A DNA stretch of 37,011 bases from the IMG/VR virus record IMGVR_UViG_3300025695_000044, positions 1-37,011 of that record; one strand, 5' to 3'. Below, piece by piece: positions 1 to 37,011 of this stretch. The DNA comes from a virus. The notes beneath the pieces were generated by a model. It did no database searches. It saw only the letters and a program-made list of their open reading frames with translations, and was not told the DNA's origin. Made by a program: the position numbers and the translations under genes. Each line of letters starts with the position of its first letter. The stretch's first letter is position 1.

Positions 1-521
1 ATGGTAACTATGTTGATCGATATAATAATGTACGTCAACACGGTTATCTCGGTGATTTACCATTTAGAAAAGGATCGTTTAGAATTGCTGTAAGACGCGA
101 TCCAATAGATCGATTTAAGTCTGCGTGTAAGTTTATTTTGCAAGAACGTGCTTATTTTATTAAACATGGCCGCGCAAATGATTTACCTGAAATATCAGAA
201 CTTCTTGACGAGGTGATCAAATCAGTATATAATGGTACAGTCAAAAACAATCACTTCTATTCACAATCTTGGTACATGGGTGTACCCGAAGACTATGATA
301 TGGTCGTGCATATTAGTGAGTTAGATCAAGCACTTGGGTTTATCCAAGAAGCATGTGAAGTTGATGCAAGCAACACCTTGATCAAATTGCACGAAAACAA
401 GACGCATCTGAAATTGTACACCGATGCAATTTGCGAAGAACAGATGCAACAACTATATGATTTGTATGCGAAGGATTTTAAAAATGGTTGGTGTAAAATC
501 GAAGACCGTATCACCGTTTGA
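1..521 (+). CDS. Sulfotransferase-like protein, C-terminal part (5' truncated by window)
   Basis: The reading frame is open from the left edge, with in-frame codons starting at position 3, and ends with TGA at 519-521. The visible part contains FRIAVRRDPIDRFKSAC, which matches the 3'-phosphate-binding motif of PAPS-dependent sulfotransferases (RDP..RF.S). A later stretch, VVHISELDQALGFI, fits the C-terminal half of phage sulfotransferase-like proteins. By family it would move sulfate from PAPS to a sugar or other acceptor; the substrate is unknown. Its 3' end overlaps the clamp-loader gene by 38 bases. With the glycosyltransferases and UDP-sugar enzymes further on, it may modify a glycan. The ATG at position 1 is in a different frame that stops early and is not the start. 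Confidence 0.6.
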   Translation, partial: GNYVDRYNNVRQHGYLGDLPFRKGSFRIAVRRDPIDRFKSACKFILQERAYFIKHGRANDLPEISELLDEVIKSVYNGTVKNNHFYSQSWYMGVPEDYDMVVHISELDQALGFIQEACEVDASNTLIKLHENKTHLKLYTDAICEEQMQQLYDLYAKDFKNGWCKIEDRITV

Positions 522-879
522 TTTTTTACAAACAATAAACGTCACCAAAAATGACATTTTCCAAGGTAACGAGAAGGGTTATGTTCCCTTCGTTGTCAAC
601 CGTAGTCTGTCGTACTTCAACGACACGGTGCTGTTGGCAAATGAGATGAATCGTTATCACCACCTTGACGAAAAGTTACAATATCATTTTTTACTAAATA
701 TAGTTAGAACACGTAAGCGGTTCTCTAAATGGGCGAAACCCGAAATAGAAAATGACATTGAAGCGGTAAAAGAGTATTATGGATATAGCAATGACAAAGC
801 ACGTCAAGTACTCTCCTTACTCTCTTCTGACCAAATAACAAGAATTAGAGACAAGGTGTATAAAGGTGGAAGAAAATAA
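484..879 (+). CDS. 62: Sliding clamp loader small subunit (T4 gp62-like)
   Basis: This is the small subunit of the T4-type clamp loader, which with gp44 loads the gp45 sliding clamp onto primer-template DNA. The protein has the family signature SPFDFLQTINVTKNDIF, then YVPFVVNRSLSYF, NEMNRYHHL, RKRFSKWAKP and EYYGYSNDKARQVL. I chose ATG 484 because it has a good ribosome site (GAAGGA about 8 bases upstream) and gives a 131-residue protein starting next to the conserved SPFDF block; ATGs at 424, 457 and 466 would add unconserved residues. It overlaps the upstream gene by 38 bases and the RegA gene by about 14. The 62-regA-43 order matches T4, though an island separates regA from 43. Confidence 0.93.
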   Translation: MVGVKSKTVSPFDFLQTINVTKNDIFQGNEKGYVPFVVNRSLSYFNDTVLLANEMNRYHHLDEKLQYHFLLNIVRTRKRFSKWAKPEIENDIEAVKEYYGYSNDKARQVLSLLSSDQITRIRDKVYKGGRK

Positions 880-1276
880 TTTAGTAGAATGGAACTCGGG
901 GATGATGTTGGAAGTCACTCTGGCCGAACCTGATGATTTTTTAAAAGTCAAGGAAACTTTAACTCGGATTGGTATTGCATCTCGAAGAGATAATAAGTTA
1001 TACCAATCGTGTCATATCCTACATAAGCAAGGTCGATACTTCATAGTACATTTTAAAGAACTCTTTATGTTAGATGGTAAGAAGTCTAATCTAGAAGAGA
1101 GCGATGTGCAAAGACGCAACACCATTGCGACTCTTCTGCAGGACTGGGGTCTTGTGGAGATTCAAAATAAAGAGGTTGCAAAAGACTGTGCACCTATGCG
1201 CCAGATCAAAATTATCGGATACAAAGATAAGGATCAGTGGGAGCTTTGTCCAAAGTACAATATCGGAAACAAGTGA
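866..1276 (+). CDS. regA: RegA translational repressor of early genes
   Basis: RegA binds ribosome-binding regions of early phage mRNAs and shuts down their translation. The protein aligns with T4 RegA almost throughout: LEVTLAEPDDFLKVKETL, TRIGIASRRDNKLYQSCHI, YFIVHFKELFMLDG, RRNTIATLLQDWGLVEI and a C-terminal CPKYNIGNK. The coordinates use GTG 866, which has AAGGTG 7 bases upstream and gives 136 residues. T4 RegA begins right at the first beta strand, so ATG 905 (or 902), which removes 13 residues, is a serious alternative start; its ribosome site is weaker. The gene lies directly after gp62, with which it overlaps, as in T4. RegA genes in T4 are self-repressed, and the same is likely here. 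Confidence 0.94.
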   Translation: MEENNLVEWNSGMMLEVTLAEPDDFLKVKETLTRIGIASRRDNKLYQSCHILHKQGRYFIVHFKELFMLDGKKSNLEESDVQRRNTIATLLQDWGLVEIQNKEVAKDCAPMRQIKIIGYKDKDQWELCPKYNIGNK

Positions 1277-1277
1277 T

Positions 1278-1811
1278 ATGAATATGATTGACATCTTTGA
1301 GGATAATGTTGAGAAGATTGCGGAGAAGATTCCGTATCACGGCAAGATTCCTCAAGAACTTTTGAAAGACTATAACTGGGACATCCACATGCATATGTTG
1401 GATACTCATCCCGAGAAACAACTTGATACCAATACAAGTAAGATGCGGATAGGTTTGAATGGATTTCACGGTAGACTTTCTGCTCCACAGTTCGCGAAGG
1501 ATATAGAAAGTGCAATGCAAGAAGTCTTTGCACTTCATGGTAATAAGATTACCAACATTGCGTTCACTGGTTTCGGGCCTAAGAGTGATAGTTACCCTCG
1601 TCACAAAGACTCGATGGATGTCTTTCTAGTTCAAGTGCTTGGCGAGATTCAGATTTGTGTGGACGGGTTGCATGACGAACCTGTACCATTCAAGCCGGGG
1701 GATTACTACTGGATCCCTCGGGGGAATTATCATCAGATATTTCCCACCATTAGTAGGGCGACTTTTTCTTTCGGTGTCGAAGGAAATCCGGATCCCTCAA
1801 TATACTTTTAG
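1278..1811 (+). CDS. Cupin/JmjC-like metal-binding protein, putative oxygenase
   Basis: This 177-residue protein has a double-stranded beta-helix look in its C-terminal half. A His-x-Asp pair (H109, D111 in PRHKDSMDVFLVQVLGEIQI) is followed by a PGDYYWIPRGNYHQI segment with H152, the usual layout of the metal triad in cupins and 2-oxoglutarate/Fe(II) enzymes. The N-terminal 90 residues are helical and not recognised. ATG 1278 lies one base after the regA stop. The reaction is not known; protein or base hydroxylation and simple sugar binding are all possible. It ends immediately before a late promoter, so it probably closes the 62-regA transcript. Confidence 0.5.
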   Translation: MNMIDIFEDNVEKIAEKIPYHGKIPQELLKDYNWDIHMHMLDTHPEKQLDTNTSKMRIGLNGFHGRLSAPQFAKDIESAMQEVFALHGNKITNIAFTGFGPKSDSYPRHKDSMDVFLVQVLGEIQICVDGLHDEPVPFKPGDYYWIPRGNYHQIFPTISRATFSFGVEGNPDPSIYF

Positions 1812-1819
1812 TATAAATA
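1812..1819 (+). promoter_or_regulatory. T4-type late promoter (TATAAATA)
   Basis: A perfect TATAAATA octamer begins one base after the stop of the cupin-like gene and about 60 bases before the Hsp20 gene. The octamer is the late-promoter -10 element read by the gp55 sigma factor in T4-like phages. Expected transcript start is about 1825. Confidence 0.75.
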
Positions 1820-1825
1820 AGTCTC

Positions 1826-1849
1826 GGGAATGCCGATGGTCGGGTTCCC
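1826..1849 (+). promoter_or_regulatory. 5'-leader stem-loop of the hsp20 late transcript
   Basis: GGGAA (1826-1830) pairs with TTCCC (1845-1849), and inside it CCGA (1833-1836) pairs with TCGG (1840-1843) around a TGG loop. The predicted late transcript would begin almost exactly at this hairpin, so it may protect the 5' end or tune translation. It is not followed by a T-run, so it is not a terminator. Confidence 0.4.
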
Positions 1850-1879
1850 ATTTATCTTGCTTTTAACTAAGGAGAACAC

Positions 1880-2302
1880 ATGACTAATCTTAAAGCAAAT
1901 ACACTTTTCCCTCGCTCTTCGTTTGTTGGTTTCGACCACCTGTTTCATGATCTAGACTGGGTGGCACGACACGCAACGGATACTTATCCTCCACACAATG
2001 TTGTGAAGGTTGGTGAGAACGATTATCAGATCGAAATCGCAGTGGCGGGATTTACTCTGGACGATCTGGAGATTGAACAAGATGAACGTACTTTAACCGT
2101 AAAGGGTGAGAAAGAAAAATCTGACCTTGAAGGTGCTGAGTATATTCATAAGGGCATCTCGCAGAAGAAGTTCAAGAGAGTGTTTAGACTGTCCGAGTAT
2201 GTCTTTGTGGACGGTGCTTCCCTAAAGGATGGAATTCTGTCAATTGATTTGAAGTTTGAACTTCCAGAAGAGAAGCGACCTCGTAAAATCGATATCATCT
2301 AA
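1880..2302 (+). CDS. hsp20: Small heat-shock protein, Hsp20/alpha-crystallin family
   Basis: This is an ATP-independent holdase chaperone of 140 residues, the usual size. The alpha-crystallin domain spans roughly residues 38-130, with YQIEIAVAGFTLDDLEI, LTVKGEKEK and the terminal strand DGILSIDLKF (the G-x-L family motif). It starts at ATG 1880 after a strong AAGGAG site. Hsp20 genes are common in marine T4-like phages, where they may help capsid assembly or protect proteins under stress. The upstream TATAAATA and leader hairpin indicate late expression. Confidence 0.93.
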   Translation: MTNLKANTLFPRSSFVGFDHLFHDLDWVARHATDTYPPHNVVKVGENDYQIEIAVAGFTLDDLEIEQDERTLTVKGEKEKSDLEGAEYIHKGISQKKFKRVFRLSEYVFVDGASLKDGILSIDLKFELPEEKRPRKIDII

Positions 2303-2324
2303 TCTTTTTTTCGAGGAGAAACGA

Positions 2325-2558
2325 ATGAAACACATTGTTCTTGCAGCATTGTGTTTGCTTTCATCACTTGCACATTCTACTGAAGTTGAAGAGGTGCTTG
2401 TCGTTGCACGTAGAATTGAAATTCTCATAGAGGATTTTAGTAAGCATCATCGACAAAACCCTATTACTGGTAACTGGCACTATGTTGCAGAACCAGTAAA
2501 AACTATCAAAGTAGATAACGATGTTGCAGTGGTTGTGAAAGCAGACCATAACGCATAA
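2325..2558 (+). CDS. Small exported protein with signal peptide
   Basis: This 77-residue protein starts at ATG 2325 after GAGGAG. It opens with a classic signal peptide (MKHIVLAALCLLSSLAHS, likely cut after the Ala-His-Ser region). The mature part is about 58 residues, contains a single WHYVAEPVKTIKVD stretch and has no cysteines. I do not recognise a family. It follows hsp20 by 22 bases and precedes a strong terminator, so it is probably the last gene of the late hsp20 transcript. A periplasmic role late in infection is possible but not shown. Confidence 0.65.
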   Translation: MKHIVLAALCLLSSLAHSTEVEEVLVVARRIEILIEDFSKHHRQNPITGNWHYVAEPVKTIKVDNDVAVVVKADHNA

Positions 2559-2562
2559 TCAG

Positions 2563-2584
2563 AGGGGTCGAAAGACCCCTTTTC
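2563..2584 (+). terminator. Rho-independent terminator
   Basis: AGGGGTC (2563-2569) and GACCCCT (2574-2580) form a 7-bp stem closed by a GAAA tetraloop, followed by a short T-run. It ends the hsp20/exported-protein transcript. Confidence 0.85.
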
Positions 2585-2599
2585 TAATAGGCGAGATAG

Positions 2600-2704
2600 A
2601 TGGAAATACGTAAGTGTAAGTATTGCGGTAAGGAATTTAAAGCAGTTATAATTTGGTGTCACTATTGCAGTGGTGAATGTGAAAAAAAGGCACATAACAA
2701 ATGA
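2600..2704 (+). CDS. 34-residue zinc-ribbon microprotein
   Basis: A short frame reads MEIRKCKYCGKEFKAVIIWC and continues HYCSGECEKKAHNK. The two CxxC pairs (CKYC and CHYC) plus one more cysteine look like a minimal zinc ribbon or treble clef. The start has a GGCGAG site 6 or so bases upstream, and the stop overlaps the next ATG as ATGA, which supports real translation coupled to the following oxygenase. Function is unknown; such ribbons bind nucleic acid or recruit partners. Confidence 0.6.
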   Translation: MEIRKCKYCGKEFKAVIIWCHYCSGECEKKAHNK

Positions 2705-3213
2705 TACTGTCTTCTAATTATATAGTTATTGATGATTTTTTAGATGAAGAACTCTTAACCGCGTTAATTATGTGTTCAGAAAGTTTTCATTTTCGCGACC
2801 TAAGTTCTACAACTGCTATACGTGGGCGTAGAAGCAAACGACTAAATTCTATTGTACCGATCACTTCAAGTAAAATAATTAAAAAAATTCAATCCTTGGA
2901 CGTTTTTTCTGCAGTAAATCATTTTGATTTATTCCTACATAAACTTTATGTAGGACATTTCGAGAAGGGGTATGATATTAAAACTATGGCTTGGCATGAT
3001 GACATTGGATATAATTGTGCTGGAGTTGTATACTTGAACAAAACTCCTGAGTCTAATAGCGGCACTTTGCTTAATATCGAAGGTGAAGTTATTGCTATTG
3101 AAAACAAATTCAACAGACTCGTATTTTATAATTCGAACATATTACATCGTGTTGAAAATGCATTTTCTTCTGAAGCAAAACCTCGTCTTACTTTAACTAT
3201 TTTCGCTAAATGA
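2701..3213 (+). CDS. 2-oxoglutarate/Fe(II)-dependent oxygenase (prolyl-hydroxylase-like)
   Basis: The 170-residue protein carries the full facial triad of the family: H99-x-D101 in AWHDDIGYNCAGVVYLN, distal H149 in NSNILHRVENA, and R162 for 2-oxoglutarate in KPRLTLTIFAK. The strand pattern SGTLLNIEGEVIAIENKFNRLVFY is typical of P4H-like phage oxygenases. The target (protein side chain, glycan or small molecule) is unknown. It is coupled by ATGA to the zinc-ribbon gene. Its DNA is clearly more AT-rich than its neighbours, which suggests separate acquisition. Confidence 0.75.
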   Translation: MILSSNYIVIDDFLDEELLTALIMCSESFHFRDLSSTTAIRGRRSKRLNSIVPITSSKIIKKIQSLDVFSAVNHFDLFLHKLYVGHFEKGYDIKTMAWHDDIGYNCAGVVYLNKTPESNSGTLLNIEGEVIAIENKFNRLVFYNSNILHRVENAFSSEAKPRLTLTIFAK

Positions 3214-3234
3214 TATGTAAAGGGCACATAAAAA

Positions 3235-4050
3235 ATGAATTTGATTTATCAGTATTGGGATGGAGAAGTACGCGATTCGTGTAGAGCAGGTGTTGAGGCC
3301 ATGCGCGAATATGCAAAGATTATTGGTGCTGAGTACATCTTTGATGATAATCCCAACTTTTTGAAGACTCACTTTAAGTATGATTTCGGCAAATATTCTC
3401 CGCACTACGGTGCGTTCCGTCCTATCTATGATAAGTTCTTTGACAACTTCGACAAAATTTTATTCTGCGATACTGATGTATTTCCTATTGATGGACTAGA
3501 GACTAATATCTTTGATGAGTTCACTGGTGAGATCGGTATCTGCAATGAACCATTTCAACCAAAACAACGAACCATTACCAAGGGACGTATCACTTCACAG
3601 CAAGACGAGAGGTGGGCGAAAATGGTACTTGAGACTTGGGGCACCGAAGTGCCACGTACCGAAGACAAATTAGTAGAAGTCTTCAATACTGGTATGGTCT
3701 TGTATTCAAAAAAAGCACGAATCAAAGCACGTAAAGAATGGATAGATCCACAGACTTATGTTTCTCTTGTTCGGTCAAAGGGTCTTGATGCGTTCTATAC
3801 ATGCGATCAACCGTACCTCCATGCAATGATGTTTGTGTGTAACTTCGATGTGCAACGCATGAACAACGGATGGAACTCATACATACATTACACTCGTGAT
3901 ATTCATCATGCGGATAGATACTTGTGCGACTGGAGAAACGAAGAGACTAAGTTTGTTCATGTTCAGTTTGCGGGTGCAGATAATCTCGATGCAGAGACGC
4001 ACTGGAGAATTGTAAATCTGCCACGTGATCAATGGGAGGCACACGTTTGA
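3235..4050 (+). CDS. Glycosyltransferase, GT-A fold (DxD type)
   Basis: This 271-residue protein begins MNLIYQYWDGEV and has the pattern of GT8-like nucleotide-sugar transferases: an early RPIYDKFF segment, then KILFCDTDVF with the metal-binding D79-x-D81, then EVFNTGMVLYSK. The N-terminal third resembles the glycosyltransferase at 20520-21206 (both have AGAEY/IGAEY-type repeats before the DxD), so the two may be distant paralogs. It overlaps the next glycosyltransferase gene at a TTGA junction. Acceptor and sugar are unknown; host surface glycan, virion protein or modified DNA are all possible. Confidence 0.7.
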   Translation: MNLIYQYWDGEVRDSCRAGVEAMREYAKIIGAEYIFDDNPNFLKTHFKYDFGKYSPHYGAFRPIYDKFFDNFDKILFCDTDVFPIDGLETNIFDEFTGEIGICNEPFQPKQRTITKGRITSQQDERWAKMVLETWGTEVPRTEDKLVEVFNTGMVLYSKKARIKARKEWIDPQTYVSLVRSKGLDAFYTCDQPYLHAMMFVCNFDVQRMNNGWNSYIHYTRDIHHADRYLCDWRNEETKFVHVQFAGADNLDAETHWRIVNLPRDQWEAHV

Positions 4051-4859
4051 AGGTATATCAAATCGTAATGAAGGGTGATGAGCGATCTGAGGAATACGCA
4101 AGAATCTCTCGTGAATCCTTTGAATCTGCTATAGCGGAAGGTGTCTTACCAGACATTACGACTTATGATGCAGTGACTCCCGAGCGAGAAGACTTTGAGG
4201 AGCACGTCAATCTATATAAATGGGAATCTTCTTTGATGGTTGGAGATCTACTGGGCAGTAATCCTGACGATCATTCACCTACCGAGAAAGCAGGTATGTG
4301 CTCACACTGGGATCTGCTCCGTATTGCAGCAGAGTCCGATGAGCGTGTTTTGGTACTAGAACACGACACAGTATTGTTACCAGAACATTTTGGTGTCTTT
4401 GCTGAATTAATAGAGCACATTGAAAGAGAAGACACTCTCTATGCCAATATAGGTCTTTTCATGGGGTGTTATTCCATACACCCACACACTGCTCGATGGA
4501 TGTATGACATATTGACAGAGGGTGACTTCCCTATCAACTGTGGGCCTTACTGCACACTACAACGACTGTTCCGTACCTACACGACTGATTGGTTAAAGAA
4601 AAATAACTACATGGATTTACCTGCAGGTAAAGAAACTTGTATACATCCATATCACGGATGTGATACACTATGGTTTGGACGCAGAGTTCAAGTACCCTTT
4701 AATGAACATGATAGTGATCCTGTCAACAATAAGTGGAAAACTCCCACCACTCAAGTTGTGTCGAAGCGACTTATGGTAACTCAAGATCATCATGGATATC
4801 AACAGAGTCATATCAATGAACCTTGGACTAGACATAATTATATGAAAGTAATTGATTGA
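4047..4859 (+). CDS. Glycosyltransferase, GT25-like
   Basis: The 270-residue product shows KAGMCSHWDLLRIAAESD followed by RVLVLEHDTVLLPE, the arrangement of GT25 enzymes (a conserved SH before a metal-binding E-x-D, here E105-H106-D107). I chose TTG 4047 because GGGAGG sits 7 bases upstream and the codon overlaps the previous stop as TTGA. ATG 4032 would place the ribosome site inside the gene, while ATG 4068 would cut the first strand. A rare TTG start with a very strong site fits coupled translation with the upstream glycosyltransferase. Substrate unknown. Confidence 0.68.
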   Translation: MKVYQIVMKGDERSEEYARISRESFESAIAEGVLPDITTYDAVTPEREDFEEHVNLYKWESSLMVGDLLGSNPDDHSPTEKAGMCSHWDLLRIAAESDERVLVLEHDTVLLPEHFGVFAELIEHIEREDTLYANIGLFMGCYSIHPHTARWMYDILTEGDFPINCGPYCTLQRLFRTYTTDWLKKNNYMDLPAGKETCIHPYHGCDTLWFGRRVQVPFNEHDSDPVNNKWKTPTTQVVSKRLMVTQDHHGYQQSHINEPWTRHNYMKVID

Positions 4860-4884
4860 CAACCCACATTCATTGTAGTATAAT
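4856..4884 (+). promoter_or_regulatory. Perfect-consensus sigma70-type early promoter
   Basis: TTGACA (4856-4861), 17 bases, TATAAT (4879-4884). Expected start is near 4891, giving a leader of about 19 bases with AGGTGAAG before the methyltransferase ATG at 4910. A host-consensus promoter points to immediate-early expression of the methyltransferase/CmoA-like pair. Confidence 0.82.
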
Positions 4885-4909
4885 GTTTATAAATGATGAC
4901 AGGTGAAGC

Positions 4910-6058
4910 ATGTATACCCCATATACAATATCTGACGTACTAGATGCGTCAAATCAAAATAAGTTTAATGTCATTTCTACCTTTGCAGGTGGGGGTGGCT
5001 CGTCTACTGGATACCGTCTCGCTGGTGGTAAAATCCTCTGTATTAATGAGTTTGTAGAAGAGGCGCGTAACACCTACGCTGAGAATTATCCAGACACTCC
5101 AATCATCCCCGACGACATCAAAGAGTTGAGTGGAGAAGAGTTCCTAGAAATTTCGGGACTCAAGTCTGGAGAGTTGGATATCCTAGACGGGTCACCTCCA
5201 TGCTCGGCATTCTCTGTGTCGGGTAAATTAGCACAAACTAAAGGTAACACTCACTCGGATGGGTGGGGTCAAACCAAGAAGTACTCTGATGGCAAGATGG
5301 TTGAAAACATTGAAGATCTGTTCTTTGAGTTTCTTCGTGTCGCAGATGTTATTCGTCCAAAGGTTATTGTTGCAGAGAATGTCAAGGGTCTAACTATTGG
5401 TGAGGCCAAGCAGTATTTCAATAAGATCAACAACACCTTTACGAAGATTGGGTATGAGGTACACGCAGAAGTATTAGACTCTCGTTACTATGGGGTATCC
5501 CAAACTCGTTCTCGTGTAATTTTTATTGGGGTACGTCAAGACGTAGCAGATGTAGTTGGCATCAACTTCATGAATCTACCTAACTATTTTCCCGAAGCGG
5601 GTAAGACTGTTGTTCCTATAAAGGATGTTATCGATGGTCTAGAGTATGATCAAGAAGAGGTTGACTTGCTTACCGAGAAGTTTATGAAAACAAAGTACTG
5701 GTCTGTCACTGGTTCTGCAATGCCGACTTTCCCTGAGAAGGTATTGCATGGATATGATTATCACCCCAAGAAACACCACTTCAACCTGAAGCGAGCATCT
5801 CTTAATCACCCGTCACCTACTCTGACTGCTATGGGATCTGGTGCTACAACTGCGGGGGTATTCCACTGGTGCGAACCAAGAAAGTTGACATTGGGTGAAT
5901 TAAAACGTATAATGTCTTTACCAGATGATTATAAGTTGACTGGTAAATGGGATCAGAAGGCAGAGCGTATCGGTCGCATGGTTCCCCCATTATTGATGAA
6001 GTCTGTCGCTGAAGCAGTATATGAGAACATATTAAAGGTATATAATGAACGGGCATAA
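4910..6058 (+). CDS. DNA (cytosine-5) methyltransferase with Arg in motif X; candidate alternative-cofactor enzyme
   Basis: The 382-residue protein has all C5-cytosine methyltransferase motifs: motif I FAGGGGSS (25-32), catalytic GSPPCSAFS with Cys98, AENV (155-158), QTRSRVIFIGVR (198-209), a target-recognition region about 215-320, and motif IX/X LTLGELKRIMSLPDDY to ERIGRMVPP. In nearly all family members motif X reads GN-x-V; here the Asn is Arg356 (CGC at 5975-5977). That Asn is the position where an engineered enzyme gained use of carboxy-SAM. No restriction partner is adjacent. A CmoA-like gene overlaps its end by 14 bases, which suggests the enzyme transfers a modified group rather than plain methyl. 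Plain 5-methylcytosine remains possible. Confidence 0.93.
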   Translation: MYTPYTISDVLDASNQNKFNVISTFAGGGGSSTGYRLAGGKILCINEFVEEARNTYAENYPDTPIIPDDIKELSGEEFLEISGLKSGELDILDGSPPCSAFSVSGKLAQTKGNTHSDGWGQTKKYSDGKMVENIEDLFFEFLRVADVIRPKVIVAENVKGLTIGEAKQYFNKINNTFTKIGYEVHAEVLDSRYYGVSQTRSRVIFIGVRQDVADVVGINFMNLPNYFPEAGKTVVPIKDVIDGLEYDQEEVDLLTEKFMKTKYWSVTGSAMPTFPEKVLHGYDYHPKKHHFNLKRASLNHPSPTLTAMGSGATTAGVFHWCEPRKLTLGELKRIMSLPDDYKLTGKWDQKAERIGRMVPPLLMKSVAEAVYENILKVYNERA

Positions 6059-6749
6059 ACCTGACTTTTCTTTCGCGCATCGTGAAGAAGGGTTCGACAA
6101 TCACATTGATCAGAGTATACGAGGTTATTCTGATCTACATAAAGACATAATTTCAATGAGCAAATACTTCATTGAAGATAATACGTCTGTTGTTGATATT
6201 GGTTGTTCTACTGGTAAGACCATTTATGAAATGGCGAAGTACAATAAAGCGACATCCCCTAATGCAAGGATCTACGGGGTAGAGTATGCAGTGGGATTTG
6301 AGAATGCTCTTGCAGAGCGTCAAACTCAGTGTGCTAATGAAGACCTGAAAGCAGAGTTCTTTATTGAAGATATACGCGACTTCTCGTGGCCATGTGACTG
6401 TAGTCTAGTTACATCTATATTCACCCTACAATTCATGCCACGTCAATCTAGACAGTCCGTGGTACAAGAGATCTACCAAGCACTGATTGACGGCGGTGCT
6501 TTTATATTTGCAGAGAAGACTGTTGCTGAGTCTGCGAGAATGCAACAGATACTTACCTTTTCTCATTATGATTACAAGAGACAGAACTTCACTGCAGAAG
6601 ACATCATGGACAAAGAGCAAGAACTTCGATCCATGTTGAAACCGAATACTTGGAATGAACTGCGCAATCTATTGTTGACTGCGGGTTTTCAAGATATTCA
6701 ACCGTTCTGGCAAAACCATCAATTCGTTGGTGCGATTGCAATAAAATAG
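6045..6749 (+). CDS. CmoA-like protein (carboxy-SAM synthase family)
   Basis: CmoA makes carboxy-S-adenosylmethionine from SAM and prephenate for wobble-uridine modification of tRNA. This 234-residue protein matches it in order: RGYSDLHKDIISM (26-38), VVDIGCSTGKT (49-59), IEDIRDF (107-113), SIFTLQF (124-130), IYQALIDGGAFIFAEK, SHYDYKRQNFTAEDI (173-187) and AGFQDIQPFWQ. From a remembered alignment with E. coli CmoA, the carboxylate-binding Arg199 falls on Glu191; Arg195 in ELRSML could replace it. No CmoB gene is nearby, so a tRNA role is less likely than supplying the overlapping DNA methyltransferase. It could also be an ordinary SAM methyltransferase. Confidence 0.8.
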   Translation: MNGHKPDFSFAHREEGFDNHIDQSIRGYSDLHKDIISMSKYFIEDNTSVVDIGCSTGKTIYEMAKYNKATSPNARIYGVEYAVGFENALAERQTQCANEDLKAEFFIEDIRDFSWPCDCSLVTSIFTLQFMPRQSRQSVVQEIYQALIDGGAFIFAEKTVAESARMQQILTFSHYDYKRQNFTAEDIMDKEQELRSMLKPNTWNELRNLLLTAGFQDIQPFWQNHQFVGAIAIK

Positions 6750-6779
6750 TTGATGAACTATTGGTTGTTCTGATACTAT
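6750..6779 (+). promoter_or_regulatory. Probable early promoter
   Basis: TTGATG (6750-6755), 18 bases, TACTAT (6774-6779), right after the CmoA-like stop. The predicted leader of about 27 bases ends with AGGAGAG before ATG 6813. Confidence 0.5.
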
Positions 6780-6812
6780 ATCACAAATGTCATAGAATAG
6801 GAGAGACGAAAT

Positions 6813-7697
6813 ATGGCAATGAAAGTAGACTTAGGATTTGATCCTAAAACAAAAGAGAGGCAGACGTTCATTATTATAATGACGCCTGAACTAGCAAAGT
6901 ATATCCTTGATAATCACAACAAGGATAACCGTCTGATGAAGCAATCACAGGTACGTGCTATCAAAAAATCCGTACTAAAAGAAGGTTTCATTTGGGACGG
7001 TGATGCATTGCGCTTTAACACCAATGGAAATATTACTGAATATCAACATAGATTGCAGGTAATCGTAGACATGGGTTTGACTGTAGAAGTTCCTGTAGTC
7101 ACGGGAGTTTTACCAGACTCGTTTACAAAAGGTGCAGAGGCACGTAAACGTACTGCGGGTGATGAGATCCAACGCAAGTACCCACACGCGTTGTCAAGTG
7201 AAATTACCACTCTCAGTGAGTTTGTTAAGCGCCGTGGTATGCCTGCCTTGAATATGGGTAATGCTATTGATTACTGGGAAAGGTTCTCGGTGTATGTGAA
7301 GGAAGGAAATACACTGATCGATGAATTCTTCGATAACGTGGCGCAGTACTCTCCCTATCGCAGAAACTTTGCGTGTTGGGCCGCCCTCATGGTCATGAAT
7401 GATCGAGCAGACATCGTAAATGATTTCCTAACTATACTTGCAGATCACATTTTGCGAAATACTCCGTGCACACTTAGTGACGACTTTTATAAATTCTTTG
7501 CTAAAAACTCATGGGAAATGAGTAATGCGGGACGTGCAACATTCATGTATCAGTTACTATGTGTTGCAAGTGATCGTCTAGATAAGTCTGGTGATGGCGA
7601 GACTGAACTGGGAGTAAATATTAGTCACTTCGACCATGCACGACTCTCCAAAAAAGGATTCTATCGTAAGTTCCTAGAGAATCCACAAAATATATAA
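6813..7697 (+). CDS. ParB/DGQHR-like phage protein
   Basis: The 294-residue protein has the layout of a widespread phage family: [18 protein letters not shown]-like opening, a helix [20 protein letters not shown], a [21 protein letters not shown] segment (71-88) and then a helical C-terminal part. The usual DGQHRL signature reads TEYQHRL here (75-81), keeping Gln-His-Arg but losing Asp-Gly. ParB-like DGQHR domains bind DNA or nucleotide and some cut DNA. Exact function unknown. It has its own promoter and an AGGAGAG site and ends just before the terminator in front of the DNA polymerase gene. Confidence 0.55.
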
Positions 7698-7705
7698 TAT
7701 TACAC

Positions 7706-7729
7706 GGGGGTTGACAACAACCCCCTTTT
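7706..7729 (+). terminator. Rho-independent terminator overlapping the polymerase promoter
   Basis: GGGGGTTG (7706-7713) pairs with CAACCCCC (7718-7725) around an ACAA loop and is followed by TTTT. The stem contains the -35 box of the next promoter. Confidence 0.8.
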
Positions 7730-7739
7730 CAATTATAAT
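7711..7739 (+). promoter_or_regulatory. Perfect-consensus sigma70-type promoter of DNA polymerase
   Basis: TTGACA (7711-7716), exactly 17 bases, TATAAT (7734-7739). The predicted start falls at about 7746-7747, where the likely polymerase start codon lies, so the message may have little or no leader. Confidence 0.72.
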
Positions 7740-7746
7740 GGATCAC

Positions 7747-10218
7747 ATGACTAAAGAATTCTATACCTCTGCCGTGCGATACGGCAACAAGATTTTGTAT
7801 CGTGGATATCGTGACGGTGAAAAAATTACCGAGCGTGTCGCGTTCAAACCCAAACTTTACATTTCTGGACAAGGTGCGACAGGGTGGACTACACTCGATG
7901 GTCTACCCGTGACCGAGTGTCAGTTCGACTCCATAGACGAGGCCAAGGATTTCGAGAAGCGATATTCTGGTGTCTCGAACGTTGCCATACACGGTAACAC
8001 CAACTATGTCGCTCAGTTTATTACTGAAAAGTTCCCGAACGATATTCCGTTTGACCGTAGTATGGTTGACGTGATGAATATCGATATCGAGGTTGCGTCC
8101 GACTCTGGATTCCCTCAACCCGAGAGCGCAGAGCATCCAGTTATCTCTATTGCTATTCGTCGGAACAACGGTGAGTATTGGGTCTGGGGATTGGGGCAGT
8201 ATACTCCTACTCAAGACAATGTACTCTATATCACGTGCGATAACGAGTTCGACCTACTTCAGAAGTTTGTCCAATACTGGTCTACCCATACTCCTGATAT
8301 CGTAACTGGTTGGAACGTGTCTGGTTTCGATATCCCGTATCTGGTCAACCGTATGACTAAACTGACGGGCGAGCAGACTATGGCGAAGCGTATGTCTCCG
8401 TGGGGTCTCATCCGTGAGCGGAACTTCACCCTGCACGGCAAGACCAATCAGCGGTGGATTCTAGAAGGCGTCGAGATCCTTGACTACCTTGAGGTTTACA
8501 AGAAGTTTACCTATACGCAACAAGAGTCGTATCGTCTCGATCATATCGCATATGTGGAACTGGGTAAGAACAAACTATCCTACGAAGAGCACGGTAACCT
8601 GCATACTTTGTATAAGGAAGACTATCAGAAGTTCATTGACTATAACATTCGAGACGTAGAACTGGTTCACCTCTTAGACGAGAAACTTGACCTGATCTCT
8701 CTCATCTTGACTATGGCCTACAAGGCAGGTGTGAACTATACCGATACCCTTGGTACTACTGCTATCTGGGATTCGATCATCTATCGAATGCTGAACCAGA
8801 AGAAGATCGTGGTACCACCCAAGACCGAGAAACCCAAGACTTCATATCCAGGCGCGTATGTGAAAGACCCACAGGTAGGTTCACACGACTGGGTAACATC
8901 CTTTGACCTGAACTCTCTGTATCCCAATATCATTGTCCAGTACAACATGTCTCCGGAGACTGTACTCGATGGATTCCATAACGATGTGTCCGTAGATAAG
9001 TTTCTGAACCGAGAGGTTGACGTGTCAGATAAAGACTACACGCTCGCTCCTACTGGCATTCGATTTGCGAAAGATCGTAAAGGTGTGGTTCCCTCTATCA
9101 TTGAGCAGTACTATTCTGAACGTCGAATCATCAAGACGCAGATGTTGGATGCACAGCAAGCAATGCAGAACAATCCATCTAAGGAACTTGAGTATCGTAT
9201 CACCTCGCTCAACAACCAGCAGATGGCCATTAAGATTCTTATGAACTCTCTCTATGGTGCACTGGGCAATCGGTTCTTCCGTTACTTTGATCAACGTGTT
9301 GCTGAGTCGATCACTCTTGCGGGTCAGTTATCTATCAAATGGGCAGAACGTGCAGTCAACGATGAGATGCAGAAACTTCTCAAAACTGATGAAGATTATG
9401 TTGTTGCGATCGACACCGACTCTCTGTATATCCGCATGGGCGATCTGGTAAAGAAGTTCAATCCCAAAGATCCTGTTAAGTTTCTTGATAAGATTTCGTC
9501 TGAGCACTTCGAGAAGGTTCTGGAGAAATCATATGCAGAGTTCGCAACCATAACTAATGCGTATAGCAATCGTATGGAGATGGGTCGTGAGGTTATCGCA
9601 GACCGTGGTATCTGGATGGCGAAGAAGCGTTACATCCTGAACGTCCACAACAACGAGGGTGTCCAGTACTCGCAACCCAAACTCAAGATGATGGGCATCG
9701 AAGCGATCAAGTCATCGACTCCTTCTGTCGTCCGTGACAAGATGAAGGAGATATTCCGAGTCATCATACAAGGTACCGAATCAGATACACAGCGATACAT
9801 TTCCGACTTTAAGTCCCATTTCAAGAACTTACCACCCGAAGACATCTCGTTTCCTCGTGGAGTATCTGAGGTTAGTAAATGGTCTGACCGCAAAATGACG
9901 TACAAGAAAGGTACACCTATCCATGTGCGTGGTGCCTTGATGTATAATAAGGGTGTCAAAGAAAAATCTCTCACCAAGAAATACGAACTAGTACAGAACG
10001 GTGAGAAGATCAAGTTTGTCTACCTGAAGATGCCGAACCTATTGGGGGAGAACGTGATATCTTTTCCTCAGTATCTACCGCCCGAGTTAGGACTACATGG
10101 CCACATCAATTATGACCTGATGTTCGAGAAGACATTCATTGACCCACTCACACCTATTCTTGATGCGGTGGGTTGGGTCGCTGAACCTAAGGCGACATTG
10201 GAAGATTTCTTCGGATGA
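7747..10218 (+). CDS. 43: Family-B DNA polymerase (T4 gp43-like)
   Basis: This is the replicative polymerase with 3'-5' proofreading, 823 residues against 898 in T4. Exonuclease motifs are visible as [12 protein letters not shown] (Exo I), [15 protein letters not shown] (Exo II) and YNIRDVELV (Exo III). Polymerase motifs are [16 protein letters not shown] (A), [18 protein letters not shown] (B) and [14 protein letters not shown] (C, with the two metal-binding Asp). ATG 7747 gives [15 protein letters not shown], which aligns with the T4 N-terminus MKEFY; ATG 7738 or TTG 7711 would lie inside the promoter. No clear ribosome site precedes 7747. All catalytic residues are intact. The 3' end overlaps the next gene as ATGA. 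Confidence 0.96.
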
Positions 10219-10775
10219 AATTAGACCACTTGATATGGGACGAGACGGGGTGGGGATATCTGCCCGCCACAGATGAACTCTTTAATATATTACAAGAGAC
10301 TATTGATATTGCTCAACCCACGTCTCTGCTTGAGATCGGGTTCTATGCGGGTCACTCAACGACTTACTGGGCAGAGTTGCTTGAAAAGGATGTTGATATC
10401 GTATCTTGCTATCCCACCAATCATCCACGTGGAGATAAGCATGGCCCTCGAATAGAATCAATATATTCTAATGTGAAGGTCATATGTAAGGCATCTCCGG
10501 AGATCGTCACCGAGTTTCCTAAGCGTAAATTCGATTTAGTTTATATCGATGGTAATCATACATACAGCAACGCATACGAAGATACGCTGGCAGCATTTGT
10601 AGTAAATGCAGATTATGTTATGTACGACAATACTGAGTTAGATGAAGTTAGACGATGTGTTAATAAATTCGTGTCTGCAGGATATTATAGCATAGCAAAA
10701 GAGTTTGAGTATCTGTCTACATTCAAGGGTGTTCAACAGACCAATAGAATGACTCTCGTAAAGGTTGACAAGTGA
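10215..10775 (+). CDS. Class I SAM-dependent methyltransferase (Methyltransf_24 type)
   Basis: The 186-residue protein shows the SAM-binding strand-loop [19 protein letters not shown], then [23 protein letters not shown], and [14 protein letters not shown]. The YIDGNHTY block is typical of methyltransferases that act on small molecules or sugars, including O-methylation of glycans. It is coupled to the polymerase gene by ATGA. The neighbouring epimerase and UDP-glucose dehydrogenase make a sugar substrate plausible, but this is inference from context. Confidence 0.6.
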
Positions 10776-10793
10776 CTATTGTTATGATAGCAT
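10765..10793 (+). promoter_or_regulatory. Possible early promoter with weak -10
   Basis: A perfect TTGACA (10765-10770) stands 17 bases before TAGCAT (10788-10793), which keeps only the T-A-x-x-A-T frame of the -10. A start near 10800 would coincide with the next ATG. The weak -10 keeps confidence low. Confidence 0.3.
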
Positions 10794-10799
10794 GTATCT

Positions 10800-11744
10800 A
10801 TGAATTATGAATTAACTATATTTAAATCTCAGTTTGATAACAAGACCCACAGGAAGGTATCTCTTCCTACGTGGGATAAGTTTGTTGAACTGCTGTATGG
10901 TCTGTCTGAACAAAAAGGTGAGAAAGGTGGAAATAATTCTAGTCCTCTTATTACTCCTGCTATTTTTGAAACCAATAGCACGCGTTCTAATAAGTCTACT
11001 TTATATTGGGGTGGTTGGTGCGCTGTTGATGTGGATGATCATGTTTTTTCTCCTGATCTGGTATCTTTAAAAAATGAACTTATTGCCAGATTTTCTAAAT
11101 ATGATTTTGTTGTATACTCTACTGCCTCTTCTCGTACTGAACATCCTAAGTTTAGGATTGTCTTTCGTACTGATGAAGTTATCGAGTCCGACCGTATTAA
11201 AAAGTTTTGGTATGCTCTCAACACCCACCTTGGAGAAATCGGTGATCCCCAAACTAAGGATCTTGCACGAATGTATTATGTTCCTGCGAGTTATCCTAAT
11301 GCGTTTCATTTTATTTTCGATCATAGGGGCGGTTCTGCTCTTAATGTATCTGAACTTATTGCAAGTTATCCATATGTAGAAAAAACAGGTAACAGTTTCC
11401 TAGATAGACTACCACCAGAGATGCAGAAGCAAATAGTTGAGTATCGTAAGAACAGTCTAAATAACACCGACATCAATTGGGTATCATATCACGACTGTCC
11501 GTTCTGGCCTAGGAAACTGGGAGCGGAATATCAACAGATTACTGGTACGGGTTGGTACTCAAAGATGTATCAGATTATGGTAGCACTTGCAGGACGTGCA
11601 TACGAGAAGGGGTATCCCATCACTGCACAACAAATCGCAGACATGTGTAAGGAATTTGATCGTGAGACTGGTAATTGGTATGACAACCGTCCTCTTACGG
11701 TAGAAGCAGATCGCGCACTAGAGTACATATACAGGAACGGATAA
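10800..11744 (+). CDS. Putative primase-polymerase-like (AEP superfamily) replication protein
   Basis: This 314-residue protein has a pattern seen in phage and plasmid primase-polymerases: WCAVDVDDHVF with D77-x-D79, then YDFVVYSTASSRTEHPKFRIVFRTDEVI, then a D-x-x-T...ARMYYVPASYPNAFHFIF block. These fit the metal-binding Asp pair, the 'YSTAS...P+FRI' strand and the 'R.mY.P' segment of that superfamily. The C-terminal third is helical. It lies between gp43 and UvsX, and no DnaG-type gp61 primase is visible in the window. The first about 600 bases are T-rich, and the remainder matches the phage average, which suggests a mosaic gene. Function is an inference. Confidence 0.5.
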   Translation: MNYELTIFKSQFDNKTHRKVSLPTWDKFVELLYGLSEQKGEKGGNNSSPLITPAIFETNSTRSNKSTLYWGGWCAVDVDDHVFSPDLVSLKNELIARFSKYDFVVYSTASSRTEHPKFRIVFRTDEVIESDRIKKFWYALNTHLGEIGDPQTKDLARMYYVPASYPNAFHFIFDHRGGSALNVSELIASYPYVEKTGNSFLDRLPPEMQKQIVEYRKNSLNNTDINWVSYHDCPFWPRKLGAEYQQITGTGWYSKMYQIMVALAGRAYEKGYPITAQQIADMCKEFDRETGNWYDNRPLTVEADRALEYIYRNG

Positions 11745-12685
11745 TGGATAGAAAATTTTTAATAACAGGGGCGGCAGGGTTTATCGGATCACAGTTGATG
11801 AACCGTCTGAAGAAACAGGGACATTACGTAGTTGGGTACGACAACTTTAATGATCATTTGTATGAACCCAAACTAAAACAAGATCGAGTAGATCATTTTG
11901 ATATTGATGTTCGCTATGCTGACTTACGTAAAGAAGAGGCGGTTCAATTAGCACTAATGGTGCACAGACCTACGGATATTATCCATCTCGCTGCACACGC
12001 GGGTGTGCGCGACTCGTTCGGTAAAGAGAAGCAGTATCATGCAAATAATATCGATGCTACTCAGAACTTGATTGACATGTGTAAGAAACATGCGCCCGAA
12101 GCACGTATCATCTATGCATCGACCTCTTGTGTATTTGCGGGTAGTGAACTACCTTGGACAGAAGGTAAAGAGACTGGTAAGCAATTAAACCCTTATGGTT
12201 GGACTAAGTGGGCAAATGAGTGTCAGTTCCAGTCATCGGGTCTTCATACTATTGGTCTACGTTTCTTTACTGTATATGGCCCGTGGGGTAGACCTGATAT
12301 GGCACTCTTTGACTTTACGAAAAAGATACTTGCAGAAGAAGAGATTACCGTGTATAATTATGGGGATATGAAGCGTGATTTCACTTACGTAGAAGATATC
12401 CTTGACGGTATCGAGTGTGTAATTTGGAATGACGTAGACGCAGGAGAGATCTTCAATATCGGACGGGGTAAACCTGTGCCGTTGATGGAGTTCATATCAG
12501 AGATTGAGAAGAACACAGGTAAGGATGCAATCAAGAACCTTGTGCCTAAGCATCCTGCAGACACTCAAGAAACTTGGTCTAACACCAGTAAACTTGAAGC
12601 ACTTGGATATAAACCATCAACAGATGTAAGTGTTGGTATTAAGAATTTTTACGATTGGTATGTGGAGTATCATAATGGCAGATGA
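11744..12685 (+). CDS. NAD-dependent epimerase, UDP-glucuronate 4-epimerase-like
   Basis: An extended short-chain dehydrogenase of 313 residues. The Rossmann motif is FLITGAAGFIGSQL, the active site is STSCVFAG with PYGWTKWANE (catalytic Tyr-x-x-x-Lys), and the specificity region reads GLRFFTVYGPWGRPDMALF followed by RDFTYVEDILDGI, which is the signature of UDP-glucuronate/UDP-galacturonate 4-epimerases. With the next gene it would convert UDP-glucose to UDP-glucuronate to UDP-galacturonate in the host cytoplasm. The start overlaps the previous stop by one base (TAATG). Confidence 0.85.
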   Translation: MDRKFLITGAAGFIGSQLMNRLKKQGHYVVGYDNFNDHLYEPKLKQDRVDHFDIDVRYADLRKEEAVQLALMVHRPTDIIHLAAHAGVRDSFGKEKQYHANNIDATQNLIDMCKKHAPEARIIYASTSCVFAGSELPWTEGKETGKQLNPYGWTKWANECQFQSSGLHTIGLRFFTVYGPWGRPDMALFDFTKKILAEEEITVYNYGDMKRDFTYVEDILDGIECVIWNDVDAGEIFNIGRGKPVPLMEFISEIEKNTGKDAIKNLVPKHPADTQETWSNTSKLEALGYKPSTDVSVGIKNFYDWYVEYHNGR

Positions 12686-13613
12686 TTTTGATGATTACGT
12701 TCCTGAGAAACCTACAGGAGAAGCGACACCCGAACCTATTAGTATCAACAATCCTCTGGTCATGGGGATTGTTGGTCATGGATTTGTAGGCAAAGCAGTT
12801 GAGTATGCATTCCTACATGATATGGTCAAGCATTGTATTATAGATCCTATCTATGATACTACAGTTGACAATCTAATCACAGAGAAACCTCACGTGGTCT
12901 TTATCTGTGCGCCTACTCCACAGAACCCTGATACTGGGTTTGTAGATGCTTCTATCGTAGAAGATGCTGTACTGAAACTGATCTATCACACTAACGCACT
13001 TGTTGTTGTGAAATCAACAATCACACCTGACATTGTTGATCGCATCTACAACTCTATTGAACCCAAAGACTTTGATCGATTCGTATATAATCCCGAGTTC
13101 CTGACAGAAAAGTCTGCGTGTGAAGATTTCGTGAATGCTGAACACCATGTACTAGGTGGGACTAAATCCGCATGTCAAGACCTCTCTGAGATCTATGAAG
13201 TATTCTCTAATTGTAAATCTACAAACTTTTACTTTATGTCGGGTTGTGAAGCATCTTTTGTAAAGTATGCTACGAATGCATACCTAGCAACTAAGTTAAC
13301 GTTCTTCAATCAGTTGAAAGATCTGGTTACTTCGTTTGACTGTAGTTACAATATCGTATCTCGTGCAGTGGGTGCGGATGATCGAATTGGTGTCAAACAC
13401 ACTCGGGTACCTGGCCCTGACAAGAAGAAGGGGTTTGGTGGTGCGTGTCTGCCCAAAGATACTCGTGCACTACTAAAGTTCTCGGAGACTCGTGGCAAGG
13501 ATGCCCGTTTCGATTTGTTGGAAAATGTCTTGACAATTAACTCAAATTATCGTAAAATATACGAGTTAGATGAACGTGAAAAAGTGAATAACATTACATT
13601 CGGAGATGATTAA
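12675..13613 (+). CDS. UDP-glucose/GDP-mannose-type 6-dehydrogenase
   Basis: The 312-residue protein has MGIVGHGFVGKAVEYAF (NAD-binding), VFICAPTPQNPDTGFVD, VVVKSTITPDIV, YNPEFLTEKSACEDF, then KYATNAYLATKLTFFNQ and the catalytic GFGGACLPKDTRAL with its Cys. This matches UDP-glucose 6-dehydrogenases, though it is shorter than the usual 390-450 residues because the C-terminal UDP-binding domain is reduced. ATG 12675 has GGAG 7 bases upstream and overlaps the epimerase by 11 bases; TTG 12630 would lie far inside that gene. Product would be UDP-glucuronate feeding the epimerase. Confidence 0.82.
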   Translation: MADDFDDYVPEKPTGEATPEPISINNPLVMGIVGHGFVGKAVEYAFLHDMVKHCIIDPIYDTTVDNLITEKPHVVFICAPTPQNPDTGFVDASIVEDAVLKLIYHTNALVVVKSTITPDIVDRIYNSIEPKDFDRFVYNPEFLTEKSACEDFVNAEHHVLGGTKSACQDLSEIYEVFSNCKSTNFYFMSGCEASFVKYATNAYLATKLTFFNQLKDLVTSFDCSYNIVSRAVGADDRIGVKHTRVPGPDKKKGFGGACLPKDTRALLKFSETRGKDARFDLLENVLTINSNYRKIYELDEREKVNNITFGDD

Positions 13614-14668
13614 TGTCTATAATGGATAAACTAAAGAAGAACTCTAAGATCAAGACAACCGAGGTGTTGTCTGAATCAAAGTTCTTCACTGAGAAAGATA
13701 TGGTTCCTACCAACGTGCCAATGGTGAACGTTGCTCTGTCGGGATCTATGGATGGGGGTGTGACGCCTGGTCTTACAGTTTTAGCAGGGCCATCCAAACA
13801 CTTCAAAACTTCATTCGCTTTATTGATGGCGGGTGCATATCTAGAGGCAAAGAAAGATGCGGTACTATTATTCTATGATAGTGAGTTCGGTTCCCCCCAA
13901 TCTTATTTCGAACAGTTTGGAATTGATACTAATCGGGTGCTTCATACTCCTATCACAAATGTAGAAGAACTGAAGTTTGATCTGATTGCACAGTTAGAAG
14001 AGATCGGTCGTGATGATGACGTACTTATTGTTATTGACTCTATCGGTAACCTTGCATCTAAGAAGGAACTAGAAGACGCAATCAACGAGAAGTCTGTTGC
14101 GGATATGTCACGTGCAAAAGCATTGAAAGGTCTGTTCCGCATGTGTACTCCATACCTTGCAATGAAGAACATTCCGATGTTGGCAATCAACCACACCTAC
14201 AAAGAGATCGGATTGTACCCGAAAGACATCGTTGGTGGTGGTACAGGTATTTACTACTCTGCTGATACTATCTGGATTCTTGGTCGTAGACAGAACAAGA
14301 CTGGTACCGAAGTCACGGGTTATGACTTTGTGATCAATGTCGAGAAGTCTCGATACGTCAAAGAGAAGTCGAAGATTCCTATCTCGGTATCTTGGGATGG
14401 TGGTGTAGAGAAATACTCTGGACTGTTGGATGTTGCACTTGCAGGTGGTTATGTTATCAAACCGAGTAATGGTTGGTATCAGAAAGTCAACAAAGAAACT
14501 GGTGAAGTGTTGGAACCCAAGGTGCGACAGAAGGATACCTTATCTGGAGAGTTCTGGGAGTATGTTTTTGAGTTCACAGATTTCAATGAATTTATTACAA
14601 AACAGTACCAAATAGGGTTGCCAACACAGGTAGATTTTGATACAATAGTGGAATCAGTTAATGATTAA
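13613..14668 (+). CDS. uvsX: UvsX RecA-like recombinase
   Basis: UvsX forms filaments on single-stranded DNA and drives strand exchange for recombination-dependent replication. The 351-residue protein has Walker A GPSKHFKTS (59-67), FYDSEFGSP, Walker B VLIVIDSIGNL, and NIPMLAINHTYKEIGLYP. The C-terminal part (VSWDGGVEKYSGLLDVAL) is typical of UvsX. Its start overlaps the previous stop by one base (TAATG). The uvsX - small acidic protein - gp41 order is the same as in other marine T4-like phages. Confidence 0.95.
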   Translation: MSIMDKLKKNSKIKTTEVLSESKFFTEKDMVPTNVPMVNVALSGSMDGGVTPGLTVLAGPSKHFKTSFALLMAGAYLEAKKDAVLLFYDSEFGSPQSYFEQFGIDTNRVLHTPITNVEELKFDLIAQLEEIGRDDDVLIVIDSIGNLASKKELEDAINEKSVADMSRAKALKGLFRMCTPYLAMKNIPMLAINHTYKEIGLYPKDIVGGGTGIYYSADTIWILGRRQNKTGTEVTGYDFVINVEKSRYVKEKSKIPISVSWDGGVEKYSGLLDVALAGGYVIKPSNGWYQKVNKETGEVLEPKVRQKDTLSGEFWEYVFEFTDFNEFITKQYQIGLPTQVDFDTIVESVND

Positions 14669-15023
14669 TCTGGATAAAATATCTGAGGGTATCGACTATG
14701 AGTTGATCCCTGTAGAATATGTTGACCATGAGGCCGCGTGGGATGTTCGCATCCTACGGGGTGAATTTACTGAAAGTATTATTAGATATGGGACAATCAG
14801 TTTCGACGGCGAGCGAGATTGTTTGACATTTGACTTTCGTGTTGTGACCACACCACACTCTGAACTGGACTCATCTAATGTTGAGTTACAGGAAGTTGCG
14901 GGAGGTATCCTTGAGGATATCCTTGCTCGTGGCATTAGTGAGGGGTGGGTATACAGCACAGAGAAAAAGGATCAACATGGAAATACAATTGGAACAGACG
15001 ATTCTGAGGAATCTGCTGACTAA
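14661..15023 (+). CDS. Conserved small acidic protein between uvsX and 41
   Basis: A 120-residue protein with an alternating strand core (YELIPVEYVDHEAAWDVRIL, YGTISFDGERDCLTFDFRVV) and a polar acidic tail ending DDSEESAD. It overlaps uvsX by 8 bases and the gp41 gene by 47. I recognise it only as the kind of protein that occupies this slot in marine T4-like genomes; no function is assigned. Its fixed position suggests a role linked to the replisome. Confidence 0.7.
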   Translation: MINLDKISEGIDYELIPVEYVDHEAAWDVRILRGEFTESIIRYGTISFDGERDCLTFDFRVVTTPHSELDSSNVELQEVAGGILEDILARGISEGWVYSTEKKDQHGNTIGTDDSEESAD

Positions 15024-16368
15024 TGATGCATATGCGAGGAAGGTTGCTGCATTCCTTTCTCCTGATTATTTTGAGGGGGTCTATAAAGGTCTCTTCAAAG
15101 AATTCACTAAGTTTATCGCGAAGTATAACAAACTTCCCACCAAAGAAGCATTCAAGATTGAGATCGATGAAGGTGATCGTCTAAACGATGAGCAATACCG
15201 TCATGCGATGGAGATCCTTCCGAACATCTTTACTGCTGAACCGGAGAATCTAGATTGGTTGATTGACCGTACTGAGAAGTGGTGTCAAGATCGTGCAGTA
15301 TACAATGCTATCATGGAATCAATCCAAGTGATTGATGGTAAGCATCAGACATTGACAAAGAATGCTCTACCTGACATTCTGTCAAAAGCATTAGCAGTAA
15401 CGTTTGATACTAACATTGGTCACGACTACCTTGAAATGGTAGACGAGCGATTTGACTTCTATCATACCGAAGAAGAGAAACTACCATTTGACTTGGATTA
15501 CTTCAATCGAATCACCAAGGGCGGGATACCAAACAAAACCCTCAATATCGCGTTGGCCGGTACTGGTGTTGGTAAGTCTCTGTTTATGTGTCATTGTGCA
15601 GGTGCCGCCCTCAATCAAGGGAAGAACGTCCTATACATTACTATGGAAATGGCAGAGGAACGTATCGCAGAACGTATTGATGCTAACCTACTGAATGTAC
15701 CTATTGATCAACTTGAGAACTTATCGAAGGATATGTTTACTCAGAAGGTACTTAACCTAAAGAGTAAGACCAATGGTAAGTTGGTTGTAAAAGAGTATCC
15801 AACAGGACAAGCGAATGCTTCGCACTTTCGTGCACTGTTGAATGAATTGAAACTGAAGAAAAACTTTGTTCCTGATATCATATATATTGATTATCTGAAC
15901 ATCTGTGCTTCTTCTCGAATGAAGGCGATGGGCGGTGCAATTAATTCATATACGTATATTAAGTCGATTGCTGAAGAACTACGTGGTCTTGCGGTCGAAT
16001 TCGACGTGCCGATCGTGTCTGCAACACAGACGACACGTTCTGGTTACTCTAATGACGATGTTGGGTTGGAAGATACGTCCGAGTCTTTTGGACTACCCGC
16101 AACCGCAGACTTCATGTTCGCACTTATTAGCAATGAAGAACTTGCAAACAATGGACAGATACTTGTAAAGCAGTTGAAAAACAGGTATAATGATCCTACG
16201 TCTAATCAACGTTTTGTTGTCGGTATTGATCGTTCTAAAATGCGTCTCTTTGACGTTGACCAGAATGACTCTCCATTGAACAAAGAAGAAGATACTGGCC
16301 CAGCATTTGATAACAGTTCAAGTGGTGAGCGTGTGAAATCAGAACGATTCGAAGGATGGAAAGTATGA
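14977..16368 (+). CDS. 41: Replicative DNA helicase (T4 gp41-like, DnaB family)
   Basis: gp41 is the hexameric 5'-3' fork helicase. The 463-residue protein (T4: 475) has the N-terminal helical domain (1-140) and the RecA-like domain with LAGTGVGKSLFM (Walker A 195-201), NVLYITMEMAEERIAERIDANL, PDIIYIDYLNICASSRM (Walker B) and FDVPIVSATQTTRSGY. ATG 14977 has an AAGGA site 7 bases upstream and begins MEIQLEQTILRNLL, the expected N-terminus. The gene overlaps the acidic protein before it and the small membrane protein after it. Confidence 0.95.
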   Translation: MEIQLEQTILRNLLTNDAYARKVAAFLSPDYFEGVYKGLFKEFTKFIAKYNKLPTKEAFKIEIDEGDRLNDEQYRHAMEILPNIFTAEPENLDWLIDRTEKWCQDRAVYNAIMESIQVIDGKHQTLTKNALPDILSKALAVTFDTNIGHDYLEMVDERFDFYHTEEEKLPFDLDYFNRITKGGIPNKTLNIALAGTGVGKSLFMCHCAGAALNQGKNVLYITMEMAEERIAERIDANLLNVPIDQLENLSKDMFTQKVLNLKSKTNGKLVVKEYPTGQANASHFRALLNELKLKKNFVPDIIYIDYLNICASSRMKAMGGAINSYTYIKSIAEELRGLAVEFDVPIVSATQTTRSGYSNDDVGLEDTSESFGLPATADFMFALISNEELANNGQILVKQLKNRYNDPTSNQRFVVGIDRSKMRLFDVDQNDSPLNKEEDTGPAFDNSSSGERVKSERFEGWKV

Positions 16369-16544
16369 CACCTATAGGTCAAACATTACTGACACTTCTA
16401 TGTATGATATGTGCATGGTACTGGGGATACACTCAAGGTAAACAAATGGGTGTGGTGAATGCTATACAGTATTTTAAGAAAAAGAAATACTTTAGAGATG
16501 GAATTGATATACTCGATGACTTTGAGGAAGAAGAAGATGAGTGA
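16365..16544 (+). CDS. Small single-span membrane protein
   Basis: A 59-residue protein with one hydrophobic helix (IGQTLLTLLCMICAWYWGY) followed by a basic patch (FKKKKYF) and a strongly acidic end (DDFEEEEDE). I chose ATG 16365 because it overlaps the gp41 stop as ATGA and has AAGGA about 8 bases upstream; ATG 16356 is also possible. It overlaps thyX by 8 bases. Function unknown. Small membrane proteins in this position could tether replication proteins to the membrane, but nothing in the sequence proves it. Confidence 0.6.
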   Translation: MTPIGQTLLTLLCMICAWYWGYTQGKQMGVVNAIQYFKKKKYFRDGIDILDDFEEEEDE

Positions 16545-17235
16545 AGTAAACCTGATTGCAATTAGTAAACCTAATGTAGGAACAACGGGATGTTTGGACG
16601 CAAACGAATTGATTGCATATACAGCACGTGTGAGTAATCCAGCGAACCAAAACAATGCGGAGACTGCACCACGTCTGTTGAAGTACTTGATCAAACACCA
16701 ACACTGGTCACCGTTTGAGATGGTGCATATGACTCTCGAAATCAAAACGACACGTGATATCTCTCGACAGATTCTACGTCACCGTTCGTTTTCATATCAA
16801 GAATTCTCCCAACGTTATGCAGAGTCCGAAGACTTTATATCAAGGGAAGCACGGTTGCAAGATCCAAAGAATCGTCAGAACTCAATTGATATCAATGTTC
16901 CTGAAGCTGTCAAGGGTGGGTTGAGCACACCCGAAAGTCGATTAGCAGAAGTGTGGAGCATGAAGCAAGCAGAGGTTATATCTAAGTGTAAAGAGGTATA
17001 TAACTGGGCACTAAGTAATGGTATTGCTAAAGAACAAGCACGTGCAGTACTACCCGAAGGTAATACCGAGACGACTATTTACATGGCGGGTTCGTTACGT
17101 TCTTGGATCCATTATTGCAAATTGCGCATGGGTATCGAGACTCAGAAGGAACACCGTATTGTCGCAGAACAGTGTTGGGAACACATTAAAACGCATTTCC
17201 CTGATATTGCGGAGGCAGTAAATGAAATCAATTGA
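16537..17235 (+). CDS. thyX: Flavin-dependent thymidylate synthase ThyX
   Basis: ThyX makes dTMP from dUMP with FAD, NADPH and methylene-tetrahydrofolate. The diagnostic motif is RHRSFSYQEFSQRY (81-94), matching RHR-x7-SxRY, and LRSWIHYCKLRMG supplies the C-terminal substrate-binding block. The protein is 232 residues, normal for the family. ATG 16537 has GAGGAAG upstream and gives MSEVNLIAISKP; further in-frame upstream codons lie inside the membrane-protein gene. It replaces the classical T4 Td and is common in marine phages. It overlaps the next gene by 14 bases. Confidence 0.95.
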   Translation: MSEVNLIAISKPNVGTTGCLDANELIAYTARVSNPANQNNAETAPRLLKYLIKHQHWSPFEMVHMTLEIKTTRDISRQILRHRSFSYQEFSQRYAESEDFISREARLQDPKNRQNSIDINVPEAVKGGLSTPESRLAEVWSMKQAEVISKCKEVYNWALSNGIAKEQARAVLPEGNTETTIYMAGSLRSWIHYCKLRMGIETQKEHRIVAEQCWEHIKTHFPDIAEAVNEIN

Positions 17236-17410
17236 TAGATTCATTTGTCCTATTGTAAGTGATGAAGATGGTGAGATGTGCATTGAATTTCCTGATGAGT
17301 TCATGGATGCACTTGACTTGAAGGTGGGTAATGTGTTAGTATGGGAACCTGGCCCTGACGGCACATGGATTATTAAACTTTTTGTAGAAGAGGAAGATGG
17401 TAATGAATAA
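17222..17410 (+). CDS. Small AbrB/MazE-like protein (tentative)
   Basis: A 62-residue protein whose core GEMCIEFPDEFMDALDLKVG and VLVWEPGPDGTWIIKLF resembles a swapped-hairpin AbrB half (an 'I.fP.E.l..L.l..Gd.l' strand-helix-strand). AbrB-like domains bind DNA as dimers. The likeness is by pattern only. It lies between thyX and another small gene with overlaps at both ends, so it is translated with them. It could be a transcription regulator or an unrelated beta protein. Confidence 0.5.
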   Translation: MKSIDRFICPIVSDEDGEMCIEFPDEFMDALDLKVGNVLVWEPGPDGTWIIKLFVEEEDGNE

Positions 17411-17672
17411 AGGTGATATAGTAACTGTAATGAGTAGTATCGGTGAATACATCGGTAAATTCAATAGTTATATTGATGGTGGTGTGAGCATTGATGACCC
17501 ACGATTAATCGTGCGTGATCAAGACGGTAAGGTTGGGTTCGGACGTGGTGTGTGTATGTCTGCACTAGAGAATCCATCGAATGTTGTATTTGGTGATATC
17601 ATTTTTGTGGTTAAAACCAATGAGACCTTCGAGAAGGCGTGGATCGAAGCGACTAGTGGTATCATTGTATAA
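17403..17672 (+). CDS. Small beta-rich protein (SH3/LSm-like, tentative)
   Basis: An 89-residue protein with a short barrel-like pattern: KGDIVTVMSSIGEYIGKFNS, VSIDDPRLIVRDQ, VGFGRGVCMSAL and NVVFGDIIFVVK. The 'GEYIGKF...DPRLIV' segment is like LSm or SH3 barrels. I chose ATG 17403 (AGGAAG 6 bases upstream) over ATG 17397, which would touch the ribosome site. Similar small proteins occur after thyX in marine T4-like phages. Role unknown; RNA binding is one guess. Confidence 0.55.
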   Translation: MNKGDIVTVMSSIGEYIGKFNSYIDGGVSIDDPRLIVRDQDGKVGFGRGVCMSALENPSNVVFGDIIFVVKTNETFEKAWIEATSGIIV

Positions 17673-18340
17673 TGAGTGAAGTCGTAATTCGCAACAAGAA
17701 TCTGTTAAAAACTCTCAACAACTTTGTTGACGAACTCTTGATTACAGATAACTATAATGATCCAATCTATCACGTATGTAGTGAAGAGGAAGACAAGACC
17801 AAGGGTGAGTACTACTGTAGCGAAGAATATCTCCGTGAGTGTATGTCTCGTGATAAACTAGTAGGCCCACCTGACCGTCACTTCGCCCAACCCATTTCGA
17901 AGATGGTGCGTATTCATCCTGACAAATGGTCTGATTATATGAAACGCGTTAAGTATGACTTTGCTGCAGAGATAGGTGCGCATACTAGTGCACTCCTATC
18001 GTACTACCCGCCTGGTGGGTTTGTGGGTTGGCATACTAACTACGATGCAACTGCTTATCAAGTTCTCTTTACTTGGTCTGACGGTAATGGTTACTTTCGA
18101 TACTATGACATGGAGAAGGATGATATTGTCCATATTCCAGATGTTAAGGGTTGGCAGTGTAGACATTATTACTTTGGGCCTGAGGACGAACCAGAGAATA
18201 TCTGTTGGCATTCTGCATATGCGGGTGGTGAACGACTAACCCTTGCGTATAAGTTTTGTGGATACGGTAAGGATGATCCTCGTGATCAACAAGCACGTGA
18301 TCTCCGTGATTTATTAATTGAGGAAATTGAAAGTGTCTGA
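17672..18340 (+). CDS. 2-oxoglutarate/Fe(II) oxygenase-like protein with H-x-N instead of H-x-D
   Basis: The 222-residue protein has GGFVGWHTNYDATAYQVLFT, GYFRYYDMEKDDIVHIPD and ICWHSAYAGGERLTLAYKF. This is the layout of the phage 2OG-Fe(II) oxygenase family with distal H180 and 2-oxoglutarate-binding R188. The first metal pair reads H121-T-N123 rather than H-x-D, with D125 two residues later, so metal binding may be altered. The gene overlaps both neighbours. Substrate unknown; prolyl or other side-chain hydroxylation is the usual family activity. Confidence 0.7.
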   Translation: MSEVVIRNKNLLKTLNNFVDELLITDNYNDPIYHVCSEEEDKTKGEYYCSEEYLRECMSRDKLVGPPDRHFAQPISKMVRIHPDKWSDYMKRVKYDFAAEIGAHTSALLSYYPPGGFVGWHTNYDATAYQVLFTWSDGNGYFRYYDMEKDDIVHIPDVKGWQCRHYYFGPEDEPENICWHSAYAGGERLTLAYKFCGYGKDDPRDQQARDLRDLLIEEIESV

Positions 18341-18539
18341 CTTGAAATTTACTACTGCGGGTGATATAATGGATGAAGAAGATCTGACGTGGACGTTATC
18401 TCCACACGGTCGGACTCTACAAGTCGCCCAATGGATAGTTGAAACCTATGCTGATCGTGTGGGTGAGAATGAAGCAACCGAACGTTGGGTCACTGCATCC
18501 CAACAAATTTTAGATATGGAGAAAGATGATGAGCATTGA
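18333..18539 (+). CDS. Small hypothetical protein
   Basis: A 68-residue, acidic, mostly helical protein (VAQWIVETYADRVGENEATERWVTASQQILDM) of no recognised family. I chose GTG 18333, which has AGGA 8 bases upstream and overlaps the oxygenase gene by 8 bases; ATG 18369 (MDEEDLTWTLSPHG) and TTG 18318 are alternatives. It overlaps the DUF3310 gene after it by about 11 bases. Function unknown. Confidence 0.5.
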   Translation: MSDLKFTTAGDIMDEEDLTWTLSPHGRTLQVAQWIVETYADRVGENEATERWVTASQQILDMEKDDEH

Positions 18540-18981
18540 TAATGCAACCCCCGAGGAATGGGATCGTGCTGCTGCTGCTGAACGCGTGAAGCAGTTTGGG
18601 TATGATGTTTGTGAGTCAAGTGAAGTTCATCCAGAGCAACTTACATTGGGTGATGTGTTAGACGGTATACCTAAGTTTGACTTTATGCCTCGTATTGAAT
18701 ACAAGTTCCGTGAGAACGAACTGATCAATGAACTGCAGTTATATATCGATAAGACTTATGATCAGCATTATGCGGGTGGTAAGATTCAAGCGACCGAGGA
18801 CATTATTGACGATGGCCACGGTACTGGTTTCTGTATCGGTAATGCAAAGAAGTATTTGAAGCGTTACGGTAAGAAAGGTGAGACTCCTGCCGAGTGGCGT
18901 AAGGATATTATCAAGGTATTACACTACGGATTAATTCAACTTTACGTGCATGATTTGGAACATGGGAATACTTCTAACTAA
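18529..18981 (+). CDS. DUF3310-containing protein
   Basis: The 150-residue protein has a DUF3310 domain in its C-terminal half: QHYAGGKIQATEDIIDDGHG, GFCIGNAKKYLKRYGKKG and WRKDIIKVLHYGLIQLYVHD. This family is widespread in phages and often sits near nucleotide-metabolism genes, though its biochemical role is not settled. ATG 18529 has GGAGA 6 bases upstream; ATG 18526 is equally possible. It lies downstream of thyX in the same run of overlapping genes. Confidence 0.8.
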   Translation: MSIDNATPEEWDRAAAAERVKQFGYDVCESSEVHPEQLTLGDVLDGIPKFDFMPRIEYKFRENELINELQLYIDKTYDQHYAGGKIQATEDIIDDGHGTGFCIGNAKKYLKRYGKKGETPAEWRKDIIKVLHYGLIQLYVHDLEHGNTSN

Positions 18982-19762
18982 CGGTGACTCATTCACATAT
19001 GGTGATGAATTGCGAGGAAGTCGCAGTCCTGACGGAATTGATACGCATCATCACCATACCTTCACGTATAAACTTGCGTCCATGATTGATCGTAAATATG
19101 CGAACTTGGGTAAAAATGGATCATCGAACTGTAAGATATATCGAAGAACGATTGACCATCTAATGACGGATCCACGAGAAGTTGATCTCGTCGTTATCAC
19201 ATGGAGTTCTATGGGTAGGTATGAAATATGCGAAATGGATCAGAAGGCGGGTGACGCATCTTTTCATATAGATTATGAAAATAATATGAATCAAATCATA
19301 CCCTCACAAAAAACATTATCTCTGTTGTATAATTTTGGGCCACATCCCGACGAGAATCAGTTTCGGCATAACACTATCAAGGAATATGTTGAAAATGTAC
19401 TCACAGTACAAACTCAGATATTCAAAACACTGACCTATATGAAGCATATTCAGTGGATATGTGATACTAAAGGTATTCCGGTAATACAGGGTATAGTACA
19501 CCCCGCAAACTATCATAGTATTATGCACACACTCAAACTAGATGGTTGGAGTGACTATAAGTCGTTTGTGATAGATACTCTATCATACCTTAGACCAGAG
19601 TGTAAAATTGGGTTTGGTTATTATTCTACTATATATGAACAGGTGATTGATGAGAAAGAAATTTTGCCTATGGGACATGTAAATGAGGACTGTCATACAC
19701 GATATGCTGACGTGCTACTGGATGTAATAAAAGAAAAGGGTTTGCTGGATGTTATTAACTAA
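18962..19762 (+). CDS. SGNH/GDSL-like hydrolase, paralog 1
   Basis: A 266-residue protein that opens ILLTNGDSFTYGDELRG, the GDS block of SGNH hydrolases with nucleophile Ser10. It continues with HHHHTFTYKLASMIDRKYANLGKNGSSNCKI-type blocks (Gly and Asn of the oxyanion hole), VVITWSSMGRYE, and a C-terminal MGHVNEDCHTRYADVL with the likely catalytic His. SGNH enzymes cleave esters, often acetyl groups on sugars. ATG 18962 is preferred because it opens right at the conserved strand; ATG 18950 adds MIWN. Start overlaps DUF3310 by 20 bases. The next gene is a diverged copy. Confidence 0.65.
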   Translation: MGILLTNGDSFTYGDELRGSRSPDGIDTHHHHTFTYKLASMIDRKYANLGKNGSSNCKIYRRTIDHLMTDPREVDLVVITWSSMGRYEICEMDQKAGDASFHIDYENNMNQIIPSQKTLSLLYNFGPHPDENQFRHNTIKEYVENVLTVQTQIFKTLTYMKHIQWICDTKGIPVIQGIVHPANYHSIMHTLKLDGWSDYKSFVIDTLSYLRPECKIGFGYYSTIYEQVIDEKEILPMGHVNEDCHTRYADVLLDVIKEKGLLDVIN

Positions 19763-20516
19763 TGGGTGCAGTTTTGTATGGGGTGATGAGTTAGAAGGAT
19801 ATGATCAAAGTCCACCTGCTCATTGGCATCATACATTCACTCACAAACTCGCCAACAAGTTAGGTGTTGATTATGTTAATCTAGGGACATGTGGTGCGTG
19901 TAATGATAAGATCTTTCGGGATACTATGCATTATCTACGCAACTGCGACAAATATCCTACCCATATAGTAATTCTTTGGTCTGCGTGGCAGAGAGGAGAG
20001 GTTGCTGAAAGTCATGATGAAGATTATGAAGAAGTGCGTAAGATTCAAAGGTGGCAGTGTATGACTCAGATATCACCATCTAGGTTGCACAACTTAAAAC
20101 CATCTTTAGCAGAAGCACTAGACAGTTACTACGATCACTGTGATGTTTTACGTGCAGGAATTCTAGAGACCCTGAGTCGCATGTGTGATATGCAATGGTT
20201 GTGCGACACTCTTGGTATCAAACTAATACAAGGGACATTCCATCGTCGATCACATTTCAATTTAAAACATGCATTGAAACCTTCACATCGTCGCGGTGAT
20301 GCTCGTGACACTAATTGGGGTGAGTGGCAGGATTATGTTATTGATCTATTAGATGAACTAAAACCAACTAGTCGTATAGGTTTGGGGCACTGGATTGATC
20401 TTTTCAGTCTAGCGGAGCGCGACTTTTCGATTAGAGAATATGGTCATCCAGATGAAAATGCTCAAACCGAGTATGCGAACATTCTGCATCATATTTTCAA
20501 AACATCATTTGAGTAA
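19749..20516 (+). CDS. SGNH/GDSL-like hydrolase, paralog 2
   Basis: A 255-residue paralog of the gene before it, sharing LLTNGCSFVWGDELEG (Ser8), WHHTFTHKLANKLG, VNLGTCGACNDKIFRDT, VILWSAWQRGE, QWLCDTLGIKLIQGTFH and the ending YGHPDENAQTEYANIL. The pair probably arose by tandem duplication and then diverged strongly. GDS has become GCS, which keeps the Ser, and the C-terminal GHP keeps the candidate His, so activity is plausible. It overlaps paralog 1 by 14 bases and sits before a glycosyltransferase gene, which suggests joint work on a glycan (inference). Confidence 0.62.
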   Translation: MLLTNGCSFVWGDELEGYDQSPPAHWHHTFTHKLANKLGVDYVNLGTCGACNDKIFRDTMHYLRNCDKYPTHIVILWSAWQRGEVAESHDEDYEEVRKIQRWQCMTQISPSRLHNLKPSLAEALDSYYDHCDVLRAGILETLSRMCDMQWLCDTLGIKLIQGTFHRRSHFNLKHALKPSHRRGDARDTNWGEWQDYVIDLLDELKPTSRIGLGHWIDLFSLAERDFSIREYGHPDENAQTEYANILHHIFKTSFE

Positions 20517-20519
20517 ACA

Positions 20520-21206
20520 ATGAAGAACATTATCTTGCAACATTGGGCAGGCCCGATGAATGAACTGGTGGAGAAGTCCACCGAAAGCATGAAGCGATAT
20601 GCAGAGTCCATTGGTGCAGAGTATGAATTCCTACGGGGTATTGTATTTCGTCCGGATATCGCACACAAACTTGACTACCCATGTCAGAAACTCATCTACC
20701 TCGATGAGAAATATGATGAATATGACTATGTGGTAATGGTAGACGCAGACATGTTTGTCTCGGAGAATTGTAATCAAAACATTTTTACTGATGACGTGGG
20801 TATAGGACGACACACAGATATCCAAACTGCACTGCGCAAGAATTTAGTTGGACTGTATCCACATCTAGGTAATCTCGATGCACCTTACTTTGGTGGGTCT
20901 GTCTTTCGATTACACCGTGAGTTACGCAAGCAGTTTCGCCGTGAATTAACAGAAGAGATCATTATGGCATTTGCTCGACGTTATCATGACGAAGGTGTGA
21001 TGCATGTGCTTGCAAACCGATGTGGTTTCAGACATACCGATGATGATGTCTATCTGAATGGACAAATGTGGAATTACTCATCATTTGAACCTGATGTAGA
21101 ACGTGCAAACTTCATCCATATCCGCACCAAAGTTACCCCCCAAGGGCCTAAACGTGAGAAGATAGAGAACTATCGTGAATTAGTATCACGCGGCCTGATC
21201 AAATAA
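20520..21206 (+). CDS. Glycosyltransferase, GT-A fold (DxD type)
   Basis: The 228-residue protein has NIILQHWAGPMNELVEKSTE, SIGAEYEFLRG, DEYDYVVMVDADMFVSEN (metal-binding DAD) and YFGGSVFRLHR, then a short tail ending NFIHIRTKV. This is a GT8/GT-A-like enzyme and resembles the one at 3235-4050. It follows the two SGNH-like genes with a 3-base gap and ends just before a late promoter. Donor and acceptor unknown. Confidence 0.68.
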   Translation: MKNIILQHWAGPMNELVEKSTESMKRYAESIGAEYEFLRGIVFRPDIAHKLDYPCQKLIYLDEKYDEYDYVVMVDADMFVSENCNQNIFTDDVGIGRHTDIQTALRKNLVGLYPHLGNLDAPYFGGSVFRLHRELRKQFRRELTEEIIMAFARRYHDEGVMHVLANRCGFRHTDDDVYLNGQMWNYSSFEPDVERANFIHIRTKVTPQGPKREKIENYRELVSRGLIK

Positions 21207-21230
21207 TACACATCTTCAAATAAGTTTTAG

Positions 21231-21238
21231 TATAAATA
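21231..21238 (+). promoter_or_regulatory. T4-type late promoter (TATAAATA)
   Basis: A perfect octamer 42 bases before the first gene of the exported-protein block. Expected start is about 21244. An 11-bp inverted repeat (21236-21246 with 21257-21267, one G:U) overlaps its right edge; because the start falls inside the left arm, the RNA would carry only a partial stem. Confidence 0.75.
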
Positions 21239-21272
21239 CCCATGAACATAATTAATTTCGTGGGTATTGTTT

Positions 21273-21842
21273 ATGAGACTTATATTATCTTTCGCTGTGA
21301 TGGCGGTCGTGTTTGGTGTGTCTGTGGTAAATGCACAGGAAGAACCTATAGATAACGTCATCAGAACGGAATCTAAAACTGAAAGTGCAGTGACTACAAA
21401 TGGTAATATGACTACCACATTGAAGTCTCCACCGCCTTCTGCAATATCTCCCACAATCAACACGTCTAACTCCGACTTATGTACGTTCGGTGTTGCAGGC
21501 GCAGTGCAAACGCAGATTCTCGGTATCTCTATGGGAACGCAAGTAACTGACTTGAATTGTGAGAGATTGAAGAATGCGAAGACACTGTATGACATGGGTA
21601 TGAAGGTGGCCGCAGTAAGTGTCATGTGCCAAGATGAGCGGGTGTTTGATGCTATGTGGAATGCGGGTACACCTTGTCCTAAAGACGGTCTAATCGGTGA
21701 AGAGGCAAGGTTGGCATGGGTGCTAGATGAGAGCGAAACCCCGAAACCGGATGAAGAGAATAAGGAGCGAAGTGTTGAAGAAGAAACTATATGGGGTACT
21801 GGTGCTGTTGGCGGCGTCTTATTGCTCTTACTCTTACTCTAA
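21273..21842 (+). CDS. Exported protein with signal peptide and C-terminal hydrophobic tail
   Basis: A 189-residue protein starting at ATG 21273 with a signal peptide (MRLILSFAVMAVVFGVSVVNAQ). A Ser/Thr/Pro-rich stretch follows (SPPPSAISPTINTSNSDLC), then a conserved-looking domain FGVAGAVQTQILGISMG and MGMKVAAVSVMCQDERVFDAM with three or more cysteines. An acidic linker leads to a final hydrophobic run of Gly and eight Leu. Similar proteins occur in marine T4-like phages, without known function. It is the first gene after the late promoter, so an envelope or virion-associated role late in infection is likely. Confidence 0.72.
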   Translation: MRLILSFAVMAVVFGVSVVNAQEEPIDNVIRTESKTESAVTTNGNMTTTLKSPPPSAISPTINTSNSDLCTFGVAGAVQTQILGISMGTQVTDLNCERLKNAKTLYDMGMKVAAVSVMCQDERVFDAMWNAGTPCPKDGLIGEEARLAWVLDESETPKPDEENKERSVEEETIWGTGAVGGVLLLLLLL

Positions 21843-22662
21843 CGATTACATATTTGGTACAACTAACAACGCGGCGGGTGCAGGTTACAATTGGGTAATG
21901 ACCCAAATACTCCCGCAGCAGGCGGGTCTTGAAGTCACTGGTGTTATATACCGTTACACTGCAGTGAAAGACCCTGAGTCGAATATGGTTGTGCATGTCC
22001 AGAATGAAGACGCACAGAACCCTGGCCAGTACATTTTTAGAGAAACAGATGATTGGTCTCAGAGACAAGGTAAGACCATCTACAAACTAGTCCCACAACC
22101 CAACGTAGTCATTGATCGATGGGGTGATGGTTCGATAGAAGTAGAGGGGGATGGTACTGTAGAGGATGCATTGGTCACATACGATTATCGTTATGACCCG
22201 TGTTTTGATCCTCAATCAGATCCATCATGCCCTAACTATGTACAACCAATTCCGGATATACCGGAAGTAGATCTTAGTTCTATCTATGAAATGAACGACG
22301 ATTTCATTGCACAGAGCGAAGATGACAAAGAGATAGATCCAGAGGATCTTGACGAAGACGAAGAAGATCGAGAGAGACAACGGGTTGTTCAGTTGAAAAA
22401 AGAACGACTAGAAGTTGCATTGGGTGCAGTTAACTCTGCACTAATGACTTCAGAAGCACAAGCAAAATATGCTTCATTAATGAGTTTGAGTGTGATACCC
22501 GAAACGTACACAGTACAACGGATACCTGTTGTAACGTACGAGGAAACGATCACACTAATAGATTCTGAGTTGCCAGACAATAAAAGGGCACTCAACAATT
22601 TGGCACAACAACATTTGCATACGCAGATGGTGGACTTACAGTATGAACAAAATAAAAAATAA
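21775..22662 (+). CDS. Exported protein with acidic middle and coiled-coil region
   Basis: A 295-residue protein. TTG 21775 is chosen because AAGGAG lies 7 bases upstream and the product then begins with a perfect signal peptide, MKKKLYGVLVLLAASYCSYS; ATG 21727 or 21751 would spoil it. The mature part has a beta-rich region (YIFGTTNNAAGAGYNWVMTQ onward, with DRWGDGSIEVEGDG), a CFDPQSDPSC loop, an Asp/Glu run (EIDPEDLDEDEEDRERQR) and a helical end. It overlaps the previous gene by 68 bases in another frame. No family recognised; likely a virion or envelope component. Confidence 0.68.
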   Translation: MKKKLYGVLVLLAASYCSYSYSNDYIFGTTNNAAGAGYNWVMTQILPQQAGLEVTGVIYRYTAVKDPESNMVVHVQNEDAQNPGQYIFRETDDWSQRQGKTIYKLVPQPNVVIDRWGDGSIEVEGDGTVEDALVTYDYRYDPCFDPQSDPSCPNYVQPIPDIPEVDLSSIYEMNDDFIAQSEDDKEIDPEDLDEDEEDRERQRVVQLKKERLEVALGAVNSALMTSEAQAKYASLMSLSVIPETYTVQRIPVVTYEETITLIDSELPDNKRALNNLAQQHLHTQMVDLQYEQNKK

Positions 22663-22674
22663 AGGAGAACTATA

Positions 22675-23172
22675 ATGTTCAAGAAGGCACTATTAGCATC
22701 AGCATTTGTTGCGTGTGGAGTACAGGCACAGGTTGATGTACCCATTACAGGAAATGTAGAATCTAAGTGCGTTATCGTCACAGACACGCCTGGGGTCTAC
22801 GGAAACCCATTGTCTAACCTTCTAAGCACTTCACCCCAAAATGGTGGTGTATTGCCTATCGTTCGTTACGACATCATTGAGGCAAACTCATACAAGGCGC
22901 AGATCACTTGGCCACAGTCTTTCACTACTTCACCAGTATTGAATGACTTGGTTAACTGGACGGGTTCTGTAGAACTGTCTGATGTTTCTGATGCATCAAT
23001 GTCTGATTTTGAAACTAGCAAAATCGAATGGGAGAATGTCACTGAGTATGATCTCACTATTGCTGGTTCTGCTTGGTTCAAGATTAATTCAGAAGCAGAC
23101 TATGGTTATGATAAGTCATTTCCAGGCGGTCAGTACCGTGCATCTGTGTTAGCAGAATGTATCGCAAAATAA
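22675..23172 (+). CDS. Exported pilin-like protein
   Basis: The 165-residue protein begins with a signal peptide (MFKKALLASAFVACGVQAQ) followed by VDVPITGNVESKCVIV, which resembles the first strands of chaperone-usher pilins, where a Cys follows 'G.V...C'. The rest is beta-rich and ends QYRASVLAECIAK, with a second Cys near the C-terminus. It starts after an AAAGGAG site. The next gene has a chaperone-like pattern, so the two resemble a secreted subunit and its partner. The pilin likeness is by pattern and is uncertain. Confidence 0.6.
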   Translation: MFKKALLASAFVACGVQAQVDVPITGNVESKCVIVTDTPGVYGNPLSNLLSTSPQNGGVLPIVRYDIIEANSYKAQITWPQSFTTSPVLNDLVNWTGSVELSDVSDASMSDFETSKIEWENVTEYDLTIAGSAWFKINSEADYGYDKSFPGGQYRASVLAECIAK

Positions 23173-23543
23173 TACTTTATTTGATACTTGCGTGTCCATT
23201 TGTGCAGGTTAACGCCCACGAATGGACACCCACGTATCCTGCAATGAGATACTCTTTTATTGATGGTATCATGACTACACAAATGAAGTTATTGAATAAA
23301 CGTAAAGACATCAATTGGTATGAAGTTTCTGTGTACGACGATGAGTTTAATCCAGTGCCCTTTCAAGTGGGTGGTGGTAAGATTCAAAAAGTCACACATT
23401 TACAAAGAAAATACATAGATGTATATGTGCGAGAATCGGATCTGAGTAGAGCAACGTATATCTGTTCTAGGTCTAAGAGCATTGCAGATGTAGAACGCGG
23501 TACCTTTCTTGCGTCGAGGATATGCTCTAAACTGAGAAAATAA
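23157..23543 (+). CDS. Exported protein, possible pilus-chaperone-like domain
   Basis: A 128-residue protein with a signal peptide (MYRKIILYLILACPFVQVNA). The mature part has MRYSFIDGIMTTQMKLLNKR, WYEVSVYDDEFNPVPFQ, RKYIDVYVRES and ATYICSRSKS, an Ig-like strand order reminiscent of the N-terminal domain of periplasmic pilus chaperones. It is shorter than PapD-type chaperones and has only one such domain. It overlaps the pilin-like gene by 16 bases. Function inferred weakly from context. Confidence 0.55.
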   Translation: MYRKIILYLILACPFVQVNAHEWTPTYPAMRYSFIDGIMTTQMKLLNKRKDINWYEVSVYDDEFNPVPFQVGGGKIQKVTHLQRKYIDVYVRESDLSRATYICSRSKSIADVERGTFLASRICSKLRK

Positions 23544-23544
23544 A

Positions 23545-23991
23545 ATGAGAATGAGAGTTTTATTATTAATTGGCATTTACTTTATTGTAGGATTCTACTG
23601 CGGCGCGGCGTGGGGACAAAATGGTTCACTCAACCTAAACATACCGACATCACCGCAAAACTTTGCATCCGATCAATTTAGAGCAGGTGATATGGATTGT
23701 AGACAAGCGATTGGTTCGTCTACTAACGTAGAATTTGGTGTAGTTGGTATTCTGGATCAGAATGACCCATATAGTTTTCAGGCATCTGGAGATCCAAGAT
23801 TTAACAACGATGATCTCATGAAAGACATTGGTGTATATGCACGTATAACTATACCTATAGGTGCACCTAAAAAACGTATTGACTGTAATGCATTCTTTAC
23901 ACTAGAACTAGAAAGACGTAGACTAGAAGTATTGAGACTTCAACAGGAGATTACTAATCTCCGAAGACTACAATTCGAGGATGACAAATAA
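23545..23991 (+). CDS. Exported protein with C-terminal coiled coil
   Basis: A 148-residue protein with signal peptide MRMRVLLLIGIYFIVGFYCG and mature start near GQNGSLNLNIP. The middle (SPQNFASDQFRAGDMDCRQA, VEFGVVGILDQNDPYSF, DIGVYARITIPIG) looks beta-rich with two Cys. The C-terminal third is a heptad-rich helix (LELERRRLEVLRLQQEITNL). It ends in TAATG with the next gene. No named family; the same block of exported proteins recurs in marine T4-like phages. Confidence 0.65.
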   Translation: MRMRVLLLIGIYFIVGFYCGAAWGQNGSLNLNIPTSPQNFASDQFRAGDMDCRQAIGSSTNVEFGVVGILDQNDPYSFQASGDPRFNNDDLMKDIGVYARITIPIGAPKKRIDCNAFFTLELERRRLEVLRLQQEITNLRRLQFEDDK

Positions 23992-24488
23992 TGTCTGATG
24001 AAGATAATAAGACCGAAATAGAATTCGGCGGTATGACCTTCAAAGGCGGTAAGATGTTTGCACTTCTTACCGCATTGTCCACTCTTGGCGGTGCCACGTG
24101 GGGGGCGTTCGAGTTCTACAAGGACTATATGGATATGAAGGAGATCATCCAGAATATTGATGTGGGTGAAATCCAAGCACGTAATGATATAGTCGAGACC
24201 AAACTTAACGAGGCCATCGACTACACTCGTGATATCAAGAACTCTCTTAAAGATGACATCATACGTATCGAGACTATCACAGAACGTACCAGTAACCGTG
24301 TCAAGGACGTACAGGACGATATCGATGAACGTATGAGAGACCTTGCAGATATAAATAGAGAAATGGAAAAGGATGTGCGAGATTCTATGCGAGAAGCAGA
24401 AAATCGCATAGAATCGAAGATGGAAAAGTTGGATAAAGACCTTCGTGATACCTTACAGAAAGCATTAGACAATCCTTTATCGGATTAA
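23991..24488 (+). CDS. Membrane-anchored coiled-coil protein
   Basis: A 165-residue protein with one hydrophobic helix (KMFALLTALSTLGGATWGAF, about 21-41) followed by over 100 residues of highly charged coiled coil (RIETITERTSNRVKDVQDDIDERM and on). There is no cleavable signal. The layout resembles inner-membrane spanins, with the coil in the periplasm, but no outer-membrane spanin lipoprotein is adjacent, so lysis is only one possibility. A late promoter lies inside the gene. Confidence 0.65.
   Translation: MSDEDNKTEIEFGGMTFKGGKMFALLTALSTLGGATWGAFEFYKDYMDMKEIIQNIDVGEIQARNDIVETKLNEAIDYTRDIKNSLKDDIIRIETITERTSNRVKDVQDDIDERMRDLADINREMEKDVRDSMREAENRIESKMEKLDKDLRDTLQKALDNPLSD
24350..24357 (+). 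promoter_or_regulatory. Late promoter inside the coiled-coil gene
   Basis: A perfect TATAAATA inside the coding sequence, 147 bases before ATG 24504. It would give the virion-type protein downstream its own late transcript. Confidence 0.55.
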
Positions 24489-24503
24489 AAATCAGAGGTA
24501 ACA

Positions 24504-25226
24504 ATGGCAATTTCACATTACATGGAAGGTGACCTAGCACTTAATATTGCGCGTGGTCTTACTCATGCAACTCCCATACATAAATTTGGTTCAACGCCGT
24601 CCCTATCAATTAACACGACAGGTTCAGTATGGGACGTAAACGATACATTGTATCCTTGGTCTGCATTTGATACCGCAGGTGTACTCACCATTCCCGCAGT
24701 CAACGCATCTGACAATGGTGGTGTTGTGACGGTATTAGGTCTTGATGAAAACTTCAATGATATCTCAGAAGAGTTCACTGTATCATCGTCAGGTACAACT
24801 ACGGGCACAAAAACATTCAAACGTGTATATCGTGCATACTTTACCGATGATGCAACTACTAATGTCGGTAACATTAATGTGCAGCGTGGTGGCACTACAG
24901 TACTTCGTATCACCGCAGGTAAGGCACAAACTCTTATGGCAGTGTATACTGTACCCGCAGGATATACCGCATACTTAATGAAAGGGGTAATGACTATCCA
25001 GGCGGGTGCAGATGCGACAGGTAATATGTTTGTACGTTATGCTGGCCAGAATACTTTCCGGATAGGTCATTCCTTTGAAATATCGGGTACAGGCGGTGAG
25101 TATGAATATAACTTTGCTGTTCCTATTGCAATTCCTGCAAAATCTGATATTGATGTTCGTGCAACCGTTCGTTCTAATAATGCACGTGTTACAGCGGCAT
25201 TTGACATTATACTCATCCCTAAGTAA
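24504..25226 (+). CDS. Virion-type beta-rich structural protein
   Basis: A 240-residue, beta-rich protein with the pattern of a common phage virion protein: YPWSAFDTAGVLTIPAV, VTVLGLDENFNDISEEFTV, RVYRAYFTDDATTNVGNI, GKAQTLMAVYTVPAGYTAYL, then IPAKSDIDVRATVRSNNARV and TAAFDIILIPK. The regular strand spacing and lack of charged helices suit a head, decoration or fibre component. It follows a promoter TATAAATA and an AGAGGTAAC site. Exact location in the virion is not known. Confidence 0.72.
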   Translation: MAISHYMEGDLALNIARGLTHATPIHKFGSTPSLSINTTGSVWDVNDTLYPWSAFDTAGVLTIPAVNASDNGGVVTVLGLDENFNDISEEFTVSSSGTTTGTKTFKRVYRAYFTDDATTNVGNINVQRGGTTVLRITAGKAQTLMAVYTVPAGYTAYLMKGVMTIQAGADATGNMFVRYAGQNTFRIGHSFEISGTGGEYEYNFAVPIAIPAKSDIDVRATVRSNNARVTAAFDIILIPK

Positions 25227-25283
25227 CGACAAAATCCCCCCTACCTTGGGATCGTGACCTAGGCATGTCCCCAAACTGCCCCC
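25227..25283 (+). other. Short C-rich spacer
   Basis: After the structural gene there is a C-rich stretch with a weak TTGGG/CCCAA pairing and no T-run. I see no convincing terminator or gene here; with the promoters that follow, the gap to 25445 is 218 bases. Confidence 0.4.
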
Positions 25284-25312
25284 TTGACAACCCCCTCCAC
25301 ATGTGGTACTAT
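25284..25312 (+). promoter_or_regulatory. Sigma70-type promoter with palindrome in the spacer
   Basis: TTGACA (25284-25289), 17 bases, TACTAT (25307-25312). The spacer ends with the perfect 10-base palindrome CCACATGTGG (25297-25306), which touches the -10 and could be an operator. A second promoter follows 75 bases downstream. Confidence 0.6.
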
Positions 25313-25345
25313 AACTTCCATAGGTCGCCACTCATAGTATATGCA

Positions 25346-25378
25346 AAAAAGTTATAAACATATTCCAAAATAATCTAA
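25346..25378 (+). repeat. Promoter-upstream repeat, copy 1
   Basis: A 33-base AT-rich element ending ATTCCAAAATAATCTAA. It is identical at 32 of 33 positions to 26868-26900, and its last 17 bases recur at 30516-30532. Each copy lies 8-18 bases before an early promoter -35 box. Confidence 0.85.
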
Positions 25379-25386
25379 CAAAAGTC

Positions 25387-25415
25387 TTGACTTTATAACA
25401 AGAATTTGAGATAAT
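25387..25415 (+). promoter_or_regulatory. Cassette-type early promoter
   Basis: TTGACT (25387-25392), 17 bases, GATAAT (25410-25415). The leader 25416-25436 differs at only two positions from the leader at 30580-30600 and ends with the GAGAGAGAG ribosome site. Confidence 0.75.
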
Positions 25416-25444
25416 TACTCTGTAATTGAGAGAGAGATGAGAAT

Positions 25445-25873
25445 ATGAAACTAGTTATCCACACACAGTTCCGCGAAAACTACGGTGCCCATGATTGGGA
25501 CGGCAAGGGTCTATGCCCTCAGTACTGGAAGAACAAAGGTGGTGACACCTATGTTGTCGAGTGTACTCTCGAACAGGCGCAAGATGCCGGCTTCTATGCC
25601 GCTGTGGGTCGTTGCATTGCACACCGCTCTGATTACACTGAGGAGTTTATCCTTGGCGAGTCGTTGGTCGATGATATTGACTTCGACCCTGCTACTGTGG
25701 TTGAGGAGTGGGATACTGCTATCTACGCCACTCTAGAGAATGGTGTTCTAGAGTGTGTTCGAGATCAAAAGACCTACGATATGTCCAATCGTGTTATTGG
25801 TTTCCGTACTTGGTTGCAGGATGCTGACGGCAAGCGTGAAATTCGATTTGTCCAAACAGAGGAGGCAGCGTAA
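25445..25873 (+). CDS. Conserved phage protein, function unknown
   Basis: A 142-residue protein beginning MKLVIHTQFRENYGAHDWDG, then LCPQYWKNKGGDTYVVECTL and GRCIAHRSDYTEEFILGE. This opening is familiar from other marine phage genomes, where it is left as hypothetical. It ends QTEEAA. ATG 25445 follows the GAGAGAGAG leader. The gene is G+C-richer than the late genes and, with the next gene, shares the junction GGAGGCAGCGTAATG seen again at 30906. Confidence 0.7.
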   Translation: MKLVIHTQFRENYGAHDWDGKGLCPQYWKNKGGDTYVVECTLEQAQDAGFYAAVGRCIAHRSDYTEEFILGESLVDDIDFDPATVVEEWDTAIYATLENGVLECVRDQKTYDMSNRVIGFRTWLQDADGKREIRFVQTEEAA

Positions 25874-26049
25874 TGAATATGACTATCAGTAAAGGTTGTG
25901 CGGTACAAAACTTTCCAGTTGCCGCTGGTCTCAAAGAAGGCGAGAGCGCCGTCACTAGCATCCGTAGTAGCAGTTCTCCAACTGGTTATGCCACTGTAAA
26001 TATCAAGCGCATGACCGAAGAATATTTTTACGTCTCGGAGGTAAAATGA
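25873..26049 (+). CDS. Small hypothetical protein (58 residues)
   Basis: Starts at ATG 25873, overlapping the previous stop as TAATG and using the GGAGG of GGAGGCAGCG as ribosome site. The product reads MNMTISKGCAVQNFPVAAGL and continues with GESAVTSIRSSSSPTGYATV and IKRMTEEYFYVSEVK. It looks like a small beta protein. It ends in ATGA with the next gene. No family recognised. Confidence 0.6.
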   Translation: MNMTISKGCAVQNFPVAAGLKEGESAVTSIRSSSSPTGYATVNIKRMTEEYFYVSEVK

Positions 26050-26201
26050 CAAAAAGCAAGTTGATTGATCTTTCTATTTTTGGGTATGGTGTAGTCATCT
26101 ATGCTCTGCTTCACGGTTTGATAATTGCACCTGCATCAGAACGTAAGTGTGATGTGTACCATTCAAACGCACCCTTAGAACTAAAGTGTGAGCAATACTG
26201 A
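26046..26201 (+). CDS. Small single-span membrane protein (51 residues)
   Basis: Coupled by ATGA to the gene before it, with GGAGG upstream. The product MTKSKLIDLSIFGYGVVIYA continues LLHGLIIAPASERKC and ends CEQY. One hydrophobic helix covers about residues 8-27, with two Cys in the outer tail. Function unknown. Confidence 0.55.
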   Translation: MTKSKLIDLSIFGYGVVIYALLHGLIIAPASERKCDVYHSNAPLELKCEQY

Positions 26202-26368
26202 TGAGTGATTCTAGTCTAACACGAGTCTTAGATATAATTGATGAGTTTCTGTTGGAACTACATCAGACCGCATCCAAAACAGATAATACAACCGAGTTGA
26301 TGTTTACTGCGAATAGCATTGGTGCTATCCAGCAGTTGCGCAGTAAGATAGAGAATGAATTGTCATGA
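26201..26368 (+). CDS. Small helical protein (55 residues)
   Basis: Begins at ATG 26201, which shares its A with the previous stop, and ends in ATGA with the next gene. The product (MSDSSLTRVLDIIDEFLLEL, then TELMFTANSIGAIQQLRSKI) is likely a two-helix protein. No family recognised; support comes from tight coupling on both sides. Confidence 0.55.
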   Translation: MSDSSLTRVLDIIDEFLLELHQTASKTDNTTELMFTANSIGAIQQLRSKIENELS

Positions 26369-26658
26369 TATATGGATCAATGCGACACTACTCCAACGGC
26401 CGCAAGAAAAAAACGAACTATTGGACTAAACCCAAGAAAAGGAAAGATACGTTTGTCCCTCTAGTGCCCTCTCAGGCGTTCCGTAGGGAGACACCAGAGT
26501 ATAAGTCTCTGGACACGGGTATTGGGTCTACCCCAAAGATCGAACCTCAGAAGTACACAGGGACGCTTGTGAAGGGTATCAGTACCATGCACAAGTCTAA
26601 TGCGGTTCCTATCATTGATGAAAGAGAAGCGAAAGAACATGCGAGTATGAGACGATGA
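26365..26658 (+). CDS. Conserved basic phage protein
   Basis: A 97-residue basic protein: GRKKKTNYWTKPKKRKDTFV, FRRETPEYKSLDTGIGS, KYTGTLVKGISTMHKSNAVP. The ISTMHKSNAVP ending is a block I associate with small proteins of unknown function in many marine phages. The positive charge suggests nucleic-acid binding. Coupled by ATGA at both ends. Confidence 0.65.
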   Translation: MIYGSMRHYSNGRKKKTNYWTKPKKRKDTFVPLVPSQAFRRETPEYKSLDTGIGSTPKIEPQKYTGTLVKGISTMHKSNAVPIIDEREAKEHASMRR

Positions 26659-26879
26659 ATATTGATAAGGTAGTGTGGCGCGAAGAAATCACCGAGTGGG
26701 TGGATAATACTCCCAACCACGTCTATTTAACTATAGGAACCAATCTGGTGGGTTATGTGCCCCGAAATACAGGTATCCCACAAGTCTTCTCAAAACCCAT
26801 GAAAACATGGTCTGTTGCCCGCAGAAAGTTCCGAAAACTATCCAAAAAAGAAATCGCGACATATACGAAAAAGTTATAA
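26655..26879 (+). CDS. Small hypothetical basic protein
   Basis: A 74-residue protein (MNIDKVVWREEITEWVDNTP, then SKPMKTWSVARRKFRKLSKK). Its last four codons and stop lie inside the promoter-upstream repeat at 26868-26900, so the cassette boundary runs into the gene end. No family recognised. Confidence 0.55.
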   Translation: MNIDKVVWREEITEWVDNTPNHVYLTIGTNLVGYVPRNTGIPQVFSKPMKTWSVARRKFRKLSKKEIATYTKKL

Positions 26880-26900
26880 GCATATTCCAAAATAATCTAA
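26868..26900 (+). repeat. Promoter-upstream repeat, copy 2
   Basis: Second copy of the 33-base element (one mismatch to 25346-25378), 18 bases before the next -35 box. It overlaps the end of the gene at 26655-26879. Confidence 0.85.
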
Positions 26901-26918
26901 AAAAAGTGTAAAAAAGTG

Positions 26919-26947
26919 TTGCATTCTTGTTATGATTATGAGATAAT
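26919..26947 (+). promoter_or_regulatory. Cassette-type early promoter
   Basis: TTGCAT (26919-26924), 17 bases, GATAAT (26942-26947). The spacer GTTATGATTATGA is nearly the same as at 30551-30579. Predicted start about 26954, giving a 135-base leader full of hairpins. Confidence 0.72.
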
Positions 26948-26981
26948 GTCTTTGTTGGTTGGGGAGATCTGGTCTCCCGAC

Positions 26982-27005
26982 TAGGAACCTTCGGGTTCAC
27001 TGCTT
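26982..27005 (+). repeat. Hairpin repeat unit, copy 1
   Basis: TAGGAACC, a TTCG-capped stem, then GGTTCACTGCTT. A near-identical unit lies 29 bases downstream. Confidence 0.8.
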
Positions 27006-27033
27006 GTCTCTCAGAGACATCTGGAGTCGGAAA

Positions 27034-27058
27034 TAGGAACCCTCGGGGTTCACTGCTT
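27034..27058 (+). repeat. Hairpin repeat unit, copy 2
   Basis: Same unit as 26982-27005 with the stem lengthened by a compensating C:G pair (GAACCC/GGGTTC) and the same GGTTCACTGCTT end. The pairwise change argues that the stem itself is kept. Confidence 0.8.
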
Positions 27059-27088
27059 CTCCCTTCTATTTTCAATCGTGAGGTCACT

Positions 27089-27520
27089 ATGCAATATTTC
27101 ATCGAAGGTCAAATCAAAAACCGTGCCGTTGTTGATTGCTTCGTCCAGAAGTTGATCAAGGAACTCGGTATGAACCGACTTCGAAACCCTTACATTGATA
27201 TCAAGTTCGTTAACAAACTCGATGCGTTTGGTCTCTGTGATGGTGACCGTGACTTCGCTCGAATCGAGGTCGCCAAGAAATGTCCGGTAACTGGTCGTAA
27301 ACTCGGGTTCATCGAGATGATGCAGACTCTTGCTCACGAAATGGTTCATGCACGTCAATTCATTCGTGGTCAGTTGAACAATGAAAACGGGTGGGCCTGG
27401 AAGGGTCGCAATGCGAACGGGTTCGACTATGAAAATCAACCTTGGGAAAAAGAAGCGTATCGTCTTGAGAAAGAATTATTTATGGAGTGTTTCCCTCACT
27501 GCGCGGAGTTCAAAAACTAA
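27089..27520 (+). CDS. SprT-like metalloprotease domain protein
   Basis: A 143-residue minimal metallopeptidase: EMMQTLAHEMVHARQFIRGQ contains H83-E84-x-x-H87, and PWEKEAYRLEKEL (118-130) offers a third Glu ligand. This resembles SprT/Spartan domains, which in cells cut DNA-protein crosslinks, but the protein lacks a zinc ribbon after the core. ATG 27089 has GTGAGG 6 bases upstream. It is early-expressed behind the hairpin leader. A role in removing host proteins from DNA is a guess from the family. Confidence 0.72.
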   Translation: MQYFIEGQIKNRAVVDCFVQKLIKELGMNRLRNPYIDIKFVNKLDAFGLCDGDRDFARIEVAKKCPVTGRKLGFIEMMQTLAHEMVHARQFIRGQLNNENGWAWKGRNANGFDYENQPWEKEAYRLEKELFMECFPHCAEFKN

Positions 27521-27702
27521 TGAAGACAGTAATTTATTCAATTCTTGCGATCGCCATCGTGGCCTTTACTGCGTATCTAAGGGTGACGCGTGGTGACGCG
27601 GGTTTCATATCAATGATAACTATACCAGCATTATTCTATATCATTTTTATCACATTTCCTACTATATACAGTATAGTAATACCAGAAAGGAAATGTAAAT
27701 GA
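27520..27702 (+). CDS. Two-span membrane protein (60 residues)
   Basis: ATG 27520 overlaps the previous stop as TAATG. Two hydrophobic helices are visible (IYSILAIAIVAFTAYL and ISMITIPALFYIIFITF), separated by a short charged loop (RVTRGDAG). Ends in ATGA with the lipoprotein gene. Function unknown. Confidence 0.6.
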   Translation: MKTVIYSILAIAIVAFTAYLRVTRGDAGFISMITIPALFYIIFITFPTIYSIVIPERKCK

Positions 27703-28079
27703 GAACATTAGTGTTAGGTTTGGGCATCCTATTAACCGGATGCTCCTCAATGGATATAACAATCCCAAGTTTTTGGGATGACAATGAAGCAATGCGTGTT
27801 ATAGATGTCGTGGTGGATATCGAAGAGATTGATTGCACTAGTCCCCACTCTATTATCGAGATGCAGTTGAGTTCGGTTGCATACGATGCGCATTGGTTAA
27901 AGACCTATGCAACCCTAAAGGGTTCGATGGACGTGGTAGATCTGGTCGAAGAGTTGGAGCAGACTATTGACGGTATGGCGCAGAAAGATGACATCAAGCG
28001 TGTCTACTGTGAAGTTAAACGCGGTGCAATGCTAGAACAAAGTAGGCGCATTGCTGGTGCAATACTAGGGAGATTTTAA
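27699..28079 (+). CDS. Predicted lipoprotein
   Basis: A 126-residue protein with a lipoprotein signal MRTLVLGLGILLTGCSS; the lipobox is LTGC with Cys15. The mature part is mostly helical (IIEMQLSSVAYDAHWLKTYA, VEELEQTIDGMAQ). It is preceded by AAAGGAAA and followed directly by the next gene. Phage lipoproteins can be superinfection-exclusion factors or outer spanins; with a small membrane protein just upstream, either is possible and neither is shown. Confidence 0.7.
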   Translation: MRTLVLGLGILLTGCSSMDITIPSFWDDNEAMRVIDVVVDIEEIDCTSPHSIIEMQLSSVAYDAHWLKTYATLKGSMDVVDLVEELEQTIDGMAQKDDIKRVYCEVKRGAMLEQSRRIAGAILGRF

Positions 28080-28301
28080 ATGGGGTTCCGAGAGAAATAC
28101 GAAGGGTCTGATCTTGAAGATTACGCGAATCAGTTAGATAGTTTGAACGAACTGTATGATAGCGGTGATCTATCTCAGTTAGAGTTTGAAGAGTGTGTTC
28201 TAGATTTGAAACGCACTATAGAGATCAACAACAAGTGTGCTGACATGCAACTTAAATCTGATCTGATCAAGTTGACTGATACCCTCTTAAAAATAATTTG
28301 A
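28080..28301 (+). CDS. Small helical protein
   Basis: A 73-residue acidic protein (MGFREKYEGSDLEDYANQLD, then SLNELYDSGDLSQLEFEECV) with a short 'YDSGDLSQLEFEE' block like small helical hairpins found near membrane proteins. Starts right after the lipoprotein stop with AGGGAG upstream. Function unknown. Confidence 0.55.
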   Translation: MGFREKYEGSDLEDYANQLDSLNELYDSGDLSQLEFEECVLDLKRTIEINNKCADMQLKSDLIKLTDTLLKII

Positions 28302-28310
28302 AAAAAAGTG

Positions 28311-28339
28311 TTGACAAGTGATTCTTGTTTTGATAATAT
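28311..28339 (+). promoter_or_regulatory. Early promoter
   Basis: TTGACA (28311-28316), 17 bases, TAATAT (28334-28339), in an A-rich context after AAAAAAAGTG as in the other cassette promoters. It drives the DUF932 gene, which has TGAGGA before ATG 28376. Confidence 0.7.
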
Positions 28340-28375
28340 TATAGTGTGAATTGAAAAACTACTGAGGAATATATT

Positions 28376-29347
28376 ATGAGTTTTGTTAATGATGTTTTAC
28401 AAATTGAGACTACTGCTTCTGTCGGATCTTCACCTTGGGGTGTTGGCGAGATTGTTTCTGCTGACCTGTCACCGCAGCAAATGATGGAGAAGGCGGGCGT
28501 GAACTGGCGAGTCGAAAAAATTCCTACCTATGCTGCGAAAGAGGGTGTCGATCTGATCCCTACAGGTATGGAGGCGCTGGTGCGTTCTTCTGATAACAAA
28601 GTACTGACTCAAGTCGGTGGTAACTGGGAACCTTGTCAGAACGAACAGGCGTTTGAGTTCTTTAACGAGTACTGCCTAGAAGGTGGTATGCAGATGGATA
28701 CTGCAGGTTCACTGAAAGGTGGTAAGATGGTCTGGGCGCTGGCAAAGGTCAATGAGACATTCGAGACCGTTCGCGGTGACCAAGTTGAGTCTTACCTTTT
28801 GTTCTCTAATCCACACGAGTACGGTAAGTCGATCGATATTCGCTTCACTCCTATCCGCGTCTCCTGCATGAACACTCTCGCTATGGCATTGAAGGGCCGT
28901 GCTATCACTGGTGCGAAAATCAATCACCGCCGCGCGTTTGATCCTAATCACGTTAAGATGACTCTTGGTCTCGCTCACGAGAAGTTCCAAGAGTACAAAG
29001 AACTGTCGCAGTTCCTTGCGGGTAAGCAGTTCAAGATGGAGAACTTGATCCAATATTACAACGAAGTGTTCCCACGTACCTATCAAGGTAAAAACCCTCC
29101 TGTAGTTCAGACATACGATGACCTCACCACCAATGCTAAAAAGGCATTCGATGTTCTTGAGACTCAACCAGGCGCTGAGTTTGCTGAAGGTTCTTGGTGG
29201 CAAGCACTGAACTCTGTCACGTACTTAACCGATCACGTGATGGGACGTGAAGCAGATTCACGTATGACATCTGCATGGTTTGGTTCTAATCAGAACCGTA
29301 AGCAACTTGCTGTATCAAAGGCAATTGAATTTGCGGAGGTTGCTTGA
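28376..29347 (+). CDS. DUF932 family protein
   Basis: A 323-residue member of the DUF932 (phage/plasmid-like protein) family: SSPWGVGEIV, YAAKEGVDLIPTGMEALVRS, LTQVGGNWEPCQNEQAFEFF, then KGGKMVWALAKVNETFE, YLLFSNPHEYGKSIDIRFTP and RVSCMNTLAMAL. The family is common in phages and plasmids and its role is unsettled. The gene has its own strong promoter and is the longest and best-translated-looking early gene in this part of the window. Confidence 0.88.
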   Translation: MSFVNDVLQIETTASVGSSPWGVGEIVSADLSPQQMMEKAGVNWRVEKIPTYAAKEGVDLIPTGMEALVRSSDNKVLTQVGGNWEPCQNEQAFEFFNEYCLEGGMQMDTAGSLKGGKMVWALAKVNETFETVRGDQVESYLLFSNPHEYGKSIDIRFTPIRVSCMNTLAMALKGRAITGAKINHRRAFDPNHVKMTLGLAHEKFQEYKELSQFLAGKQFKMENLIQYYNEVFPRTYQGKNPPVVQTYDDLTTNAKKAFDVLETQPGAEFAEGSWWQALNSVTYLTDHVMGREADSRMTSAWFGSNQNRKQLAVSKAIEFAEVA

Positions 29348-29349
29348 AA

Positions 29350-29634
29350 ATGACTGATAAAATGTATATTGAGATTGATGCCAGCCCTTGGATGGATGCA
29401 GACGGAGTTGAAGTCTGCGTGTACATCGGAGAGACGTGTGAACCAAATTACTCCGTTAAGGTGACGTATGATGAGTTGATTGACAAAGAACTCGATGCAC
29501 ATACCGTTAGAGGAAGACTGACCAATGAGTATGGTTGTGACAACATCGGTGAAGCAGAGAAGTTTGTGGTTGCACTTGAAACTGCCGCAAAACGTGCACG
29601 TGAAGTATTTGAGGGTTTAAAAGATGCAGAATAA
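29350..29634 (+). CDS. Hypothetical protein
   Basis: A 94-residue acidic protein (MTDKMYIEIDASPWMDADGV, then EVCVYIGETCEPNYSVKVTY and EAEKFVVALETAAKRAREVF). ATG 29350 lies 10 bases after GGAGG; TTG 29344, overlapping the DUF932 stop, is 4 bases from it and is also possible. Likely a beta N-terminus with a helical tail. No family recognised. Confidence 0.6.
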   Translation: MTDKMYIEIDASPWMDADGVEVCVYIGETCEPNYSVKVTYDELIDKELDAHTVRGRLTNEYGCDNIGEAEKFVVALETAAKRAREVFEGLKDAE

Positions 29635-29833
29635 AGTAGATCTAATTTTTGATCTGGAAGATCACATCATGGAGTGCTGGGGTGTGGTGGATGATCTTGA
29701 TTTGCTGTTATATCAATCAGAGACGGATGATGAACAGATGAACCTCGTGATAGGACTAAGGTCTCTCTATCAATTGAAGTTTCAGAGAATGTGGGATACC
29801 TTTGAAAAGGTCTGCAAAGAGTATAATGCATGA
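29624..29833 (+). CDS. Small acidic helical protein
   Basis: A 69-residue protein (MQNKVDLIFDLEDHIMECWG, VVDDLDLLLYQSETDDEQMN) of mainly helical type. It overlaps both the gene before it (11 bases) and the next one (ATGA). No family recognised. Confidence 0.6.
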   Translation: MQNKVDLIFDLEDHIMECWGVVDDLDLLLYQSETDDEQMNLVIGLRSLYQLKFQRMWDTFEKVCKEYNA

Positions 29834-30288
29834 ACGGGTTTAGTAAATTGCAAAAACGTCTAACCGAAGAGGGATGGTTCGTTGGTTGGAACCTTCCCTG
29901 CTGTCAAAGTTGCGCATGGATGGACGTTCCTGATGACGCAGACTTGGACAAGGTACTCTTCAATTACAGTCAAGACTGTGAAGTGTGGATTGAGGGTGAT
30001 GAATGCGAAGCGTGTGAGGGCGAGGGTTTAGACGAAGACGATAGCGATTGCCCCATATGTTTTGGTAGGGGTGAAGTAGTCGAAGGGTTTGATGTAAGCG
30101 ACTACGATACTTCAGTAAGTGGTTTTATCTGCAACTCACCTGAACAGCAATCAGAGTCATACTTCTGCTTCTCTGGTGATGATAAGGGAGTCGAGAACCT
30201 GAAAGCGATTCTACCCATCATTGAAGAGTGTGGGTGTACTATTCATTGGGATGGCACAGGTGAGTGTCGTCCAGAAATTAGTTGGTAA
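29830..30288 (+). CDS. Protein with DnaJ-type zinc-finger motifs
   Basis: A 152-residue acidic protein. Its middle has two CxxCxGxG-type repeats, CEACEGEG (59-66) and CPICFGRG (74-81), as in the DnaJ zinc-finger domain; two more Cys lie earlier in LPCCQSCAW. The flanking regions (VLFNYSQDCEVWIEGD and KAILPIIEECGCTIHWDGTG) look like a DUF6891-like fold found in small bacterial and phage proteins. Coupled by ATGA to the previous gene. Zinc binding is likely; role unknown. Confidence 0.65.
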   Translation: MNGFSKLQKRLTEEGWFVGWNLPCCQSCAWMDVPDDADLDKVLFNYSQDCEVWIEGDECEACEGEGLDEDDSDCPICFGRGEVVEGFDVSDYDTSVSGFICNSPEQQSESYFCFSGDDKGVENLKAILPIIEECGCTIHWDGTGECRPEISW

Positions 30289-30293
30289 GATAT

Positions 30294-30506
30294 ATGATGT
30301 CAAAATATCGAAGACTATTAATGCGAACATTCTATAGCAATGACGGTAAGCGCATTTCTCGGATTATGCGAGTGGGTGGTGGTATCACTGAGGTTGATCT
30401 GTATGAGAGGGGTGCGTTTGTCCGCACCGTTGACTGCAGTGATCATTCTATATACTGGGCCGAGGATGTTGCAGACAACTGGTGCACCCGCGTTATTCGC
30501 GAATGA
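30294..30506 (+). CDS. Small hypothetical protein
   Basis: A 70-residue basic protein (MMSKYRRLLMRTFYSNDGKR, then ISRIMRVGGGITEVDLYERG). ATG 30294 or 30297 both fit the GGTAAG site; TTG 30282 lies inside the previous gene. Beta-rich core by pattern. No family recognised. Confidence 0.5.
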   Translation: MMSKYRRLLMRTFYSNDGKRISRIMRVGGGITEVDLYERGAFVRTVDCSDHSIYWAEDVADNWCTRVIRE

Positions 30507-30515
30507 TATAACGTT

Positions 30516-30532
30516 ATTCCAAAATAATCTAA
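30516..30532 (+). repeat. Promoter-upstream repeat, copy 3 (17-base core)
   Basis: ATTCCAAAATAATCTAA, identical to the cores at 25362-25378 and 26884-26900, 18 bases before the next -35 box. Confidence 0.85.
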
Positions 30533-30550
30533 TAAAACACAAAAAAAGTC

Positions 30551-30579
30551 TTGCGTTCTCGTTTTGATTATGAGATAAT
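30551..30579 (+). promoter_or_regulatory. Cassette-type early promoter
   Basis: TTGCGT (30551-30556), 17 bases, GATAAT (30574-30579), with the same leader (30580-30600) as the promoter at 25387. Confidence 0.73.
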
Positions 30580-30609
30580 TACCTTGTAATTGAGAGAGAG
30601 GTGTTTGTT

Positions 30610-30918
30610 ATGAGTTTCAAGATGGGTAAACTTACTGTGAGTGTTGAATCTGTTCGTGAGTACTATCGTGTTTCGTTCCGTCCTAATGATCCTGAGTTGA
30701 GTGTTGCTCAAGTTCTTGACTTCATCGACTACTGTCTGATGTTCTACGGTCACGGTGATGACGCCCTCTATCCCTACGGGTTTCACTTCAGCGAGATTTG
30801 TGAAGGTATGATCGCTCGCATGAAGGCACGTCCCGCCCTTGATTGGGATGGTGACTCGGTTGACCGTGAGTTAGTTCGTGATATGGTTCTTGATGCCCGT
30901 GAAAAGGAGGCAGCGTAA
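30610..30918 (+). CDS. Conserved early protein, function unknown
   Basis: A 102-residue protein (MSFKMGKLTVSVESVREYYR, then VSFRPNDPELSVAQVLDFID and LYPYGFHFSEICEGMIARM). ATG 30610 lies 9 bases after the GAGAGAGAGG site; GTG 30601 would overlap that site. Its end, KEAA followed by GGAGGCAGCGTAATG, is the same junction as after the gene at 25445, though the two proteins are not clearly similar. No family recognised. Confidence 0.65.
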   Translation: MSFKMGKLTVSVESVREYYRVSFRPNDPELSVAQVLDFIDYCLMFYGHGDDALYPYGFHFSEICEGMIARMKARPALDWDGDSVDRELVRDMVLDAREKEAA

Positions 30919-31550
30919 TGTACAAAGAGTTGATGTTTGATCGCCCCTACTATGGTACTCCGGAGCACTACTACAACGAGTACCTTCTTCGACATCAAAA
31001 TAAACAAAACAAAGGATCCCGTGGTAGGGATTCTGAGCGTCAAAAGACATATGAGTCCGAGTGGGCATTTCAACGCGAATGCTCTCACCTAATCCCCAAG
31101 TTCAAGACTATCGAAGAAGCGCAAAGGTATGCGAAGAAGATTTACAAGTCTAAGACTTGGCAAAAACTCTGGGTGGATAAGTGTAATGATGATGTCTTGG
31201 CACTACTCGGTGCGTCTCCCAAAGTGGTTGCGAAGAAACGATCCAGTGGTCGCGGTACTGCGGGGTTTACTAATGGACATACAGTTACGCTAGATATTCT
31301 CGTGGGTCTTGATGCATATACGCTGATTCATGAGTTGACTCACTGTCTGCGGAATATGCACCACGGTCGATCATTCCGAAAGGATATACTGGTCTTGGTG
31401 TCTCGTTTCATTGGACGTGATGCTGCGCGTGTATTGAAGTCAGAGTTCAAGAAACGTAAGTTGGCATGTGGTGAAGCACGTAAACCTATGTCATTCGAGC
31501 AATGGAATGCTTCTCGAATTCGAATGGAGAAAATTAGAAGTGGAAAGTAA
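30918..31550 (+). CDS. HExxH metallopeptidase-like protein
   Basis: A 210-residue protein with TLIHELTHCLRNMHHGRSFR (H138-E139-x-x-H142, then H149-G150), which matches small zinc metallohydrolases in which a downstream His near 'HG..F' is the third ligand. A basic N-terminal half (DSERQKTYESEWAFQRECSH, KTIEEAQRYAKKIY) could bind nucleic acid. It starts with TAATG and uses the GGAGG of the repeated junction. It is the second HExxH protein in this early region; the two are not close paralogs. Confidence 0.7.
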   Translation: MYKELMFDRPYYGTPEHYYNEYLLRHQNKQNKGSRGRDSERQKTYESEWAFQRECSHLIPKFKTIEEAQRYAKKIYKSKTWQKLWVDKCNDDVLALLGASPKVVAKKRSSGRGTAGFTNGHTVTLDILVGLDAYTLIHELTHCLRNMHHGRSFRKDILVLVSRFIGRDAARVLKSEFKKRKLACGEARKPMSFEQWNASRIRMEKIRSGK

Positions 31551-31800
31551 AGTTGATGACAAGTGGTATCCCGAAAACTTTGACTGGTATGTCAAGTGGG
31601 CGGCCACGGTATTTATTTTGACCTCGGTGGTGTTCCGTAATGCGGGTATAGATTTCCGCACCTTGGATTTATTATTTGGTACAATCGGTACGTTACTGTG
31701 GTTATGGGTTTCGGTGATATGGAAAGACCGCGCATTGATTATACTCAATGTGTCTATGTCCCTGTTGCTCGCCTCGGCATTAATCAAGGAGTTTGTGTGA
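31540..31800 (+). CDS. Three-span membrane protein
   Basis: An 86-residue protein with three hydrophobic helices (WYVKWAATVFILTSVVF, LFGTIGTLLWLWVSVIW, ALIILNVSMSLLLASALI) and the loop WKDRALII. Its size and arrangement recall half-transporter-like membrane proteins of marine phages. GTG 31540, overlapping the metallopeptidase gene by 11 bases, is the best start I can see. The stop touches the next ATG, and AAGGAG for the next gene lies in its end. Confidence 0.6.
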   Translation: MESKVDDKWYPENFDWYVKWAATVFILTSVVFRNAGIDFRTLDLLFGTIGTLLWLWVSVIWKDRALIILNVSMSLLLASALIKEFV

Positions 31801-32480
31801 TGTTTGAACATGTAGAGGTCGAACTGACCGAGATGGAATCGGTAACAACCGAATCTGGACGTAAATATAGGACACCCGAGGGAGTAGATCTACCATCAAT
31901 TACTACTGTTCTCTCTATTTTGTCTCGTGAGGGTATTGCGAAGTGGCGCAAGAAAGTTGGTGAAGAGGAGGCCAATCGGATCTCTCGTATTGCGTCTACA
32001 CGTGGTACTGCTGTTCACGAATGTATGGAAGACTACATCAACAATGTTCCGTTAGAAGAATTGAAGAAGAAATACTTACCTAATATTATTCACGACTTCT
32101 CATCGATCGCTAACATTGTCGCATCACGTATTGGAAAGGTGTATGCTCAAGAAGCACCTTTGTACTCTAACCATTTAGGTGTTGCGGGTCGTGTTGACTG
32201 TGTTGCTGAGTTTGATGGTAAGTTGTCAATTATCGACTTCAAGACTTCACGCAAGGCCAAGAAAACTGAGTGGATTACCAACTACTTCATGCAGGAATCT
32301 GCATATGCAATTATGTGGGAAGAGCGTACAGGTATACCAATCACGCAATTGGTTACCATCATTGCAGTGGATGATGACTTCCCGCAAGTTTTTATCGAGC
32401 ATAGAGACAACTGGGTACGTCCCCTACGTGAAACTATCGCACAATACAATGAGGAAAATTCGGGTTCCCTTTTCGTATAA
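31800..32480 (+). CDS. RecB/Cas4-like PD-(D/E)XK exonuclease
   Basis: A 226-residue phage nuclease: LPSITTVLSILSREGIAKWR, RGTAVHECMEDYI (H73), HLGVAGRVDCVAEFDG (D133), KLSIIDFKTSRKAKK (D146-F-K148) and NYFMQESAYAIMWEE (Q165). These are the ordered catalytic residues of RecB-type PD-(D/E)XK nucleases. ATG 31800 has a strong AAGGAG site and starts MFEHVEVELTEM. A role in recombination or host DNA breakdown is likely. Its stop lies inside the late promoter of the next operon. Confidence 0.85.
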   Translation: MFEHVEVELTEMESVTTESGRKYRTPEGVDLPSITTVLSILSREGIAKWRKKVGEEEANRISRIASTRGTAVHECMEDYINNVPLEELKKKYLPNIIHDFSSIANIVASRIGKVYAQEAPLYSNHLGVAGRVDCVAEFDGKLSIIDFKTSRKAKKTEWITNYFMQESAYAIMWEERTGIPITQLVTIIAVDDDFPQVFIEHRDNWVRPLRETIAQYNEENSGSLFV

Positions 32481-32483
32481 ATA
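32476..32483 (+). promoter_or_regulatory. T4-type late promoter (TATAAATA)
   Basis: A perfect octamer that overlaps the nuclease stop codon. It marks a switch from the early region to a late operon containing the alternative oxidase and capsid-signal proteins. Confidence 0.75.
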
Positions 32484-32523
32484 GTGTATAATAAATGTTT
32501 ACATTAAATGGAAGTCCGAAGTT

Positions 32524-33597
32524 ATGGCGTATGACATCATACCCAAGTCAGAACAAGAAATTAATGACTTGGATCATTTGTCCAATGCAAAGAAAGAGGA
32601 ACTGAAAACCCTATACCGTCACGTAGTTGCGGCATCAGGTGCACCAGATCCGCTCGCATTATCTAAATCTCCTAAAGAAAAGGGGATTAAGATAATGCGT
32701 TCTATCGCAGTGGATTTGGACTTGCCAGACTTAACTAGTCGATATGGTTTCAAACTTACCGCCGGTAATGGTTCTCGTGGTGGTACTGGTACTAAGTCAA
32801 AGGGATTTGCATTCGAAGGTCAGATTGTAACTGACCTAGAAGAGTATAAGCGTTCTAATCTAGACGGTACGTTCAAATTCCCCAACATGGTAAAGAAAAT
32901 GCACGATGCGTTTTTAAAGGACGCAAAGTTCATTCAAGTCAATCTAGAGGGCGGTGCAAACACTAAGCGTCCCCTAGTCTTCGGTGATGTCAAGGCGGTT
33001 ATTGGTGGTCGTGATCTAAAGATTGGTCACAAGATTACTGACGTAACTGTACTCACAGATCAAGGCAAACACTACCTTTCTGCTAAGTTTGGTGGTACTG
33101 TAACATTCTTCAATGCAGGTGTTCGAACAATCTTTACGGATGATCAGTTCGAGGCCGGTAAGATCACCAACAAAGATGCCAAGAAGTTGCTCGATATGTT
33201 TGGTATTGATGAGCAACGGTTCATCGACATCTTCACCAAATACGATCCAAGCAAAGCAAAAAAGAAGGGACAAAAAAGCATTGTTAATGCTGGTGCCATT
33301 GCAAACAAGCGGGCACTACAACGTCTCTTGCTTACAGGTATTGGATATGGTTACTGGATGGTACATCGCAAGGGTAAGAAGATTGAGTTCTATGAGATGA
33401 CTCTCCCTCGCATGAAGAAGGCATCTACAATCAAATCTATCAAGATTTTATATCCACAACCAGGCGATGCCAAAAGGATTGACATCGAAGTGGTAACGCC
33501 CCTATACATCTTTAAATTCAATATCCGCAACAAGCAGGGGGGACTATACCCATCTCACTTGATGTGTGATTACAAACCGAATGACGGGAGCAACTAA
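32524..33597 (+). CDS. Conserved phage protein, possible PD-(D/E)XK nuclease fold
   Basis: A 357-residue protein. Its middle has GFAFEGQIVTDLEEY (E98), HKITDVTVLTDQGKHYLSAK (D173, K188) and FGGTVTFFNAGV, an E...D...S-x-K order that fits a restriction-endonuclease-like core. The C-terminal part (GIGYGYWMVHRKGKKIEFYE, TPLYIFKFNIRNKQGGLYPS) resembles conserved proteins of T4-like marine phages. Function is unproven; a virion-packaged or packaging-linked nuclease is one idea. First gene after the late promoter. Confidence 0.55.
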   Translation: MAYDIIPKSEQEINDLDHLSNAKKEELKTLYRHVVAASGAPDPLALSKSPKEKGIKIMRSIAVDLDLPDLTSRYGFKLTAGNGSRGGTGTKSKGFAFEGQIVTDLEEYKRSNLDGTFKFPNMVKKMHDAFLKDAKFIQVNLEGGANTKRPLVFGDVKAVIGGRDLKIGHKITDVTVLTDQGKHYLSAKFGGTVTFFNAGVRTIFTDDQFEAGKITNKDAKKLLDMFGIDEQRFIDIFTKYDPSKAKKKGQKSIVNAGAIANKRALQRLLLTGIGYGYWMVHRKGKKIEFYEMTLPRMKKASTIKSIKILYPQPGDAKRIDIEVVTPLYIFKFNIRNKQGGLYPSHLMCDYKPNDGSN

Positions 33598-34163
33598 TGG
33601 GAGACTGGTTCGCACTATCTATGACTAAATTTTTCCGGTTTTTTGCCGATTTATTTTTCGGTGATAGATACGGATCACGTGCTCTTGTTTTAGAGACAGT
33701 TGCAGGGGTTCCAGGCATGGTCGCTGGGATGCTAACTCACCTTAAAAGTCTGCGTGGACTGCAACGGGGTAATGGATCGATGATCCATGAGATGTTAGCA
33801 GAAGCAGAGAATGAGCGAAAACACTTAATGTTCTTTATGGAGGTGGTTCAACCATCGACATTAGAACGAATTATTATTGTGATTGTGCAGATTATTTTCT
33901 GGCATTATTACCTAATCATGTATATTTTTTTCCCAAAGGTTGCGCACCGTATGGTAGGATACTTTGAGCAAGAGGCCGTACGTAGTTACACGAGATACTT
34001 AGAATTGATTGATGATGGAGAAATCGAAGATGTACCCGCACCAGAAATCGCAATAGAATACTATGACCTGTTGCCAGATGCTATGTTATCTGATATGATC
34101 AAGTGCATTCGTAACGATGAAATGCATCACGCAAAGGTAAATCACGGATATGCAGATGGATAA
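33597..34163 (+). CDS. aox: Alternative oxidase (di-iron ubiquinol oxidase)
   Basis: AOX moves electrons from ubiquinol to oxygen without pumping protons. The 188-residue protein has the di-iron motifs LETVAGVPGM (E33), AENERKHLM (E73, H76), YFEQEAVRSYT (E124/E126) and NDEMHHAKVNH (E175, H178), plus two membrane-associated hydrophobic stretches (IIIVIVQIIFWHYYLIMYIFF). The wording is closer to proteobacterial AOX than to cyanobacterial plastid-type oxidase. It is N-terminally short. It starts with TAATG after the previous gene, so it is late-expressed, probably in the host inner membrane. Confidence 0.9.
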   Translation: MGDWFALSMTKFFRFFADLFFGDRYGSRALVLETVAGVPGMVAGMLTHLKSLRGLQRGNGSMIHEMLAEAENERKHLMFFMEVVQPSTLERIIIVIVQIIFWHYYLIMYIFFPKVAHRMVGYFEQEAVRSYTRYLELIDDGEIEDVPAPEIAIEYYDLLPDAMLSDMIKCIRNDEMHHAKVNHGYADG

Positions 34164-35379
34164 CTTTTTAGATTTTATCACAGAACAAAAGAACACCCAC
34201 ATGACCCACATCGAAGATAAGGTCATCTACGGGGGTGTGAATGGTACTCGACAAGCGATCATGGCATTACGTGAGTTGCGCGATATGCTATCGGGTAAGC
34301 ACAGTGGCAACGTCTCTGTAAAGTGGGATGGTGCGCCTGCTATATTCTGTGGACAGGATCCTAGTGATGGCAAGTTCTTTGTAGCGAAGAAGGGTATATT
34401 CAATAAGAACCCTAAGATCTACAAGACTGATGCTGATATTGAAGCAGACACTAGCGGTGATCTCGCAGACAAACTCAAAGACGCACTCAAGTATTTACCT
34501 GAGTTGGGAATTAAGGGAGTCGTCCAAGGCGACTTTTTGTTCGGACGGGGTGATCTGTCCACCAAGAAGATAGACGGAGAAAAGTATGTTACGTTTCATC
34601 CTAATACTATTGTCTATGCTATTCCCGAGTCTATGGCAGGGATTGTAAAGAAAGCAAAAATCGGTATAGTGTGGCACACTACATATACTGGTAAGACGTT
34701 TGAAAGCATGAAAGCATCCTATGGTGTGGATGTCAGTAAGTTCAAAAAGTCTACAAACGTATGGTCACAGGATGCAATGCTACGTGATCTATCTAATGCA
34801 ACTATGTCCAAAAAGGACACGGAGGAAGTGAATGAATATCTTTCAAATGCTGGCAAATTATTTAACCAAATTGCGGGAACTACTCTTCGGACGCTCGAAG
34901 GAAACTCCGCCCTCGCAGGAACCATCGAAACCTACAACAACACCTTCGTCAGAAAAGGGCAAGTCGTCGGGAACTCGAAAAAACACGTCGAAGGCCTCAT
35001 CAAGTACATCCAAGACAAGTACCAAAAAGAAATCGACTCCCGCAAAACCGAAAAAGGCAAGAGCGCCCAGAAAGGTAAAAGAGACGAAATCTTAAAGTTC
35101 TTCTCTCCTGCAAATCGGGTATCTCTCGAAAAGATGTTCGATTTGCAAAAAATGCTCGTGCTTGCGAAGTTGAAACTTATAAATAAACTTGATAGTTTAA
35201 AGAAAATTGATACATTCGTTCTGACCAAGAATGGTTATAAAGTAACCGGAGAAGAAGGTTATGTAGCAATTGATAAACTTGGTGGTGATGCAGTGAAACT
35301 TGTTGACCGTATGGAATTTTCATATAACAACTTTTCACCCGATATACTTAAAGGATGGGATAAACCAACGAGGAAATAA
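34156..35379 (+). CDS. DUF6267-like protein with ligase-type KxDG motif and capsid-targeting-like N-terminus
   Basis: A 407-residue protein. SVKWDGAPAIFCG holds K56-W-D58-G59, which matches motif I (KxDG) of the ATP-dependent ligase/nucleotidyltransferase superfamily. VAKKGIFNKNP, VVQGDFLFGRGDL and YVTFHPNTIVYAIPES follow in an order that could match later motifs. The N-terminus MDNFLDFITEQ resembles the T4 capsid-targeting peptide. ATG 34156 has GGA 7 bases upstream; ATG 34150 adds MQ. The region 34832-35095 uses unusual C-ending codons and contains an overlapping gene. Related proteins are known in marine T4-like phages without proven activity. Confidence 0.7.
   Translation: MDNFLDFITEQKNTHMTHIEDKVIYGGVNGTRQAIMALRELRDMLSGKHSGNVSVKWDGAPAIFCGQDPSDGKFFVAKKGIFNKNPKIYKTDADIEADTSGDLADKLKDALKYLPELGIKGVVQGDFLFGRGDLSTKKIDGEKYVTFHPNTIVYAIPESMAGIVKKAKIGIVWHTTYTGKTFESMKASYGVDVSKFKKSTNVWSQDAMLRDLSNATMSKKDTEEVNEYLSNAGKLFNQIAGTTLRTLEGNSALAGTIETYNNTFVRKGQVVGNSKKHVEGLIKYIQDKYQKEIDSRKTEKGKSAQKGKRDEILKFFSPANRVSLEKMFDLQKMLVLAKLKLINKLDSLKKIDTFVLTKNGYKVTGEEGYVAIDKLGGDAVKLVDRMEFSYNNFSPDILKGWDKPTRK
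34832..35095 (+). CDS. Probable overprinted gene inside the KWDG gene
   Basis: An 87-residue frame shifted +1 inside the KWDG gene. It has its own GGAGGA site (34821-34826) 5 bases before ATG 34832. The product starts with an amphipathic segment (MNIFQMLANYLTKLRELLFG) and continues as a Lys/Ser/Thr/Pro-rich low-complexity tail (KETPPSQEPSKPTTTPSSEK and beyond). In this stretch the host frame uses mostly C-ending codons, unlike the rest of the phage, as expected if the second frame is selected. A chance effect of a local C3 bias is the alternative. Confidence 0.45.
   Translation: MNIFQMLANYLTKLRELLFGRSKETPPSQEPSKPTTTPSSEKGKSSGTRKNTSKASSSTSKTSTKKKSTPAKPKKARAPRKVKETKS
35178..35185 (+). promoter_or_regulatory. 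Possible late promoter inside the KWDG gene
   Basis: A perfect TATAAATA in coding sequence about 200 bases before GTG 35382. It could add late expression of the next two genes; being inside an AT-rich coding stretch, it may also be chance. Confidence 0.35.
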
Positions 35380-35381
35380 AA

Positions 35382-35759
35382 GTGGCCATGCCCCTTAGAT
35401 TTAAACAGTTCATATCTGAGAATGTAGACGAAGCATTAACTATGCAACAACGTCTCAACCTCAAGCGTTCTTTTAAGAAGAACAAAGCAAAAATTGCTCT
35501 AGGTCGCAAACGTGCTGAGAAGCGTGTGGCGAATATGGACGTGCTCAAAAAACGTGCACGTAAGCAAGCGCGTAACGTATTAATTAAGAAACTGACTAAG
35601 GACATCCCAAAAGATGACCTCTCCTTTGCTCGCCGCCAAGAAATAGAAAAGAGATTAGACAAGAAAAAGGGTGTCATAGATAGACTCTCAAAGAAACTAA
35701 TTCCTCAAGTTCGTAAGAAAGAACTTGAACGTAAGAGAGGCGGTCAGAGTGACAATTAA
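35382..35759 (+). CDS. Highly basic helical protein with capsid-targeting-like N-terminus
   Basis: A 125-residue, very Lys/Arg-rich, coiled-coil-forming protein (LNLKRSFKKNKAKIALGRKR, KKRARKQARNVLIKKL, RQEIEKRLDKKKGVIDRL). It starts LRFKQFISENVDE, which again resembles the T4 capsid-targeting peptide. GTG 35382 has GAGGAA 6 bases upstream; ATG 35388 is further away. The charge suits packing beside DNA in the head, as with T4 internal proteins. Similar basic proteins occur at this place in marine T4-like phages. Confidence 0.68.
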   Translation: MAMPLRFKQFISENVDEALTMQQRLNLKRSFKKNKAKIALGRKRAEKRVANMDVLKKRARKQARNVLIKKLTKDIPKDDLSFARRQEIEKRLDKKKGVIDRLSKKLIPQVRKKELERKRGGQSDN

Positions 35760-37011
35760 AAATTTCTCACAATACCTTGTTGAAGATAACAAGGAAGTAT
35801 ACTTTACCTTTGGACGTATGAATCCACCGACTATCGGACACGGTAAAGTTATGGATACACTTGCATCTAAATCTCGTGGTGCTGATTACAAGGTGTATCT
35901 GTCGCAATCAACTAATCCCAAGAAAGACCCTTTGTCTTACACTGATAAGATCAAGCACGTGCGTAAGATGTTTCCGAAACATGCACGTCAAGTAATCATG
36001 GACAAGAAGGTCAAGAATGTATTTGACGTTGCGGCCGCGCTGTATGATCAAGGTTATACTAAGATCAACATGGTAGTTGGTGCGGATCGTATCCGTGAGT
36101 TCGAAGTGCTGTTGAACAAATACAACGGTACTAAAGCACGTCATGGGTTTTATAAGTTTCAGAAGATTACCGTAATCTCTGCGGGTGAGCGTGATCCAGA
36201 TGCCACTGGTGTCGAGGGTATGTCTGCGTCTAAGCAGCGTGAAAATGCATCCAAGAACGACTTTGTTACTTTCGCACAAGGTGTGCCCAAGTCTATGTCG
36301 AATGCAGACGCACGTAAGTTATTCAATGACGTGCGTAAAGGTATGGGTCTTAAAGAAGAACGTGACTTCAAGAACCATATCGAACTCGCTCCTGTTTCAG
36401 AAACAAGAGAACAGTACGTTAGTGGAAATCTTTTTCAAGTTGGTGACACTGTTGTTATCAAAGAAAGCGAAGAAATCGGCACCGTAACTTTGTTAGGCGC
36501 AAACTACGTTATTGTAGAAACGGTAGACAGAAAGTTACGTAAATGGTTAGATGCTGTAGATCTAGTTGAGAGACAAGATCCGGATATCAAAGATCGTGAG
36601 GGAACCCAACCCGCACGTTATCACGCAGGACTCAAGAAGTCCACCAAAGCAAAACGTGATGCACACTTCAAGAAACACGGTAAGAAAGCGGATGATGATG
36701 CGTCTGCATACAAACCTGCGCCTGGCGATGCAACTGCCAAGACCAAACCTTCGAAGTATACCAAAGCATTCAAAGACATGTATGAGGAAGTCTCGCAGAA
36801 GGAACTCGATGACTTAGAAAAGTTTGCGGATCGTTTGTTGAATAAGTTTGATGTTGATATCGAATTCACACGTCACTTCAAAGACCGTATGAACGATAAG
36901 CGTAACAAGCCTGCTATTACTGTTGCGGAGTTGCAACGTTTGTTCAAGAAGATGGCAGACAATAAGGGTAAGAAGATCAAGAAGCACGGTAACAGTGAAG
37001 CAATCCTCAAG
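35749..37011 (+). CDS. Nucleotidyltransferase (HIGH-type) with capsid-targeting-like N-terminus, 3' truncated by window
   Basis: Open to the right edge: 421 codons without a stop. GTG 35749 has AGAGG 8 bases upstream and overlaps the basic-protein gene by 11. MTIKNFSQYLVEDN is a third capsid-signal-like start. Then YFTFGRMNPPTIGHGKVMD carries the T-I-G-H form of the HIGH motif of cytidylyl/adenylyltransferases, followed by MVVGADRIREFEVLL and AGERDPDATGVEGMSASKQR (an ISS/T-like signature). A small barrel (FQVGDTVVIKESEEIGTVTL) and a C-terminal FTRHFKDRMNDKRNKPAITV domain follow. The product could be an NAD or lipid-precursor enzyme; substrate unknown. Confidence 0.8.
   Translation, partial: MTIKNFSQYLVEDNKEVYFTFGRMNPPTIGHGKVMDTLASKSRGADYKVYLSQSTNPKKDPLSYTDKIKHVRKMFPKHARQVIMDKKVKNVFDVAAALYDQGYTKINMVVGADRIREFEVLLNKYNGTKARHGFYKFQKITVISAGERDPDATGVEGMSASKQRENASKNDFVTFAQGVPKSMSNADARKLFNDVRKGMGLKEERDFKNHIELAPVSETREQYVSGNLFQVGDTVVIKESEEIGTVTLLGANYVIVETVDRKLRKWLDAVDLVERQDPDIKDREGTQPARYHAGLKKSTKAKRDAHFKKHGKKADDDASAYKPAPGDATAKTKPSKYTKAFKDMYEEVSQKELDDLEKFADRLLNKFDVDIEFTRHFKDRMNDKRNKPAITVAELQRLFKKMADNKGKKIKKHGNSEAILK

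Follow-up and report, generated by a model that had tools for sequence, protein, structure and literature searches.

Structured RNAs have been described in the putative 5′ UTRs of T4-like marine phages, namely the manA and wcaG leader RNAs (Rfam RF01745 and RF01761; PMC2864571). In phage HK022, the cis-acting RNAs putL and putR, of about 70 nt, lie directly behind early promoters and are indifferent to the gene that follows (PMC9378689), and tandem riboswitches (glycine, glnA) carry repeated aptamer-like modules in one leader. Likenesses to all of these were found in a leader of the DNA analyzed here (the window, 37,011 nt at full length), a 37-kb fragment of a T4-like phage that encodes a DNA polymerase (phrog_262) and UvsX. 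Judged by DNA polymerase, the closest named genome is that of Phage C48C1 (Kyanoviridae), with 69% identity. At 11744-13613, the window carries epimerase and UDP-glucose-dehydrogenase-like genes, a kind also annotated in Phage C48C1, and at 4910-6058 a cytosine-methyltransferase-like gene.

The leader spans 26954-27088 (135 nt), from a predicted transcription start at about 26954 to the ATG at 27089, and both its placement between promoter and ATG and its sequence agree with the initial annotation. Four separate hairpins had been proposed for it; we found three-way-junction modules instead, and the fold differs in detail. The unit comprises the stem P1 (GGGGAG/CTCCCC), a P2 hairpin, and a P3 hairpin (GAACC-TTCG-GGTTC), joined by the near-invariant unpaired strands WTCTGG, TAGG, and CACTGYTT, and the order in a single module is P1, WTCTGG, P2, TAGG, P3, CACTGYTT, and P1′. 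The features of the window are as follows.

26919-26947, plus strand: sigma70-type promoter, seen in the sequence, with hexamers TTGCAT (26919-26924) and GATAAT (26942-26947) and a 17-nt spacer; all members inspected have this promoter type in front
26961-26966, plus strand: P1 5′ strand GGGGAG, pairing with 27059-27064; single-module relatives show paired changes (A-U to G-C, G-C to A-U)
26967-26972, plus strand: ATCTGG, J1/2 of module 1, nearly invariant in alignments A1, A2, A3, and A4
26977-26982, plus strand: P2 5′ strand CCGACT, pairing with 27025-27030; changes on both sides in 4 of 6 pairs (e.g., G-C/A-U, C-G/U-A)
26985-26998, plus strand: P3 hairpin GAACC-TTCG-GGTTC of the inner junction; A-U to G-C changes, every cell paired
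26999-27005, plus strand: first J3/1 strand, ACTGCTT (sequence and alignments)
27006-27018, plus strand: P1b hairpin GTCTC-TCA-GAGAC, the capped P1 equivalent of the nested module; 3 of 4 pairs changed on both sides
27019-27024, plus strand: second ATCTGG, J1/2 of the nested module (alignments)
27025-27030, plus strand: P2 3′ strand AGTCGG, with covariation in doubles
27037-27051, plus strand: P3′ hairpin GAACCC-TCG-GGGTTC of the outer junction; weaker support, 1 of 4 pairs changed on both sides
27052-27058, plus strand: second ACTGCTT, J3/1 of the outer junction (sequence and alignments)
27059-27064, plus strand: P1 3′ strand CTCCCT, then a pyrimidine-rich stretch up to the ribosome-binding site
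27080-27083, plus strand: putative Shine-Dalgarno sequence GAGG, 5 nt 5′ of the ATG
27089-27520, plus strand: first gene, 143 aa, HExxH bearing, with a weak SprT-like match (phrog_16532)

Double elements run P1, ATCTGG, L1, TAGG, P3, ACTGCTT, P1b hairpin, ATCTGG, L2, TAGG, P3′, ACTGCTT, and P1′, and L1 base-pairs with L2 (CCGACT/AGTCGG in the window, TCTCAACT/AGTTGAGA in L002, and CCTGATT/AATCAGG in L389), forming an inter-module helix that co-varies. The window therefore holds two interlocked modules with the P2 helix common to both junctions: the outer junction consists of P1, P2, and P3′, the inner one of P2, P3, and P1b, and their joining strands are identical. The second module is a copy in circular permutation: it is nested within P2 and entered via P2 instead of P1. 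A triple form, in which a double is followed by a single module, is found in L174 and L212. In L218, L219, and L223, base pairs replace the loop next to P1b; since CTGG, TAGG, and CACTG are kept there despite this replacement, we regard them as the core.

The initial annotation is partly confirmed: it had the right place and a real conserved RNA but the wrong pairing scheme. Two GAACC..GGTTC hairpins with identical ACTGCTT tails are indeed present, and the GACT/AGTC pairing reported to enclose the fold exists as part of a 6-bp helix (CCGACT/AGTCGG) that joins the two repeat units. The repeat stems, said to differ by a compensating pair, differ by one added C-G pair (14 versus 15 nt) without any swap. 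A first hairpin, GGAGA/TCTCC, shows no paired change and takes bases of the outer stem P1 (GGGGAG/CTCCCT), which had been missed; four independent hairpins were rejected as a model, hairpin 1 being devoid of covariation.

Relatives of the element were collected from IMG/VR, where the exact pattern GGAACCNTCGGGNTTCACTGCTT matched 20 contigs; in all 20 the match is preceded by a TTGAC-type promoter and followed within a short distance by an ATG. Additional patterns, together with two protein-anchored fetches, raised the total to about 60 contigs, among which 14 doubles and 16 single modules are distinct, and the element always lies directly 3′ of a sigma70-type promoter and 5′ of a start codon. 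The window element is matched by the family models; it is a founding row in model R2, not in R1. Searches of whole records returned at most one site per record.

Alignments fitted to the model were used to assess covariation, and plain MAFFT alignments gave the same picture. In doubles, 95.8% of cells were paired and both-side changes occurred in 10 of 24 pairs, versus 4.0 ± 1.4 in shuffles (0 of 500 as high), and in singles 96.6% of cells were paired with both-side changes in 7 of 13 pairs, versus 3.9 ± 1.1 (1 of 500 as high); the shuffles overstate significance because the rows are related, and these sequences also served to draw the structure. Pairing fell to 33-68% in all slid registers. 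Every helix exhibits paired changes, with the outer P1 co-varying within singles only, not within doubles. These compensatory changes, which include real paired swaps in relatives, bear out the earlier suggestion of a conserved structure. The strong evidence is this comparative one. The folding energy of the 135-nt leader relative to shuffled sequence, proposed earlier as a check, is modest and only suggestive (z −1.9, 10 of 200 shuffles as good; reverse strand z −1.8), and the 104-nt core gives z −3.1 (3 of 500 shuffles as good). P1, P2, and P3 are obtained by free RNAfold for L001, L018, and L002, not for every member, and a different interior is preferred for the window itself. RNAalifold favors an alternative CTGG/CTAG pairing at the junction, where the bases hardly vary, so comparative data cannot discriminate between the two.

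In line with the initial statement that no RNA of this form was known, no covariance model of Rfam 15 (manA, wcaG, PhotoRC-II, and glnA included) matched at the gathering score, the best sub-threshold leader matches being at chance level (E > 5), and a known Rfam RNA was thus rejected. The self-cleaving ribozyme families in Rfam did not match the element either, and no tRNA was found in the leader. Named phages yielded no DNA match to the element beyond short chance matches, and Phage C48C1 gave no match to the single-module model. A host-derived RNA was rejected as well, since a single scan of GTDB genomes returned five matches, none in a phage-like promoter context, and model R1 gives a score to only one of them (14.5 bits, E 0.23). 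Nothing on the same motif was found in the published literature, which is weak evidence in a search that covered few subscription papers. The element is a new RNA family; its kind, a structured phage leader, is known, and its nested helix-sharing architecture is unusual.

Among members, P1 starts 11-14 nt after the −10 hexamer and about 5-8 nt from the predicted transcription start. A tightly closed structure so near the start could shield early mRNA from 5′-end-dependent decay, and UUCG-type hairpins and independence of the downstream gene fit such a stabilizer. Simple stability, however, leaves the near-invariant unpaired strands and the exact nested duplication unexplained, and we place this explanation last of the four considered, as an improbable one. 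On the other side of the element, the downstream gene begins 16-40 nt away (about 80-107 nt in three members). Two further promoters of the same type lie in the window, at 30542-30587 and 25387-25415, the former in a stretch 85% identical to the leader promoter region; both are followed by a short plain leader only (...TTGAGAGAGAG... ATG). In L085 (4014-4119) and L223 (6171-6276), a second GC-rich structure (TGGGG...CCCCAC, then a T run) stands between module and gene; it is loosely common to both genomes, has no Rfam match, and has the F37 small-gene family nearby in both.

While the element is constant and the spacing from P1 to the ATG mostly so, the first gene varies: at least seven unrelated types occur among the other members, and the first genes include the HExxH gene of the window, genes of 78, 182, 175, 68, 128, and 67 aa, and an HNH-like gene in L219. 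In L219, the 78-aa gene that usually comes first is separated from the leader by the HNH-like gene (138 aa; minus strand, below 7839), and the leader stays at the promoter. Because the first genes differ, the leader appears to be a portable, optional module tied to the promoter and not to the gene. The link to a metalloprotease-like gene made in the initial annotation is therefore incidental, and a regulator bound to one gene is ruled out.

In many loci, the operon runs from the leader through variable small genes to gp33 (phrog_254), gp32 (phrog_224), and a terminator. A gene-independent element heading such a multi-gene operon, just downstream of an early promoter and similar in size to HK022 putL (PMC9378689), might resemble put in antitermination or in preventing pausing: the leader, while still nascent, would bind host RNA polymerase and render it processive on the early operon. 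Put-type RNAs counter termination or pausing by contacting the beta′ zinc-binding domain. Most of the downstream operons, however, lack a strong internal intrinsic terminator to be overcome, the same operon occurs without the element in close relatives, and put RNAs consist of two stem-loops, not a three-way junction. We rank this explanation third and consider it rather improbable. In L250 and L256, the 182-aa first gene is immediately followed by strong intrinsic terminators, at 745-853 nt past the leader, so the leader may serve one gene only at these two loci.

The element is not required for the operon to exist. Among 44 gp32 loci with enough upstream sequence, it was present in 21, at 3.0-3.6 kb upstream of gp32, and absent from 23, several of which have a further promoter nearer gp33/gp32. 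Close relatives without the element are clean empty sites that retain promoter and gene. One of them, L342 (record G035, 151 kb), is 96% identical to L338 over 4.5 kb downstream and has a short plain leader in place of the element, with no copy elsewhere in the record. Since about half of the related gp32 loci, including this 151-kb relative, lack the leader, the genes manage without it. Single and double forms also occur before the same gene behind near-identical promoters (single L220 versus double L112; L004 and L003 versus L002); a gp32 tree meant to date such changes was poorly resolved. In L342, L352, L356, and L405 (near 4880), a 74-aa gene that lies upstream of gp33/gp32 has its ATG almost in contact with the TATAAT of a strong promoter, which suggests leaderless transcripts.

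Presence or absence between close relatives, one site per record, one to three modules, and indifference to the downstream gene would all fit dosage or titration by an RNA that is processed or acts in trans. The strong promoter would yield many stable modules that titrate a host or phage factor (as decoy or counter-defense) or act on other RNAs, with the gene as a passenger. Yet no intrinsic terminator closes the element, the ribosome-binding site is usually close behind P1 as for a leader, and no stand-alone copy was seen away from the promoter-gene pair. We rank this explanation second and regard it as unlikely; a free small RNA ending at a dedicated terminator was rejected, as no such terminator was found. 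From the sequence, with no strong terminator directly behind the element, transcripts should continue into the gene.

We favor a cis-acting aptamer-type leader that would control the early operon via a bound protein or ligand, to which we assign a probability of about 0.45, the highest of the four. This reading draws on the constant promoter-leader-ATG order, the paired changes, the alternation of single and double forms before one gene, the location upstream of gp32, the varying first gene behind a constant leader, the lack of a strong terminator behind the element, and the clean empty sites. Transcription from the promoter would read through the leader into the gene, and the near-invariant junction strands would be recognized by a factor, either a small molecule or a protein of phage or host origin. 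The bound, P1-closed form would then alter, in cis, the expression of the early gene or operon downstream, whichever this is, and additional units might increase dose or cooperativity in the manner of tandem riboswitches. As in riboswitches, a conserved aptamer-like structure with covariation resides in a 5′ leader; the first genes share no common pathway, unlike typical riboswitch regulons, and this counts against cis control, as does the lack of the leader in about half of the related gp32 loci. Neither classical riboswitch platform is established: computed pairing of P1′ with the Shine-Dalgarno sequence is possible in some members and inconsistent across them, which does not bear out a simple switch between P1 and the ribosome-binding site, and internal terminators are scarce. 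Binding of RegA, offered in the initial annotation, is unsupported by any finding. Tentatively, and at somewhat less than even odds, the element may represent a hitherto undescribed class of RNA receptor in marine T4-like phages, one that recognizes a factor of the host or the phage in early infection and is multiplied by a circularly permuted self-copy nested in its own P2 to give a two-site receptor with one shared helix.

Few structured leaders are known from marine T4-like phages, and the element adds to them a family outside Rfam 15 that has strong comparative support. Its clean empty sites and single/double swaps before the same gene provide matched pairs for testing the function of phage leader RNAs. 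It is unlike manA and wcaG of T4-like marine cyanophages in sequence and fold (no Rfam match), and those RNAs are tied to metabolic genes, whereas the element is not. Like the put sites, it lies just downstream of an early sigma70-type promoter, but the published two-stem-loop fold of putL was not found in it, and HK022 carries two sites per phage, in contrast to the one site per record of an element that is optional between close relatives. Finally, the copies in tandem riboswitches (glycine, glnA) stand side by side, whereas here a circularly permuted copy is nested in the other and one helix is common to both junctions, a duplication that constitutes a natural experiment in RNA module multiplication.
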